Assembly (NCBI RefSeq): GCF_012027425.1
Contig: NZ_SNUE01000003.1
Span: 62,001-126,000, forward strand
DNA from: Thermococcus sp. MV5
GTDB lineage: Archaea > Methanobacteriota_B > Thermococci > Thermococcales > Thermococcaceae
Direction of reading: 5' to 3'
Length of the DNA: 64,000 nucleotides
Every line of letters begins with the position of its first letter. Position 1 is the stretch's first letter. The notes below the pieces were generated by a model, which was not told where the DNA came from, did no database searches, and saw only the letters and a program-made list of their open reading frames with translations. Made by a program: the position numbers and the translations under genes. Below, in pieces: positions 1 to 64,000 of the stretch.

Positions 1-1209
1 CTTTTCTCCACTTCTCACAATCCCTGCATGTTCCCAAAGCACTTCTCTAATCTGCTCTACATCCCCGGCTTCTTGGCGAGTATTTGCTGGTTTTATATTT
101 TCTCTAAGTTTTGGCCTCTCTCTAAAAATAGTCCTTGAAACTTCAAGTCCGCTTACAATGCATTCCAAGAGTGAATTACTTGCCAATCTATTTGCCCCAT
201 GGAATCCATTATTAGCGGCTTCTCCAATAGCATACAAGCTCTTTATGTTGGTTCTATAATAAACGTCAACATTTAAACCGCCAATTGAATAGTGAGCTAT
301 TGGAGATACTGGTATCAGAGTTTTCTCAGGATTTATACCCTCTTGTTTGAGAAATGCGTATATTTGGGGAAACCTTAATTTAAAGTCTTCTACGTGAGTG
401 GCATCCAAATAAACTTCTTTTCCCTCCTGTATCTGCATATAAATAGCCCTTGCAACGACGTCTCTTGGCTCAAGTTCATTGACAAACCTCTCCCCATTTG
501 AATTAATCAGCTTAGCTCCAGCCCCCCTCACTGCTTCGCTTATGAGCTTTACCCCATTCTTTCCAATGAATCCAGTAGGGTGAAATTGAACAAATTCCAA
601 GTCTCTTGCTAAGGCTCCCCTCATAACAGCATCTCCAAGTAGGGTGCCGAGATTGAGTGGGGACCCAGCTGTGTACTTGAATAAAGCAGTATAGCCTCCA
701 ATTGCTAAAACCGTGGCATCGAATCTTAAGAGTTCACCATCAAGAAATACACCATAGCATTTGTCATTTTCAATAGCTAATGATTCTGCAAGTCCTTTGA
801 TGAAGTGGACATTCAACTCTTTTGCCCATGTGTAAAGGATCTTTGTTACATGTTTCCCGGTTTCATTTTTGATCGTGAAAACCCTGGGAAAACTATGTCC
901 TCCCTCAACTTCATTTTCTTCAAATTCCACTCCAAGTGAGAGTAAAAAATCATAGGCTTCGCTTGATCTCGAAATAACGCTCCAAACGACTTCCTCATTG
1001 TTTAGATGTCTACCCGCTTTTATTGTGTCAAGAACATGATTCTTTATAGAGTCCCCACTTAAGATTGGAAATGCTATACCTGCTTGGGCCAAATAAGAAT
1101 TCGTCTTTTTTATGGTGTCTCCAACAATATAAACCTCGGTTCCTTTTTTTGCAAGAGCTATTGCAGCTGTTAACCCTGCTATCCCGTTTCCTACTATTCC
1201 TATTCTCAC
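1..1209 (-). CDS. nadB: L-aspartate oxidase, C-terminus cut by window edge
   Basis: Flavoprotein that oxidises L-aspartate to iminoaspartate, first step of de novo NAD synthesis; NadA and NadC would act next and may lie beyond the left edge. The frame begins with a GxGxxG FAD motif (GNGIAG, residues 7-12) and carries an AQAGIAF segment, a GGHSFPR segment, a QFHPTGF segment near residue 230 and a GANRLASNSLLE segment near residue 360, all typical of the NadB/SdhA family. About 403 of roughly 460 expected residues are visible. I chose the GTG at 1209 because GGGGAG lies just upstream and the Rossmann motif follows directly. A perfect palindrome covers the leader (separate entry). The family is clear; L-aspartate as substrate is inferred from family. 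Confidence 0.93.
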   Translation of the reverse strand, partial: MRIGIVGNGIAGLTAAIALAKKGTEVYIVGDTIKKTNSYLAQAGIAFPILSGDSIKNHVLDTIKAGRHLNNEEVVWSVISRSSEAYDFLLSLGVEFEENEVEGGHSFPRVFTIKNETGKHVTKILYTWAKELNVHFIKGLAESLAIENDKCYGVFLDGELLRFDATVLAIGGYTALFKYTAGSPLNLGTLLGDAVMRGALARDLEFVQFHPTGFIGKNGVKLISEAVRGAGAKLINSNGERFVNELEPRDVVARAIYMQIQEGKEVYLDATHVEDFKLRFPQIYAFLKQEGINPEKTLIPVSPIAHYSIGGLNVDVYYRTNIKSLYAIGEAANNGFHGANRLASNSLLECIVSGLEVSRTIFRERPKLRENIKPANTRQEAGDVEQIREVLWEHAGIVRSGEK

Positions 1210-1217
1210 AATTCTCC

Positions 1218-1233
1218 CCGAACAAATGTTCGG
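1218..1233. promoter_or_regulatory. 16-bp palindrome in the nadB leader, candidate operator
   Basis: CCGAACAAATGTTCGG is a perfect inverted repeat (7-bp arms, 2-bp centre). It lies between a TATA-like CTTTAAAAC (about 1242-1250, minus strand) and the nadB GTG start, so it should cover the transcription start and touch the ribosome binding site. That position suits a repressor. Which protein binds it cannot be told from the sequence; an NAD-responsive repressor is a guess from context. Confidence 0.55.
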
Positions 1234-1304
1234 AACTTTGTTTTAAAGTTTTCTGGTAAGGAGGGCCTAAAATACAAAAATAATATTGCAAAATTAAGAA
1301 GGTT

Positions 1305-3446
1305 TCACTCCCCCAAAAGCGCGGGAAGTGAGTTATAAAGTGCTTTGGCACCTTCCAAGTTTAAACTTGCAGTTTCTTTGTTTTCATGTTTGAATAGGAG
1401 TGTTTTTCCTGTTACTTTCCCGATAATAGCGAACTCATTGAAGAGGTCTTTAACTTTCTCGAGGTTCTTTTTTTCGAAGCTCACTATGAATCGTCCTTGA
1501 GTTTCTGAAAAGAGCACTTCTACTGGTGAAAGCTCCTCTTCTGTCGGGATTTTTGCTATGTCTACTTCAAATCCCTTATTTCCTGCAATTGCCATTTCTA
1601 TAAGTGCAACGGCCAGTCCTCCTTTGCTTACATCATGAACAGCTTTGACAAGCTTGAGCTCGATTGCTTTCAAAATGCCCTCAACATTTTGTTTCTCCCT
1701 TTCAAGGTCAACTCTCGGAGCGATTCCCTCTTTGATGCCAAAAATTCTGTAAAGCTCGCTTCCTCCAAGCTCTTTTTTAGTTATTCCCACTACCGCTATT
1801 AAATCGTCTTCGTCTTTGAAGCTCATTGTTGTGGTGTTTTCAAGTTTCACTTTTCCGAGACCAGCAACAACTGGTGTTGGTTTTATGGGCTTGTTTCCTA
1901 CCTCGTTGTAAAAACTGACATTTCCACTGACATAGGCTAGGTCAAAAGCTTTTGCTGCATCAGCCAATCCTTTAATGGTCTCTATGAAGCTCCAGTAAAC
2001 TTCGGGCCTTTCAGGTGAGGCAAAGTTAAGGTTGTCTACGAGTGCTAGGGGTCTTGCTCCAACGCTAGCGAGGTTTCTTACCACTTCAGCAACAGCGCTC
2101 ATTGCTCCGTGATATGGGTTTAAGTGAGAATAGGAGGGATTTCCATCGCTCACAAAGGCTAAACCATATTCGTTGTTTATCTTGAGAACTGTTGCATCAA
2201 GACCAGGCTTTAAGACTGTTCTTCCCTGAACTTCATGATCATATTGTTGCCATATCCATGCTTTGCTTACTATGTTCGGGCTTGACAGAACTTCAAGGAG
2301 AGCCTCCTCAACGCTGATTTCTGGTGTTTGTACATCTTTTTCGATATTATATGGCTTAACTTCCCACTCTATTATGGGAACGTCTGCTAAGAGATCTATG
2401 GGAAGGTCTGCTATTTTCTCGTCATTCCAATAAACAATATATCGAGGCTCTTCTATGGTTTCGCCTACAACAGTCCATTCGAGTTCGTATTTTTCAAAGA
2501 TCTTACCTATCTCATTAACATCTTCCTTTCTAACGGCAAAGAGCATTCTCTCTTGGCTTTCTGAGATCATGATTTCCATTGGATTCATGTTTGGCTCTCT
2601 TTGGGGGACTCTGTCTGCATAGATTATGGCTCCAAAACCTTTCTTCCCGGCCATCTCTGAGGAAGCACATGTTAAACCCCCACCACCGAGGTCTTTAAGG
2701 GCTTTGACTTTGCCAGTCTTTAACGCCTCAAGAGTTGCCTCAATCAAAAGCTTCTCTGTGAACGGATCTGGAATTTGAACGGCTGAACGGTCTTCCTCTT
2801 CCGCATTCTCGCTTAACTCTTCGCTCGCAAATGTAACTCCATGGATTCCATCTCTTCCCGTTTTGTTTCCCACCAAAACCAGGAGAAGTCCGCTCTCCTC
2901 AACATAGCTGTGCACAAGTTCTTCAGGCTTCATTAAACCAATGCATGCCACGTTCACAAGTGTGTAGTTGTCAAGGCTTTCATCAAATTCCGTTTCTCCA
3001 CCAACTGTTGGAACACCGATTCTATTTCCATAATCGGCTATTCCCTTAACAACATACTCGAACAAATAGCGGTTGCGCTCCTTCTCAAGGGGCCCGAAGC
3101 GTATAGGGTCGAGCAAAGCTATGGGACGAGCACCCATACAGAGTATATCTCTCACAATTCCGCCAACCCCAGTTGCTGCTCCACCATAAGGCTCAACAGC
3201 CGAAGGATGGTTGTGACTCTCTATCCCAACAACTATGGCAGTGTTTTCGTCAAACTTTACAACGCCTGCATCTTCTCCGGGGCCTAGAATTACGTGCTCA
3301 TTTTTGGTTGGTAAAAGCTTGAGCCATTTTCTGCTTGACTTGTATGATGCATGCTCGCTCCACATTATCTCAAGCATGGCTTTTTCAACTTCGTTCGGCT
3401 CTCTGCCGAGCCCCTCTTTTATTAGTTCTTCTTCGTGAGGAAACAT
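1305..3446 (-). CDS. purL: Phosphoribosylformylglycinamidine synthase subunit PurL
   Basis: ATP-dependent synthetase subunit that converts formylglycinamide ribonucleotide to FGAM, using ammonia delivered by PurQ with PurS as bridge; cytoplasmic, step 4 of purine synthesis. The 713 residues match the small archaeal/Gram-positive PurL rather than the 1300-residue fused form. Visible signatures are [10 protein letters not shown] (30-39), [18 protein letters not shown] (76-93) with the ligand-binding histidines, DLGGGGL near 250 and [13 protein letters not shown] near 590. The ATG at 3446 is preferred because GAGGTGA lies 5 nt upstream; a GTG at 3455 is in frame. It has its own promoter with a purine-type operator at 3505-3524 and is separated from purS-purQ by a mobile-element scar. 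Confidence 0.97.
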
Positions 3447-3504
3447 GAGAATCACCTCTCTTATTGTCAGAGATATGTAAAAATTTAAAGTTTTTAAGGT
3501 TTGT

Positions 3505-3524
3505 TTTGACAGAAAAATGTTAAA
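3505..3524. promoter_or_regulatory. Candidate purine operator, purL promoter
   Basis: On the plus strand the site reads TTTGACA-GAAAAA-TGTTAAA: two half-sites around a 6-bp spacer with one mismatch. It lies just upstream of the A/T-rich TATA region of purL (about 3480-3500, minus strand). The same TTAACA-N6-TGTTAA plan recurs at the other pur promoters in this window. Confidence 0.6.
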
Positions 3525-3617
3525 TCAAAAGCAGTAGTAGGCTTCAAGAAAGGCAGAGTTCGGAATGATTGCATGAAAAGGAAAACTAAGGGTTTAAGGC
3601 AGACTTGTAGTTGTTCT

Positions 3618-3656
3618 GACATCCTCCCCGCCTTGAAGGGCGAGGTTTTCAAAAGG
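3618..3656 (-). repeat. IS200/IS605-type element end (imperfect hairpin)
   Basis: GACATCCTCCCCGCC followed by a CCTTGAAGGGCGAGG stretch forms an imperfect hairpin typical of the ends of IS200/IS605 or tnpB-only elements in Thermococcales. A second copy in inverted orientation lies at 4268-4300, so the two bracket the RelBE pair. The assignment comes from recalled sequence character, not a database match. Confidence 0.55.
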
Positions 3657-3700
3657 GTAAATTATATTAACCTGTGAGTTGATGTTGGGATGGTGGGAGG

Positions 3701-3907
3701 ATGGAAAAATCGGAGAACGTTGAGTATGTTTTGAAGGAGTTGGAAAGGCTTAAGGTTGAGATCCAACGCTTAGAGTCAATGCTCATGCCAGTTCTAAAGG
3801 ACGAGGACATCACTAACGAGGAAATTGCAGAGCTACTTGAGTTGGCCCGGGATGAAGATCCTGAGAATTGGATTGACGCTGATGAACTTCCCGAACCTGA
3901 CGACTGA
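3701..3907 (+). CDS. relB: RelB-like antitoxin
   Basis: A 68-residue acidic protein with a leading coiled-coil/helical stretch (residues 3-32) and a C-terminal tail ending WIDADELPEPDD, like the archaeal aRelB antitoxins known from Pyrococcus. It would wrap around and neutralise the RelE toxin encoded immediately downstream and probably repress the operon. Start ATG at 3701 follows a GGTGGGAGG run, and a TATA-like AAATTATATTAAC lies about 35 nt upstream. Stop and toxin start are a few bases apart, as usual for such pairs. The pair sits between inverted mobile-element ends in the gap between purL and purQ. Confidence 0.82.
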   Translation: MEKSENVEYVLKELERLKVEIQRLESMLMPVLKDEDITNEEIAELLELARDEDPENWIDADELPEPDD

Positions 3908-3916
3908 GGGATGCAA

Positions 3917-4189
3917 ATGACATACCGGGTTAAGGCCCACCGGCAGGTTGTGAAGGCTCTTCGGAGTTTGCCTAAGGCTCATTATCGAAGATTCTTGGAG
4001 TTTAGAGATATTTTAGAGTATGAACCTGTTCCAAGGGGGAAGTTTGATATAATTAAATTGGAGGGGAGTGGAGACTTGGATCTCTATCGTGTCCGTTTGG
4101 GCGATTACAGGATGATTTATTCAGTGAATTGGAAGGATAAAGTCATAAAAATCCTAAAACTCAAACCTAGAGGAGAGGCCTACAAGTAG
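3917..4189 (+). CDS. relE: RelE-like mRNA interferase toxin
   Basis: A 90-residue basic protein of the RelE/ParE fold; RelE toxins cut mRNA in the ribosomal A site. Visible are MTYRVKAHRQVVKAL at the start, the core LEGSGDLDLYRVRLGDYRMIYSV (about 55-77) and the basic C-terminal strand KVIKILKLKPRGEAYK with the functionally important arginine. I chose the ATG at 3917 rather than 3911 because GAGGG at 3906-3910 is then 6 nt away and the 90-residue length fits archaeal RelE. It is coupled to the antitoxin gene. No frameshift is seen, so the toxin is probably active. Confidence 0.88.
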   Translation: MTYRVKAHRQVVKALRSLPKAHYRRFLEFRDILEYEPVPRGKFDIIKLEGSGDLDLYRVRLGDYRMIYSVNWKDKVIKILKLKPRGEAYK

Positions 4190-4192
4190 CGT

Positions 4193-4267
4193 CCTGCCCC
4201 TTTCATAACAGTAAGTGCAGGCAAAGTTGCAGTTGTACGTTATTGCGATACTGTACTTTTCTCCTTT
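4193..4267 (-). pseudogene. Remnant of a radical-SAM protein (about 25 codons)
   Basis: Read on the minus strand, this gap between relE and the element end encodes YSIAITYNCNFACTYCYERG, containing the CxxxCxxC iron-sulfur motif of radical SAM enzymes followed by the usual Tyr-Glu. A TGA stands directly upstream and the frame runs into relE downstream, so this is a fragment without start or remaining domain. It suggests rearrangement brought a piece of another gene here. The motif is distinctive, but the stretch is short. Confidence 0.45.
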
Positions 4268-4300
4268 TCAAGTCTCGCCCTTTAGGGCGGGGGTAAGGCT
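4268..4300 (+). repeat. IS200/IS605-type element end, inverted copy
   Basis: TCAAGTCTCGCCCTTTAGGG continuing with CGGGGG is an imperfect hairpin that matches the reverse complement of the copy at 3618-3656 (shared CTCGCCCTT and GGCGGGG blocks). Together they flank the RelBE pair and the radical-SAM remnant. Confidence 0.55.
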
Positions 4301-4371
4301 TTCGAAAGATTAAGCTATTGAGTGGGAAAATAATACTTTTTTAAAGCTTAAAATCTATACCATGATATGAG

Positions 4372-4967
4372 ATGAAGTGTTCGGTAACGATAAAACTTAC
4401 CCTCGAAAGAGCAGGAAAGAATCCTCTTCGAATTAACCCACGCTTCGGCAGTAATCTGGAATAAAATTAACTACGAAAGGCTTAAACAATTCAAAGAATT
4501 CGGAAAAATAGATTTTGGGACAACCGAAAAGGAAGCTTATTACAATTTCAAAAACTGGATTGGTGGTTCAACAGTTAGCCAGAAAGAACGCTGAAGCGTG
4601 GAGGAGCTTCTTCGCCCTCAGCAGGAAGAAAAAGTCTAAGGAACTTCCCGAATGGTTCAAACCAAAACCGCCAAAGTTCATCAGGGAGGAAAACGGGCGG
4701 AAACTCTTCATTATCCCGCTTAGAAACAACCAGTATAAAATTAAGGGCAACGTTATCGAGCTGAGGAGACTCGGAAAGTTCGGAAAACTCGAAGTTCAAT
4801 TCAAGGGGAGAATACACTTGAAGGGTAAGCAAGGGCGGTTGGAAATAATTTACGATGAGGTTAAACGCAAGTGGTATGCTCACGTTAGCTTTACCGCAGA
4901 GGAGAAGCTGGAGAACGGGTGGGTCAAAGTTCCAAAAGCACCAAAGGGAAACCTCTCTGCAGGCATT
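4372..4967 (+). pseudogene. tnpB: tnpB (IS200/IS605 OrfB) pseudogene, frameshifted and truncated
   Basis: TnpB is the RNA-guided nuclease carried by IS200/IS605 elements. The N-terminal half can be pieced together from three frames: MKCSVTIKLTLERAGK from 4372, then FELTHASAVIWNKINYERLK from about 4415, then QLARKNAEAWRSFFALSRKK from about 4568, ending PKGNLSAGI at 4967. Two frameshifts (near 4413 and 4568) break it. Similarity stops exactly where the RuvC motif I aspartate should follow (AGI then D), so the whole catalytic domain and zinc finger are lost. A TATA-like CTTTTTTAAAGC lies upstream. Downstream sequence is the 3' end of purQ on the other strand; an open frame running on to 5231 there is a shadow. 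Confidence 0.8.
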
Positions 4968-4996
4968 AAAAAAGAAAGGGTAGTCTTTCCTTGGCG

Positions 4997-5668
4997 CTAC
5001 TTCTTAGCATACTCCACCATTGATTTGAATACCCTCAAACCATCTTCGCTACCTAAAAAGCGGTCGCTCGCCCTCTCCGGGTGGGGCATCATTCCCAAGA
5101 TGTTGCCCTTTTCGTTGCTTATTCCCGCTATGTTCAAGAGCGAGCCGTTTGGATTCGCCTCATCTACTATGTTGCCCTTTTCATCGCTGTACTGGAAGGC
5201 TATCTTTACCTTATTCAAATCATTGGCGTAATAATTACCCTCTGCATGAGCTATTGGCATTCTAACGACTTCTCCTTCTTCATAGAATTGAGTAAACGCG
5301 GTTTGGGTATCATTAACTTTAAGGTAAACCCACTTGCATAGAAACCTTGGGACCTTGTTTGGTCTCAATGCTCCAGGCAAAAGCCCGCTCTCGGTTAAAA
5401 CTTGAAAACCGTTGCAAATCCCCAAAACCGGTTTGCCTTCACCGGCGAGAGCTTTGACCTCTTCCATTATTTCTGCTCTAGCACTTATCGCCCCAGCCCT
5501 CAAATAATCAGCATAGCTGAAGCCTCCAGGCAAAACAACACCGTCAAAGTCTTTGAGTGACGATTTATACCAGACTCTCTCCACTTTTCCTCCTGCTTTT
5601 CTAATTGCCTCAACGGTCTCAAAGTCACAATTAGTCCCTGGGAATACTATAACCGCGAATTTTGGCAT
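4997..5668 (-). CDS. purQ: Phosphoribosylformylglycinamidine synthase, glutaminase subunit PurQ
   Basis: Class I glutamine amidotransferase that hydrolyses glutamine and passes ammonia to PurL for FGAM formation. The 223-residue chain shows the nucleophile in LGICNGFQ (Cys85), the oxyanion segment [12 protein letters not shown] (45-55) and the catalytic His/Glu pair in MMPHPER (His196, Glu198). The ATG at 5668 is chosen because GGTGAG precedes it; it lies directly behind the purS stop (5670), implying translational coupling. It is the last gene of purD-purP-purS-purQ. The next gene beyond it is the tnpB pseudogene, converging tail to tail. Confidence 0.97.
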
Positions 5669-5669
5669 C

Positions 5670-5915
5670 TCACTCACCTAACGGTTCTATCTGGTACTCG
5701 TACGTGTGTATAACAGGATTTGCAAGCAAACGTTTACACATCTCTTCTACGTCTTTTTCAGGATTTTCGCTTTCGAAAGTGAGTTCAAAGTACTTTGGAA
5801 CCTTCAATTCATCAATTTTATAGCCCAAATTCTTGAGAGCCTTTCCAATTACCCTTCCTTCTGGGTCGTTTAATCCTTCTTTTAAGCGAACTACAACTTT
5901 AGCTTTCCATTTCAT
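5670..5915 (-). CDS. purS: Phosphoribosylformylglycinamidine synthase subunit PurS
   Basis: Small structural subunit (81 residues) that bridges PurQ and PurL in the FGAM synthase complex and is needed for ammonia channelling. The sequence starts [20 protein letters not shown], whose VxLKxGxxDPxG pattern is the PurS hallmark, and ends with the strand [15 protein letters not shown] 5915 is preferred over longer forms because GGTGA lies 5 nt upstream. Ten bases separate it from the purP stop, and its own stop abuts the purQ start, so the operon order purP-purS-purQ is tight. Confidence 0.95.
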
Positions 5916-5925
5916 GATCATCACC

Positions 5926-7068
5926 TTATGTAACAACTTTCTCAAGTTCATCCAGCTCAACAGCACGCTTTATTTCAAGTGCAATTCTCCTTCCAGTGCT
6001 CATCTCCTTCCTCCAGAGAGCGTTTCCATAGGGGTGGCCCATCGCCATGTGAATGTTTGTTCCACCACCAGTTCTTGGAGCAACATCATAGATGTAGAAG
6101 TTTAAGTCCTTGTCAACGGCCGTTTGGAGTGTGAATGGCCCAATAACACCGGGTGAGTAGTACTTCTTTGCAGCCTCAACGTAGCGTTCGGCCATATCAA
6201 AGACCTTCTCAAGCAAAGACTCCCTAAGCGTTGATGAGGCATGGCCACAGACTGTATATTCGGGCTCAAATTGATGTTCAGGCAAAGTCAACTGCTGAGG
6301 AGCTGGCAACCTAACGTGTCCATCCAAACTTGTCTCAAAACGCCAGTCTATTCCAAGGAGCTCAATCTCTTCATCTATTGGTGAGTAGAAGAAGTCGAAG
6401 TTGAATACAGGCCCTATGATGTAGCGTTCAATCCTTGCTTTGGCCAAATCTTCCTCAGTGATTACACCGAGCTTTATAAGCTTCTCAGCTTTTTCTCTAA
6501 ACTCTTTATAGCTTGCAGCAGTGAAAAATCCTCTCTCAAGCCTCTTCTTTGCGTGAGGAAGTTTGACTATAACGAGACCAACATCGTCAATTTCCTCTGG
6601 TTTAACTGGTTCGGGGTAAGGTAAGCCAGCTTTCTCTAAGAGCCAGTAGTAGCTCTTTTCCTCACTTCTCTCTTCGCTCCTTAATAGGTTTCTGCTTCCA
6701 AACAAAGGCACCAGGAATTCGTTCTCCACCTTCTCAATGCCCGTATAGACCACAAAGGAACGGTTGGGGATGAAGATAACGTTTCTCCTCCTCAGCTCTT
6801 CTTGAATATCAATAATTTTACCAAACTTTTCCAATACAATTACTTCATCAATAAAGCCTTTTGTTAAGCCATCTTTTGTTATTTTTTCTTTGAAATATTC
6901 TGCATAGGTTCTGTGTCTTCCCTTTTGGGAAACAATAAGAGTTTTGAATCCTTCGGCCTTGGCTCCATCTGCTATGTCAAGAGCAGAGTGACTACCAATT
7001 GCTCCGATAATTATGCTCTCTTTATCGTAATTTTTTAAAACCTCTAGAATCTGCTCTCTTTCAATCAT
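5926..7068 (-). CDS. purP: PurP-family formate-dependent ligase (FAICAR synthetase or paralogue)
   Basis: ATP-grasp enzyme of the archaeal PurP family; characterised PurP makes FAICAR from AICAR, ATP and free formate, replacing the folate-dependent step. The 380 residues begin with IGAIGSHSALDIADGAKAEG (nucleotide-binding N-terminal domain), contain NRSFVVYTGIE near 105, and end in the ATP-grasp core with APRTGGGTNIHM near 345. Thermococcales usually carry more than one PurP-like protein and not all are proven FAICAR synthetases; I cannot tell which this is, though its place in the purine operon favours a purine role. Start ATG 7068 has GAGGTGA upstream; purD ends at 7070. Confidence 0.85.
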   Translation of the reverse strand: MIEREQILEVLKNYDKESIIIGAIGSHSALDIADGAKAEGFKTLIVSQKGRHRTYAEYFKEKITKDGLTKGFIDEVIVLEKFGKIIDIQEELRRRNVIFIPNRSFVVYTGIEKVENEFLVPLFGSRNLLRSEERSEEKSYYWLLEKAGLPYPEPVKPEEIDDVGLVIVKLPHAKKRLERGFFTAASYKEFREKAEKLIKLGVITEEDLAKARIERYIIGPVFNFDFFYSPIDEEIELLGIDWRFETSLDGHVRLPAPQQLTLPEHQFEPEYTVCGHASSTLRESLLEKVFDMAERYVEAAKKYYSPGVIGPFTLQTAVDKDLNFYIYDVAPRTGGGTNIHMAMGHPYGNALWRKEMSTGRRIALEIKRAVELDELEKVVT

Positions 7069-7069
7069 T

Positions 7070-8365
7070 TTACTCACCTCTAATTGCTTTCATGAGTTCA
7101 ATCCTTTTTGCGATGCTCTCTTTAGTTCCTACATCGGCGCGGTAGAAAATTTCACCCTTAACATGCTTTATCCCTGCGGAGGCTATTTTCTCTGCTTCTT
7201 CGATAGAATCGGCAATTCCAACGATTGCTAAGGCTCTTGAACCAAGCATTGTAAAGTTTTCATCTACCGAGGCATAGTAGACCTTAGCGCCTTCTTCTCT
7301 GATTTTATCTTCTCTGATTTGAACCTTAACCCCCTTTATTGGATCAGTGGGATAGCCTTTGGGTGCTATATACTTCACAACGGTGGCTTTTTTCTCAAAC
7401 TCTGCTTTCTTTAGATTGCCATCAATGATACCTTCTCCAATCTCTACAAGAGAAGTTCTCAAAATTGGTAGGACGTTCATAGCCTCTGGGTCTCCAAAAC
7501 GGGCATTGAACTCTATAATCTTTGGCTCATCGTTTGCAAGCATAAACTGGCCATATAGAATCCCTTTGTAGGGAGTTCCCTCTTTGTACATAGCTTCAAC
7601 TGTTTTTTTCAGAGTCTCAAGAGCTTTGTGATAATCTTCTCTTGGCACAAATGGAAGTAAGTGATCTTCGCAGGAATAAGAACCCATGCCCCCTGTAATT
7701 GGGCCCACATCACCCTCATATGCGTGAGGGTAATCCTGAGCGAGAGGCATGGGAATTACCTTTTTCCCATCCGTGAAAACCTGAAATGTAAACTCCACAC
7801 CATCTGTTCTCTCCTCTATGAGAACTTTTCCGTCTTTCTCTATCAAGGCCTTTGCATATTCCTTTGCCTCTTCATTGTCTTTGAGCTGGTAGCCGACGAC
7901 TTTAACCCCTTTGCCTCCGGTAAGTCCAAGAGGTTTAACAACAACAGGCTTTCCAAATTCGTCTATCCCTGCTTTCATCTCAGCAACGTTATTGAAAACT
8001 TTGAATAGCTTTCTTCCCGAGATTTTGTACTTTTCCATTAATGCTCTTGCAAAGGCTTTGTTTGTTTCAAGCTGAGCTGCTTCTTTTGAAGGGCCAACTG
8101 TTGGAATCCCATTTTCCTCGAGAACGTTGACAATTCCCTTTTCAAGAGGGGCCTCGGGCCCAATAAATGCTAAATCTACTCTCCATTTTAAAGCGAAGTC
8201 AAGGACTTTTTGAACATCAGTCTCTTTAGCAAGCCCATATTCCTTTGCAATTCTTTTAATCCCAGGATTTAGGTGTTTTGCAACTACATAAAGCTCTGAA
8301 TCTCTTGAAAGAGTCTCAGCAATTGCACTCTCCCTTCCACCCGCACCTACAAGCAAAACGCGCAT
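7070..8365 (-). CDS. purD: Phosphoribosylamine-glycine ligase (GAR synthetase)
   Basis: ATP-grasp ligase that joins glycine to phosphoribosylamine, step 2 of purine synthesis. The 431 residues start MRVLLVGAGGRESAIAETL (Rossmann-like motif), then show FIGPEAPLEKGIV, the ATP-grasp segment PVVVKPLGLTGGKGV (about 135-150) and IEFNARFGDPEAMNVLP near 285, all diagnostic for PurD. I chose ATG 8365 because GGTGAAG precedes it; an in-frame extension back to 8443 would run through the promoter. It opens the purD-purP-purS-purQ operon, divergent from purK-purE, with a shared operator at 8412-8431 directly upstream of its TATA-like GCTTAAAAATAATA. Confidence 0.96.
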   Translation of the reverse strand: MRVLLVGAGGRESAIAETLSRDSELYVVAKHLNPGIKRIAKEYGLAKETDVQKVLDFALKWRVDLAFIGPEAPLEKGIVNVLEENGIPTVGPSKEAAQLETNKAFARALMEKYKISGRKLFKVFNNVAEMKAGIDEFGKPVVVKPLGLTGGKGVKVVGYQLKDNEEAKEYAKALIEKDGKVLIEERTDGVEFTFQVFTDGKKVIPMPLAQDYPHAYEGDVGPITGGMGSYSCEDHLLPFVPREDYHKALETLKKTVEAMYKEGTPYKGILYGQFMLANDEPKIIEFNARFGDPEAMNVLPILRTSLVEIGEGIIDGNLKKAEFEKKATVVKYIAPKGYPTDPIKGVKVQIREDKIREEGAKVYYASVDENFTMLGSRALAIVGIADSIEEAEKIASAGIKHVKGEIFYRADVGTKESIAKRIELMKAIRGE

Positions 8366-8411
8366 GATCTTCACCATAAATTTGTTAAAATGTATTATTT
8401 TTAAGCTTTGT

Positions 8412-8431
8412 TTTAACATGTTTTTGTTAAG
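8412..8431. promoter_or_regulatory. Candidate purine operator between purD and purK
   Basis: TTTAACA-TGTTTT-TGTTAAG matches the common TTAACA-N6-TGTTAA pattern in all core positions. It abuts the purD TATA region and lies about 35 bp upstream of the purK TATA (TTTATAAATTTATA, about 8470-8483), so one site may serve both directions. A 15-bp direct repeat CATAAATTTGTTAAA flanks it at about 8376 and 8441; each copy contains a TGTTAA half-site with a degenerate partner 6 bp away. Confidence 0.6.
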
Positions 8432-8499
8432 ATTAATTTGCATAAATTTGTTAAATAATTGCCAAAACTTTTATAAATTTATACATTTAAAGGGCAACC

Positions 8500-9654
8500 A
8501 TGAACCCCACAGCATTTACAATTGGCATTCTTGGTGGTGGACAACTGGCTAAAATGAGTGCTCAGGAAGCAAAAAAGCTGGGATTTAACGTTATTGTCCT
8601 AGATCCAACCCCATCTTGTCCTGCTTCGATGGTTGCAGAACAAATTGTTGGGCGTTTTGATGATGCAGATAGAATATTTGAACTTGCAGAAAGAAGTGAT
8701 GTACTGACTTATGACATAGAGAGTGTAAATGTTGAAGCACTAAAACAGCTTGTGAAAGAAAAACCCGTTATCCCTTCTCCTAAAGTTTTAGAGATTATTC
8801 AAGACAAGTTGATCCAGAAAAAAGTGTTGAAAAAGGCAGGAGTTCCGGTCCCTTGGTTCAAGGAGATTAAAAGCTTAGATGAGCTGGAAAATCTCGTCCC
8901 AGTAGTCCAAAAGGCCAGAAAAGGAGGGTATGATGGGAGAGGAGTTGTAGTCCTAAGGAGTAAAGAAGATTTTCCAAAAATTCTCAAAGTCCCTTCCTAC
9001 GTAGAAGAACTTGTGGAAATAGAGAAAGAACTTGCAGTTATTGTGGTAAGGGATGAGGATGGCAATATGGAGGTTTATCCGGTTGTAGAGATGATTTTTA
9101 ACAGCAGAGGTAACCTCCTTGACATGTTGCTTGCCCCCGCAAGGATAGATGTAGGAATTAGTGAAGAAGTACAGGAAATAGCATTAAAAGCTGTAAAGGC
9201 TCTTGGGGGGGTTGGTGTTTTTGGCGTGGAATTATTCCTCGCAAAAGATGGGAGGGTTCTTGTTAACGAAATTGCTCCAAGGCCGCACAATTCTGGGCAT
9301 TATACAATAGAGGCATGTGCAACAAGCCAGTTTGAGCAGCACATACGAGTATTAACAGGTCTTCCCCTTGGTTCTGCTGAACTTTTAACGCCAGCTGTAA
9401 TGATTAACCTTCTTGGAGAAGAGGGTTATTACGGAAAGCCAATCTATGAAGGTTTAAAGAAAGGTTTGGAGATCCCTGGGGTTTATGTTCACATTTATGG
9501 GAAGAGAGAAACCTTCCCGTTTAGGAAGATGGGCCATGTGACGATTATAGATAGAAGCCTTGATAGGGCAATTGAGAAGGCGAGGCGTTTGAAATCAATA
9601 TTGAAGGTTAGGGGGGAACGTTATGAGGCCGTTGGTAGGGATAATAATGGGTAG
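8500..9654 (+). CDS. purK: N5-carboxyaminoimidazole ribonucleotide synthase
   Basis: ATP-grasp enzyme that carboxylates aminoimidazole ribonucleotide with bicarbonate to N5-CAIR. The 384 residues begin with [20 protein letters not shown] (motif GILGGGQL, 9-16), contain [11 protein letters not shown] (the TxExE-like PurK segment), the ATP-grasp lid [15 protein letters not shown] (about 137-151) and [17 protein letters not shown] (about 263-279), a PurK signature. ATG 8500 follows a TATA box by about 25-30 nt, so the message may be leaderless. The 3' end overlaps purE by 32 bp. Confidence 0.96.
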
Positions 9655-10147
9655 TGATTCTGATTTGCCTGTTATGAAAGAAGCTGCAAAAGTGCTTGAG
9701 GAATTTGATGTTCCATATGAGATAACGATTGTTTCGGCCCATAGGACGCCAGAAAGGATGTACGAGTATGCAAAAAAGGCTAGAGAAAGAGGAATGGAAG
9801 TCATAATAGCCGGTGCTGGAGGGGCAGCTCATTTACCAGGCATGACTGCATCGATAACAACCCTTCCTGTGATAGGGGTCCCAGTAAAAACAAGGTCATT
9901 AAATGGCCTTGATTCTCTTCTTTCGATAGTTCAAATGCCCAGAGGGGTACCTGTAGCCACGGTTGCTATAAACAATGCCAAAAATGCAGCATTGCTTGCT
10001 CTTAGGATTTTGAGCATCAAATATCCAGAGATAGGTGAGAAACTCAGAGATTACCAGAATAACATGAAGAATGAGGTTGAAGAAAAGGCAGAACGGCTTG
10101 AGAAACTTGGTTGGGAAGCGTATCTTAAAGAAAAAGAAGGGAGATAG
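9623..10147 (+). CDS. purE: N5-carboxyaminoimidazole ribonucleotide mutase (class I PurE)
   Basis: Class I PurE mutase that converts N5-CAIR to CAIR, pairing with the PurK encoded just upstream. Signature segments are [13 protein letters not shown] (6-18), SAHRTPERM (39-47) with the catalytic histidine and [12 protein letters not shown] (about 63-74). At 174 residues it is slightly longer than bacterial PurE owing to a charged C-terminal helix. Its ATG lies inside purK behind GGGGGGAACGTT, so the two are translationally coupled. It converges with purT, whose stop lies 4 bp away. Confidence 0.97.
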
Positions 10148-10151
10148 ACAA

Positions 10152-11441
10152 TTATAACAAATGTTTCCTTTTCTCATAATTTTGGTCTTGCCATTCTCCA
10201 CTTCTTGTTTTGAGCTCTATCATGTGAGCGACTTGTTCAGCTTTTCTCTTTGCAACTTGAACATTCCTATCCCAAGCTAGTACAACACCTAAGCGCCTTC
10301 CTTTATAAGCCTCGGGCTTTCCAAAGAATCTTACTGTGGTATTTGGAATGCTAAGGGCTCTGAAAACATTCTTGAACCTTGGAGCATAACCTTCTTGGTT
10401 TGACAAAATTACGTGGGTAGCTGCAGGGGTGAGGATTGGTAATTTTCTGACCCCATTCTCTTCAATTGCAGGTATTGGGAGTCCCAAAATTGCTCTCACG
10501 TGAAGTCCAAATTCAGAGAAGCCAGTTGGATGAGATGCCATAGTAACCATTCCTGTGTCGTGGGGTCTTGGAGAAACTTCGTTGGCCCAGACTTCGTCAC
10601 CTTTAACAAACATCTCGACTCCGAATATGCCAAGTCCTCCAAGAACGTCCGTTATTTTTTTTGCGATCTCGTACACTTTCCTCTCAGCTTTTTCACTTAT
10701 TTCAGCAGGCTGCCAGCTTGAGTGATAATCTCCTTCAATTTGGTAATGGCCAACAGGCTTTGGAAAAGTTGTCACAATTTTTCCGTTTTCATCGAAATGT
10801 CTTACTGCAAGTTCAGTAATTTCTACATCAAAATCTATATGCTCTTCAACGATTATCTTGTCTGCACTTCCTCTCGCTTTCTTCTTTGCAACTTCCCATG
10901 CCTTCGGGATGTCTTCAGGACCTTTAACAAAGTATGATCCCTTTCCGCTTGAGCTCATTATTGCCTTGGTATGGCAGGGATAACCTATTTTCTCACATGC
11001 TTCGTAGAGTTCGTCTAGGGTTGTTGCATAGGCGTATCTTGATGTAGGTACCTTTGCTTCCTTTGCTAGTGTTTCTCGTGTTCTTTCGCGGTGCATTGCA
11101 ATCCAAGTGGCCTTTGCATTTGGAACAACGAAGTATCCTTCCTTTTCAATTTCAAAAAGTGCATCAAGGTTTATTGCCTCTATCTCTGGAACTATTGCAT
11201 CAGGTTTTTCTCTCTCCACAATGCTCCAGAGGAAGTCTTTATCCTTCATATTACCCACATAGGCCTTATGGGCCACCTGCATTGCAGGAGCATTTGGATA
11301 GCGATCAACAGCTATTACCTCTATTCCAAGCCTTTGGGCTTCAATAGTTATCTCTTTTCCAAGCTCACCGCTTCCAAGGAGCATTATCTTGACAGCAGAA
11401 TCAGTTAAGGGGGTTCCAATTCCGTCTCTAATACTTATCAT
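10152..11441 (-). CDS. purT: Formate-dependent GAR transformylase (PurT)
   Basis: ATP-grasp enzyme that formylates GAR with free formate and ATP, replacing folate-dependent PurN; step 3 of the pathway. The 429 residues show IMLLGSGELGKEITIEAQRLG (from about 19), AKAIMSSSGKGS (ATP-grasp, about 147-159) and EVSPRPHDTGMVTMAS (about 285-300), diagnostic for PurT. ATG 11441 is selected because GGTGAT lies 4 nt upstream; GTG 11450 is in frame. Its formate requirement links it to the PurP homologue and to the formate dehydrogenase-like gene in this cluster. Upstream are a TATA-like CTCTTAAATATATCC and two operator-like sites. Confidence 0.97.
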   Translation of the reverse strand: MISIRDGIGTPLTDSAVKIMLLGSGELGKEITIEAQRLGIEVIAVDRYPNAPAMQVAHKAYVGNMKDKDFLWSIVEREKPDAIVPEIEAINLDALFEIEKEGYFVVPNAKATWIAMHRERTRETLAKEAKVPTSRYAYATTLDELYEACEKIGYPCHTKAIMSSSGKGSYFVKGPEDIPKAWEVAKKKARGSADKIIVEEHIDFDVEITELAVRHFDENGKIVTTFPKPVGHYQIEGDYHSSWQPAEISEKAERKVYEIAKKITDVLGGLGIFGVEMFVKGDEVWANEVSPRPHDTGMVTMASHPTGFSEFGLHVRAILGLPIPAIEENGVRKLPILTPAATHVILSNQEGYAPRFKNVFRALSIPNTTVRFFGKPEAYKGRRLGVVLAWDRNVQVAKRKAEQVAHMIELKTRSGEWQDQNYEKRKHLL

Positions 11442-11459
11442 GGATATCACCTAACTCTA

Positions 11460-11521
11460 TTGACGTTTATATGTTAAAAAATTGGATATATTTAAGAGTT
11501 TTTGAACATAAAAATGATAAA
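11460..11521. promoter_or_regulatory. purT promoter with two operator-like palindromes
   Basis: Site A at 11502-11521 reads TTGAACA-TAAAAA-TGATAAA, immediately upstream of the purT TATA (about 11484-11497, minus strand). Site B at 11460-11477 reads TTGACG-TTTATA-TGTTAA and lies downstream of the TATA, over the expected start of transcription. Both keep the 6-bp spacer of the pur operators but with more mismatches than the fdh or purD sites. Confidence 0.5.
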
Positions 11522-11548
11522 ATTTTTAGAAGGGAATAGAACTGGATA

Positions 11549-12646
11549 TTAGAACTCTCTCAGAACTCGTTCTATCACAGGGTCGGTTATTGAGTATAGC
11601 TTTTTTCCATCTTTAAATTCACTTTTTATCCAGCTCATCTTCTCAAGGTTTTTGAGCAAAGAGGAAAACCGTGTGTTTGTTATTCTGCCGTCATGCGCTT
11701 CAAGATATCCTTTTATTTTCTCCCAGCGATTGAATCCTAAAGCTACAGCTTTTAAAATAAATGTGTATCTTCTGCTCCTCTTTTCTAGCTCTTTAATTTC
11801 TTCTAACATTGTTTGTTGTGCCTTTCTCATAGTGAGTTCTAATGCCTTCTTGGAGTCTTTTGTGTGGAGATAGTGAAATCCATATTCAACCAACCACCCT
11901 GGAATTCCATCCAAGACATCAACTGCTCTCTCCAACTCCCATTCTCTCACTTTTAAGTTGACCTCATTGAATCCTCTCTTAAGAAACTCAAGGGACTTTT
12001 CTCTTGTAAATGGTGTTATGGTAATTTCATTATATATTCTCCCGAAAAGAAGCGCTTCGTGTTTTTCAAACCCTAAAAAGTCATGTAAGAGGCCAATCTC
12101 CGAACCAGTAAAAGCAAAGTGTATTCTAGGCAGATTATCATAGGCATATGCCACCAAAGCTAAGAATTCTTTACCTCCTTTTGTACCATAGAACCGTAGA
12201 TATTGAGCCTCATCGAAAGCAAGCACAATAGTTTTGCCTTTCTCTTCTCCAAACTTATTGAGCTTTTCAAGGATTTCCACCAGATTTTGCTCCTTAAATG
12301 AAAATTCAAATCCTTTTACTGATACTTTTGATATGTTAAGATATGAGAGTAGGGGCTTTAGAATCTTTGGTTTTAGATTCAATAGTGCATTTCCAAGCTC
12401 TCGTTTGAGTTCATCTTTTGTGATCCATCCTCCCACATTTGTGTACAGCTTTCTGGCATCAATATAAATTCCAACTGCGTTGCTCTCATTAAGTGCGACT
12501 TTTAAAACAGAGGACTTACCGACTCGTCTAATTCCGAGGATTAAGGTTATGGGATAGTTTTCAATTGATTTAATTACTTCAGTTATCTCTTTTTCTCTAT
12601 CAAAAATTTCCTCTCTTCGTGTTTTAGGCCGTGGCTCAAATAGCAT
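11549..12646 (-). CDS. Archaeal AAA+ ATPase with C-terminal winged helix
   Basis: Member of the archaeal ATPase family (AAA+/STAND-like) expanded in Thermococcales; function unknown. The 365 residues begin MLFEPRPKTRREEIFDREKE, then Walker A GIRRVGKSSVL (about 38-48), Walker B IVLAFDEAQYL (about 143-153), sensor segment HFAFTGSEIGLL (about 176-187) and a C-terminal winged-helix region with RFSSLLKNLEKMSWI. ATG 12646 is the likely start because the tandem palindrome at 12649-12683 lies directly before it; the longer frame to 12703 would read through that element. It interrupts the purine cluster but has no evident link to it. Confidence 0.85.
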   Translation of the reverse strand: MLFEPRPKTRREEIFDREKEITEVIKSIENYPITLILGIRRVGKSSVLKVALNESNAVGIYIDARKLYTNVGGWITKDELKRELGNALLNLKPKILKPLLSYLNISKVSVKGFEFSFKEQNLVEILEKLNKFGEEKGKTIVLAFDEAQYLRFYGTKGGKEFLALVAYAYDNLPRIHFAFTGSEIGLLHDFLGFEKHEALLFGRIYNEITITPFTREKSLEFLKRGFNEVNLKVREWELERAVDVLDGIPGWLVEYGFHYLHTKDSKKALELTMRKAQQTMLEEIKELEKRSRRYTFILKAVALGFNRWEKIKGYLEAHDGRITNTRFSSLLKNLEKMSWIKSEFKDGKKLYSITDPVIERVLREF

Positions 12647-12648
12647 AT

Positions 12649-12683
12649 GTATCGCCCCCGATACTAAGTATCGCCCCCGATAC
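12649..12683. promoter_or_regulatory. Tandem 16-bp palindromes upstream of the AAA+ ATPase gene
   Basis: Two identical copies of GTATCGGGGGCGATAC (minus-strand reading) lie at 12649-12664 and 12668-12683, separated by 3 bp. Each is itself an inverted repeat GTATCG/CGATAC around GGGG. The pair sits between a TTATAA box (about 12684-12689) and the ATG, covering the transcription start and supplying the GGGGG ribosome binding site. This is best read as an operator for tight, perhaps autogenous, repression of the ATPase gene. Confidence 0.7.
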
Positions 12684-12694
12684 TTATAATTATT

Positions 12695-12716
12695 TTTAGA
12701 CATTAAAGTGTTTAAA
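12695..12716. promoter_or_regulatory. Candidate purine operator upstream of purM
   Basis: TTTAGACA-TTAAAG-TGTTTAAA has 8-bp arms with one mismatch and the 6-bp spacer shared by the pur operators, although one base is inserted in each arm relative to TTAACA-N6-TGTTAA. It lies about 45-50 bp upstream of the probable purM TATA (AATTTTTTAAAC, about 12758-12770) and beside the ATPase gene promoter, so ownership is less certain than at other sites. Confidence 0.45.
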
Positions 12717-12797
12717 TAATAAAAACAATTGTATTAAATCTACATTAACATGGCAAATTTTTTAAACTCTTTACCAGATCAAGTCTTGGTGATGTTC

Positions 12798-13802
12798 ATG
12801 TTAACATATGCTCAAGCTGGAGTTGATGATGAAAAAACCCAAAAATCTTTGAAAGGCATTATATCACTCGCGAGAGCAACTTTTGAGTTTAGAAAAGGAA
12901 AAATAGGTGAGCCAAAAGAAGATATAGGCCATTATGCGGCACTTATGGATTTTGGAAACTTTTATCTAGCTATGACCACAGATGGGGTAGGAACGAAGAT
13001 TCTGGTTGCAGAAGCAGTTGGAAAGTTTGACACTATAGGCATAGACATGATAGCAATGAATGTAAACGATTTGATATGTGTTGGGGCTGAGCCTGTTGCC
13101 CTTGTTGATTATTTAGCAGTTAAAGAACCAAAAGCAGAAGTTTTTGAGGAAATTGCAAAGGGGCTTTATGAAGGGGCAAAGCAGAGTGGAATAGCGATAG
13201 TTGGAGGGGAAACTGCTGTCATGCCTGATTTGATTGAAGGGTTTGACTTAGCCGGAACTGCTATAGGTGTTGTCGATAAAGAGACGGTGATTACTGGAGA
13301 AAAGATAAAACCGGGGGATGTTGTAATAGGTGTAGAAAGCTCGGGAATACATTCAAACGGGTTAACTTTGGCTCGTAAGCTTCTTATTCCAAAGTATGGT
13401 CTTGATTATGAGTATGAGGGAAAACCATTGTGGAAGTACCTTCTTGAACCAACTAGAATTTATGTTAGGCCAGTTCTAGAACTCCTTGAGAGTGTTGAGG
13501 TTCATGGTCTGGCACACATCACTGGCGGGGGCTTACTTAATCTAAAGCGCATCACTAACTATGGTTTCTCTCTCAAGATGCCCCAAATAAGTGGGATTTT
13601 CAAGCTAATTCACGAGAACGGCGTTCCACTTGAGGAAATGTTTAGAGTGTTCAACATGGGAGTTGGTTTTATCATTGTTGTGGATGAAAAAGACAAAGAA
13701 AACGCGCTTGAAACGTTGAACAAGTATTATCCGAGCTTTGAGATTGGAAGGGTTACAAAAGATAAGGGAATAATAGTGGATAATTATGGGGTAAAGTTTT
13801 AG
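12798..13802 (+). CDS. purM: Phosphoribosylformylglycinamidine cyclo-ligase (AIR synthetase)
   Basis: ATP-dependent enzyme that closes the imidazole ring of FGAM to give AIR, step 5. The 334-residue chain starts [18 protein letters not shown] and shows [12 protein letters not shown] (about 60-71), [19 protein letters not shown] (about 81-99), [14 protein letters not shown]-like GGETAVMPD (about 138-146) and [11 protein letters not shown] (about 237-247), all PurM landmarks. ATG 12798 is chosen since GGTGATGTTC precedes it and the aligned family start AxAGVD follows; the longer frame from 12750 lacks a ribosome site. Monocistronic, with purC converging 58 bp downstream. Confidence 0.97.
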
Positions 13803-13860
13803 TTCTCTTCCATAACTTTATTTGGAACTAAAATATAAAAAACAGATTAAGAAAGGATGC

Positions 13861-14550
13861 TTATGCGGTGAGACGCTTATAGAGCTCTTCATAAGCGCTT
13901 ATAAGGTCTCCTTTATCAAAACGAAAGACATCTTTATCTAGGCTTTGTTTTGTTTTCGCATCCCATAGGCGACAGGTATCTGGACTTATCTCATCTCCCA
14001 GGATTATTTCTCCTCTTTCATTTTTGCCGAATTCAAGCTTGAAATCAACCAAAATTATCCCCTTTTGGGCAAAATACTCTTTGAGGATCTTGTTTATTTT
14101 TAGAGCTATGTTTTCAATTTCTTTGAGTTCACTTTCACTTATTCCAAGGATTTTTGCATGATAGTGATTTATCATGGGGTCTCCGAGATCATCGTTTTTG
14201 TAATAAAGCTCCACTATTGGTTCGGGGAGGTTTGTTCCTTCATCTAAAGGCAATCTCTTTTTTAGACTCCCTGCAACAACGTTTCTAACAACAACCTCGA
14301 GAGGGTATATCTTAAGTTTTTCTACGATGAGTCTATTATCCCCTGCAATACCTATGAAGTGTGTCTTGATACCATTTTCTTCTAATACTTTGAAAAGAAT
14401 AGTACTTATTTGGGCATTAAGCCTGCCTTTTCCTTTGAATTTGGCTTTTTTCTCCCCATTGAAGGCTGTGGCATCATCTTTAAATTCCATTATGAGTTTC
14501 CCCTCGTCTAAAAGGATCATTTTCTTCGCTTTTCCTTCATAAATTTTCAT
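13861..14550 (-). CDS. purC: SAICAR synthetase
   Basis: ATP-dependent ligase that joins aspartate to CAIR to form SAICAR, step 8. The 229 residues begin MKIYEGKAKKMILLDEGKL (the YEGKAKK signature), followed by MEFKDDATAFNGEKKAKFKGKG, VVRNVVAGSLKKR (about 84-96) and ILGDEISPDTCRLWD (about 184-198). GGTGATAAACC precedes the ATG. The gene is divergent from purF and shares an operator-like palindrome (14599-14618) lying directly upstream of its TATA (GCTTAAATATTATA). The next step would need purB, which is not in the window. Confidence 0.97.
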   Translation of the reverse strand: MKIYEGKAKKMILLDEGKLIMEFKDDATAFNGEKKAKFKGKGRLNAQISTILFKVLEENGIKTHFIGIAGDNRLIVEKLKIYPLEVVVRNVVAGSLKKRLPLDEGTNLPEPIVELYYKNDDLGDPMINHYHAKILGISESELKEIENIALKINKILKEYFAQKGIILVDFKLEFGKNERGEIILGDEISPDTCRLWDAKTKQSLDKDVFRFDKGDLISAYEELYKRLTA

Positions 14551-14598
14551 GGTTTATCACCATTTTTATGTAAAATAAATATAATATTTAAGCTTTAT

Positions 14599-14618
14599 TT
14601 TATCATTTTCATGTTAAT
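14599..14618. promoter_or_regulatory. Candidate purine operator shared by purC and purF
   Basis: TTTATCA-TTTTCA-TGTTAAT follows the TTAACA-N6-TGTTAA plan with one core mismatch. It is immediately upstream of the purC TATA (minus strand) and about 12 bp upstream of the purF TATA-like GTTTTTAAATTG (about 14631-14642). A weaker site, TCACCA-TTTTTA-TGTAAA, overlaps the purC leader at 14557-14574. Confidence 0.6.
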
Positions 14619-14713
14619 AAACTAGCAAAGTTTTTAAATTGATCATGCCAAAATATTCTCGGCACTTAGGACTAATTAACATCATTGAATTAAGTACATT
14701 GTGAGGGTAAGAT

Positions 14714-16045
14714 ATGAGGGAAAAATGTGGAATCTTTGCAGCCAAAACCGAAAATGGCCCCAAGAAAGCGTATTATGCTCTTATTGCTCTTCAGCATCGT
14801 GGTCAAGAAAGTGCGGGAATAAGTGTATGGAGACACAAAGTACGAACTTTAGCTGGTAAGGGACTAGTCTCTGAAGTTTTTCGGGGCAGTGAACTGTCAA
14901 GACTTAAATCAAACATGGTTATTGCTCACGTCCGTTACTCTACTTCAGGCTCCCTTAATGAAACTCAGCCCCTCGAAACTTCTTGCTGTGGGAAGAAAAT
15001 AGCAGTAGCTCACAATGGAACACTTACTAATTTTCTCCCCTTAAGGAGGAAATATGAGAAAAAAGGTGTCAAATTTAAGCACTCGGTTGATTCAGAACTT
15101 TTGGGGATTTCTTTTCTCTGGCATTTGAGAGAAACTGGTGACGAGTTTGAAGCTATGAGAGAAGTCTTTAATGAGGTTAAAGGAGCTTATTCGGTTGCTT
15201 TTCTTTTTGATGGTAAAATCTTAGTTGCCCGAGACCCGGTTGGGTTTAGGCCCCTTAGCTATGGCGTAGGGGATGGTCATTATTTTGCCTCGGAAGATTC
15301 TGCTTTAAGACTCTTTGTTGAAGAAATCAGAGACGTTATACCTGGAGAGGTGTTTTTAATCTCTGATGGGGTTGAGAATAAGGTCCTAGTTAAGGAGAAG
15401 CACCACCACTGTGTTTTTGAGTACATATATTTTGCCCGACCAGATAGTGTTCTTGATGATGTAAGTGTGTATTCAGCTCGTGTTAAAATGGGTCGTGAAC
15501 TTGCACGTGAAAGCCCAGCAAATGCAGATGTCGTCATACCCGTGCCTGATTCAGGAAGGGCCGCTGCACTAGGGTTTTCTCAGACAAGTGGAATACCTTA
15601 CGCTGAGGGATTAATAAAGAACCGTTACATAGGTAGAACTTTCATAATGCCTGGTCAGTTTTATAGAGAACTTAAAGTAAAACTAAAGCTTTCTCCTGTC
15701 AGGGAGATTGTCAGTGGAAAACGTGTAGTTCTTATTGATGATTCTATAGTTAGAGGGACCACAATGAGAAGAATTGTGGTAATGTTAAGGAAAGCTGGGG
15801 CGAAGGAGGTTCATGTGAGAATAGCATCTCCACCGATAAAACATCCTTGCTATATGGGGATAGACATTCCAACTAGGCATGAGTTAATAGCAGCATTTGG
15901 GAGCATTGATAGAGTTAAAAAAGCCATAAACGCGGATACTCTGGCATATCTTAGTGTAGATGGACTGAAAAAAGCTGTAGGAAAAGAAGAGCTTTGTTTG
16001 GCTTGTCTTACGGGTAATTATCCAGAATGGGCCTTTCACTTTTAA
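14714..16045 (+). CDS. purF: Amidophosphoribosyltransferase
   Basis: Committing enzyme of purine synthesis: glutamine plus PRPP gives phosphoribosylamine. The 443 residues carry an N-terminal-nucleophile glutaminase domain starting MREKCGIFA, so Cys5 must be exposed by removal of four residues, and a PRTase domain with the PRPP loop [13 protein letters not shown] (338-350). Cys233, Cys379, Cys428 and Cys431 match the four ligands of the [4Fe-4S] cluster known in Bacillus-type PurF. GAGGGTAAGAT precedes the ATG. Its 3' end overlaps the converging formate dehydrogenase-like gene by 38 bp. Confidence 0.97.
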
Positions 16046-18020
16046 GCTTTCTTATCTTTGCTGCTGAAAACTTGAATTCTGGTGTTCCAGCCTTGTTGAG
16101 GGCATTATTGGTAATTTTATTGGCTTTAAAATGGAATGGGAGTGCCACTACTCCTCGGGATACTTTTCCGATTTTCACCCTCATGCGTATTTTTCCTCGT
16201 CTTGTTTCAATTTCCACGAGATCGTTATCTTCTATATTAAGCTCTTTTGCATCTTCTGCATTTATCAGAATTTTGGGCTCTCCCATGAGTTTAGTCAAAG
16301 AAGGGCTTCTTAAGGTCATTTCACCAGTATTGTAGTGGCTTATTAGTCTCATTGTTGTTAGAGCGAAGGGGTACTCTCCGTTAGTGTTATCCCATGGAGG
16401 AATTTGTTCTACAGCTATAAATCGTGCTTTTCCATCTGGAGTTGCAAATTCCCATGTGTGAAGTCTTTTCTTTGGTAAGAACATTTCTTTCCCTTCTTTA
16501 AGATCTTTTACGCTCTTTTCTTCTAGTTCGGGAAATAAGTGGAAGTATTCTTCTGTTATTTCTTCTACATTGGAGTATTCAAAGCCGGGCAATCCAAGGG
16601 CCTTTCCCAGTAGTGTTAGTATCTCCCAGTCAGGTTTAGAGTCTGCTAGAGGCTCGTAAACTTTCTCGCTCCATTGAAGTCTGCGTTCACTGTTCATATA
16701 GGAACCTTCTTTTTCACAAAAAGCTGAAGCAGGGAGGATATAATGGGCATACTTAGCTGTACGTGTAATGAACAAATCTTGTACCACCAGAAGATCTAGC
16801 TTTCTGAGGGCTCTTCTAACCCTGGTGAAGTTGGCTTCACTAACAGCAGGATTCTCTCCCACGATATAAAGCGCTTTTATGTCTCCTCTTTCTATTGCGT
16901 CCCAAAGTTCGGTTAAGTAGAGACCCCTTTCTGTTGGAATATCCTCAACACCCCAGAGTGAGGCAACTCTCTTTCTAAACTTTTCATTTTCCAGAGGTAT
17001 GTATCCAGGTAAAAATTCACTGAGGGCTCCCATATAAGCTGCTCCCTGGACATTGTTTTGTCCTCGCATTGGATAAAGGCCACCCTTATTTCCAATATAT
17101 CCTAGAAGAAGAGCAAGGTCTATAATAGCAAGGACGTTTTCAACTCCAGAAACATGCTGGGTTAACCCCATGCCCCACATAATGGCTCCACTTCCAGCTA
17201 AAGCAAACTCCTTTGCAGCCTTTTGAATAAGTGATGCAGGAACTCCAGTAACTTTTTCTGCATATTGAGGAGTATATTTCATGGTAGCCATTCTAATCTC
17301 TGAAAAACCAGCAGTCCTGCTTTTGATGAAATCCTCGTTGTAGAGTTCTTCTTTGATAATAGTATGTATCATTGCATTGGCAAGCACTATATCGGTGCCA
17401 GGCTTTATTATAAACTTATAATCAGCGAAATTCATTGTAATAGTCTCACGAACATCAACAACGATTACTTTGGCTCCCTTCTTTTTAGCACTCTTTATGT
17501 AGTGTATGATTACAGGATGGGTTTCAGCAGGATTATAGCCCCAGATAAGTATGGCCCCAAAGTTCTCTAGGTCTTCATAGGGATTTGTTTGAGTACCGGT
17601 CCCTACAGTTGTTTTGAGTGCATGAACACTTGCTTCATGGCAGAGTCTTGCACAATTGTCAATGTTATTAGTCCCAAAGAGTCTTGCGATTTTTTGGAGG
17701 AGGTAATTCTCTTCATTGGTAATCTTTGAGGATGCAATGAATGCCACGGCATTTGGCCCATAGAATTCTTTTATCTCGAGAAGCCTATGGGATATCTCTT
17801 CAATAGCTTCTCCCCATGTTATTGGCCTTAGAAGTTTTTTATCTCGTTTTAATGGCTTTTTGACTCTGTCTTTTGAGAGAGCAAACTCTATTGCGTAAAG
17901 TCCTTTTGGACATAGCTTTCCCCTGTTCGGCTCACCTTTATGAGGTCTTACAATTAATGTTTGAGGATCAACAAGAAGCTTGCAACCAAAACCGCAATAT
18001 GGGCATATGACCGTTTTCAC
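16008..18020 (-). CDS. fdhA: Formate dehydrogenase-like molybdo/tungstopterin oxidoreductase
   Basis: Catalytic-subunit homologue of cytoplasmic formate dehydrogenases (formate to CO2, or the reverse). The 670 residues begin [13 protein letters not shown] with a [4Fe-4S] motif (Cys6, Cys9, Cys13, Cys37), followed by the bis-pterin domains. [11 protein letters not shown] (121-131) aligns with the FdhF active site, with Cys127 where E. coli has selenocysteine and the catalytic His128 next. [15 protein letters not shown] and the C-terminal molydopterin dinucleotide-binding domain are present. GTG 18020 is chosen for the GGTGAT 4 nt upstream. No electron-transfer subunit or hydrogenase genes adjoin it, unlike formate hydrogenlyase clusters; instead it converges on purF and has the best operator of the pur set. 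A role in formate supply for PurT/PurP is inference. Confidence 0.88.
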
Positions 18021-18073
18021 ACTATCACCAATAAACACTTAAATAGCAAAAATAAAAATGTTTCTGATAGAAA

Positions 18074-18091
18074 TTAACAAAAAAATGTTAA
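18074..18091. promoter_or_regulatory. Best-matching pur-type operator, upstream of the formate dehydrogenase gene
   Basis: TTAACA-AAAAAA-TGTTAA is a perfect palindrome of the consensus, and the match extends to one more A on each flank (ATTAACA and TGTTAAA partly). It lies about 30 bp upstream of the TATA-like CTATTTAAG (about 18038-18046) of the minus-strand gene. tRNA-Gln starts 63 bp away on the other strand. Confidence 0.62.
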
Positions 18092-18153
18092 ACAATACTC
18101 TCTTGCATACTGGTAAGGTTTATAAATCCCCCACTTAACTTAACATCGGGCGC

Positions 18154-18229
18154 AGCCCCGTGGTGTAGCGGCCAAGCATGCGGGACTCTGGATCCCGCGA
18201 CCGGGGTTCGAATCCCCGCGGGGCTACCA
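18154..18229 (+). tRNA. tRNA-Gln (CTG anticodon)
   Basis: A 76-nt cloverleaf with CCA encoded. Acceptor stem AGCCCCG/CGGGGCT, discriminator A; anticodon stem CGGGA/TCCCG with loop CTCTGGA giving anticodon CTG; T arm CGGGG-TTCGAAT-CCCCG. A TATA-like TTTATAAATC about 35 nt upstream and a T-rich run downstream (about 18247-18262) fit transcription as a single gene. CTG reads CAG glutamine codons; in archaea this tRNA is charged via Glu-tRNA amidation. Confidence 0.96.
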
Positions 18230-18312
18230 TATAACTGGGCTCCAGATTCTTATTTCTTCTCTTCAAAAACTTTTAAATTCAATGAATTCCTTCTAGATAC
18301 GGAGGTGAGAAA

Positions 18313-19083
18313 ATGTACACTGAAGAACAGCTTTTGGGTGAGATAAAGAAGCTTTTAGAGAATGATGAACTTTACTCTCTTTATGAGACAACTTACAGAG
18401 AATATAAGCACTATTTTGATACAACAAACTACATAGTCCTCAATATTTATCGGTTTAATGATCATGGTGCTATACATGTGCTTTTAACTACAAGAAGAGC
18501 TCTTGAAGCCTTGAATATCCTTAAGAGGTTTGGAATCAAGACTACAGCTGAGCAACTTGGTAAGTCTTTTGAATGGAGCAAGTTTATAGTGGCTTTTGGG
18601 GCCTTGTTTCATGATATCGGAAATATGATTCACAGGGATAATCACTATCAGTTTAGTGTTCTTTTGGCTGAACCCATGGTAGATGATCTTGCTAAAAAAT
18701 TCGAAAAAGAAGATTGGCTTCTTCTAAAGGCACTTACCTTAAATGCCATCTACACCCATGACGAAGCTGTTCCATGTACGACAATTGAGGGGAGCTGTGT
18801 TACCATAGCAGATGGCTGTGATATGGAGGAAGGAAGAAGTAGATTAGCCTACAAGAAGGATAAAGTGGATATACATGCAGTTTCGGCCTTGGCTATAGAT
18901 AAAGTGGAGATAAAAGAAGGGGATCATGAGGCCCCTATTCTTGTGGAAGCTTGGATGAAGCATTTAGCTGGGATATTCCAGGTGGATGAGATCCTTACAA
19001 AGAAAGTCAAAAGCTCTCTTTTGAGTGGAAGAGTTAGGATTAGGATACACGCTGGTGACGAAATCTTAGAAAAGGTGGTATAA
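18313..19083 (+). CDS. HD-domain metal-dependent phosphohydrolase
   Basis: A 256-residue protein of the HD superfamily; substrate unknown. Metal ligands visible are His51/His55 in NDHGAIH, the HD pair in LFHDIGN (His100, Asp101), a later THDEA histidine (about 144-145) and the aspartates of ADGCDMEEGRSR (about 155-166). The first 40 residues form a charged helix. GGAGGTGAG precedes the ATG. The stop TAA overlaps the ATG of the following DUF434 gene (TAATG), so the two are translated together, which suggests one pathway. It could act on nucleotides or cyclic nucleotides; nothing here decides. Confidence 0.85.
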   Translation: MYTEEQLLGEIKKLLENDELYSLYETTYREYKHYFDTTNYIVLNIYRFNDHGAIHVLLTTRRALEALNILKRFGIKTTAEQLGKSFEWSKFIVAFGALFHDIGNMIHRDNHYQFSVLLAEPMVDDLAKKFEKEDWLLLKALTLNAIYTHDEAVPCTTIEGSCVTIADGCDMEEGRSRLAYKKDKVDIHAVSALAIDKVEIKEGDHEAPILVEAWMKHLAGIFQVDEILTKKVKSSLLSGRVRIRIHAGDEILEKVV

Positions 19084-19745
19084 TGTTATTTTTGGCCTAC
19101 GAAGATTTGAAGTATCTGCTGAATCGAGGGTATAGGAAAAAGTATGCTCTTGAATTTGTGGCTAACCACTATCTTCTCACTTCCAAAGAAAGGTACTTTT
19201 TAATGAGATGTGTTTTCTCAGATAAGGAAATCGAAGAAAGAAAAAGGAAATTGCTAAAAAAAGATGGCCTCAGGGGGAAAGTTATTGGCATTGATGGATT
19301 CAATGTTCTGATAACTCTTGAATCTCTACTGGAAGGAAAGGCGATTCTGTGTGAGGATGGCTTTTTAAGAGATTTAAAACATCAAAGAGGTTACAGACTG
19401 CATGAGGATACATCAAAAATTCTTGAGTTACTGATATGGTTTTTGGGTAATATGGGGGTTAAAGAAGTATGGTTTTTATACGATTATCCTGTGAGCAGGA
19501 GTGGAGAAATAGCTAAGTTAACTGAAGAAATCATGGTGAGGTTCAGGGTTCCCGGAAAGGTTGAGCTATCCAAAGCTCCAGATCATGATTTAAAGAGATT
19601 TGAAGTAGCTGCAAGTTCGGATATTGCAGTGATCCAAAAAGTACCCTTAGCCGTTGACATACCGAAGATGATAGCAGAAGATAGAGGTCTAAAGTGGATA
19701 TCCTTCTTTGAAATTTTGGAGAATCCACATCTATTAAAATCTTAA
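19083..19745 (+). CDS. DUF434 family protein
   Basis: A 220-residue cytoplasmic protein of unknown function. The N-terminal third (residues 1-60) is helical and basic (DLKYLLNRGYRKKYALEFVANHY); the second part reads KVIGIDGFNVLITLESLLEGK, an acidic IDGFN site that resembles PIN/NYN-like nuclease folds in having aspartates at strand ends, followed by VWFLYDYPVSRSGE and a late DHDLKR segment. Nuclease activity is only a guess. It overlaps the stop of the HD hydrolase gene by one base. Confidence 0.75.
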   Translation: MLFLAYEDLKYLLNRGYRKKYALEFVANHYLLTSKERYFLMRCVFSDKEIEERKRKLLKKDGLRGKVIGIDGFNVLITLESLLEGKAILCEDGFLRDLKHQRGYRLHEDTSKILELLIWFLGNMGVKEVWFLYDYPVSRSGEIAKLTEEIMVRFRVPGKVELSKAPDHDLKRFEVAASSDIAVIQKVPLAVDIPKMIAEDRGLKWISFFEILENPHLLKS

Positions 19746-19837
19746 CCATTAGATTCTTTTTGATCTTGGGAATTTATTTGAAGATTTAGAAAACTATTTA
19801 TACTTACGTGCCTTAATAATTTTTATACTGTATTCTT

Positions 19838-19859
19838 GTCCGCTTTGTTTTTTGCGGAC
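19838..19859 (+). promoter_or_regulatory. Hairpin in the leader of the lipoprotein gene
   Basis: GTCCGC and GCGGAC form a perfect 6-bp stem around a T-rich 10-nt loop, 15 bp before the start codon of the lipoprotein gene and about 20 bp behind TATA-like sequence (TTTATACTT/TTTTATACTG, 19798-19829). It may protect or regulate the transcript, or be an operator; the sequence does not decide. Confidence 0.4.
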
Positions 19860-19874
19860 TTCTTAGGGGTGGGA

Positions 19875-20963
19875 ATGATGAGGAAAATTGGCTACACTAT
19901 GGCCCTGCTTTTAGTAGGGCTTGTGATAATTAGCGGCTGTATAGGCGGGGAAAAGATTACTGAGAGCATTAAGGAAGAAGCAAGCAGTGTCATAGAAAGC
20001 TATACTGAAAGTCAAAGTGAGTCTGTCACAGAAACTGAGGAGCATACTACAACGGAGTCTCCACCAGAAACCTCCACTGAGACTCAAGCTCCTGCAATTT
20101 GGGAAATTCCTTGGGATGCTTATCATCCAGTGATAATAGATGGAGAACGGTATCTGATAGTTTACATTAAGTACTATCTCCGTGTTAGAACGGAAGAAGG
20201 GGGAGAGATTTACGAGTATGAAGTGGAGAAGAAACGTGGAAAAGTGAAAATACATGTATATGGAAATCAGATTAATATGGAGACAGGAGAACAGCAGAAG
20301 GTTGATCTAGGCGAATTTGAAGTCTACGAATATTATGGAAAGATCACTCCTATTAAAGGGGAGGGGATGGAAAATCCATTAGAATTTAAAGTTTGGGTAA
20401 AGGATAGGACTAAGGATAGTGATACATTCTTCCTTCTACCCTCTCTTGACTTCATGACACTATATGGAGCAGTATACATGGGGGGTGGAGATGTTATTGG
20501 AATATCCATCACCTATGGAGATCAAAAATTCCTTTTCTATAATCCTGCAGCGGTCGGAGATATGAACTCAATGCCATATCAGGAGGGAGATATTGGAATA
20601 ATTTCTAGTATCCCTGATGTGGGCAATATCTATACCAGCTGGTATGGGTTCTACACCTTCGGAATATGGGAGGCAATTGCAGGAGAAGATCTTTATAAAG
20701 CTAAGAAAGACTCGTGGGGAGTCATGGGATATATGTTTAACTATGAAATAAACCCTGACGGAACTATTACCCTAGGAGGAAAATCATTCAGGGTGTCTAA
20801 TGTTAGATGGACATATACCTTTGGGAATGCTCAAGGACAGGGTGAAGCTACATTAACAGCAGTACTTCCAGTTCCCATAGAGAGTAAGGGTGTTTTCATC
20901 AGCGAAGGCGTGAACATTTTTACACACATAAAAATAGAGGACATAGGGTTTGAAAAGATTTGA
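19875..20963 (+). CDS. Secreted lipoprotein with Ser/Thr/Glu-rich linker, function unknown
   Basis: A 362-residue exported protein. A short basic N-terminus and hydrophobic segment (YTMALLLVGLVIISG) end in the lipobox ISGC followed by IGG, so the mature protein should be lipid-anchored outside the cell. Residues about 25-70 are a low-complexity Ser/Thr/Glu linker, then a beta-rich domain begins with IWEIPWDAYHPVIIDGERYL. GGGGTGG precedes the ATG ATG. I do not recognise the main domain. The downstream DUF432 and mscS genes lie on the same strand with short gaps, which may point to an envelope or osmotic function. Confidence 0.8.
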   Translation: MMRKIGYTMALLLVGLVIISGCIGGEKITESIKEEASSVIESYTESQSESVTETEEHTTTESPPETSTETQAPAIWEIPWDAYHPVIIDGERYLIVYIKYYLRVRTEEGGEIYEYEVEKKRGKVKIHVYGNQINMETGEQQKVDLGEFEVYEYYGKITPIKGEGMENPLEFKVWVKDRTKDSDTFFLLPSLDFMTLYGAVYMGGGDVIGISITYGDQKFLFYNPAAVGDMNSMPYQEGDIGIISSIPDVGNIYTSWYGFYTFGIWEAIAGEDLYKAKKDSWGVMGYMFNYEINPDGTITLGGKSFRVSNVRWTYTFGNAQGQGEATLTAVLPVPIESKGVFISEGVNIFTHIKIEDIGFEKI

Positions 20964-20998
20964 GCAAAACTTATATCTTTTCTTTCATATTTCCTAAC

Positions 20999-21640
20999 AT
21001 GTTTGAAGAACATGAACTAAAAACTAAGTTTATACGAATTGCCGAAAGAAAAATCCATCTTCTTGAGGATAAAGGTGGAGTTATCAGGTATAGACGGGAC
21101 AATGTGGAGAGACTCATTAAAAATAGTGGAGAAAAACTCAGAATATTGCCCTCTCCCGCAACTGGTTATGGAGTAAAACTTCTTATGATAAAATTTAAGG
21201 AACCGGTTGTACTTCCTCCACGGGATTCTTTAATTGGGTTCGTGGAGGCCCCTATAGAAATTGAGGTAAGGGTTGGGGATCTAACTATAGACCATTTCAT
21301 ATTAGGTAGGGAGAAATATGCCTTGTACGGGACACTGGAATCGGGGATTATAAGCAGATATCACGTAAGTCCCTTTTATTTGGAGGAGCCAGATAGTGTG
21401 GGAATAGCAAAATTGATCGTCTCAAATCCATCTACTGAATGGAAATTGCTTGAGAGAGTGGTAATTCCAATAAAAGGAACTCCAATGTACTATGAGGATA
21501 AAAAAGCATATTATCCGCTGCTTGTTATCACAATTAAAGATCACATCCCAGAGGTTAATAATACTGGAAGACCTCCAAAAGAGGGATTAAAATCCGTGGG
21601 AACTGAATTAGCTCTTCCAAACTTTCTCATGAGGTGGTGA
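20999..21640 (+). CDS. DUF432 family protein
   Basis: A 213-residue soluble protein of unknown function, commonly found beside MscS channel genes in archaea, as here. It begins MFEEHELKTKFIRIAERKI and shows PSPATGYGVKLLMIKFKEPVVLPP (about 52-75) and a C-terminal NTGRPPKEGLKSVGTELALPNFLMRW. I prefer ATG 20999 to the TTG-initiated frame at 20960, because an ACTTATAT box about 30 nt upstream would make a leaderless message. The mscS start is only 3 bp beyond its stop, with GGTGAGGG in the DUF432 stop region as ribosome site. Confidence 0.8.
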   Translation: MFEEHELKTKFIRIAERKIHLLEDKGGVIRYRRDNVERLIKNSGEKLRILPSPATGYGVKLLMIKFKEPVVLPPRDSLIGFVEAPIEIEVRVGDLTIDHFILGREKYALYGTLESGIISRYHVSPFYLEEPDSVGIAKLIVSNPSTEWKLLERVVIPIKGTPMYYEDKKAYYPLLVITIKDHIPEVNNTGRPPKEGLKSVGTELALPNFLMRW

Positions 21641-21643
21641 GGG

Positions 21644-22726
21644 ATGAACATTACTAATGCGTCCATTATTTTTGAACAGGGAGTGTTAGGTGAGAATCTT
21701 TTTCTGACTTTAACTATAGGGGCGGTGATTAAAGCACTATTAATTCTTTTAATTGGTCTTGTGTTTGCTAAGATCCTCAAGAGATACCTTATTAACCTAT
21801 CAAGAAGTACCAAGTATGTATGGATAGTGAACGAAGATACAGCGTCAACCCTCCATAACTTAATCATTGTAATATCAGTTGTGTACTCATTTGACGCTCT
21901 TGGAATTCTTTCTTATGAAGTTTTAGGGACAAGTTTAAGCAATCTGCTAACAGCATTCTTGGTCTTTTACTTCTCTTACCTTCTTGCTAAGAAGTCAAAG
22001 GACTATTGGATAATGCGTACTCCTCAACAAAGGCTTCCAGAAGTTCAACTTAAAGCAAAGCTCTTTTATTATATATTAGTCATCCTAGCATTTTTTGTAT
22101 CCCTTAATATAGCGGGGTTCACGGGAAGAGTAACCACCTTATTAGCGGCAGCAGGTATAACAGGTATTGTTTTGGGATTTGCCTCTCAGACTGTTGTTGC
22201 AAACTTCGTTTCGGGAATTTTCATGTATTTTGATAAGCCTCTCAAAATTGGGGATCCTGTTGAAGTTGGTGGTTATTCAGGCATTGTCCACGATATAAGG
22301 ATACTTTCCACTAGAATAAGAACGTGGGATGGCCTTTTAGTAAGGATTCCAAATGAAAAGCTCTTTAATAGTGATATAAAGAATCTCCAGAAATACCCTG
22401 CAAGAAGAGTTGACATTATTGTGACCATAGCGTATAAAGAAGACATCCAGAAAGCCATTAATCTCATAAAGAGGATGCTTGATGAAATGCCATACGTCTT
22501 AGCCGAACCTGAACCTGCAGTTTTTGTAAATAACCTTGGAGATAATGGTGTCCAAATAGCTGTTAGAGCATGGGCACCTAGTGAAAAGTGGTTTGACGTA
22601 AGGACTCAAATACTCCAGAGAATAAAAGAAATGCTTGAAAGGGAAGGAATAGAGATCCCATTCCCACAAAGGGTTAACTGGTTTGCTGAGGAGCTTAAGG
22701 TAAGGATTGAGGGAAAGGAGATCTAA
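21644..22726 (+). CDS. mscS: MscS-family mechanosensitive ion channel
   Basis: A 360-residue membrane channel that would release solutes on hypo-osmotic shock. Hydrophobic segments lie at about residues 25-45, 65-85, 95-112 and 135-155; the pore helix ITGIVLGFASQTVVANFVSGI (about 175-195) and the MscS beta-domain signature KIGDPVEVGGYSGIVHDI (about 204-221) followed by RIPNEKLFNSDIKN are clear. The C-terminal alpha/beta domain ends near WFAEEL. It is tightly coupled to the DUF432 gene. T-rich sequence (22730-22743) and an inverted repeat follow the stop. Confidence 0.93.
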   Translation: MNITNASIIFEQGVLGENLFLTLTIGAVIKALLILLIGLVFAKILKRYLINLSRSTKYVWIVNEDTASTLHNLIIVISVVYSFDALGILSYEVLGTSLSNLLTAFLVFYFSYLLAKKSKDYWIMRTPQQRLPEVQLKAKLFYYILVILAFFVSLNIAGFTGRVTTLLAAAGITGIVLGFASQTVVANFVSGIFMYFDKPLKIGDPVEVGGYSGIVHDIRILSTRIRTWDGLLVRIPNEKLFNSDIKNLQKYPARRVDIIVTIAYKEDIQKAINLIKRMLDEMPYVLAEPEPAVFVNNLGDNGVQIAVRAWAPSEKWFDVRTQILQRIKEMLEREGIEIPFPQRVNWFAEELKVRIEGKEI

Positions 22727-22743
22727 TTTCATTCTTTCTTTTT

Positions 22744-22800
22744 CTATTAAAGCATAGAAAAAGTCTATTGTTTTATGTCTATGAGGCCATGCTTTCATAG
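22744..22800. repeat. Long-spaced inverted repeat after mscS
   Basis: CTATTAAAGCAT (22744-22755) and ATGCTTTCATAG (22789-22800) are inverted copies with 11 of 12 positions matching, 33 bp apart. It lies between the mscS stop and an IS200/IS605-like hairpin, so it may be a terminator-like structure or an insertion scar. Confidence 0.4.
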
Positions 22801-22847
22801 TGCCAGGGAGAAAGTCTTCATCATACGGCCCTCTAGAGAAATCCTCT

Positions 22848-22881
22848 TCTCAAGCCTCGCCCTTTAAGGCAGGGGAGGTCA
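22848..22881. repeat. Solitary IS200/IS605-like element end
   Basis: TCTCAAGCCTCGCCCTTTAA followed by GGCAGGGGAGGTCA matches the element ends at 3618-3656 and 4268-4300 (shared CTCGCCCTT and GGGGAGG). No transposase gene is nearby, so this is a remnant end. It forms the 3' end of the small open frame at 22850-22951. Confidence 0.5.
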
Positions 22882-22951
22882 GCTCTTCACCAAGCTTAAT
22901 TGCTTCAATGAGTGCATATAGTTGTCTATCGCTTAATTTAGGTTTTCCCAT
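22850..22951 (-). pseudogene. Small open frame (33 codons), probably truncated by the element end
   Basis: Starts MGKPKLSDRQLYALIEAIKL and then runs into the element sequence (SPALKGEA, stop). GAGGG, 7 nt upstream of its ATG, overlaps the methyltransferase stop, so it was probably a translated second gene of that operon. The N-terminal 24 residues look like a helical small protein; the original C-terminus appears to have been lost. Function unknown. Confidence 0.5.
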
Positions 22952-22953
22952 CT

Positions 22954-23562
22954 TTATTCCCTCTCAAAACGATATATGTCAACTAGAATTCTTTCAAGCT
23001 TCTTTTTATGGAAGAAAAATTGAGCTGGGATCTCAAAAGGCAATGTCATGCGGTGAGTTGTCTTGAATCCGTTGTCTCTTATGAAAGCTTCTATAAATTT
23101 CCTTACCTCAGATTTTGCTAAGTGGATAGAATACACAACGTTACTAATCTCGAAAGCCTTTAAAAGAAAAGGTCTGTCCGCTTTTGGGGTTTGGCTTCCA
23201 AAGGGAGGGTTCATTACCACTGTATCCACTTTAACATTAAACTCGCTGACATCGCCTTCAATGAAGTTTATGTTTGCGATCTCAAGAGTTTTGGCATTTT
23301 CCATTGCTATTTTTAATGCATTTCCATCTTTGTCTATTGCATAAACCTTTTTTGCACCCATTAAACTTGCTCCTATACTCAAAACCCCTGTTCCAGCTCC
23401 TAAATCAGCTATAACTTTGTCTTTAACCTCGCCTAGTGTGTAAGCTAACCAAAGAAGTTCACTTGCAACATCCCCTGGAGTTTTATACTGCTCCAGTTCT
23501 GGCTTAGGGTTCTTAAAACCCTTGAGGTTTGAGAGAATCATTGCAAGATGTTTCTTTTTCAT
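22954..23562 (-). CDS. METTL5-like RNA N6-adenine methyltransferase (COG2263 type)
   Basis: A 202-residue class I SAM methyltransferase. DLGAGTGVLSIGASLMGAKK (about 51-70) is the SAM site and VVMNPPFGSQTPKADRPFL (about 115-133) carries the NPPF catalytic motif of N6-adenine enzymes. Length and motifs match the archaeal relatives of eukaryotic METTL5, which methylates an adenosine in small-subunit rRNA; the target here is inferred. ATG 23562 follows GGTGGTAGG; the longer frame to 23610 overlaps the upstream gene. It forms an operon with the upstream membrane protein (8-bp gap) and the small open frame downstream. Confidence 0.88.
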   Translation of the reverse strand: MKKKHLAMILSNLKGFKNPKPELEQYKTPGDVASELLWLAYTLGEVKDKVIADLGAGTGVLSIGASLMGAKKVYAIDKDGNALKIAMENAKTLEIANINFIEGDVSEFNVKVDTVVMNPPFGSQTPKADRPFLLKAFEISNVVYSIHLAKSEVRKFIEAFIRDNGFKTTHRMTLPFEIPAQFFFHKKKLERILVDIYRFERE

Positions 23563-23570
23563 CCTACCAC

Positions 23571-23951
23571 CTATGGATGGGTTGTTATGTAGTGAAAGAG
23601 TTCTTCCCATGTCATATTAAGCTCTAATCCCTTTATCCCAAATACAGTGCCAGCGGTTGTTAATATAAACATTATCACAATCATTCCAAGAAGAAATCCA
23701 AATTCTGCTGTGAGTGCGACAACAAGAGCTTCTTTTAGGTTTAATTTTATTGGTCGTAGGAGGAGTATAAATAACACTAATATCCCCAAAAACAGGTCTA
23801 CTTTGAGAGAAACAACAACTCCGAGAATCGAGATCATCAAAATTGAATAATTCCTTAATTTTTTATACGTAAATACTTCTAAGGCCGTTTTTAAGAACAT
23901 ATAATAAACAATGACAAGGAGAGCATAAATTACAGTGTCAACGATACTCAT
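23571..23951 (-). CDS. Small membrane protein, function unknown
   Basis: A 126-residue protein with about four hydrophobic segments (residues 6-24, 35-50, 52-66 and 75-102) and a short polar C-terminus ending MTWEELFHYITTHP. It has no motif I recognise. It is the first gene of a minus-strand unit with the methyltransferase, whose start lies 8 bp behind its stop; whether the two share a function is unclear. Confidence 0.7.
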   Translation of the reverse strand: MSIVDTVIYALLVIVYYMFLKTALEVFTYKKLRNYSILMISILGVVVSLKVDLFLGILVLFILLLRPIKLNLKEALVVALTAEFGFLLGMIVIMFILTTAGTVFGIKGLELNMTWEELFHYITTHP

Positions 23952-24071
23952 GGAAGAGAATTTGAGCTTTTAAGTTATATATTCTTTTCGAAAACCTTGC
24001 CGTTCAAAATGGAGATGTGAGCACTCCAAAGTGGGTCTCAAAAAATTTAAATACTCTTGCCAGTAGTAATG

Positions 24072-24200
24072 AATGGTTCAACAATTTAGGAGGTAGTCCT
24101 CGATTCCTCCATTGGGGGATAGCTGGTAGTGGCCGTGTGAACCGGCCGGTTAGGGTGAGGGTAATTTCAGTGAACTCTCACGAAGTCACATCCTTTAGGA
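24072..24200 (+). ncRNA. Candidate structured noncoding RNA
   Basis: A 256-bp gap (23952-24207) has no convincing gene, but it contains a good TATA box (AAAAAATTTAAATAC, about 24043-24057) followed after about 25 nt by sequence richer in G+C with hairpin potential: GGCCG/CGGCC around TGTGAAC (about 24132-24148), GTGAGGGT/ACTCTCAC (about 24157-24183) and TCCTCC/GGGGGA (about 24104-24118). An ACA trinucleotide follows the second hairpin, which could fit an H/ACA guide RNA, but I could not build a full H/ACA fold. The reading frame through the region has no ribosome site. Confidence 0.35.
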
Positions 24201-24207
24201 GGAAAGA

Positions 24208-25251
24208 TTACAAAGGCTTTGGGAGCTTCAAGCTTATCCCCAGAGGTTCATCTTCCCTTCTTTCTCCCCCCAAGATTTCATCAAATTCATAATCTTCTCT
24301 TAACCCTAGCAAAATTTCTAGTTCTTTTGGAGTTAGCACTGGTTTCCTCCAGTTTTCTACATCATCTATTGGAACCCTTGGGCATGCTACAACAACATAT
24401 GCATCGAAGTCGAATCCTTCTAGAGCAGGATAACTTATGTGGTTCATTGCTATAAGCTGCCCTTTTTTCCCATGGTTTTTGAGGAGTTCCAGTATTCTTC
24501 TAGCTTCTCCAATTCTCAGTTGGCCTTTTTTCGTGCTTATAATAACTCCGAATCTCTTGGCATCATAGGCTTTTGCTATTTGTACCCATCTTTTCCTTAT
24601 CATCCGCTCTGCTTCTTTATCTACCCATATTGCATCTCCGCTGTAGGGATTTATGGCTAGGGTGGCTTTTTTAATCGCTAATGCTACTCCTATTGGGTGG
24701 AAATATCCAGCACCTATAAATAGAATCCCTTCTACGTCTTCATCTACCTTAGCAGAGGAGAAATTACATCCTATAACCTGTCCTGGAAAGGACACTCTCC
24801 CATCACCTTTTCCCAAGAAGACATCAAAACCTTCTCTTTCTAGGAAATCTTTAATGTAATTTAGATCTTTTATATGCTGTACTGTTGTTACAAGAGTTAT
24901 TTTTCTTCCGAGCTTTTTAATCTCGCTGATATTCTTTTTTAGAATCCGTTCCATATCGACTTTTGCGAAGGCTGGAATAAAAATAGTGGGGACCTCTAAA
25001 TTCAGCTGCATATACGAGTGACCCAAGTGGATTAGAGCGTCACACCCTAATTGTTTTGCTTCTCTATCGGCCGGGTCACATGATCCATAATTTATATCAC
25101 CACTTATTATTGTCTCTACCCCATTCTCTTCTAAAAACCTCGCAAGCATCTGTGCCTCTCTTTTGAGGCCTTCTGGAGTTTGGATAAGAACTTTTTTGGC
25201 TTTAATCTCTCTCAACTTTTCTAGAACTTCTCTCTCGTAAATTTCGTGCAT
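24208..25251 (-). CDS. dph2: Diphthamide synthase Dph2 (radical 3-amino-3-carboxypropyl transferase)
   Basis: Iron-sulfur enzyme that starts diphthamide formation on elongation factor 2 by transferring a 3-amino-3-carboxypropyl group from SAM to a histidine. The 347 residues contain the three cluster cysteines of archaeal Dph2: Cys58 (INYGSCDP), Cys162 (VIGCNFSS) and Cys290 (VVACPRVPID). Characterised archaeal Dph2 works as a homodimer. GGTGAGTAC precedes the ATG. The C-terminal tail GERREDEPLGISLKLPKPL is slightly basic. Promoter lies in the intergenic region shared with the divergent protease-like gene. Confidence 0.95.
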   Translation of the reverse strand: MHEIYEREVLEKLREIKAKKVLIQTPEGLKREAQMLARFLEENGVETIISGDINYGSCDPADREAKQLGCDALIHLGHSYMQLNLEVPTIFIPAFAKVDMERILKKNISEIKKLGRKITLVTTVQHIKDLNYIKDFLEREGFDVFLGKGDGRVSFPGQVIGCNFSSAKVDEDVEGILFIGAGYFHPIGVALAIKKATLAINPYSGDAIWVDKEAERMIRKRWVQIAKAYDAKRFGVIISTKKGQLRIGEARRILELLKNHGKKGQLIAMNHISYPALEGFDFDAYVVVACPRVPIDDVENWRKPVLTPKELEILLGLREDYEFDEILGGERREDEPLGISLKLPKPL

Positions 25252-25305
25252 GTACTCACCATTTCTTTTCGAAACGAAATTCTTTTAAATATTTAGTTCT
25301 AACAA

Positions 25306-25324
25306 TACCTCGAACTTCGAGGTA
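25306..25324. promoter_or_regulatory. 19-bp perfect palindrome upstream of the protease-PadR operon
   Basis: TACCTCGAACTTCGAGGTA is a perfect inverted repeat of 9-bp arms around one C. It begins about 20-25 bp downstream of the TATA-like TTCTTTTAAATATTTAG and ends 11 bp before the ATG, so it should overlie the transcription start, a repressor position. The operon encodes a PadR-type regulator that is the natural candidate to bind it. Confidence 0.6.
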
Positions 25325-25335
25325 TGGTGATGCCC

Positions 25336-26430
25336 ATGAAAAAACTTACATTGCTTCTTATCATTCTCCTGGCCACATTTGCTTTAGCAGAAAGGCCGTA
25401 TGATACTGTGGCAGAAGCTACTTTTAATGCTCTCAAAACGGGAGATTACTCACTCTTAGAGCCTCATCTTGATGATGCCATGAAAAGTGCCTTTAAGGAA
25501 AATGGCTTCAAAGCCTTTAGAGAAGATCTGATTTCAAAATATGGGGATCTTCAGGGATATAGCTTTGTTAAGGAAGGAAAAGCTAAGGAGTTTATTTTGG
25601 GTTATTATGCCTTTGAATTTGAGAAGGCTAATGTAACTTTAAGGTTAGTATTTAGAGAAATTAATGGGGAGTACAAGCTTTCGGGTCTTTGGATTGATGC
25701 TGTAAATGCTAAAGAATCCGGTCTCCCCTTGGGGATAGCAATTCTTTTTCCAATAGCTGGGGGATTCTTGGCCTTGTTAACCTTCTATCTTCTTGGATTC
25801 AAAAAGATAGGTGGGGCAGAGATATTGCTGGGTTTTGTACTGGTGGCAATAACTCTCTTTGTGCAACCTTTGATTCAAAATGCCCCCTTCTTGGGGACAA
25901 GTATAAGGTCGAATTCTGACATTGTGGCCAGGGGAACATCATTTATGATCATTGTAGCTATATGGCTCGGATTTGTTGCAGGATTCTTCCAAGAAGGGTT
26001 GAAGTACATTTTCTGCAGGAACAAATATTTACGTGATGCTCTTTTCATAGGGGTGGGGTTTGGACTAGGTGAGGCCATATTGCTCCCACTTATACAAGCT
26101 GTTCAGTTAATGACTGTTGGAGGAATACCACCTCAACTCACAACTTCCTTACTTTCCATGGGAGAGCGTTACTTGGCTACTCTCTTCCATGCAGGAACAA
26201 CGGTCGTTCTGGCGTATTCATATAAAAACGGCTTTGGGCGAAAGGCATTTTTAACTCTGAGTATTGCTCATGGAATCGTGGATACATTTGCCGCCTATTA
26301 TCAGCTCACACAATCTCGGATAATTCTTTTGATAACCTATGTACTCCTTCTACTAGTATCACTCCTATTGCTTCATTATGGGCTTTCAAAAGTTAGAGAG
26401 GAAAGGGAGGAAGACAGGATTGTTTGGTAA
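25336..26430 (+). CDS. Exported DUF3887-like domain fused to a YhfC/PrsW-like membrane peptidase
   Basis: A 364-residue protein in two parts. A signal peptide (KLTLLLIILLATFALA) leads to an outside domain of about 110 residues (YDTVAEATFNALKTGDYSLL and a later GYYAFEFEKANVTLRLVF) resembling DUF3887. The rest has about seven membrane helices with GFVAGFFQEGLKYIFC, GVGFGLGEAILLPL, LFHAGTTVVLAYS and LSIAHGIVDTFAAYY; the paired Glu and His residues in helices fit an intramembrane metalloprotease of the YhfC type. Activity is inferred. GGTGAT lies 3 nt before ATG 25336. The stop lies inside the padR gene. Confidence 0.7.
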   Translation: MKKLTLLLIILLATFALAERPYDTVAEATFNALKTGDYSLLEPHLDDAMKSAFKENGFKAFREDLISKYGDLQGYSFVKEGKAKEFILGYYAFEFEKANVTLRLVFREINGEYKLSGLWIDAVNAKESGLPLGIAILFPIAGGFLALLTFYLLGFKKIGGAEILLGFVLVAITLFVQPLIQNAPFLGTSIRSNSDIVARGTSFMIIVAIWLGFVAGFFQEGLKYIFCRNKYLRDALFIGVGFGLGEAILLPLIQAVQLMTVGGIPPQLTTSLLSMGERYLATLFHAGTTVVLAYSYKNGFGRKAFLTLSIAHGIVDTFAAYYQLTQSRIILLITYVLLLLVSLLLLHYGLSKVREEREEDRIVW

Positions 26431-26770
26431 TTCCAAAGAGAGGGCCCTCACAAAGCTGAGAAAAGAAATAAGAACTGGGATATATGCATATTTTATCCTT
26501 TCTCTTTTGAAAAAAGACAAAATGCATGGTTATGCAATAAGGAAAGCACTGGAAGAACTAAGCGATGGGAACTTCGTACCCACTGAGAGCACTCTTTATG
26601 GTATTCTGAAAACTCTTGAGAAGTACAATCTGATAAAAGGAGAATGGATGGAAGTGGGGGGAAGGACAAGGAAATATTATGAAATAACCCTTTTAGGAGA
26701 AGATGTTTTTCAAGAGTTGAAAAAAGAAATTGAACTTGTTAAGAGACTGCTTGAAACAGCTCATCTTTGA
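26420..26770 (+). CDS. PadR-family transcriptional regulator
   Basis: A winged-helix protein of about 116 residues. The PadR core IRTGIYAYFILSLLKKDKMHGYAIRKALEELSDG, then TESTLYGILKTLEKYNLIKGEW and GGRTRKYYEITLLGED, is complete. No ATG fits; TTG at 26420 (FGNSKERAL) with GGAGG 9 nt upstream is the likely start, overlapping the upstream gene by 11 bp. Coupling with the membrane protease-like gene and the palindrome before that gene suggests autoregulation of the operon. Confidence 0.88.
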   Translation: MFGNSKERALTKLRKEIRTGIYAYFILSLLKKDKMHGYAIRKALEELSDGNFVPTESTLYGILKTLEKYNLIKGEWMEVGGRTRKYYEITLLGEDVFQELKKEIELVKRLLETAHL

Positions 26771-26827
26771 ATTTTTCTTCATAGAATTCCTTTTAAGTTA
26801 TTTTTGGATTTTATTTTGGTGGTATAG

Positions 26828-26938
26828 ATGATAAGAGAATTCTTGAAGGAATGGAGAAGGCGTTGTCCGTTCATCAGGGCAATAGAGAGATGGCGCTTTG
26901 AGAGGAAGAAGAATAAATTTGAAATAAAAAAGAAATAA
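26828..26938 (+). CDS. Small basic protein, 36 residues
   Basis: Encodes MIREFLKEWRRRCPFIRAIE followed by a Lys/Arg-rich helix ending EIKKK. GGTGG lies 5 nt before the ATG, and a TATA-like CTTTTAAGTTA is upstream (about 26790-26800). About half the residues are charged and mostly positive, suggesting nucleic-acid or ribosome contact, but I do not recognise the family. It converges on hisS and the C/D-box RNA. Confidence 0.5.
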   Translation: MIREFLKEWRRRCPFIRAIERWRFERKKNKFEIKKK

Positions 26939-26939
26939 A

Positions 26940-26992
26940 CTCAGCTAGTCGATCCATTCATCACGTTTCAGTGACGGGTTTGTTCATCATCC
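26940..26992 (-). ncRNA. C/D-box guide sRNA overlapping the hisS stop codon
   Basis: The minus strand shows every archaeal C/D-box element in order within 53 nt: C box ATGATGA (26990-26984), guide ACAAACCCGTCA, D' box CTGA, C' box TGATGA, guide ATGGATCGACTAG and D box CTGA (26944-26941). Such RNAs direct 2'-O-methylation of rRNA or tRNA at the base paired five nucleotides from each D box. The TGA stop of hisS (26989-26987) is part of the C box, so the RNA is probably cut from the hisS transcript. Predicted targets contain TGACGGGTTTGT and CTAGTCGATCCAT. Confidence 0.85.
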
Positions 26993-28297
26993 AAGAATTT
27001 CTTTTACTTCTTCTACAATTTTCTCTATGGGGACTTGGTTTTGTTCTCCACTTTCCATGTTCCTTATTGTGACTTTTTCTTCTGCTAAATCTCTTTTTCC
27101 TAGAATTATTGAAACTTTTGCTCCTATACTATTCGCATAATCAAGAGCCTTTCTAAGCTTTCTTCCTTGCAGGTCATACTCTGCTTTAATGCCTTCTCTT
27201 CTGAGCATTTGAGTTATTTCTATAGCCTTTTTCTTCATTTCAACGTCCTTTCCCACGTAGGCAACGAAAGCATCACTTCCAACTTTAAACTTGGGTAGTA
27301 TTCCTTGATTCTCAAGTATTGGGATTAAACGTTCTATTCCTATGGCAAAACCAGTGGCTGGTGTTGGTTTGCCTCCAAAGACCTCGATTAAATTGTCATA
27401 TCTTCCGCCCCCACCGATTGAACCTATTCCAAGCTCGTTGGGGGCTATGGCTTCAAAAACTATGCTGGTGTAGTAGTCGAATCCTCTTGCTATCCCAAAA
27501 TCAATGAGGGCGTAGTTTTCGAGACCATAGGCTTTCAAAAGCTCAAAAAGCTCCTCAATCTTTTTTAATTCTTCTTTCGCAATTTCACTTGTAAAAAGCT
27601 CATATGCTTTTGGTAAAACATCATCTGGTTTGCCCTTTAATTCTATTAAATCAAAAACCTTCTTAATGTAGTCTTCGCTCAATCCAAAGTCTTGAAGTGC
27701 TTTTGTAAACTCTTCCTTTTCCATTTTATCTTTTTTGTCAATCAGTCGCATAAGCCCAATATCGTCTTTTACTCCAAGCATTTTAGCGAACTCGTCTAGG
27801 AGAATTCTGTCTCCTATGTTAACAGTAAATTCCTTCAAACCAGTACTTAAATAGCTTTCTATAAGGAGCGCTATTACTTCAGCATCTGCCTCTATATTTG
27901 GTGAGCCTATAAGTTCAACTCCTGCTTGCCAGAACTCTCTAAGACGACCACTTTGAGGCTCTTCATATCGAAACATATTTCCTATGTAGTACCACTTTAT
28001 GGGCTTTGGTGCAGTTTGGAAGGAGTTAACAAATAATCTGGCAACGCTTGATGTTAAATCAGGCCTGAGAGAAAGATTTCTTCCACCTTTGTCTTCAAAA
28101 GCATAAAGCTGTTCGACGACTTCTTCTCCACTTCTCAGCTCAAAGAGCTTTGTGTATTCAAAAGTTGGTGTGAGTATTTCCTTAAATCCATAAGCCTCAA
28201 ATACTCCCCTGATTCTCTCGAATACATACCTGCGTTTTACCATATCTTCTGGGAGTAAATCTCTCGTTCCTTTAACTCGCTGGATTCTTTCAACCAT
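26987..28297 (-). CDS. hisS: Histidyl-tRNA synthetase
   Basis: Class II aminoacyl-tRNA synthetase charging tRNA-His. The 436 residues show VKGTRDLLPEDM (8-19), motif 2 in WYYIGNMFRYEEPQSGRLREF (about 103-123), the histidine-specific RGFDYYTSIVFEA (about 257-269), GIGSIGGGGRYDNLIE and GFAIGIERL (motif 3, about 301-309), then a C-terminal anticodon-binding domain (VAYVGKDVEMKKKAIEI onward). ATG 28297 follows GGTGGGACAA; the in-frame start at 28306 lacks one. The stop codon is shared with the C box of a guide sRNA. Confidence 0.96.
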   Translation of the reverse strand: MVERIQRVKGTRDLLPEDMVKRRYVFERIRGVFEAYGFKEILTPTFEYTKLFELRSGEEVVEQLYAFEDKGGRNLSLRPDLTSSVARLFVNSFQTAPKPIKWYYIGNMFRYEEPQSGRLREFWQAGVELIGSPNIEADAEVIALLIESYLSTGLKEFTVNIGDRILLDEFAKMLGVKDDIGLMRLIDKKDKMEKEEFTKALQDFGLSEDYIKKVFDLIELKGKPDDVLPKAYELFTSEIAKEELKKIEELFELLKAYGLENYALIDFGIARGFDYYTSIVFEAIAPNELGIGSIGGGGRYDNLIEVFGGKPTPATGFAIGIERLIPILENQGILPKFKVGSDAFVAYVGKDVEMKKKAIEITQMLRREGIKAEYDLQGRKLRKALDYANSIGAKVSIILGKRDLAEEKVTIRNMESGEQNQVPIEKIVEEVKEILG

Positions 28298-28330
28298 TTG
28301 TCCCACCTACCCATTGAAGCAAAAAGGAAG

Positions 28331-28945
28331 TTAAAAAGTTGTTGATTTTATAAGTTTGAGGAATATTCCTCCAACACCCTCCACCATCATTTGGGCACCA
28401 ATTGCCATTGTGAAAAGACCTATTATTCTAATAAATACTCCAAGGGTTGTTTTGCTGATATTCTCCATAGCGTACAGGGCCACAAGCATTAAAAGTGCAG
28501 TGCTTAGGATTGCTACCATAATGGCCAAGGTTGAAACTCCTATTCCATATTCAGCTGTTAGAGTTATTGCAGTTGTTATTGCAGCTGGACCAGCTATTAA
28601 TGGGGTGGCTACAGGAACAGCTGCTAGGGCAAGTATGTTCTTCTCTTTCTTTAATGTTACCATTCCGCCCCCTTCTAGAGCCTCAAGACCTATTTTGAAA
28701 AGCACGAACCCCCCAGCCACTCTAAGGGCGTTTAGGTCAATGTGAAACACATCTTGCAGTATTATTTTTCCAGCCAGTGCGAAAAGGATGAGGAGGAAAA
28801 ATCCTATGAGATTTGCCCTTAATATGAGTTGTTTTATATCCTCTATGTGAAAATCTTCTCTAAGTAAACTAACTAGGAGTATCTTATCACTGGGGTCTAT
28901 CATGATTATCATAAGCAATGCTGAGCTTAGAACTTCAGTTATCAT
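28331..28945 (-). CDS. MarC-family integral membrane protein
   Basis: A protein of about 204 residues with six hydrophobic segments and the MarC pattern [17 protein letters not shown] near the start, [16 protein letters not shown] in the middle and [18 protein letters not shown] near 120. MarC-type proteins are membrane proteins of unsettled function, once linked to drug resistance. I chose ATG 28945 (GAGG just upstream); a TTG at 28966 would give seven more residues and would start near the expected transcription start behind the TATA CTTTATAAAC. Confidence 0.85.
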
Positions 28946-28985
28946 AGGCCTCGAAAGGTTTTTCAAAGTGGTTTGTTTATAAAGG

Positions 28986-29041
28986 TAGTGATGATGAGAC
29001 CGGCACTGGATGATGGGTGATTAGCACTCGGTTGTCTGAGT
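28986..29041 (+). ncRNA. Candidate C/D-box guide sRNA upstream of tRNA-Tyr
   Basis: Between marC and tRNA-Tyr the plus strand reads GTGATGA (C box, 28988-28994; overlapping ATGATGA at 28991-28997), guide TGAGACCGGCA, a weak D' CTGG, then ATGATGG and GTGATTA (either may be C'), guide GCACTCGGTTGT and a canonical D box CTGA (29036-29039). Length and order fit, but D' and C' are degenerate. Predicted D-guide target contains ACAACCGAGTGC. Its promoter is not obvious. Confidence 0.5.
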
Positions 29042-29104
29042 ATTCATAGAAAGATTTATAAACTACATCAAGATGAGTAGTGATTGAGGGCTGGGCTGTA
29101 GGGT

Positions 29105-29182
29105 CCCGCGGTAGCCTAGCCTGGGAGTGGCGGCGGACTGTAGATCCGCAGGTCCCCGGTTCAAATCCGGGCCGCGGGACCA
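29105..29182 (+). tRNA. tRNA-Tyr (GTA anticodon)
   Basis: A 78-nt cloverleaf including CCA. Acceptor CCCGCGG/CCGCGGG gives the C1-G72 pair typical of archaeal tRNA-Tyr; T8 A9; anticodon stem GCGGA/TCCGC with loop CTGTAGA, anticodon GTA; T arm CCCGG-TTCAAAT-CCGGG; discriminator A. A TATA TTTATAAACT lies about 40 nt upstream. No intron is present. Confidence 0.96.
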
Positions 29183-29192
29183 CCAAAATCTT

Positions 29193-29393
29193 CTATCGAG
29201 ATTGTGAACGTTTGACCGTCTCTAGCTCAATTCTTAAGAGCTCTAAATCTTGTTGGAGTTCTTTTAAAGCTTGTTCAAGATAATTCATGCGCTCTTCGAG
29301 AAGGTCTAGACTCATTAGTTTCGTCTCTAGGAACCTAATCCTTTTTTCAAACCCTGAAAATCCTTTTTCTTCATTTTTCAATGTTTCCACCAA
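29193..29393 (-). CDS. Small coiled-coil protein
   Basis: A 66-residue protein that from residue 15 on is one heptad-patterned helix (FEKRIRFLETKLMSLDLLEE, then LEQALKELQQDLELLRIELE), so probably an oligomeric coiled coil. The GTG at 29393 lies about 25 nt downstream of a TATA-like TATTTTAAAA, suggesting a leaderless message. Function unknown; it converges on tRNA-Tyr. Confidence 0.6.
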   Translation of the reverse strand: MVETLKNEEKGFSGFEKRIRFLETKLMSLDLLEERMNYLEQALKELQQDLELLRIELETVKRSQSR

Positions 29394-29490
29394 TGTGATT
29401 ATTGCTTTGTTTTAAAATACTCTTTCTTTTTTACTTCTCTTGTATAAAAACTAATCAAAAATCTTTTAACCTTCAAAGTTGTGTTAAACT

Positions 29491-29937
29491 ATGGTGTTTA
29501 AAATGAGAACCTTCCTCACGGACCAGCAAATCAGGATATTACGCTTGAGGGCTAAGGGACTAAAACAAAGTGAAATTGCTGAAGTTTTAGGAACAAGCAG
29601 GGCAAATATCAGTATCCTCGAAAAACGTGCTTTGGAGAAAATTGAAAAAGCTAGAAATACCCTGCTTCTATGGGAACAAATAAACTCTAAAGTTACAATT
29701 GAAGTTAAAAAAGGAGAGGACATTTTTAAAATTCCAAATGAAGTCTTTAAAAAAGCGGACAAGCTTGGGATAAAAGTACCTTATACAACAGCTGAAATTA
29801 TAGCATTCCTAGTAGAAAATGCTCCAATTGTGGATAGAATAGCGAAGGAAGATTTTGTGCTCTTTTTGGATAATCATGATAAGCTCAAGATAAGTGGATA
29901 CTTACTTGATGAATTTGATGATATAAGGAAGGACTAG
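29491..29937 (+). CDS. Tfx-family DNA-binding regulator
   Basis: A 148-residue archaeal regulator. The N-terminal helix-turn-helix (TFLTDQQIRILRLRAKGLKQ, EIAEVLGTSRANISILEKRA) is of the sigma-like type found in Tfx, a protein first described as a DNA-binding factor for a methanogen molybdenum formylmethanofuran dehydrogenase operon. The C-terminal part (KKADKLGIKVPYTTAEIIAF) is the usual Tfx ligand-like domain. ATG 29491 lies about 25 nt behind a TCTTTTAAC box and may be leaderless; ATG 29503 is an alternative. Its end overlaps the converging lrgB gene by 36 bp. Targets are unknown. Confidence 0.88.
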   Translation: MVFKMRTFLTDQQIRILRLRAKGLKQSEIAEVLGTSRANISILEKRALEKIEKARNTLLLWEQINSKVTIEVKKGEDIFKIPNEVFKKADKLGIKVPYTTAEIIAFLVENAPIVDRIAKEDFVLFLDNHDKLKISGYLLDEFDDIRKD

Positions 29938-30576
29938 GGACGTAAAAATTCCATTTAATGCCATGGCAAGTCCACTAACGGCCCCAGAAAGTTCATCATC
30001 GAGTATTATCCTGGCAGTTCCAAGACCATGAGATGAAACTCCCATTGCGAGACCTCGTGCTACTCTATCTCTCACCTTAGAGAGGTTCAGAAGTTCAACA
30101 CCTATTGCGTTTCCGAGAATGCCAGTTAATATTACCAAAACAGCGGTTAATGGAGGTATTCCCCCTATTTTCTCACTAACTCCTATTGCGATTGCAGTTG
30201 TTATACTTTTGGGGGCTATACTCAAGAGGAGGTCCTCACTTCCTCCTAGGAGCTTGATAAGGTAAACAGCACTAAGGATAGCTAGAGTTCCGCCGAAAAT
30301 AACTCCAATAAATATTTGCCTTGAATAGGTCTTGATTATGCCCCGTTGCTTATAAAGAGGAATTGCAAGGCTTACAACTGCTGGTCCAAGTAGGAAGCTT
30401 AAAAAGCGAGCACTCTCCATATAACTTTCATAGCTTATTCTGGTAAATTGCAAAAAGAGTGCTATAGTGCCTATTGAGAGCAAAACAGGGTTTAGATAGA
30501 ATGCTTTTTTTCTCTCGTATATTTTTGAAAAGGCATAAAAAGATCCAATGGTGATAAAGATGCCTAATGTATTCAT
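29902..30576 (-). CDS. lrgB: LrgB/CidB-family membrane protein
   Basis: A 224-residue protein with about seven hydrophobic helices. FLLGPAVVSLAIPLYKQ (about 61-77), LLLSIAPKSITTAIAIGVSEKIGG (about 116-139) and GVSSHGLGTARIILDDE (about 177-193) are the LrgB family signatures. In bacteria LrgAB/CidAB act like holin/antiholin proteins or metabolite (pyruvate) transporters; transport is more plausible in an archaeon without murein. The ATGA overlap with lrgA shows they are coupled. Confidence 0.92.
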   Translation of the reverse strand: MNTLGIFITIGSFYAFSKIYERKKAFYLNPVLLSIGTIALFLQFTRISYESYMESARFLSFLLGPAVVSLAIPLYKQRGIIKTYSRQIFIGVIFGGTLAILSAVYLIKLLGGSEDLLLSIAPKSITTAIAIGVSEKIGGIPPLTAVLVILTGILGNAIGVELLNLSKVRDRVARGLAMGVSSHGLGTARIILDDELSGAVSGLAMALNGIFTSLVLPYIIKFIK

Positions 30577-30914
30577 CTTTCACCACCACTCAGGTACTCT
30601 ACTAGCTTGGCTGTTAAAATCAATGTTAGAAGAAAGCTAATTACAAGTGTCGTGGTTATTGGAAGTATTTGGCTTTTTATAAGGGCCCAATATGAGATTA
30701 TCCCAACTCCCGGTGGGATAAACATCACACTCATGTTTCTTATGAATAACTCTGCTTCTTTTTCCACGTCTTCTATTTTAACAAGCTTGAATAAGAGCGC
30801 AAAGGTTAGTAAGATCATTCCAATAACGTTTCCTGGTATAGGGAGATGAAGCACTTCAGTTATTCCCTCCCCGATGAAAAGAAAGCCGAATATGATTGCA
30901 AGTCCCTTATACAT
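30573..30914 (-). CDS. lrgA: LrgA/CidA-family membrane protein
   Basis: A 113-residue protein with four hydrophobic helices and the CidA/LrgA segments HLPIPGNVIGMILL (about 23-36) and NMSVMFIPPGVGIISYW (about 65-81). It forms the two-gene LrgAB unit and overlaps the lrgB start by four bases. A T-rich, weakly TATA-like stretch precedes it; no ribosome site is evident before ATG 30914, so leaderless initiation is possible. Confidence 0.9.
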   Translation of the reverse strand: MYKGLAIIFGFLFIGEGITEVLHLPIPGNVIGMILLTFALLFKLVKIEDVEKEAELFIRNMSVMFIPPGVGIISYWALIKSQILPITTTLVISFLLTLILTAKLVEYLSGGER

Positions 30915-30961
30915 GAAACATCAGAAAAAATAGGTAGTAAAAAGATAAAAAGCTAACTAAT

Positions 30962-31357
30962 TTATTCAAATATTGCTATTGCTTCTATCTCAATCTTGAC
31001 ATTTTTGGGCAGCTTTGCTACCTGCACTACTGCTCTTGCTGGTTTTGATTTCCCAAAGTATTCTTCATAGACTTTATTGAACTCTCCAAAGTAGTTTATG
31101 TCATCCAAATAAACGTTTACCTTAGCAACATCTTCTATCTTAGCTTCCGCTGCCTCTAAAACAGCTATGAGATTTTCTATTGCCTGTCTTGCTTGTTCCT
31201 TTATGTCTCCTTTTATGAGTTCTCCAGTTTCGGGGTTTATTGGGATCTGGCCTGATATGAAAAGTATTTTGCTTGGATTTTTCACAAGAATTCCTTGGCT
31301 GTATGGGCCGATTGGCTGTGGAGCTTTCTCAGTATATATTACTTCTCTCTTCACCAT
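30962..31357 (-). CDS. ridA: RidA-family reactive imine deaminase
   Basis: A 131-residue member of the RidA (YjgF/YER057c/UK114) family, trimeric enzymes that hydrolyse reactive enamine/imine intermediates such as 2-aminoacrylate. [17 protein letters not shown] (12-28), [15 protein letters not shown] (33-47) and the C-terminal [25 protein letters not shown], with the catalytic-site arginine, are clear. GGTGATT precedes the ATG. The sRNA candidate and DUF2666 gene lie upstream on the same strand. Confidence 0.95.
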
Positions 31358-31427
31358 TTTTAATCACCATCTGGGGTTGTAGCGGCGTATTGTTAAAAAC
31401 TTTTTGGAAAAGGGAAGAAAAGAAAGG

Positions 31428-31486
31428 GATCAGCGAAGCGAAGACTCTTCATCGCATTGCTCGGGTGTCCTCGGCCTCATCATGCT
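31428..31486 (-). ncRNA. C/D-box guide sRNA directly after the DUF2666 gene
   Basis: The minus strand shows C box ATGATGA (31483-31477), guide GGCCGAGGACAC, D' variant CCGA, a C' box GCGATGA, guide AGAGTCTTCGCTTCG and D box CTGA (31433-31430). Order and spacing fit an archaeal C/D-box RNA of about 55-60 nt. It starts only a few bases behind the stop codon of the DUF2666 gene (31490), so it may be processed from that transcript. Predicted targets contain GTGTCCTCGGCC and CGAAGCGAAGAC. Confidence 0.72.
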
Positions 31487-31489
31487 TTA

Positions 31490-32281
31490 TTAACTTTTTT
31501 CTAAGTATTTTTCAAGTGGTTTCGGTGGGATATCAATTGTTACTCCAACTTTTTCTAGGGCCGCTCTCAGTGCATAGATTTTTGCATGTTCTCGGAATTC
31601 TTTTGGGGCATAATTCTCTATAGGGATGTGTAAGAGCTTATCAACAAGTGTTTTTATCTCAGGTTCACTCTTGACTTTTTTAATGTCTGCAAACCACTCG
31701 TTAATTCCCTTTATATTTATCTCTGCATAAATTGGGATCTTTGATATAGTGGTTTCATTTATGCTGCTCAGTAATCTCGCAATATCCGCCATGGGTGTTT
31801 TGTCATCAATTATCAATCTTTTCACAACGATCCAGCTTCCATGTTTGGCGGTAAAGTTTACATGTTCATCATGGTAGATGAGGGTAGTTCGTAACTCGGT
31901 TATGGGTTCTTCCGGATAATTGACGATAAACTTATTTAAAAGAGCCTCCCTGGCCAATAAAGCTTTTGCCACGGTAAGCAAGTGTTTTTTAAGCTTTTTA
32001 TTTTCTTCAAATATCATGGGGTTGAGTTTTCTTGAAGTTCCAGGAGATTTTAATGTTTTTAAAATTTCCCAAAGTTCTTTCTCCGCTATTTCCTCAGCCA
32101 AACTCATTATTCCGGCAACATTCATAACCTCTGTTAGATACTCTGGAATTTTTAGGTTTACAGTATTGGACACGCTTGCAAGAAAGTGGGCTATCTCGTG
32201 ACTTTCCATTGCCAGTAATTTGTCTCCAACTTTCCAATTTTTATGGTTCGCGGTAAAAGCTATATGATCTTCGATTTTCAT
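31490..32281 (-). CDS. DUF2666 family protein with two tandem repeats
   Basis: A 263-residue archaeal protein of unknown function. It contains two related halves: DHIAFTANHKNWKVGDKLLA with HEIAHFLASVSNTVNLKIPE, and EHVNFTAKHGSWIVVKRLII with ADIARLLSSINETTISKIPI. This is the DUF2666 arrangement. GGGGTGAT lies 4 nt before ATG 32281. No catalytic motif or membrane segment is seen. A C/D-box sRNA candidate follows the stop. Confidence 0.8.
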   Translation of the reverse strand: MKIEDHIAFTANHKNWKVGDKLLAMESHEIAHFLASVSNTVNLKIPEYLTEVMNVAGIMSLAEEIAEKELWEILKTLKSPGTSRKLNPMIFEENKKLKKHLLTVAKALLAREALLNKFIVNYPEEPITELRTTLIYHDEHVNFTAKHGSWIVVKRLIIDDKTPMADIARLLSSINETTISKIPIYAEINIKGINEWFADIKKVKSEPEIKTLVDKLLHIPIENYAPKEFREHAKIYALRAALEKVGVTIDIPPKPLEKYLEKS

Positions 32282-32402
32282 TTCCATCACCCCGTAGCTT
32301 TTTGGGTTTCTATTATTTTAGCTTTTCTGCGCTTTGTGGGTTTCCTTAAAAAAAGTTTATAAGTTCACTCAAGCAACCGTAATTTGAGAGAGGTGAGGTA
32401 TT

Positions 32403-34301
32403 TTGAGCGAGGAAATTAGTAAAATCAAAAATGAACGCTCATATGGTGAAGAATTGGATTTAGGCCTTGAATTCCAGACTACTGAAGAAATTACTGTGCC
32501 TGAAAAGTTGATAGACCAGGTAATTGGCCAAGAGCATGCGGTTGAGGTTATTAAGACCGCTGCAAAGCAGAAGAGACACGTTCTATTAATAGGTGAGCCA
32601 GGAACAGGAAAGTCAATGCTTGGTCAAGCAATGGCTGAACTTTTGCCAACAGAGAGTTTAGAAGATGTATTGGTTTTTCCAAACCCCGAAGACGAAAACA
32701 TGCCAAAGATAAAGACTGTCCCTGCGTGCCAAGGAAGACAAATAGTTGAACGTTATAGACAAAAGGCCAAGGAACAAGATAATATAAAGTCGTATCTCCT
32801 GCTTTTCGTGTTATTTGTTGTTATGCTGGCCGTTCTTATGGATCGTTCAGCGCAAACTTTATTGTTTGGAGTTTTTGTGCTTATAGTGTCATTAATGGCT
32901 CTTTCCAACATGAGGCTCAGAAATCAAGCGTTAGTACCTAAACTTCTCATAGATAACTGTGGAAAAAGAAAGGCCCCCTTTGTTGATGCGACTGGGGCAC
33001 ATGCAGGAGCACTACTTGGAGATGTTAGACACGATCCCTTCCAAAGCGGTGGTTTAGGAACTCCTGCCCATGAACGTGTTGAACCGGGCATGATCCATAG
33101 GGCTAACAAGGGAGTTCTCTTCATAGATGAAGTGGCAACTTTAAGCATAAAAATGCAACAAAGCTTGCTCACTGCAATGCAAGAAAAAAAGATGCCAATA
33201 ACAGGACAAAGCGAACTATCAAGTGGGGCCATGGTAAGGACAGAACCAGCCCCATGTGATTTTATCCTTGTAGCAGCTGGAAACTTGGATACTGTTGATA
33301 AGATGCATCCTGCCCTGCGTTCAAGAATAAGAGGTTACGGTTATGAAGTTTACATGAGAACTACAATGCCTGACACTATAGAGAACAGAAGAAAGCTTGT
33401 TCGCTTCGTTGCCCAAGAAGTTGTAAAAGATGGTAAGATCCCCCACTTCACAAAAGATGCCGTTGAGGAGATAGTTAGAGAGGCCCAAAAGAGGGCTGGT
33501 AGAAAGGGGCACCTTACACTTCGCCTTAGGGATCTTGGAGGGATTATAAGAGCTGCAGGTGATATTGCTATTAGAGAAGGTGCAAAATACGTAACGAGAG
33601 AGCACATTTTCAAGGCCCTTCAACTTGCAAAACCCCTTGAAAAACAGTTGGCCGATTGGTACATTGAGAGAAAGAAAGAGTATCAGGTAATTAAGAGTGA
33701 AGGTGGGGAGATAGGTAGAGTTAACGGTTTAGCAGTTATAGGGGAGCAAAGTGGTATTGTGTTGCCGATTGAGGCTGCTGTTGCACCAGCAGCAAGTAAA
33801 GAAGAAGGAAAGATAATTGTCACTGGAAAACTAGGTGAGATAGCAAAGGAAGCTGTGCAAAACGTTTCAGCTATAATAAAGCGCTATAAGGGAGAAGACA
33901 TAAGCAAGTATGATATCCACGTCCAGTTCTTGCAGACTTATGAAGGAGTTGAGGGTGATAGTGCAAGTATAAGTGTTGCAACTGCTGTCATCTCGACCCT
34001 TGAAGAGGTTCCAGTAAAACAAAATGTTGCTATGACGGGTTCGTTGAGTGTTAGAGGTGAAGTACTTCCAGTCGGAGGAGTAACACCGAAAATAGAAGCA
34101 GCGATTGAAGCAGGCATAAAACAAGTTATAATACCCAAAGCAAATGAACAGGATGTATTCCTAAGCCCAGATAAAGCAGAAAAAATTGAAATAATTCCTG
34201 TTGAGACTATAGATCAAGTGCTTCAAATAGCTCTTGCGGATTCAAATAAGAAAGAAGAACTCATAAGCAGAATTAAAGGGGCTCTGCCACTTCATGCGTA
34301 A
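32403..34301 (+). CDS. lonB: Archaeal membrane-bound Lon protease (LonB)
   Basis: ATP-dependent protease anchored in the cytoplasmic membrane that degrades unfolded and regulatory proteins in archaea. In 632 residues: AAA+ domain with Walker [10 protein letters not shown] (about 60-68), two membrane helices inserted at about residues 130-168 ([16 protein letters not shown] and [15 protein letters not shown]), Walker [12 protein letters not shown] (about 238-248), and the C-terminal protease domain with catalytic Ser520 (EGDSAS) and Lys563 ([10 protein letters not shown]). The start is TTG behind GAGGTGAGG. The ATP-binding site is uninterrupted, so no intein is present. Confidence 0.97.
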
Positions 34302-34303
34302 TC

Positions 34304-34630
34304 TTATCCATCTAAAAGTTCAGAAAGCCCAGCACATTCAATTATCTTTTTTGCAATTTCTTTTCCCATTTCAATGTCAGTTAACTCTTTTACTATGATT
34401 TTACCGCTTGGATATATGCTTGTTTCGTATCCATCAATGACAGCTATGGCAAGCATTTTTGGAATAACGCTCCTTACCTCATAACCATTATTTCTTAAAC
34501 ATTCAGCAGTTTTTTTCAGATCCACTGTAACCTCTTTCTCCCAAGAATAAGGTTGTACTATTACTCCTTTCATTGTTGTACAGGGTTTTGAGATTATCAC
34601 TACCACCACCATCTTCACTTTTGATGCCAT
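34304..34630 (-). CDS. Hypothetical protein, possible TBP-like fold
   Basis: A 108-residue protein converging on lonB with a 2-bp gap. It has an N-terminal hydrophobic strand (MVVVVIISKP), a helix DLKKTAECLRNNGYEVRSVIP, and KMLAIAVIDGYETSIYPSGK followed by a helix KEIAKKIIECAGL. The strand-then-YPSGK-then-helix pattern resembles half of the TATA-binding-protein fold, found in other small proteins too. I do not recognise the family. The start could be the ATG at 34630 (leaderless behind CTAAAATACA) or at 34612. Confidence 0.6.
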   Translation of the reverse strand: MASKVKMVVVVIISKPCTTMKGVIVQPYSWEKEVTVDLKKTAECLRNNGYEVRSVIPKMLAIAVIDGYETSIYPSGKIIVKELTDIEMGKEIAKKIIECAGLSELLDG

Positions 34631-34718
34631 GCTTTTATTTCTTTTGAAGGTTTTGTATTTTAGATGCTCTTGGTGGTGGGTATTGAAAAAGTTAAAAATT
34701 AAAGTTCGAAATTAAATT

Positions 34719-35765
34719 ATGCTGCCTGAAATACTCCTAGGAATAATACTCCTTTGGGATGGTTATTTTTTCTTAAGGTATCTACTCAGCCTTTTTATCC
34801 CATATAAAACTAGGAGGCATCTTCCACTTGTCACTGTTTTAATACCAGCATACAATGAGGAAAGGACTATCGTTGAGACAATAAAGTCGGTTCTCTCTCA
34901 GGATTATCCGAATTTTGAAGTAATTGTCATTGATGATGGGAGTGAAGATAGCACTTTTGAAAAGGCAAACTTAGTCTCTCATCCGAATCTTAGAGTTTTT
35001 AAAAAGAAACACGAGGGAAAAGCAAGAGCTCTGAACTTTGGTCTCTCAAAAGCCAGAGGAGAGATAATAGTTACCACTGATGCAGATACTGTGTTGGCAC
35101 CAAATGCATTGAGAGGATTGATTGAACGCGTCTATTCAAAGGAGATTGTAGGAGTTGGTGGTCAAGTTCGAGTTTTGGGAGGCTCTTTCCTTGAGAGAGC
35201 TCAAGATGTGGAACATCTCAGGATAGCCATGTTTAGAAGGGCCAAAGAACTTGAGGATCTAAGTGTTGCTCCAGGTCCAATATCAGCTTTTAAAAAAGAG
35301 GCCTTAGAAAAAATTGGAGGTTTTGTTGATAGTGAAGTTGAAGATTATGCAACTACAAAAGAAATCAAAAAGTTAGGAAAAGTTGTTTATGCCCCAAAGG
35401 CAAAAGCCTATACAAAAATGCCAAAAACACTTAAGGTTCTCTGGAAACAGCGAAAGAGATGGTTTATTGGGGATTTGAAGCACTTAGGAGGAGGATTTGA
35501 AAAAGACTTGGGCTTCCTACTTTTGGGAGATTTTATAGCTTTTTTGGATATATTAATCCCTGTTGTACTTCTTTTAACTAAAAACTGGAGCTTATTAACT
35601 CTATTCATAGGCTTCGAGGTTTTGACTTCTCTTGTTCCTACGGTGGTGGAGGGAGGAACAGTGGTAAATGCTTTGCTTTTTCCAGTCTTTTTGTGGTATT
35701 GGGCCGTTTTCTATTTGTCACTTCACGTTTATGGATACTTCTCCAAGCTTTGCCACAAAATTTAA
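34719..35765 (+). CDS. Membrane-bound family 2 glycosyltransferase
   Basis: A 348-residue inverting glycosyltransferase. An N-terminal membrane helix (ILLGIILLWDGYFFLRYLLSLF) precedes a GT-A domain with VLIPAYNEERTI (about 40-51), VIDDGSEDST, the metal-binding TTDADT (about 121-126), VEDYATT (catalytic acid) and KQRKRWFIG (QxxRW). Two or three helices close the chain. The QxxRW motif suggests a processive enzyme or one making a polyprenyl- or surface-linked sugar. The acceptor cannot be named. It stands alone between a converging and a following gene. Confidence 0.9.
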   Translation: MLPEILLGIILLWDGYFFLRYLLSLFIPYKTRRHLPLVTVLIPAYNEERTIVETIKSVLSQDYPNFEVIVIDDGSEDSTFEKANLVSHPNLRVFKKKHEGKARALNFGLSKARGEIIVTTDADTVLAPNALRGLIERVYSKEIVGVGGQVRVLGGSFLERAQDVEHLRIAMFRRAKELEDLSVAPGPISAFKKEALEKIGGFVDSEVEDYATTKEIKKLGKVVYAPKAKAYTKMPKTLKVLWKQRKRWFIGDLKHLGGGFEKDLGFLLLGDFIAFLDILIPVVLLLTKNWSLLTLFIGFEVLTSLVPTVVEGGTVVNALLFPVFLWYWAVFYLSLHVYGYFSKLCHKI

Positions 35766-35918
35766 ATTTCTAGATTATTTGGTTCCTCTTCTCAAATCCC
35801 ATCTTTCACGGCGGAGTGAGATCAGTCCAATGATTTTTGGGAGGTTGATGCCTTTGTCTTGCGCTTGCTTCCGTAGGTTTTTAAACCCAAAGTTTTGAAA
35901 CTGTTGTGGTGAGAGAAA

Positions 35919-37661
35919 ATGAGTGAGTTCAGATTTGAGATAAAGGCGAGAGACGCAGCGGGTAGAATAGGGCGAATTGAAGTCAATGGAAAGAAACTGG
36001 AGACTCCGGCAATAATGCCGGTTGTAAATCCAAAGCAGCTTATAGTGACTCCAAAAGAACTGAAAAAGATAGGATTTGACATCATTATCACAAACTCTTA
36101 TATCATTTACAAAGACGAAAAGCTTAAAGAAGAGGCTCTTGAAAAGGGTATCCATGACCTTCTGGATTATGACGGAATAATAGAAGTGGATTCTGGTAGT
36201 TTTCAGCTTATGCGATATGGAGGAGTTGACATAACCAATAGAGAGATAATTAAGTTTCAACATAAAATCGGGGTAGACATAGGAACTTTTCTTGACATTC
36301 CCACAATACCAGATGCCCCCAGAGAAAAAGCTGAAGATGACCTGAAGATAACTCTTGAGAGGGCTAGAGAAGCTGAAGAACTTAAAAACATAGCAATGAA
36401 TGCGACAGTTCAAGGCTCAACACATCTTGATTTGAGAACTCATGCGGCAAAAAGACTCAGTGAAATGAACTTTGAGATTCATCCTATAGGAGCAGTTGTT
36501 CCTCTTATGGAAAGTTATCGATATAAGGACTTGGTTGATATTGTTATAGCTTCAAAGGTCGGTTTGAGGCCAGATAGACCGGTTCATTTATTTGGGGCTG
36601 GACACCCAATGATATTTGCTCTTGCCGTGGCCATGGGAATTGACCTCTTTGACTCTGCATCTTACGCCCTTTATGCGAAGGACGATCGTTACATGACTCC
36701 TGAAGGAACCAAACGGCTCGAGGAGCTTGAATATTTCCCGTGTTCTTGTCCAGTCTGCTCTCGTTACACTCCCCAAGAGTTAAGGGAAATGCCGAAAGAG
36801 GAGAGAACAAGATTATTGGCCCTTCACAACCTCTGGGTCATTAGGGAGGAACTTAACAGAGTAAAACAAGCAATAAAAGAAGGTACTCTCTGGGAATTGG
36901 TGGATGAACGCTCGAGGTCCCATCCCAAGATGTTTGCCGCTTATAAAAGACTCCTTGAGTATAAGGAATATCTAGAGGAAAATGAACCAATAACAAAGGC
37001 TTCAGCCTTTTTCAAAGTGAGTGAGGAAATGATGAGAACACCAGTAGTTTTAAGGGCCAAAACAAGGGCTGAGAAGGTTAAAGAGAAATTCTCGAAAACA
37101 ATGAGACATCCAATTTTTGGGGAGATTCCAAAATATCTTGGCTTGAGTTTTCCTTTTGCTCAAAGCGAAGGTGAAGAGGACTTTGTTATAGAAAAGCCCA
37201 GTAAAGATGAGGTTAAGTTTTACGTCCAAGCAGTCGCTGAATATCAGTTCGGAGAAGGGGCAAGTGAAGCGTTTAAGGAGGTTTTCGTCGAATTATCTAG
37301 GAAAACAGGAATGCCAAGACAAATAAAGGTTAAAGGCAAGCATATAGCAACTTTCAGGGCTGAAGATGGTCTTTTAACTCTTGGAATTGAAGGAGCTAAG
37401 AGACTTCACTCATTTCTTCCGTATCCGAGGATGAGGGTTGTTGTCAATGAGGATGCAGAACCTTTTGCAAAAAGAGGAAAAAATGTCTTTGCAAAGTTTG
37501 TAATTGATGCCGATGAGAGTATAAGACCTTATGATGAAGTGCTTGTAGTGAATAAGAATGATGAACTTTTGGCAACTGGGCAGAGCTTATTGAATGGTAG
37601 AGAACTAAAGATTTTCCAGCAGGGATTAGCTGTAAAGGTAAGAAGAGGAATTGAACGGTGA
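35919..37661 (+). CDS. tgtA: Archaeosine tRNA-guanine transglycosylase (ArcTGT)
   Basis: Replaces guanine-15 in the D loop of archaeal tRNAs with preQ0, first tRNA step of archaeosine formation. In 580 residues: TIM-barrel catalytic domain with the nucleophile in EVDSGSFQ (Asp91), the second aspartate region GIDLFDSASY, and zinc ligands CSCPVC (about 279-284) with a downstream His; linker domains; C-terminal PUA domain (RMRVVVNEDAEPFAKRGKN to the end) that recognises the tRNA. GGTGAGAG precedes the ATG, and a TATA AGGTTTTTAAACCC lies about 35 nt upstream. Confidence 0.97.
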   Translation: MSEFRFEIKARDAAGRIGRIEVNGKKLETPAIMPVVNPKQLIVTPKELKKIGFDIIITNSYIIYKDEKLKEEALEKGIHDLLDYDGIIEVDSGSFQLMRYGGVDITNREIIKFQHKIGVDIGTFLDIPTIPDAPREKAEDDLKITLERAREAEELKNIAMNATVQGSTHLDLRTHAAKRLSEMNFEIHPIGAVVPLMESYRYKDLVDIVIASKVGLRPDRPVHLFGAGHPMIFALAVAMGIDLFDSASYALYAKDDRYMTPEGTKRLEELEYFPCSCPVCSRYTPQELREMPKEERTRLLALHNLWVIREELNRVKQAIKEGTLWELVDERSRSHPKMFAAYKRLLEYKEYLEENEPITKASAFFKVSEEMMRTPVVLRAKTRAEKVKEKFSKTMRHPIFGEIPKYLGLSFPFAQSEGEEDFVIEKPSKDEVKFYVQAVAEYQFGEGASEAFKEVFVELSRKTGMPRQIKVKGKHIATFRAEDGLLTLGIEGAKRLHSFLPYPRMRVVVNEDAEPFAKRGKNVFAKFVIDADESIRPYDEVLVVNKNDELLATGQSLLNGRELKIFQQGLAVKVRRGIER

Positions 37662-37730
37662 ATTCTTCATTTTGCTCCAGCAACGCAATCTTTTTATTTT
37701 TGCTACGGGTAATTAAGAAGAGGTGAGGGT

Positions 37731-39398
37731 ATGAGTAAAGTTGGTATTGTTTATGGAGAATCAAGCACTGACTACTTTACTTTTATTGTTGATCCAAGGA
37801 ACATGCCCAATTTTGGTGAATTTGTGGTGGTTAGGAATAGAAACGGAGATGAGGTTCTTGCAGTTGTTAAAGGCGTGAGAAATATAAACTGGCTCATGGG
37901 AGCTGGGAAAGGAAGTTATGACTATATCGAAAAAACAGTCAATGTTTTTTCTAAAGGTGTCATCGATAAAAGTGAGTCGATAATAGCTAGTGCTAAGGTT
38001 CTGGGTGTTCTTAAGACTAAAGAGGACATAGAAAGGGGAAATTTTGAATTCAGACAGATACCAAATAGAGTGCCCATTAAACCGGGGGAAGTAGTTAAGC
38101 TAGCAAACGATGAAGACCTGAAGAAGATTTTTTCTAATGGCCACATAAAAATTGGCCGTCTCTTGGCGAGAGAAAATGTTGAAGTTGGATTAGATGTAAA
38201 TAAGCTTGTTTCAAGACATTTTGCAGTTTTAGCTGTTACGGGAGCAGGGAAATCTAATACTATAGCAGTTCTCTCAAAAGAAATTATTGATAAGACCAAT
38301 GGAACCATAGTTATTCTCGATCCTCATGGTGAGTACTCAACCCTTTCATGGAGAAGTTCAAGGGTAAATCCGATAAAAGCTACTATTGATCCTGCGAAAA
38401 TAAAAGTAAGTGAGCTTGCGACACTTTTAGGAGTTGCAGAAAATGCTGCACTTCAAAGGCGATTCTTAAGCTTGGCCTATTACACTGTGGAATGGGAAGC
38501 AAAGAAGAACTCAAAAATCCTAGGAGGCATGGCCTTTGTAAATGCCCTAGAAAACAAAGTTGAAGAATGGATTCGAGCGTATGAAAGTAAAGAGAAGGGT
38601 GAAGATGTTATTATTAAATATTACGATTCTCAAGGGAAGCAGCTTGAAAGGAAAATACAGTCGCGAGATCTAGACTCACTAATAAGATTAAAGGACTATC
38701 TTCAAGAACTTAAAGCCAATTTTGGCGAGTTCATAAAGCTAGGAAACATATTATCGGAAATAGTCCCTGGAATGGTTAATGTTATAGATTTAAGTGGCAT
38801 GGAAGAGGATCAAATGATTGCTCTTGCCTCTTATCTTTTAAGAGGAATATTAAAACACAGGGTTCAGTATATGAAGGCAGTTAGAATGAATGATTCCTCA
38901 AAAATAAGGGAAACTAAAGAAAAGTTCCCTGCATTGACAAAGCCTATTCTCGTGATAGTTGAGGAAGCCCATATATTTGCTCCTCGGGAACACAAAACTC
39001 AAGCCGCTTACTGGCTGGGTAAGATTGCTAGGGAAGGAAGAAAATTTGGTATAGGGCTTGGTATAGTATCTCAAAGGCCTAAGAAACTTGATGATGATAT
39101 ACTGAGCCAAACAAACACGAAAATAATCCTTCGGTTAGTTGAGCCTCATGACCAAAGATACGTGCAACAGGCAAGCGAACAAATAAGCGAGGACCTGCTT
39201 ATAGATATAGCCTCTCTTGGAATTGGTGAAGCTGTAGTCGTAGGTTTTGCAATACCGTTACCTGCTATGGTAAAAATATACAACTTTAAAGAAGAGTTTA
39301 ATGGATATTATGGTGGAGGGGACATTGATATCGTAAAAGAATGGAGTGAGATTGAAGAGGAGAATGAGATAACTCTGGAAGACCTTGCAGGTGAATGA
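37731..39398 (+). CDS. herA: HerA DNA-end-processing ATPase/translocase
   Basis: Hexameric bipolar DNA translocase that works with NurA and Mre11-Rad50 to resect double-strand breaks. The 555 residues hold an N-terminal HAS barrel (VGIVYGESSTDYFTF), Walker A AVTGAGKSNTI (about 168-178), DPHGEYST, Walker B ILVIVEEAHIFAPRE (about 405-419) and KIAREGRKFGIGLGIVSQRP with the arginine-finger region. GAGGTGAGGGT precedes the ATG. The stop overlaps the ribosome-site region of mre11: the gap to mre11 is one base. Confidence 0.97.
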   Translation: MSKVGIVYGESSTDYFTFIVDPRNMPNFGEFVVVRNRNGDEVLAVVKGVRNINWLMGAGKGSYDYIEKTVNVFSKGVIDKSESIIASAKVLGVLKTKEDIERGNFEFRQIPNRVPIKPGEVVKLANDEDLKKIFSNGHIKIGRLLARENVEVGLDVNKLVSRHFAVLAVTGAGKSNTIAVLSKEIIDKTNGTIVILDPHGEYSTLSWRSSRVNPIKATIDPAKIKVSELATLLGVAENAALQRRFLSLAYYTVEWEAKKNSKILGGMAFVNALENKVEEWIRAYESKEKGEDVIIKYYDSQGKQLERKIQSRDLDSLIRLKDYLQELKANFGEFIKLGNILSEIVPGMVNVIDLSGMEEDQMIALASYLLRGILKHRVQYMKAVRMNDSSKIRETKEKFPALTKPILVIVEEAHIFAPREHKTQAAYWLGKIAREGRKFGIGLGIVSQRPKKLDDDILSQTNTKIILRLVEPHDQRYVQQASEQISEDLLIDIASLGIGEAVVVGFAIPLPAMVKIYNFKEEFNGYYGGGDIDIVKEWSEIEEENEITLEDLAGE

Positions 39399-39399
39399 A

Positions 39400-40722
39400 A
39401 TGAAATTTGCTCACATAGCAGATGCTCATCTGGGAAGGGAGCAGTTCCAACAACCCTTTAGGTACAGAGATTATCTAAACGCTTTTAGACAGGCTATAGA
39501 AAAGTCAATAGATGAGAGGGTAGACTTTATACTGCTTGCAGGTGATCTTTTTCACGTAAGTAAGCCATCTCCAAAAGCTATTCGAGACGCAGTAGAAATT
39601 TTGAACTTAGTAAAGAAGAAGGATATACCGGTTTTTGCAATAGAGGGTAACCACGATAAAACAATAAGAGAAACTTCAATATACGATCTGCTTGAGCATT
39701 TGGGATTAATCTACACCGTTGGAATAAAGAAAACTCCAAGAGAGAGCGAGTTTCAGAAAAGTGTGAAGAAGGGAAATCTGTATCTTGTCTATGGGGTTTT
39801 TGGAGATATTGAAATTTATGGTCTGAGGCATAACAATAGATGGCAACTTATTAAAAATGGACGAAGTATCCTAAAGAGTATTTTTAGAGGAGGTTCTAAT
39901 TCGGTTTTAATGCTTCACCAGGCAATTGATTATCTTGCTGAGGGCACACCCTACAAAGATGCCTTTGACTTGAAACTCAGTGAGATTCCGGAAGGATTTA
40001 GGTACTATGCATTGGGTCATATACACATGAAAAAGGAACTTAGAAGAGAAGAAAGTGGTCTTTCGGGAGATATTATATATCCAGGATCATTAGAACGGAC
40101 TGAAATTAGAGAAGCGAGTCACAGGATAACTTACGATAGGAGAATAAGTGTTAAAAAACTTGAAGAGAACATTAAGGGCTTCTATGTTGTTGAGGACTTT
40201 GAGCCACGTTTTGTAGAAATAGAAGCTCGACCATTTTATAATGTCCTAATAAAAGGAAATTCAAAAATAGAACTCAGAAATAAGATTTCTGATATTAAGG
40301 AACATGTAGAAAGAGATAGTATAGTACTCATAACTCTTGAAGGGGTTGTTAAAGGAGGAGTGCATGTAAGCGAGTTCTATGATCTGTTAAAAGATTGGGA
40401 TCTCTCATATTACAATTTTAATAATAGAGTGTCTTCAGAGGTAGTGGGGATAGATCCAACGAAAACTGTAGACGAGCTTTTAAATGAGATATTGTCTGAT
40501 TTTGAAAGGGAATTATTCTTACAACTTGCAAATGAGCCAAGAAAGTTCTCAGAAGAACTTGATAACTTTATTGATTGGTTGATGGACGTATATAAACATC
40601 CCAAGTCCCCAAGGAAGGCACAAGTCATTGAAGAGGAACATAAAGAGGAACAAAAGGAAGATAAACCTAAGTTAAAGGGTCCCAAAGCTAAGACTATCGA
40701 TGCTTGGCTTGGTATGAGGTGA
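39400..40722 (+). CDS. mre11: Mre11 nuclease
   Basis: Manganese-dependent 3'-5' exonuclease/endonuclease of the Mre11-Rad50 complex. The calcineurin-like phosphoesterase motifs are complete: HIADAHLG (Asp8, His10), LLAGDLFH (about 47-54), EGNHDK (about 82-87) and LGHIHMKK (about 205-212). The 440 residues end with a charged region for Rad50 binding. ATG 39400 is chosen because GGTGA lies 5 nt upstream; the frame extends back to 39385. Its stop (40720-40722) lies within the rad50 ribosome site GAGGTGAG. Confidence 0.97.
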   Translation: MKFAHIADAHLGREQFQQPFRYRDYLNAFRQAIEKSIDERVDFILLAGDLFHVSKPSPKAIRDAVEILNLVKKKDIPVFAIEGNHDKTIRETSIYDLLEHLGLIYTVGIKKTPRESEFQKSVKKGNLYLVYGVFGDIEIYGLRHNNRWQLIKNGRSILKSIFRGGSNSVLMLHQAIDYLAEGTPYKDAFDLKLSEIPEGFRYYALGHIHMKKELRREESGLSGDIIYPGSLERTEIREASHRITYDRRISVKKLEENIKGFYVVEDFEPRFVEIEARPFYNVLIKGNSKIELRNKISDIKEHVERDSIVLITLEGVVKGGVHVSEFYDLLKDWDLSYYNFNNRVSSEVVGIDPTKTVDELLNEILSDFERELFLQLANEPRKFSEELDNFIDWLMDVYKHPKSPRKAQVIEEEHKEEQKEDKPKLKGPKAKTIDAWLGMR

Positions 40723-40727
40723 GAGAA

Positions 40728-43391
40728 ATGAGGATAAGATCCCTTAAAATAAAGAATTTTAGAGCTCATGAGAGTTCTTATATTGAATTTAATGATGGGA
40801 TTAACTTAATAATTGGTCAGAACGGTTCTGGTAAGAGCTCAATTCTTGAGGCAATCTTCGCTGCCCTTTATCTTGGCCATGGGAGTTTTCCTAGGGGATA
40901 TAAAAGGGTAAACACGAGAATAGGGAAATCCGGGTTTGAACTAGTTCTAAAGTTTGAACATAATGGTAGATGGTATGAAATTGTAAGAAAGTCTAATGGT
41001 GAAAGCTATCTTAAAGAAAACGGAGTAATCCTGCATGACAGAGATAGTGACATTGCTAGATGGTCTGAGAAGTATCTCTATCCTCTTCACGTTTTTAGAA
41101 ATGCCCTTTATATAAAGCAGGGTGAGATAGAAAACATCCTAATTGATGAGAATGTTAGAGAGAAGGTTCTTAGAAAAGTTTTAGGGATTGAAGACTTTGA
41201 GAATAGTGCTAATAATGCTCAAGAGGTTGTTAGGGAGCTAAGAAGGAAAAAAGACTATCTAGAAAAGTTAATTCAAACTTCGGGAGATCTTCAAGGAAGG
41301 ATAGAAGAGCAAGAGAAAAAGCTTAAGGAGATACTTGTTAGAATAAATGAGCTTAGGAAGCAGGAGATTGAAATTTCAGAAAAGTTATCTGGAATTTCAA
41401 GGAGATATGAGCATCTCAAAAAACTCAGGGAATTATTGGATCAAAAAGAAAAGGAAAAACTCTCAATCGAGGGCTCGTTGAAACAACTTGAAACGGAGAT
41501 AAAGAATATTAAAGAGAGAATTTCGGAGTTAGAGAAAGAGCTTAATGAACTGGGAGATAAGGAAAAACGTCTAATAGAGATTAAATGGGTGGAAGAAGAA
41601 TATGGGGCACTTAATACTATTCTCTCAAAGAGAGCTGAGCTCCAAAAAATTGAAATTGGAGAAAGCCGGTTAGAAGAACGAATTAAGGGAATACAAAGAG
41701 AGATAAGCGAGCTTAACTCAAAAGAAAAGGAATTTCAGGAGGCGAAAAAACTCGAAAAAGAAGTTTTAGAGAGATATAAAACATTGAAAGGATTCGCAGA
41801 AGAGTATGAAAAAGTTAGACAGTTGCTTGCTGAAAGGGAGAAATATTTGAATGAGCTCAAAAAAGCAGGTTATACCAAAGAAAAGCTCACTAACGAGCTA
41901 GAAGAAGTTGAAAAGGCAAGAAAGAAGTTAAAAGAACTTGAAGATAGACTTGTGAGCCTAAAAGGCGAACTTAACGGATTAAAGAGAATTGAGTGGAAAC
42001 TAAGGGATAACTTATCAAAACTAGAGGGTGCAAAGGAATGCCCTCTTTGTAAGAGGCCTATACAAGAGCATGATAAAGGAGAAATCGAGAGAGAATATAA
42101 GCTGGAATTCGCTAAGATAGAAGAAAAGAAGAAAGAAATTAGTAAACAGCTTAAAGAACTCCAAGAGGAAAAAGAGAAACTTGAAAGGATTAAAAATAGA
42201 GAAAAGACTTTAATCAAGCTATATAAAACATTAGAGTTCCTGGAAACTGTTGAAAAGAAGCTTGAAAGGTATGATATTGAAAGCTTGAAAACAAGTGCTG
42301 AAGAATTCGAGAAAGTGAGGGAGAAGGCTATTGAGATAAAAAAAGAAATTATTCGATTAAAGAGGGAGACAGAGAGACTTGCTAAAGTGAAAAAGGAACT
42401 GGAGATTATATCAAAAGATTTAGAGGAACTTAAGGAGAGAAAAAGAGAGATTCTTCAAGAAATAAGGGAGAGAGGATTTACTTCTTTTGAAGAAGTGGAA
42501 GAGAGGATAAGAGAATTGGATCCCATATACAAGGAGTACATAGAGCTTAGGGCAGTTCCAAAGGAGATTGAAATTCGGAAAAAGAAGCAAAATCTCTTAA
42601 GAGACACATTAGAGAAGAAAGAACGAGAATTTAATATTCTTAAAGAGAATCTTAAAGCTATTTATGGGGAGTTAGGGGATCTGAATAGACAATTCAGCGA
42701 GGAAGAATTTGAGGCTGTCCGTAAAGAGCATCTAAATCTATCTAATACCTATGCTGCTTTGCTTAAAGAGATTGAGGGTAGTGAGGCTCTTAAAGAAGAG
42801 ATCCTCAAGAATCTGGAAGAGCTAAAAATAAGACTTGAGGAGGTTAAAAAGGCCGAAAAAGAACTTGAACTCGTTGGCAGGATGATAGCAGACATGAAAA
42901 CCTTGAGAGAAAAGTTGCTCAAATTGAAAGCAGAAGCAGAAAGGAAAGGTTTAAGTGAAGTGGAAAGAGTTGCAAGTGAACTTTTCTCTGAGATGACGGA
43001 AAGAAAGTATCAGGGGATAAAAATAATCAGGGAGAAAAAGTTTGGTAAAGAGAGAATTAGGATAGTCGTCCTTTATCAAGGACAAGAGAAAGAAATTGAC
43101 TTTTTAAGTGGGGGCGAAAAAATAGCTCTTGGGTTATCTTTTAGGCTGGCATTATCGCTTTACAAAGTGAAAAACATGGAGCTCTTAATTTTAGATGAAC
43201 CTACTCCATTTTTGGATGAAGAAAGAAGGAAAAAGCTAGTGGAGATAATAACTCAGCATCTAAGAAAGATACCACAGGTGATAATAGTCTCCCATGATGA
43301 AGAATTAAAGGATGCGGCAGATTATGTTGTCAGAGTTACCCTTGTTGGTGGAAGAAGTAATGTAGAGGTGGAAAGTCTTGGCGCGTATTAG
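40728..43391 (+). CDS. rad50: Rad50 ATPase
   Basis: SMC-like ATPase that tethers DNA ends with Mre11. The 887 residues show Walker A IIGQNGSGKSS (28-38), a Q loop, long antiparallel coiled coils rich in Lys/Glu, the zinc hook CPLC (438-441), the ABC signature FLSGGEKIALGLSFRLAL (about 793-810) and Walker B LLILDEPTPFLDEE. ATG 40728 is chosen since GAGGTGAG precedes it. Its last 14 bp overlap the nurA start. Confidence 0.97.
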   Translation: MRIRSLKIKNFRAHESSYIEFNDGINLIIGQNGSGKSSILEAIFAALYLGHGSFPRGYKRVNTRIGKSGFELVLKFEHNGRWYEIVRKSNGESYLKENGVILHDRDSDIARWSEKYLYPLHVFRNALYIKQGEIENILIDENVREKVLRKVLGIEDFENSANNAQEVVRELRRKKDYLEKLIQTSGDLQGRIEEQEKKLKEILVRINELRKQEIEISEKLSGISRRYEHLKKLRELLDQKEKEKLSIEGSLKQLETEIKNIKERISELEKELNELGDKEKRLIEIKWVEEEYGALNTILSKRAELQKIEIGESRLEERIKGIQREISELNSKEKEFQEAKKLEKEVLERYKTLKGFAEEYEKVRQLLAEREKYLNELKKAGYTKEKLTNELEEVEKARKKLKELEDRLVSLKGELNGLKRIEWKLRDNLSKLEGAKECPLCKRPIQEHDKGEIEREYKLEFAKIEEKKKEISKQLKELQEEKEKLERIKNREKTLIKLYKTLEFLETVEKKLERYDIESLKTSAEEFEKVREKAIEIKKEIIRLKRETERLAKVKKELEIISKDLEELKERKREILQEIRERGFTSFEEVEERIRELDPIYKEYIELRAVPKEIEIRKKKQNLLRDTLEKKEREFNILKENLKAIYGELGDLNRQFSEEEFEAVRKEHLNLSNTYAALLKEIEGSEALKEEILKNLEELKIRLEEVKKAEKELELVGRMIADMKTLREKLLKLKAEAERKGLSEVERVASELFSEMTERKYQGIKIIREKKFGKERIRIVVLYQGQEKEIDFLSGGEKIALGLSFRLALSLYKVKNMELLILDEPTPFLDEERRKKLVEIITQHLRKIPQVIIVSHDEELKDAADYVVRVTLVGGRSNVEVESLGAY

Positions 43392-44613
43392 TCAAAGCCA
43401 TCTTAATGATGTAAAGAGATATTTAGACTCTCAGCTGGAGAGGATTAGTGGATTGAAGAGGCTGGTTGTAGAAGCAGGATATAAGTGGGAGGATTTTCCT
43501 CCTGAGAGAAAAGCAAACGTTTTTGCCATTGATGGGAGCAGAATGGTGAAGAGATTGAGTGGGGCTATAATCTATGCAGTTTCATCTGTTGCTGTGGGAG
43601 AGGACATTCTTCAATGGCATGAAATCGGTTTGGTATCTCCATATAAACATGTTGATGAAAGAATAAGGCTCCATATGGAGATGCTTGAGAACAGGATGGG
43701 CGCTTTAACATTTGAGCTGAAAAATGCGGATCTTATTTTAATGGATGGTACGCTAAGTGGTTCTATAGCACGTCCCCCTGCTTATTTAGAAAGTGCCACA
43801 AGGCATTTCTATGAGGAAGATAAAATCGGTACTGTGAATCTGGTTAAAGGTTTTTTAGAACTTCTTGACTCGGAGTGGGATAAATGGAAGAGAGCTCTTG
43901 ACGAGGAAGGTGTTATTAACTACTCTACAGTGATGGCCAGAAGAGAAGAGGTTTTTGAATTGTTAAAGCCTTATGTTGTCGAGGAAGAACTTGTTGAAAA
44001 AATAGAAAGTGATCCAAATTACAGGGAGGACTTCATAATATTTCTTGAATACTTGGAGTACCTTCATTCAATAGATAAGCTCCTCCAGGGTAAAGTGGCA
44101 TTTGTGGCAAAAACTTTCTACACTGATGACATAATAAAACAAGTTACAGAAGGTAAGAAGGAGAGCAAGCATGCTTTAATGCCTGATGTTCCAATAATAG
44201 ACTCAATCTCGAAAAAGAGAGGTTATATGCGGTTTAGATATAGGGAAACTAGAAAATGGTCTCTTCCAGAGGTTATCAAAAAAGCTGCAGGAAATAAGTA
44301 TCTTCAAAGGGTCATGTTCTTGTTCCCAGAGGAAGGAAACCCAGTTCAGAGTATTCAACCGGCTTATGTGAGGTTTATTGATAATGGCGTCATATATCTC
44401 CTAGAAGCAATTGAGCTTGATGATGAGCTATTATCTGCAATACTCTCTGTTTCTGAAGATGAGTACATTATACCTCTAGAGTATGCTCATCACACTGTTG
44501 TTATAAAGAAGCAAGAGTTTGATACTTATGTAGATGCCATACTTAATGCTTTAATAGGAGAAGATAAAAGATATCTGGCATTTTTGAGATATGGTAGAGA
44601 ACCATTGGAATGA
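43378..44613 (+). CDS. nurA: NurA 5'-3' nuclease
   Basis: Nuclease that forms a complex with HerA to make 3' single-strand tails for recombination. The 411 residues show NVFAIDGSRMVKRLSG (about 47-62) with the first metal-binding aspartate, ADLILMDGTLSGS (about 119-131) with the second, and a C-terminal EYAHHTVVIKKQEF histidine motif, as in archaeal NurA. The start is TTG 43378 inside rad50, behind GAGGTGGAAAG. This completes the herA-mre11-rad50-nurA operon. Confidence 0.96.
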   Translation: MARISQSHLNDVKRYLDSQLERISGLKRLVVEAGYKWEDFPPERKANVFAIDGSRMVKRLSGAIIYAVSSVAVGEDILQWHEIGLVSPYKHVDERIRLHMEMLENRMGALTFELKNADLILMDGTLSGSIARPPAYLESATRHFYEEDKIGTVNLVKGFLELLDSEWDKWKRALDEEGVINYSTVMARREEVFELLKPYVVEEELVEKIESDPNYREDFIIFLEYLEYLHSIDKLLQGKVAFVAKTFYTDDIIKQVTEGKKESKHALMPDVPIIDSISKKRGYMRFRYRETRKWSLPEVIKKAAGNKYLQRVMFLFPEEGNPVQSIQPAYVRFIDNGVIYLLEAIELDDELLSAILSVSEDEYIIPLEYAHHTVVIKKQEFDTYVDAILNALIGEDKRYLAFLRYGREPLE

Positions 44614-44734
44614 TTCTCTATTTAATAATCAGGAGCTTGGCTATTTCTGCTAATATGGCCCTTCCTACCTTTAAATGACAAACTCTAAGCTCTCAATCAA
44701 TAAGATTAAAAACTTACAAAGCGAATATTAAAAC

Positions 44735-45241
44735 ATGAGTGTCTCTTCCCGAGATTTCCTTCCCCGGAGAATACCTTTAAGTCTCATTACAATTCGACCG
44801 GCCACACTTTTTGACTTAAACGAGATCATGCGTATTGAAAGGCAATCGTTTAGGGAACAATACCCTAGAGGATTATTTCTAATGTTCCTTGAAGCAAATC
44901 GAGAAACTTTCTTAGTTGCTGAGTATAATGGTCAGGTCATTGGTTATGTCATGGGTTATCTGAAGCCGGATATGGAAGGGCATATAATGAGCATTGCAGT
45001 TGATCCCCTTTACAGAGGGAATGGGATTGGCAGAGCATTAATGGAAGCGGTTATAGATAGGTTAATAAAGCGGGGTGCTCGGTATATAGGGTTGGAAGTT
45101 AGGGTTAGCAATCAGGGAGCGATAAAGCTCTATGAACGATTAGGGTTTAAAAAGATGAAAATTATCCGGAGGTATTACTCTGACGGAGAAGATGCCTATT
45201 ATATGATGTTAACTCCAGAGAGTTGGGGGGGCAAGAGTTGA
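44735..45241 (+). CDS. rimI: GNAT N-acetyltransferase (RimI/Ard1-like)
   Basis: A 168-residue acetyltransferase likely to acetylate protein N-termini. After a 15-residue basic leader come TIRPATLFDLNEIMRIER, VAEYNGQVIGYVMGY, the acetyl-CoA loop IAVDPLYRGNGIGRALM (about 87-103) and GLEVRVSNQGAIKLYERLGF, typical of RimI/Ard1. A TATA-like AAGATTAAAAACTTAC about 25-30 nt before the ATG suggests a leaderless message. Its stop overlaps the endA TTG start. Confidence 0.93.
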   Translation: MSVSSRDFLPRRIPLSLITIRPATLFDLNEIMRIERQSFREQYPRGLFLMFLEANRETFLVAEYNGQVIGYVMGYLKPDMEGHIMSIAVDPLYRGNGIGRALMEAVIDRLIKRGARYIGLEVRVSNQGAIKLYERLGFKKMKIIRRYYSDGEDAYYMMLTPESWGGKS

Positions 45242-45750
45242 GCGAGTTCAAATTTTATATCAGTGGGGAGAGGGTTTTCAGCACCATGGAAAGCGCGATA
45301 AATAAACTCTATAACAAGAGACATTATGGAGAAGTTATTGGTGGAAAGTTATTTCTCTCATTTATTGAGGCTGCCTATCTCCTTGAAAAAGAGTGGATTA
45401 AGGTTTTTGAGGGTGAAAAGGAACTAGGTCTTGAAGAACTTTTTGAAAAAGGTAGAAAGAAAGATGAGCAGTTTGACTTAAAATTCTTGGTATACAAGGA
45501 TCTTAGAGACAGGGGATACACCGTCAAGACCGCTCTTAAATATGGCTCTCATTTTAGAGTATATAGAAAGGGTATGGAAGAGCATGCCGACTGGCTTATC
45601 TGGGTTGTAAGTGAGAGTCAAAAAATGTATCCAAATGACTTGATTGCAAGGGTTAGAGTGGCCCATGGAGTGAGGAAAAAGATGGTTCTTGCAGTTGTTG
45701 ATGAGGATAATGATGTTGTTTATTACCAGGTTGAAAGAGTAAAGTTTTGA
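45238..45750 (+). CDS. endA: tRNA-splicing endonuclease (homodimeric/tetrameric type)
   Basis: Cuts introns out of pre-tRNA and pre-rRNA at bulge-helix-bulge motifs. The 170-residue length fits the small archaeal EndA. The catalytic triad region is visible: Tyr in the VYKDLRDRGYTVKTALKYGS segment, His in SHFRVY and Lys in RVAHGVRKKMVLAVVD. The start is TTG 45238, overlapping the stop of the acetyltransferase gene, with a GGGGGGG run as ribosome site. Confidence 0.95.
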   Translation: MSEFKFYISGERVFSTMESAINKLYNKRHYGEVIGGKLFLSFIEAAYLLEKEWIKVFEGEKELGLEELFEKGRKKDEQFDLKFLVYKDLRDRGYTVKTALKYGSHFRVYRKGMEEHADWLIWVVSESQKMYPNDLIARVRVAHGVRKKMVLAVVDEDNDVVYYQVERVKF

Positions 45751-45768
45751 AAATAAGAAAAGTGGAAA

Positions 45769-46956
45769 TCACTTGAGGAACCCAGTTTTCTTCCCAAGAT
45801 CCTCAAACGCATCAATTACATATTGTAGGTCTTCTTTGCTGTGGGCTGCTGATGGTTCGAGTCTTATTCTCGCGGTTCCTAATGGAACGGTTGGATATAC
45901 GATAGCCTGTGCAAAAATATTGTATTCCTCATATAATCTTCTACTGAATTCTTGAGCAAGTTTTTCATCATAGAGCATCACTGGGGTAATTGGGTGTTTG
46001 GTATTTCCAAGATTGTATCCAATATCACGGAGACCCTTTTGAAGGAAGTGTGTGTTATCCCAAAGCTTTTTAACGAGTTCATCACTGTGTTGGAGGATCT
46101 CAACAGCAGCAATAGCTGCAGCGACATCTGGTGGATTTACTGCACTAGAGAATAGGAAGGGTCTTCCTCTTTGTCTTAGATAATCTATTGCTTCTTCTGG
46201 GCCAGCAACGTAACCCCCGATAACACCAAAAGCTTTGCTTAGAGTTCCCATCTCGAAATCTATTTTGTCGTGAAGGTTGTAGTGGTCTACTATACCCCTT
46301 CCACTATCACCGAGAACACCTTCACCATGTGCATCATCAACATAAACCATAGCATCATATTGCTCTGCCAGTTCAGCGATCTCTGGTAGTGGAGCTAAGT
46401 CACCATCCATTGAGAAGACACCATCGGTGACGATAAGCTTCTTTTTCTTATCTTTAGCTTCTTCAAGTCTCTTTTTGAGGTCTTCCATGTCTAGGTGTTT
46501 GTAGATGACTTTTGGAGCACCGCTTAGACGCATACCATCAATAATGCTGGCGTGGTTAAGTTCTTCACTTACAAAAACTCCATCCTCACCTTTCTTTATG
46601 AGGGCACTAATGGCTCCAAGGTTTGCATTATAACCACTCTGGAAGAGAATCGCAGCCTCTCTCTTTTTGAATTTTGCCAGTTTCTCCTCAAGCTCTACGT
46701 GGAGTTCCATTGTACCAGCTATAGTTCTAACAGCTCCAGCACCAACACCATAGTCGAGAATTGCTCTTATAGCGGCTTCTTTGATTTTTGGGTGTGCAGC
46801 AAGGCCGAGATAGTTGTTGGAACACATGTTAAGAACTTTCTTCCCATCCACAACAACCCAGGGGCCTTGAGAACTTTGAAGAACCCTAATTCTTACGTAG
46901 AGGCCTTTTTCTTTAAGTTCATTGAGCTCCTCAGTAATCCAATCAAGCTTTGCCAT
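45769..46956 (-). CDS. kbl: Glycine C-acetyltransferase (2-amino-3-ketobutyrate CoA ligase)
   Basis: PLP enzyme of the alpha-oxoamine synthase family; with threonine dehydrogenase it degrades threonine to glycine and acetyl-CoA. The 395 residues show [19 protein letters not shown] (about 43-61), [22 protein letters not shown] (about 69-90), [18 protein letters not shown] and the PLP lysine in [13 protein letters not shown] (about 238-250). Related enzymes (serine palmitoyltransferase, AONS) are alternatives, but this length and motif set fit Kbl. ATG 46956 follows GGTGGTGCAT. No tdh gene is adjacent. Confidence 0.92.
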
Positions 46957-47299
46957 ATGCACCACCGAGTAGAATATCTACTTTTTACACCTATAAAAGT
47001 TTTTCATGTATCTCTAATGATATATCTATGGTTGCCCCTGGAGCCAATAATATCTTTTTTGTATGTATTGCTTTAGATTAGGCTCTAGAAATTTACGATT
47101 ATCGACCGTAAATTTTATATACCTCAAGTGCTTAATTTTCATGAGTCTTCGTAAGGGGAACAAACTCAAAAATTAGAATATTGATCTGTTTGCTCTGTTT
47201 AACTACTGGCTAAATTTCCACAGATTGGAGATGTAATTGTACTGAGTTGAGGAGTGTAAGTGGCTATATAAGTTTAGACCCACTAGAGGTGAATTCCTG
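46957..47299. promoter_or_regulatory. Intergenic region with a palindrome beside a TATA box
   Basis: No convincing gene lies in these 343 bp. An inverted repeat ATTTACG-N9-CGTAAAT (47091-47113) abuts a TATA-like TTTTATATA (47113-47121) on the plus strand. About 25 nt further an ATG (47141) opens an 11-codon frame (MSLRKGNKLKN, stop), which could be a leaderless leader peptide or the relic of a gene start. A second TATA-like GGCTATATAAGT (about 47263-47274) lies before the next gene. The kbl promoter is in the left part. Confidence 0.45.
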
Positions 47300-48208
47300 A
47301 TGATAGAAAAATTAAAAGGGGACTTTTATCTAATTCTTGTGCTCTCTATTGCTTTTATTCTCTTCTTTTCTGTTTCACTTGGAATCTACGCCAATGAAAT
47401 GGCCAAAAACGAACTTCAAGATAAATTCATTGGTGAAAGAGTAGCTTACGTTTATGTGGTTTCAAATGAGAGTATTGAGGCAACTATTTTCTGGTGTCCT
47501 TCCTCTATGGAATTAGAGAAAGATAAACTGAAAGAGAATATTAGTGTAACCATTTCCACACCCTTAGGCTCACTGGTTCAATACAAAGGAAAAGAGCTGC
47601 AAAGGTCATTCAGAGGATACTTTAGAATGATTGTACCAATGAGGTTTTTGGATCTTGAGTCTGGGAGCCATAAGTTTGAGAATTTAAACTCCTACATCTA
47701 TGTTACCACTCCAACTAGAACAGAGAAGTTTACCCTCTCCTTAGGAGACTGGGTCATTGAAACTGGCAAAGAAATTGCCCCAAAATTAATTATTACGGAA
47801 AACAGCCGATATGCTACTACATTTGTAAACGATTCTAAACTGGTAAAATATGAGATAGGGTTGTTTAACCCAACAAATGAGACCATTTACATCATGAACA
47901 TTTCTCATTCCCTAGACTCTCAAAGTTTAAGAACTCTCGCCATAGCGTGTTACAATGCCACATCCATTCTAGACTTACCAAAAGTAGAAGACGTGTCAAA
48001 AATTCCGAAAGAGAGTCTTCTTCCTTTCACTGGATGTCAGATACCTCCAAGAGAAAAAAGGTACCTTGTCATGTATATCGAAGTTGATCCTGCAATTGAG
48101 ATGTTCTTATTGAGACCAAAAATAGAGTACAAAATAAATAATAGTACTTTTTTCATGCCTGGAGCAACAATGGAATTTGTGAGAATGACGGAAAGGTGCA
48201 CAAATTAA
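47300..48208 (+). CDS. Membrane-anchored extracellular protein, function unknown
   Basis: A 302-residue protein with one N-terminal membrane helix (FYLILVLSIAFILFFSVSLGIYA, about 9-31) and an outside beta-rich domain with many Asn-X-Ser/Thr sites (for example NESI, NISV, NDSK, NETI, NISH, NATS). Three cysteines (about residues 67, 208 and 238) and one at the end could form disulfides. I see no family motif. GAGGTGA lies 7 nt before the ATG. It is a single gene, facing the clamp-loader operon on the same strand. Confidence 0.75.
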   Translation: MIEKLKGDFYLILVLSIAFILFFSVSLGIYANEMAKNELQDKFIGERVAYVYVVSNESIEATIFWCPSSMELEKDKLKENISVTISTPLGSLVQYKGKELQRSFRGYFRMIVPMRFLDLESGSHKFENLNSYIYVTTPTRTEKFTLSLGDWVIETGKEIAPKLIITENSRYATTFVNDSKLVKYEIGLFNPTNETIYIMNISHSLDSQSLRTLAIACYNATSILDLPKVEDVSKIPKESLLPFTGCQIPPREKRYLVMYIEVDPAIEMFLLRPKIEYKINNSTFFMPGATMEFVRMTERCTN

Positions 48209-48382
48209 TAGTTTTCTCAATTTAAGAAGACTTTGCTTTTCTGTTCTAGATTTTTGGGATGTAAGTTTCTATATAACAATGTTTAAGTGAAAATCAAGTC
48301 TCCCTAAAACTATGAAAAGTCCAAAGCTTTTAAATATCTGCTTGAGTATAAAGAAGTTAGGTTACGATAATAGGTGATCGCT

Positions 48383-51300
48383 ATGGTTGAGAGGGTAAAA
48401 GAGGTTAAGGAAGTCAAAATTCTTGAAAAACCTTGGGTTGAGAAGTACAGGCCTGAGAGACTTGATGACATTGTCGGTCAGGATCATATAGTGAGGAGAT
48501 TGAAGCATTATGTTAAGACTGGTTCGATGCCCCACCTTCTCCTAGCTGGGCCACCAGGCACAGGAAAAACGACTTCTTCACTGTGTTTAGCAAGGGAGCT
48601 TTTTGGAGAGGCATGGAGGCATAATTTCCTAGAATTGAATGCTTCAGTTTCAAAAAATACTCCGATTCTTGTCCGTCTTAATGGGAAAATTATGAGAACT
48701 ACCTTTGGGGAGCTTGATAAGCTATTTTTTAACAATGAGGATGGTCAAGTTGCATACAAGGATGCTTCAAACCTTGAAGTTTTGACAGTTGATGAAAATT
48801 ACAAAGTAAGATGGGCAAGAGTAAGCAAGATAATTCGCCATCGTGTCCCAGTGATTTTAAGAATCTACTTAGAAGGTGGCGGAAAGCTTGAGCTGACTGG
48901 AAACCACTCTGTAATGATTCTCACAGAGAACGGTTTGGAGGCAGTAAAGGCAACTGAGCTTAAAGAAGGGGCATTTCTTCTTAGCTTTGTCGCAAATATT
49001 GATGGTTATCTTGAAAGACTGAATCTCGAGAGTTACAGCGTGAGACAAACCTCAAGGGTTAAAGTTTTCAAAAAGCTCGATGTAAACCAGGAACTGAGTT
49101 ACATGCTTGGTCTTTATGCGGCAGAAGGTGCAGTGGGGTTTAAGGGTAATACTTCCGGTCAGATCATCTATACTCTCGGTACTCATGAGGAAGGATTGAT
49201 AGAGAAAGTGAGAAACTTTGCTGATTCATTGGGAGTAAATATCTATGAGAACTTTACGGGATCTGGATTCAATCGCTCAAGGAAAAGTGCTTACCAAATT
49301 AGAGTGTTGAATACCCAGTTAGCTAAGCTTTTCGCTGATTCATTTTACGATGGAAATGAAAAAAAGGCCATCAAAAAGAGAATACCCTCCTTCATTTATG
49401 AGATACCGATTCATGATAGGATAGCATTCCTTGAGGGTCTGGCTGATGGTGATGGGAGTGGAGAATGGGGAAGTGTTGTAAGAATTTCGTCAGCATCAAG
49501 AGAGATGCTTATTGATATTGTATGGCTTGCAAGGCTATCAGGGATAGAGGCAAGCATTTTTGAGAGAGAAGCAAGGCTAATATGGAAAGGTGGCATGAAA
49601 TGGTCAAAGGCAGAACTTCTTCCGGCAGAGTTAGTTATCAAACTACTGGGGAGTATAGATAACGCGATAGAAGGAAATTGGCGTTATGAGCTTAGACATC
49701 AACTCTACGAGGGGAAGAAGAGAGTAAGCAAAAGAACTCTCAAAAGAGTTCTTGAGATGATAAATAAAGATAAGTTGGACCAGAAGGGCCTGAAGATCTT
49801 TAACTTCCTTGGAAAGCTTGTGCATACAGATCTTCACGTTCTCCAGATCAGGAAGATAGAGGTCGTTGAGTACAATGACTTCGTATATGATGTCAGCGTG
49901 CCGGGCAATGAGATGTTTATAGCCGGTGAAATACCAATACTCCTTCACAATTCAGATGAACGTGGGATAAACGTCATAAGGGAAAAAGTAAAGGAGTTTG
50001 CAAGAACAAAGCCTATTGGAGGAGTAGGTTTCAAGATAATATTCCTCGATGAAGCCGATGCTTTAACTCAAGACGCTCAACAAGCCTTGAGAAGAACAAT
50101 GGAGATGTTCTCAAGCAATGTTCGCTTTATCTTGAGCTGTGTGACGGGGGATACAAAAATATACACACCCGATGAGAGGGAAATAAGGATTAAAGATTAC
50201 TTGGCTCTATATAGGGACGGTATCGTAAAAGAGGTTAGCAACAGAGTTGGTAGGGACACAGTAATAGCAGCTGTGACCTTTAACTCTAGAATAGTTGGTC
50301 AGCCAGTTTACAGACTGACCCTTGAGAGCGGGAGGATTATAGAAGCTACCGGCGATCATAGGTTTTTAACACCTGATGGGTGGAGAGAGACTTGTGCTCT
50401 TAAAGAGGGTTCTGAAGTCTTAGTTAAGCCCATGCTTGAGGGGACTCCTTATGAGATTGATCCAAGACCAATAATCGACCTTAAAGAGTTCTACAACTTC
50501 CTTAATGAACTTGAGCTTAAGAAAGGGAAGAAGAGGCTCGGAGAAGCAAAAAGGTTCAGTGAACTTGTTACAAAAGATAAGGAAAAAATACTGGCCAGGG
50601 CCCTTGAACTCAAGGCAGAGACAGAAAAAGGGTTAACTAGGAGAGAGGCTGAAATTTTGGAAGTTATACCAAAAGAAGGCATAACAAGAAAGGAACTCCA
50701 GGCTAAGGTAAGTCTTTCAAGGGTTAGGTTGAACCAGCTTCTTAAGAGTCTTGAAGAGAAAGGTTATGTGGAGAGGGAAATTAGAGGAAAGCAACAAATA
50801 ATAATGAAAATACGGGATGGAAGGTCATTGAGAAATACCATGGATATAAGAAATGTCTTGGAAGAAGAATTTGGAGTAAAAATAAGCTATACAACCGTGA
50901 AAAGACTTCTCAGAGGAGAACTTGACGGCTTTGCATACCATATTCTCAAGGAAGTTGGGGAGAAGTGGTTTGTAAGATATGATGAAGAAAAAGCAGGGAT
51001 CCTTGCAAGAGTCGTTGGATTTATCCTTGGTGATGGCCATCTTGCAAAAGATGACACAAGAATATGGTTTAATTCTTCAAGGGAAGAACTTGAATTACTG
51101 AGACAGGATCTCCAGGCTTTAGGTCTTAGACCTTCAGAAATAATTGAAAGGAAAGCTTCATCTAAGATAGAGGGAAGAAAAGTTGAGGGCAATATAGCCA
51201 TGCTCTATGTAGATAGTGTGGGATTCTACACTTTATTACAGTTCTGGGGACTAGAAAAGGGTAACAAGACGATTAAAGGTTATTCTGTGCCACAGTGGAT

Positions 51301-52507
51301 AAAGAATGGTAATCTTTTTGTTAAAAGAGAATTTCTCCGTGGTCTCTTTGCTGCAGATGGAACAAAACCTCATGCCGTTAAGTATAACTTCAATGGAATA
51401 AAACTTGAGATGAGGGCTACAAAGGAGAGTTTGGAAAGAGTAGTTGAGTTTTTTAATGATATCCTCGATCTGCTGAGGGAGTTTGAAGTTGATGGCAAGA
51501 TTTCAATCACGTCCTTTAAGGACAAGTTCTTAGTGAAGCTTGTTGTAATACCGAATGATGCTAACTATCTCAGCTTCCTAAGAAGAGTTGGTTATGCATA
51601 TGTTAAAGACACGTATGCAAGGCTTGTAGGGGAGTATTTAGCCATAAAACTCCACTACAAAAATGTTATACTCCCAACAATAGCTGAGAAGTCCATTGAA
51701 CTTGCAACAAGAACTAATCCAACGCAGGCTGCAAGAGTTCTAGGGTTAAAGAGAGATTTCATCGTGAACAGGCTTAACGGAGTCCCAATAAGGCTAACTA
51801 GGGATTTTATTAGTTTCGAGGATTTCATGAGGACACGGGTTTTTGGAGAATACATTGCTGAAAAAGTGGTGAAGATAGAAAACCTCGGGCATGTTGAGGT
51901 TTATGACATTACTTGTGCAAGTGATCACAGCTTTATATCTAATGGGCTTGTTAGTCACAATTGTAATTATTCTTCTAGGATAATAGAACCCATACAAAGC
52001 AGATGTGCCATTTTCAGATTCAGGCCTCTTAGTGATCAGGATGTGGCTAAAAGACTTAAGTACATAGCAGAAAATGAAGGATTAGAGCTCACTGAAGAAG
52101 GTCTTCAAGCCATACTCTATGTAGCTGAAGGAGACTTGAGAAGGGCTATAAATGTACTTCAAGCAGCTGCGGCTTTGGACGTAAAGATCACTGATGAAAA
52201 CGTTTTCTTAGTGGCAAGTAGAGCTCGTCCAGAGGATGTGAGGGAGATGATGCTTTTCGCTTTGGAAGGAAATTTCCTTAAAGCTAGGGACAAGCTAAGA
52301 GAAATTCTTCTTAAACAAGGATTGAGCGGAGAGGATGTTCTTATACAGATGCACAAAGAAGTGTTTAACCTTCCAATAAGTGAACCAAAGAAAGTGGCCC
52401 TCGCAGATAAAATTGGTGAATACAACTTTAGACTTGTTGAAGGTTCCAATGAAATGATCCAACTTGAAGCGTTGCTTGCTCAATTTACATTGCTTGGCAA
52501 GGATTAG
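48383..52507 (+). CDS. rfcS: Replication factor C small subunit with two inteins
   Basis: AAA+ clamp-loader subunit that opens PCNA rings with RfcL. The 1374 codons split into 330 extein residues (normal RfcS size) and two inteins of 436 and 608 residues. Extein motifs are Walker [11 protein letters not shown] (55-64), Walker [11 protein letters not shown] after the first intein, the SRC-type motif [10 protein letters not shown] after the second, and the collar domain at the end. The inteins interrupt ELNA|SDERG and ILS|CNYSS, both strictly conserved ATPase sites. ATG 48383 follows GGTGATCGCT. rfcL starts 10 bp downstream. Splicing is required for function. Confidence 0.97.
48644..49951 (+). 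mobile_element. Intein 1 in RfcS (436 residues, LAGLIDADG endonuclease)
   Basis: Starts with Ser1 ([16 protein letters not shown]), has block [10 protein letters not shown], two dodecapeptide endonuclease motifs ([12 protein letters not shown] near residue 150 and [12 protein letters not shown] near 263) and ends [12 protein letters not shown] followed by extein Ser+1. Insertion is between Ala and Ser of the conserved LELNASDERG segment. All splicing residues (Ser1, block B His, penultimate His, Asn, Ser+1) are present, so splicing should work, and both acidic endonuclease motifs look intact. Confidence 0.95.
50138..51961 (+). mobile_element. Intein 2 in RfcS (608 residues, endonuclease plus winged-helix insert)
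   Basis: Starts with Cys1 ([16 protein letters not shown]), has block [10 protein letters not shown] and ends [14 protein letters not shown] followed by Cys+1. Endonuclease motifs are [14 protein letters not shown] (near residue 292) and [14 protein letters not shown] (near 400). Between splicing half and endonuclease lies an extra region of about 150 residues that contains a winged-helix-like segment ([40 protein letters not shown]). Insertion is at ILS|CNYSS. Its length is well above a typical 400-500-residue intein because of this insert. Confidence 0.95.
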
Positions 52508-52517
52508 GTGAGTGTAA

Positions 52518-53969
52518 ATGCTCCCGTGGACTGAGAAGTATAGACCAAAGAGGCTTGTGGATATTGTAAACCAAGATAAGGCCTTAGAAAAGATCAAGCC
52601 ATGGATTGAGCAATGGCTTCATGGGGTTCCTAAAAGGAAGGCTCTTATCTTGGCGGGCCCTCCGGGTAGTGGAAAAACTACTACAGTCTACGCCTTGGCA
52701 AATGAATACAAATTTGAGGTTATTGAACTTAATGCTAGCGATGACAGAACATTTGGGAAGATAGAGCGTTATTTAAACGCTGCTTATACAATGGATGTTT
52801 TTGGGAGGAGAAGAAAGCTTATCTTCTTAGATGAAGCGGATAACATAGAGCCGAGTGGTGCTAGAGAAATAGCCAAACTCATAACCAAGGCTCGCAATCC
52901 AATAATAATGTCCGCCAATAGATACTGGGAGGTCCCGATAGAAATAAGAAATAAGGCCGAAATCGTTGAATACAAGAGATTAACCCAGAGGGATATATTA
53001 AAGGCACTATTTAGAATAATTAAGGCAGAAGGTATCTTTGTTCCTAAAGAAGTCCTTCAGATGATTGCCAAAAGAGCTAGAGGTGACTTAAGAGCAGCTA
53101 TAAACGACCTCCAAACTGTTATAAGCGGGGGGATCGAAGATGCTGAGCTAATTTTAGCGTACAGGGATGTTGAAAAGTCCATCTTTGAGGCATTAGGGAC
53201 TATATTTGCAACTGACAACGCTAAAAGGGCCAAAATGGCCCTGATGAATCTTGATAACACTCCAGATGAAGTTCTTCTTTGGCTAGACGAGAATATTCCT
53301 TACGTATATTACAAACCGGAAGATATAGCAAAGGCCTATGATGCCCTTAGTAGGGCGGACATTTACCTAGGACGAGCTAAAAGGTCAGGAAGTTACGGGT
53401 TGTGGAAGTATGCTATGGATATGATGACTGCAGGGGTTGCAGTTGCAGGGGTAAAGAAAAAAGGATTCATGAGATTTTATCCTCCAAAAACCCTGAGGAT
53501 TCTTCGTGATACAAAAGAAGAACGTTCTATTAGGGATTCAATAGTAAGGAAAATAATGAGAGAAATGCATATGAGCAAACTTGAGGCCATTGAGACGATG
53601 CAGATATTTAAAGCAATATTTGCCAATAACCCTAATGTTGCTGCTCATATAGCTGTTTTCTTGGAATTAGGCGATAAAGAATTAGAGTTTCTAACCGAGG
53701 ATAAAGAGAAAGCAGCGAAGATTAAAGGGGCGACCCTCTCAATACACAGAAAGCTCAAAGAAGTAAAAACAGAGCTGGAAGCAAGAGTGGAAGAAGTAAT
53801 AAGGAAAGAAAAAGAAGAGAAAGCCGAAAAGATGGATAAAAAGAGCGAAAAAGAGGAGACCGTAGAGGTAGAAGATAAAAAGGAAGAAATAAAGCCAAAA
53901 GAGAAAAAAGAAGCAAAAGAGAAAAAGAAGGGTAAACAAGCAACTTTGTTTGAGTTTTTGAAAAAATAA
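52518..53969 (+). CDS. rfcL: Replication factor C large subunit
   Basis: Large clamp-loader subunit; one RfcL with four RfcS loads PCNA. The 483 residues show Walker [13 protein letters not shown] (about 45-56), Walker [12 protein letters not shown] (about 98-108), sensor 2 [12 protein letters not shown] and a Lys/Glu-rich tail (about residues 400-470) that ends with the PCNA-binding PIP box [21 protein letters not shown] precedes the ATG. No intein is present. The start lies 10 bp behind rfcS, so the two form an operon. Confidence 0.97.
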
Positions 53970-53980
53970 TCATTTTTATC

Positions 53981-55886
<1,906 letters not shown>

Positions 55887-55998
55887 TCTCCCCCCTCAAA
55901 TTGTAGGTTAAGTGTGATTTATATTAAAAACCTTTTTATTCATCGGATGACAAACTTTTTTGGCAACCATTAAGATTCACAGATTTATGGGGAGTATT

Positions 55999-56922
55999 TC
56001 ACTTCCAATATGGTTCTCTCATGAGAATAGCTTTCTTAAAGATTTCAATAAGCTCTTCATCGCTAGCACCCTCTCTTATTGGAGTTACTATGTCTACTAA
56101 ATCATCTTTCCTAAGGAGACATGTTTTTAAGTGGCCAGTTGATGTTAACCTTATCCTCGTGCAGTTTGCACAAAAAATGGTATTATGCATTGATCTAACT
56201 ATTTCAACTTCAGCTGTACCGTACTTTGTTGGTATGAAGTATTTTTTCCTTCTATGCATTCTTCTTTCCCTTGTTTCCATGGCGATCTTTTGGAATTCTT
56301 CCTCTAATGGTTTTAATGGATAAAAATATTTCTTAAAAAACCACGAGTTTTCCATCTCTCTAGGAACTTCGATTTCAATAAGCTGAAGAACAGCCTTATT
56401 TTGGGCAGCATAGTTTACCATATCCCAAATTTCATCGTCATTAAGCCCTTTCATAACAACCATATTTAGTTTAACGGGAGAGAAAAGCCTAACTGCCTTC
56501 TTTATTCCCTCGATCACCTGTGGGAGCACGTCAAAACCTGTGATCTCCTTATATTTGTTCCTATCTAATGTATCTAGACTTATATTTACCCTGTCAAGTC
56601 CTGCATCTTTTAAGGCTTCTCCCAGGATATTCATTGTTGTTCCATTTGTTGTCATTGAGAGATCGACAACATACGGTCTTATCCTTCTTACTATCTCAAC
56701 TATATCTTCTCTTACTGTTGGTTCCCCTCCAGTTAGTTTTACTTTTTTTACCCCCAGCTTTGAGGCTATTCTAACTATTCGTTCTATCTCCTCTGGACTC
56801 ATCTCTTGAAAGTTGAGTGTTTGCCCTTCTCTGTGACAGTAGAAGCAGTTCAAGTTACACTCATGAGTTAAAGAGATCCTAAGGTTCGTAACTGGCCTTC
56901 CAAAATGATCCACTAAGACCAT
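55999..56922 (-). CDS. moaA: GTP 3',8-cyclase (molybdenum/tungsten cofactor synthesis)
   Basis: Radical SAM enzyme that cyclises GTP in the first step of pterin cofactor synthesis, needed by tungsten/molybdenum enzymes such as the formate dehydrogenase-like protein in this window. The 307 residues show the SAM cluster motif [10 protein letters not shown] (Cys22, Cys26, Cys29), [13 protein letters not shown] and the C-terminal cluster in [19 protein letters not shown]. The C-terminus ends PYWK rather than the usual Gly-Gly tail. ATG 56922 follows GAGGGAAGCTC; the longer frame to 56979 has no ribosome site. Confidence 0.93.
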
Positions 56923-57052
56923 GAGCTTCCCTCTAATTATTAAAGTATTTTGCTTTAAAAAAAGCTTTTGGATAAACATATTTGTTAAACCTGTTCCTTG
57001 GCGAAAAGTAAAAGAACGATGAGGGTGTATTATATTTTAGGGGGGAATCACA

Positions 57053-57811
57053 GTGGATGTAGAAAAAATTCGTGAAGTTGTTAAAAAAGCCGAGCTTCTC
57101 CATAAAGAATTTCAGAAAACTTTTCTAAGGGCTTATTCACTCTCTTCAAATTGGGACTTTGATGAGCTAAGGGGACTACTCTTAACCCTTCATGAAATAA
57201 TTGAGAAAAAATTTGACGTTGCGTCTGAGATAGTTAGCTTGTCTTCTTTAATTAGAGGTCGGTTTGAAGTTTTCGCAAAGGACCTTCAAAAAAATGAACA
57301 TCAGATGAAATTTCGTGTAGAAGAACTTCTTCCACTGGTTGAAAATCCTAAAATTAGTTTTAGTGAGAGAGCTAGGATAAATGCCTCACTTCAAAGACTT
57401 TTGCAGTTTTATAGGATTTATGATTACTCTATAACTCAAGCAATTCAAAAATTAACTGGGGAGATTGAGGGGCTTATATTTATAAGCGAAGAGAGAAAAC
57501 TACCACCGACCAATGTCTTGAATAAAATGCAAAAAATAGAGATGTTAGAAAATACAATTGATACCCTCATATCCTTTGTGTATTATCTGTATTGCCACCC
57601 TTCGTGGGTTCATAAAGTTGAAGAGGCTTTGAGAGACTGGCATTCCAAAGGTCTGTTGTGGGTCGAGGTGAGGAACGTAGAAAAAAATAGTGGTGTTGAG
57701 AGAACCCATGCCGCTAGAATCCTTGAAGGCTTAATGCTCATCGGCGTTGTAGAAAAACGGGAAAGAGGTGGTGAATATGTCTACAAACTCAGAGGTTTCG
57801 GTGAGGATTAG
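57053..57811 (+). CDS. Helical protein with C-terminal winged helix, function unknown
   Basis: A 252-residue, mostly alpha-helical protein. The first 140 residues are charged helices ([20 protein letters not shown] and following), and the last 70 look like a winged helix: [40 protein letters not shown]. It starts at GTG behind GGGGGGAATCACA. Its last 35 bp overlap the FAU-1 gene, so the two are coupled; FAU-1 binds AU-rich RNA, and a regulator or RNA-linked partner would fit, but that is inference. Confidence 0.7.
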
Positions 57812-59192
57812 AGGAATATACAGTACTGCATTAACAAAACTGCTACTTGACGAAGGGTTTAAGATAAGCCAGCCAAGTCAAAGGATCGTCGAAAGGTTAA
57901 ACATTGAAAAAGCTTATGATGAGTTCGATGTAGATATTCAGGACAAAAGAGATTCCCATGGTATAGTTTTAGTTGGTACCAAAGTTGATGAAGTTAAAAA
58001 GGTTCTTGAAGAAAAATTTTTGGATGTTTTTTTCAGAAAGATGCCATATCAGTTGTATGGTATATACAAAGGAATGGTAGTTAAGAGAGACGACAGATAC
58101 GTCTATGTTGATATAGGAAGTGCCATTGGGACATTGCTAATTGAAGAATTCCCAGACGCTATGGAAGGAGACGAAGTGCTAGTTCAGGTAAAGAAAAACA
58201 ACTTGCTCCCACATTTAAGCGTCCTTCTCACTATCCCAGGAGATTATGCAGTTCTTATTCCAAAGCCAATTGGTACACAGAGACACGTTAAAATTTCTAG
58301 GAAAATTAGAGAGCAGAGTGAGCGGGAGAGACTTAGAATACTTGGATTAAGTGTGGATTTAGGGGAATGGGGAGTTCTATGGAGGACAGCTGCAGCGTAC
58401 AAAGATTGGAATTTATTACGAGATGAGCTTATTAAACTTTCAAAAATCGCTGAAAAGCTTAAAGATGCGGATAAATACTCAGCTCCAGCAAAAATCGTAG
58501 AAGGAAGAGATATATATGAAGTAGAATTTGGAGGAGCAGCTAAAGCAAAGCTTGACGATATCAGAAACACTGTGGTTCCCACAATAGAGGGTCATCATAA
58601 ATTCAAGGCCTATGACCCTGAGTTTGGGTTCGCAGTTGAGATAGGGGAAGGGATTCTAGCTAAAATGCCATCCCAGCGGAAAAAAGTTAGTGAAGGCTTT
58701 TTAGAGACATTATTTAATAAAAAAGGTCCAAAGTCTGGATGGCTTTTTAGATTCGAACATGTAAAGCCAGATGGCCAAATAATTAAGATTGGGCCAGGGG
58801 AAATTTTAGAGGTCTCATTAAACCCGATCAAACTTAAGGTTAAGCGGTATCTAAAGCCTGGTAGGTTCTATGATGGGTTAGATGTGCCGATAGAACACGG
58901 AGATTATGCAATAACAGAGATAGAAGATGGTAAATGGTGGTTCAAACACAGCTACTACGACAAAGAAGGGAATTTGAAAGGAGAATACTATAATATTTGT
59001 ACTCCAGTTGAGATTTATCCAGATAAAGCCCGGTATGTTGATCTAGAAGTTGATATTGTCAAGTGGCCTGATGGAAAGAAGGAGATAATTGATAAAGAAG
59101 AACTAAAGATGCACTATGAAGATGGAGTGATAAGCGAAAAGTTATACAAGGCCATATTGAGGCTTACTCAAGAATTGTTTGAGAAGATTTAG
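57777..59192 (+). CDS. FAU-1, AU-rich RNA-binding protein / ribonuclease of the RNase E/G type
   Basis: A 471-residue archaeal protein. The N-terminal part contains an S1-like/RNase E-type RNA-binding region ([52 protein letters not shown]), and the C-terminal part a DUF402 domain ([20 protein letters not shown] through [13 protein letters not shown]). Pyrococcus FAU-1 binds AU-rich RNA and has been linked to rRNA processing. ATG 57777 with GAGGTGGTG upstream gives the length expected. Its 3' end overlaps the converging radB by 29 bp. Confidence 0.92.
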
Positions 59193-59853
59193 TTTTTTCC
59201 ACGTCTTCTATTCCTTTATCTGTTATTTTAAAATATACAATCCCGCCCTCTGGTCTGAACCTGTGTCTCTCCAAGACAGCTATCCTCAACCCAGGTCTTA
59301 ATTTCTCTAAACGCACTATATCCTTACATTTGTATCCTAGGGTGTGTTCAGCTATCGGCTTTAACGTATTTTGTTTTGAGTCAAAATACACCTGGTTAGT
59401 TACGATAACCGCTAAATTGTATTTTCTTGATAACCATAGGAGCACTTGGAGTTGTTTTCCTAAATCTGCTGTTATAGCACTTTTGTTCTCTTCAACGCGA
59501 TAGTGGTTTGTTATTGAGTCGACAATAATCATGGAAAACGTTTCGTTAACAATTTTCTTAAGCCTTGATATGGTTTTTCTCTGCTCTTTGAAGTCAAATA
59601 TTTCAAATACCAGAAATCTTTGAAGAACCGTATTTGCATCCATACCTCGTGACTCAGCCATTTTGGCTAGCCTTTCTGGAGAAAACCCTCCTTCAGTATC
59701 AATATATGCTATCTTCCCCATATTTAAAAGCCCTACTTGCATTGCTAGTGTAGTCTTTCCAGTGGCAAATGGCCCATATATTTGTGTTAGAACTCCTTTA
59801 TCTATACCTCCTCCTAATAACTCGTCTAGGGCTTTACTGCCAGTGGTTAGCAT
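59164..59853 (-). CDS. radB: RadB recombinase paralogue
   Basis: Short RecA/RadA-like ATPase of Euryarchaeota that assists homologous recombination. The 229 residues lack the N-terminal DNA-binding domain of RadA and contain Walker [10 protein letters not shown] (27-35), [15 protein letters not shown] (about 48-62), Walker [14 protein letters not shown] and [10 protein letters not shown]. The MBL hydrolase gene lies 11 bp upstream on the same strand, so they may be co-transcribed. Confidence 0.95.
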
Positions 59854-59864
59854 TGTTCACACCG

Positions 59865-60503
59865 TTAAATCTCAAAAGGCTTGCCGATTTCCAAGACTTT
59901 CACTAGAGTCCAAACCCTTTTCTCTCGGAGTTCATTAATAAGTTTGTTTGGGTCAGCCTCACTATAGGCTCCATAATGCATGGGTATTGTGATCTTTGGC
60001 CGCATGATCTCTACAATATTTGCAGCTTCTCTCACATTTGCCGTCGATCTCCCACTTATTGGAACAAAAAGAACATCAACCTCTCCACGCAAGTTTTTGA
60101 AAATTGGAGTGTAATATGTATCCCCAGGATGGAAGATAGTTTTCTTTCCATTGGAAATAAGGTAACCAAGAGGATATTGGCTGGAGGGATGCTCAACGAA
60201 AATCGCTTTTACTCTCACATTGTTTTCTAATTCTATCTCTTCTCCTCCTCTTATTTCTCTCACTTTGGTGATTCCATCACTTATTGCCATTAAATAAACA
60301 GTTTTCGGTCCAATCACTGTAGCATCTCGGAGTCTTGCTAGGAGAGGAGTCTTTCCATAGTGGTCACTGTGCTCATGGGTTACTAGGATGTAGTCAACGC
60401 CGTCTATGGCATCATCATTTACATACTCATAAGGATCTATGAGGATTTTTACCCCTCTCATTTCAATCCAAAAGCACGCGTGTCCATACCAAATAATCTT
60501 CAT
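59865..60503 (-). CDS. Metal-dependent hydrolase of the beta-lactamase fold (UPF0173 type)
   Basis: A 212-residue zinc hydrolase. Ligands are visible in [23 protein letters not shown] (HxHxDH, about 42-55), GDTYYTP and [12 protein letters not shown]. These fit the UlaG/UPF0173 group, whose substrates are largely unknown. ATG 60503 has GGAGG 8 nt upstream. It precedes radB with an 11-bp gap. Confidence 0.92.
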
Positions 60504-60604
60504 AGGCGTAGCCTCCACGGATAATAGAGTGGAACTCCACTTAAATCTTTCCCATATAACGTTGGTTTTATAAAGGAGTTCTCATTATTTCGATTTGAAG
60601 CCAT

Positions 60605-60844
60605 ATGAAAGAGCTGGGAGTTAGAGGATCTTATTCAACATGGAAGTTTAAAGAAAAAAGAGGAGATGTTTGGAATATTTCAAGTAGGACTAAAGAGGAA
60701 ACTTACAATATAAACAAAAGGTTTGCTATTGGGAAAGTAAAACTTTCAAAGGTTCTTGGGGTCTTTTCACTTAATAAAAATAGGCTTGAAAATACCTTAA
60801 TCCGAGAGGAGTTCTCCATATGGGTTAATATTGGGGGGGTTTAA
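60605..60844 (+). CDS. Possible small protein, 79 residues
   Basis: An open frame starting MKELGVRGSYSTWKFKEKRG with a TATA-like GGTTTTATAAAGG about 33 nt upstream; no ribosome site is evident. Lys- and Asn-rich composition fits the genome, and its stop lies 3 bp before the TTG start of the DUF1614 gene, whose ribosome site GGGGGGG lies within it. I do not recognise it, and it could be a leader without coding function. Confidence 0.35.
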   Translation: MKELGVRGSYSTWKFKEKRGDVWNISSRTKEETYNINKRFAIGKVKLSKVLGVFSLNKNRLENTLIREEFSIWVNIGGV

Positions 60845-60846
60845 AA

Positions 60847-61545
60847 TTGAGAAGATATTTTTTCCTGCCTCTGACCTTACCGTTTTTAATTTTCCTGGTC
60901 TTGTTATTACCTTTGTTATTCATACTCTTTGCCAGTACAATAACTATTGCTTTCCAGAAGCTGGGACTTCCTTTACCTGTAGCGTTTACTTTATTCTGGG
61001 CAGCTTTGATAGGAAGTTTTGTGAATATTCCAATTACAGAAATAAGGAGTTATGGTCCAATCGTAAAGGTAGCGAAAGTATCTTTCTTTGGAATAACTTA
61101 TCCAGTTCCCTATATTGATTGGGGAGAGCAAAAAACTATGGTGAGTATAAATGTTGGGGGGGCATTAGTTCCAATCAGCGTGGTTCTTTATGAGTTTATT
61201 AGGTTGATAATTTTGAATGAGAACTCTCTTTTTGTAAGAACGCTGGTGGCAATTCTGATCTCTACTTTAATAAGCAAGGCATTTTCGAGACCAGTGAAAG
61301 GGTTAGGGATAGCGATACCCACTTTTATACCTCCATTAATAGCGGCATCGTTAGCTCTCCTGTTAGGTGGACCAAACAAACCTTTAGTAGCGTATGCTAG
61401 CGGAACTATGGGTGTTTTAATTGGAGCTGATCTTTTAAATTGGGGCAAACTTAAAGAATTGGGAGCTCCAATGGTTAGTATAGGAGGGGCTGGAACGTTT
61501 GATGGTATATTTTTAGCTGGTATTATAGCGGTTCTCTTAGTATGA
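60847..61545 (+). CDS. DUF1614 membrane protein
   Basis: A 232-residue protein with about seven hydrophobic segments and motifs seen in DUF1614: [20 protein letters not shown] (about 51-70), [19 protein letters not shown] (about 98-116), [17 protein letters not shown] and [21 protein letters not shown] at the end. Function unknown; the Gly/Asp-rich ends look like a transporter or channel. Start TTG 60847 behind GGGGGGG. Its end overlaps the frame before prs. Confidence 0.8.
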
Positions 61546-61592
61546 GAAAAGATATTAAATCTTGGGCGAAACCTTTCATGGAGGTGACAAGA

Positions 61593-62447
61593 ATGAAAGT
61601 AATTTTAGGTAGCGGGGCCTATCACCTGGCAGAGGAAATTAAGAACAAAGCTGAAAAGTTTGGGAAAACTGTTGCCGAGGTAGAAATAAAAACTTTCCCT
61701 GATGGGGAGAAGTATGTTAGAGTGCTTGAAGACGGCGAAGAAGCTTTAGTTGTGCAATCCACATTCAATCCTCAAAATGAGCATCTTATCGAGCTTTTGC
61801 TCCTAGGAGATGCGCTCAAAGAAAAAGGATTCAAGCATCTTAAAGCAGTTGTTCCCTACTTGGCATACTCCAGGCAGGACAGAGTAACTAAAGAAGGGGA
61901 GTCTATAAGTGTTAGGGCAATCATGAAGATGATTGGGCTTTATTATGATGAACTTTATGTGTTTGATCTCCACAATCCTAAAACACTGGAATTTTTCCCC
62001 GGCAAAGCTGTGAATTTAAGTCCTGCTAAGGCAATAGCCAAATACTTTAAAAATAAACTTGGTAACGGTTTAGTTCTTGCACCAGACAAGGGTGCACTAG
62101 AAAGAGCAAAGGCTGTTGCGGATATTTTAAGTTTGGACTTCAGTTATTTTGAAAAGAAACGCATATCCCCAACGGAAGTGCAAATGACACCTGTGGATGT
62201 AGACGTTAAAGGTAAGAACGTGCTTATAGTAGATGATATTATAAGCACTGGCGGAACCATGATAAAAGCTGCAAATATTCTCAGAAACATGGGAGCAGGT
62301 AAAATATTTGTTGTTGCCACACATGGAGTTTTTGCAGAGGGGGCCATTGAAAGAGTAAGCGCTGCTGTTGATGAACTTGCCGTTATAAACACAATTCCTA
62401 CACCAGTCTCGAAAATAAGCATTGTTGAAGACATTTTGGGGCTTTAA
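61593..62447 (+). CDS. prs: Ribose-phosphate pyrophosphokinase (PRPP synthetase)
   Basis: Makes PRPP from ribose 5-phosphate and ATP, the substrate of PurF in this window and of NAD, histidine and pyrimidine synthesis. The 284 residues, shorter than bacterial Prs as in archaea, show [29 protein letters not shown] (about 84-103), VFDLHNP (about 123-129), [12 protein letters not shown] and the PRPP loop [14 protein letters not shown] (about 209-222). ATG 61593 has GGAGGTGAC 4-5 nt upstream. Confidence 0.96.
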
Positions 62448-63058
62448 CTTTTTAATTTTGAAGTTTCAACTTTAGATTTCAGGTTGAACTTCTTATGAGA
62501 GCATAATCTAGCTTTAGTATATTTTGTGGTCCAATAGTACTGCTGGTCTGCGCTGATACTTCTCGACACTTCAGATAAGGATTAAGATTTTCCTCACACT
62601 GTTAGCGCCAATAACTATGTTCATTCAACCTAAAGTGGCTAATTCTATTAACACCATTTGCATGGTTGCAGTGGCTAAAGTTGCAAAAAATTTTACATTT
62701 ATTTGTTGAAAAGTGAAGATTTTTTGGAGTGTCTTTAACAGTCTCTTTTTTAAAGATCTCTCCACTGAAAGGTTTTGCAAAAATTTTTCATTGTGGGGGT
62801 CTCGGACTATAGGGTGGAGCGCCCGAATGAGGGTGCCCAAAGCCCAGGCATAAAACGGCGGCGTCGAGGGGAGTGGGTGCAAAGCACCCAACAATGAACC
62901 CCGCCCTCCAGCCTTGGGCACAGCAAAGTGCGCTCCCAAGGAAACCCGAAAGGGGACCCCTTGGGGGTAAGGCAGGCCCAACACCCCGACCAAACCCCGG
63001 ATGGGTTTTATGGTACTCCCTTCAAAAGGGAGTCCCACCGGCCGTACTCCTAATAGCA
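62448..63058 (+). promoter_or_regulatory. rRNA operon promoter region and 16S leader
   Basis: No protein gene is convincing in these 611 bp. The left part is AT-rich and contains TATA-like boxes (CTTTTTTAAAGATC about 62736; AAAATTTTTCA about 62778). At about 62797 the sequence becomes strongly GC-rich up to the 16S start, marking the transcribed leader. A hairpin ACTCCC/GGGAGT with loop TTCAAAA lies at 63015-63033, near the site where the 16S processing stem should form. The exact start of transcription is not visible. Confidence 0.7.

Positions 63059-64000
<942 letters not shown>

Follow-up and report, generated by a model that had tools for sequence, protein, structure and literature searches.

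Tandem palindromes before ATPase_2 genes of Thermococcaceae as probable operators of autoregulated STAND ATPases

Background

The ATPase_2 (PF01637) proteins form a large archaeal family with two solved structures, for which no assigned function was found in the openly licensed PMC literature. Both structures belong to the same family as the protein treated here and match it over the full length: the Walker-type ATPase PAB2304 of P. abyssi (PDB 2QEN; E 8e-102, fold Z 43.0) and SSO1545 of S. solfataricus (PDB 2FNA; E 1e-57, fold Z 37.9), the latter reportedly the subject of a 2009 structure paper by Xu et al. For neither protein was a DNA target or operator found reported in openly licensed PMC papers, and none of the papers listed by full-text searches of that collection described palindromes, operators or DNA specificity for the family.

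The third-best fold match is A. pernix ORC2 (Z 21.6), and the Orc1/Cdc6 entries 2qby and 2v1u, solved with DNA according to their titles, are also among the folds listed. Archaeal Orc1/Cdc6 proteins are AAA+ ATPases whose C-terminal winged helix binds DNA repeats, and the bound repeats lie near the protein's own gene; the ATPase_2 proteins differ in that each subfamily has its own half-site and in that the sites occupy the interval from TATA box to start codon. Matches at Z 18–21 include plant NLR resistosomes and CED-4, the likeness to these NLR/STAND proteins (CED-4, RPP1, NRC4) extending across the ATPase and winged-helix modules. To our knowledge no sequence-specific operators of NLRs have been described. 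An excerpt of PMC4599002 reports DNA binding and bending, and a resemblance to Cdc6/Orc1, for the potato NLR Rx1. The present protein is an ATPase of 365 aa that ends with the winged-helix region at residue 365, and Pfam shows no receptor repeats or effector domain.

Palindromic promoter operators are familiar from type II antitoxins, which are autoregulated repressors whose specificities differ between paralogues, and from the Thermococcales TrmBL1 motif (TATCACN5GTGATA). The present case differs from both in that the protein is an AAA+ ATPase and in that the palindrome of its class (class A, below) occurs at one locus per genome rather than in a regulon. Closest in composition is the mycobacterial STAND regulator IniR, in which, according to excerpts of PMC5760070, an ATPase module likened to SSO1545 is joined through a MalT-like middle to a separate C-terminal DNA-binding domain, and which binds and induces the iniBAC promoter of a different operon. 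In the present family the reading would be done by the winged helix within the ATPase core, and the gene regulated would be the ATPase's own. Autoregulation through palindromic operators is already known; a STAND ATPase family with subfamily-specific operators and a readable contact appears, as far as was found, to be new.

The palindrome pair and its promoter

The window (the whole stretch of DNA analysed, 64,000 nt of Thermococcus sp. MV5) carries on its minus strand two copies of GTATCGGGGGCGATAC, at 12649–12664 and 12668–12683, separated by a 3-bp spacer TTA (12665–12667) and therefore repeated with a period of 19 bp. The copies are identical, as the preliminary description had stated. That description had also called them self-complementary, which applies to the two 6-bp arms of each dyad (GTATCG-GGGG-CGATAC) and fails for the GGGG centre, so that 12 of 16 bases pair. 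The distal dyad (12668–12683) is replaced in many orthologues by the perfect palindrome GTATCGGTACCGATAC, and the A of the spacer completes the half-site AGTATCG. A search of the window with up to 3 mismatches returned these two copies only, compared with a mean of 0.09 matches, and never two, in 100 shuffles of the window; the same two copies were the sole matches at up to 2 mismatches in the assembly (1.98 Mb, completeness about 96%).

The pair is situated, as had been proposed, between a TATA-like box and the start of an ATPase gene on the minus strand: TTATAA (12684–12689), identified as a TATA box by its sequence, abuts the distal copy, and the ATG at 12646 follows 2 nt after the proximal copy (12649–12664). 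The element thus occupies the place expected of the operator in an autoregulatory pair, between the TATA box and the start codon of the gene itself. The earlier suggestion that the copies supply the ribosome site is consistent with GGGGG (12655–12659) within the proximal dyad, a putative Shine–Dalgarno site by its position and by likeness to the GGDGRD motif given for T. onnurineus in an excerpt of PMC5316973.

A divergent gene, which we take to be AIR synthetase-like, starts at 12750 on the plus strand, 67 bp from the element (intervening span 12684–12749), and at this short distance repression could touch that gene as well. The upstream neighbour of the ATPase gene differs in other genera.

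The ATPase

The gene (11549–12646, minus strand) encodes the 365-aa protein introduced above, which matched ATPase_2 (PF01637) at 78.4 bits against a cut-off of 33.2, with a PF21100 (MCM_C winged-helix) match at its C-terminus. Pfam gave ATPase/AAA, nSTAND and winged-helix matches only. The AlphaFold2 model (mean pLDDT 92.6) has the STAND/NLR arrangement of an NB-ARC-like core followed by a winged helix, in keeping with the full-length matches to 2qen, 2fna and NLR/CED-4. The winged helix (residues 293–353; 11588–11770), the putative DNA-binding domain, consists in the model of helices 293–302, 308–319 and 324–336 and strands 340–345 and 348–353. Its third helix (residues 324–336; 11639–11677) is the recognition helix by position and starts at Asn324.

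NCBIfam gave no match to the ATPase, PHROGs gave weak matches only (best E 0.0029), and tblastn found no plasmid-borne relative among 72,556 plasmid records. Membership of a known defence system was considered and rejected, the PADLOC matches being weak and partial (best E 3.7e-07 over 47 residues).

Tandem-dyad geometry at related genes

Starts of related genes were scanned for two dyads 19 bp apart. Among 157 distinct starts, nearly all from Thermococcaceae, with relatives chosen by hand across the identity range from match lists, 119 scored at least 14 of 18 with the tandem pair likewise placed; 12 of the 157 came from regions chosen for having the element, and without them the count was 107 of 145. 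No control reached 14, neither 785 base shuffles (maximum 12) nor 50 other ORF starts of the window (maximum 13). A single dyad scoring at least 7, such as CCCCCCACCAGTAACTGGTGGGGGG, was present in 24 of the 38 starts in which the scan found no tandem pair, in 20/785 shuffles and in 6/50 other ORF starts. When periods of 17–21 were allowed in a second scan, a clear element was found in 119 of 154 Thermococcaceae rows, with period 19 in 118 of them.

When the neighbourhood of the distal dyad's upstream edge, and no other part, was searched for a TATA-like 8-mer, 113 of 119 starts had one, ending at a median distance of 35 nt upstream of the start codon. At least four G among the central 6 nt were counted in 115/119 proximal dyads against 33/119 distal ones. 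For T. onnurineus an excerpt of PMC5316973 gives a distance of 20–30 nt from TATA box to transcription start and a median 5' UTR length of 12 nt. With the spacing observed here, these distances would place the distal dyad between the TATA box and the predicted transcription start, and the proximal dyad across the predicted transcription start and the Shine–Dalgarno site.

In one locus (L053, contig JAMOPD010000068.1) four tandem copies of the 19-bp unit precede the ATPase start, in place of the two of its relatives.

Operator classes and ATPase subfamilies

Seven classes of half-site were distinguished, written from the outside in: AGTATCG (A, the gene at 11549–12646), AGTAAYG (B), ACTTAYG (C), ACTTACC (D), ACTTGYA (E), ACTTCTG (F) and ACTATCG/ACTACTG (G). 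On a FastTree phylogeny of 154 ATPases every class formed one group, some of these groups also containing unclassified rows (one in B, two in G), and the tree required 10 class changes against at least 94 in 200 label shuffles. Support for the class-A group was 0.144, although its two halves were well supported (0.972 and 1.0), and a second tree did not settle its position among B and C. The arm sequence is, on this comparison, specific to the ATPase subfamily, with the class-A grouping weakly supported. What is conserved is the tandem geometry together with a subfamily-specific half-site, so the motif is not common to all these ATPases. The proposal that the exact duplication is itself under selection had to be abandoned: relatives preserve the arms and the geometry alone, the centres of their two copies being mostly unlike, so the identity of the two copies here is incidental.

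Only 3 of 155 within-genome ATPase pairs sampled shared a class, all of class G with different half-sites. This exclusion was not counted as evidence, because one-to-one orthology explains it equally. Three genomes of genus g2 (G013, G032 and G035) gave 14, 19 and 15 matches to this ATPase, several of which are fragmentary or interrupted by stop codons.

The strict class-A dyad GTATCGN4CGATAC was found in 34 of 101 genomes searched (30/61 Thermococcaceae and 4/40 other archaea). In each of the 30 Thermococcaceae genomes it occupied a single locus, and a regulon of the 16-mer, which had also been considered, was not seen. A search of relatives for the motif had been suggested as a check on whether all hits precede ATPases of one subfamily. 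The dyad precedes a subfamily-A ATPase at 26 of the 30 loci, the gene appearing broken in four of these (G001, G010, G022, G055); no ATPase was found adjoining the remaining four (G023, G033, G047, G051).

Covariation of residue 324 with half-site base 2

The second base of the half-site follows residue 324 of the ATPase. With Asp or Glu at 324 (90 rows) base 2 was C in 89, with Asn, Lys or Arg (47 rows) it was G in 46, and with Ser or Thr (7 rows) it was C in three, G in three and T in one. This table comprised the 144 rows with a usable half-site; 5 of 149 clear-element rows had been dropped for too few A.T half-sites, and row L254 was left out because its upstream DNA was too short. Two rows depart from the rule: L253, with half-sites that mix A and C, and L070, which the program read in the wrong register. 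By eye, three of the dropped rows (L149, L152, L153) have G with Asn or Lys, fitting the rule, and in the other two (L278, L217) the half-sites had been read in the wrong register. Acidic residues facing C, and Lys or Asn facing G, are chemically sensible contacts.

To take account of descent, a maximum-likelihood tree of 82 rows was built without the recognition-helix columns. Residue and base agreed in 73 of 73 testable rows (9 were not testable), both traits changed six times, and all five supported independent pairs changed in the same direction, as did all six when unsupported branches were counted. Five pairs correspond to a sign-test p of 0.0625, so the independent-pair test alone is not decisive. 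Omission of a doubtful row (L192) left the counts of changes and pairs unaltered; omission of three long-branch rows left 5 changes and 4 pairs, all in the same direction (sign test p 0.125).

In a scan in which whole 60%-identity groups were left out (21 groups) and D/E and K/R were merged in every column, residue 324 ranked first among 365 columns as a predictor of base 2, with an accuracy of 0.89 against a baseline of 0.61 and 0.80 for the next column. The covariation of a specificity residue with the operator is thus found at one base. Bases 4–6 were not best predicted by recognition-helix columns in the same scan, and the class-specific columns ranked by mutual information showed no concentration in the winged helix. 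An impression gained by eye that residue 323 tracks bases 4–5 was discarded, the leave-group-out scan ranking 323 125th and 9th. Natural swaps were noted by eye: PNSR with AGTAAY against PDSR with ACTAAC, and, in a clade of 27–28% identity, ISEDAL with ACTTCGG against ISKDTL with AGTTCGG.

A prediction was set down in advance, and the family named in it yielded no new full-length gene. The rule was then applied by eye to 20 further regions. The genes with four half-sites agreed in 6 of 6 cases (L321, L322, L324, L325, L327, L330), the helix being nearly the same as that of a gene already used in four of them. Genes with a single dyad lay outside the stated rule of selection; four agreed (L329, L331, L332, L333), two disagreed (L336, L337) and one could not be scored (L328). 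The two misses are near-identical distant genes with Glu at 324 but AGTGATG as half-site. The other seven regions gave no test (other residues or a gap at 324 in L334, L335, L338 and L339; no helix in L323; partial genes in L326 and L340).

Elements at 3' ends and elements without an ATPase

Some genes of classes C, D and E (for example L171, L164 and L109) carry the same subfamily-specific dyads at the 3' end, touching, overlapping or near the stop codon, and in several genes these copies are again paired with period 19. At a threshold of 13 of 14 or better, 3' dyads were present in 22 of 143 genes examined, all in classes C, D and E, and in none of 572 windows inside genes or 572 shuffles. 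Classes A (0/24), B, F and G and the rows from other archaea had no 3' copies. Repeats at both ends, as expected of an insertion sequence or transposon, are accordingly absent from class A and present in part of classes C, D and E.

The four class-A elements that lack an adjoining ATPase all adjoin argS (L081 in G023, L082 in G047, L083 in G051 and L084 in G033); the last has one dyad only. Both dyads are intact in two genomes that share the same junction. The same argS end follows 15 of 24 class-A genes, which looks vertical. The class-C dyad was found in 24 of 101 genomes, including second sites in G045 and G047, and some of its matches lie away from ATPase starts; among the loci examined these include 3' copies and elements lacking an intact ATPase (L298, L306, L314 and L316), of which L298 looks by eye like a remnant. 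Single class-C dyads in three loci without an ATPase (L297, L305, L312) are probably due to chance. In G003 and G006 a single class-C element, made up of one complete dyad and a portion of another, lies without an ATPase between flanks that carry one elsewhere. Recombination between the end elements, or simple gene loss, would explain the orphan elements of classes A and C; a mobile unit is the bolder reading.

Probable autoregulation and its alternatives

The tandem palindromes very probably serve as operator to a DNA-binding ATPase that is sequence-specific and regulates its own gene. The comparison of relatives shows the position, the geometry, the specificity for the subfamily and the coupled change of residue 324 with base 2, and a family of NLR/Orc1-like STAND ATPases that repress their own genes is the most likely reading of them. 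The preliminary description had called for a dedicated regulator or autoregulation; since an operator base changes with the ATPase's own recognition-helix residue, autoregulation is favoured over a separate regulator. The ATPase's own C-terminal winged helix would read the half-site AGTATCG by direct binding. Four half-sites in alternating orientation, about 9.5 bp apart, fill the space from TATA box to start codon and would be occupied by four winged helices of an ATPase oligomer, probably with one dimer per dyad. The bound protein would then cover the transcription start region and the Shine–Dalgarno site, blocking initiation and shutting off its own gene, an effect more readily pictured as repression than as activation, and the nucleotide state (ATP) or a ligand might release it. 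Because half-sites differ from subfamily to subfamily, cross-regulation between paralogues of one cell would be avoided. Against autoregulation, four class-A elements and several of class C have been retained where no intact ATPase lies directly next to them.

If these pairings are operators, they give the ATPase_2 family one testable activity, sequence-specific DNA binding by a STAND winged helix, and the residue-to-base rule at 324 could be checked by single substitutions. The fold is common to Orc1/Cdc6 and NLR receptors, so such binding bears on whether the NLR winged helix descends from a DNA-binding domain. The many distinct ATPase–operator pairs would also be a source of candidate thermophile repressors. 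Genes with an operator of their own may occur more widely in the PF01637 superfamily.

A wider and rather unlikely proposal is that these are self-addressing genes, encoding NLR/Orc1-like ATPases whose main high-affinity sites are at their own gene and whose specificities have been driven apart. Some subfamilies would have sites at both gene ends, the ATPase bridging 5' and 3' sites and treating the whole gene as one unit, which it would silence in a loop, excise or replicate locally, and divergence would keep copies from interfering. Such a gene would amount to a selfish or defence cassette of minimal size and would be an extant intermediate that links ATPases binding at origins to the immune switches of NLR type.

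Archaeal promoters are commonly under separate regulators, and some of the elements persist without an intact ATPase adjoining, as would be expected if a repressor or activator encoded elsewhere bound each operator and the ATPase were merely its target. We regard this as decidedly unlikely: one dedicated, unlinked regulator would be needed for each subfamily, each inherited with its ATPase group, the coupling of an operator base to the recognition helix would go unexplained, and none of the 30 Thermococcaceae genomes with the class-A dyad offers such a regulator a second locus.

The elements might instead serve chiefly to mark the ends of a mobile or replicon-like unit of one gene that the ATPase recognises, with transcription control secondary. 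The 3' dyads of classes C, D and E, the single class-C elements of G003 and G006 and the frequency of broken and missing ATPase copies speak for such a unit, as does the fold comparison, in which Orc2 and NLRs come nearest outside the family and TnsC appears further down. However, the 3' copies are confined to those three classes, Pfam finds no transposase or recombinase domain in the ATPase, ordinary recombination between two copies can leave single elements, and the shared argS end of class A speaks for vertical descent; we consider this reading very unlikely.

That the palindromes act in RNA, as a leader hairpin hiding the Shine–Dalgarno site, is scarcely credible, even though the proximal copy folds (6-bp stem, four of the five Gs in the loop, -7.5 kcal/mol, z -2.48) and both arms change together between subfamilies, because the TATA spacing and the 5' UTR lengths in the excerpt of PMC5316973 imply that the distal copy should not be transcribed, because the coupling to a DNA-recognition residue is left unexplained, and because Rfam gave nothing above threshold (22.8 against 50 bits and 11.5 against 103.4 below it, neither overlapping the element).

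Distant homologues

Homologues in distant archaeal groups were found by a profile of 32 sequences (A1). They are patchy, occurring in 16 of 26 genomes of one archaeal class (E up to 1e-50) and in at least 6 of 392 genomes of one large phylum (E up to 1e-55; at most 5 candidates scored per genome). Outside Thermococcaceae, 29 of 40 starts had a clear element of four half-sites directly before the start codon, and with a divergent Thermococcaceae gene (L246) added the count was 30 of 41, with periods of 17–20. On this evidence the tandem-dyad design recurs in distant archaea.

Other, distant ATPase_2 genes of the same genome as the window (L229, L235, L236, L239) have palindromes just before the start by eye, among them a tandem ATTCA-N5-TGAAT in L235 and TATAGTTTTATGCATAAAACTATA in L236.
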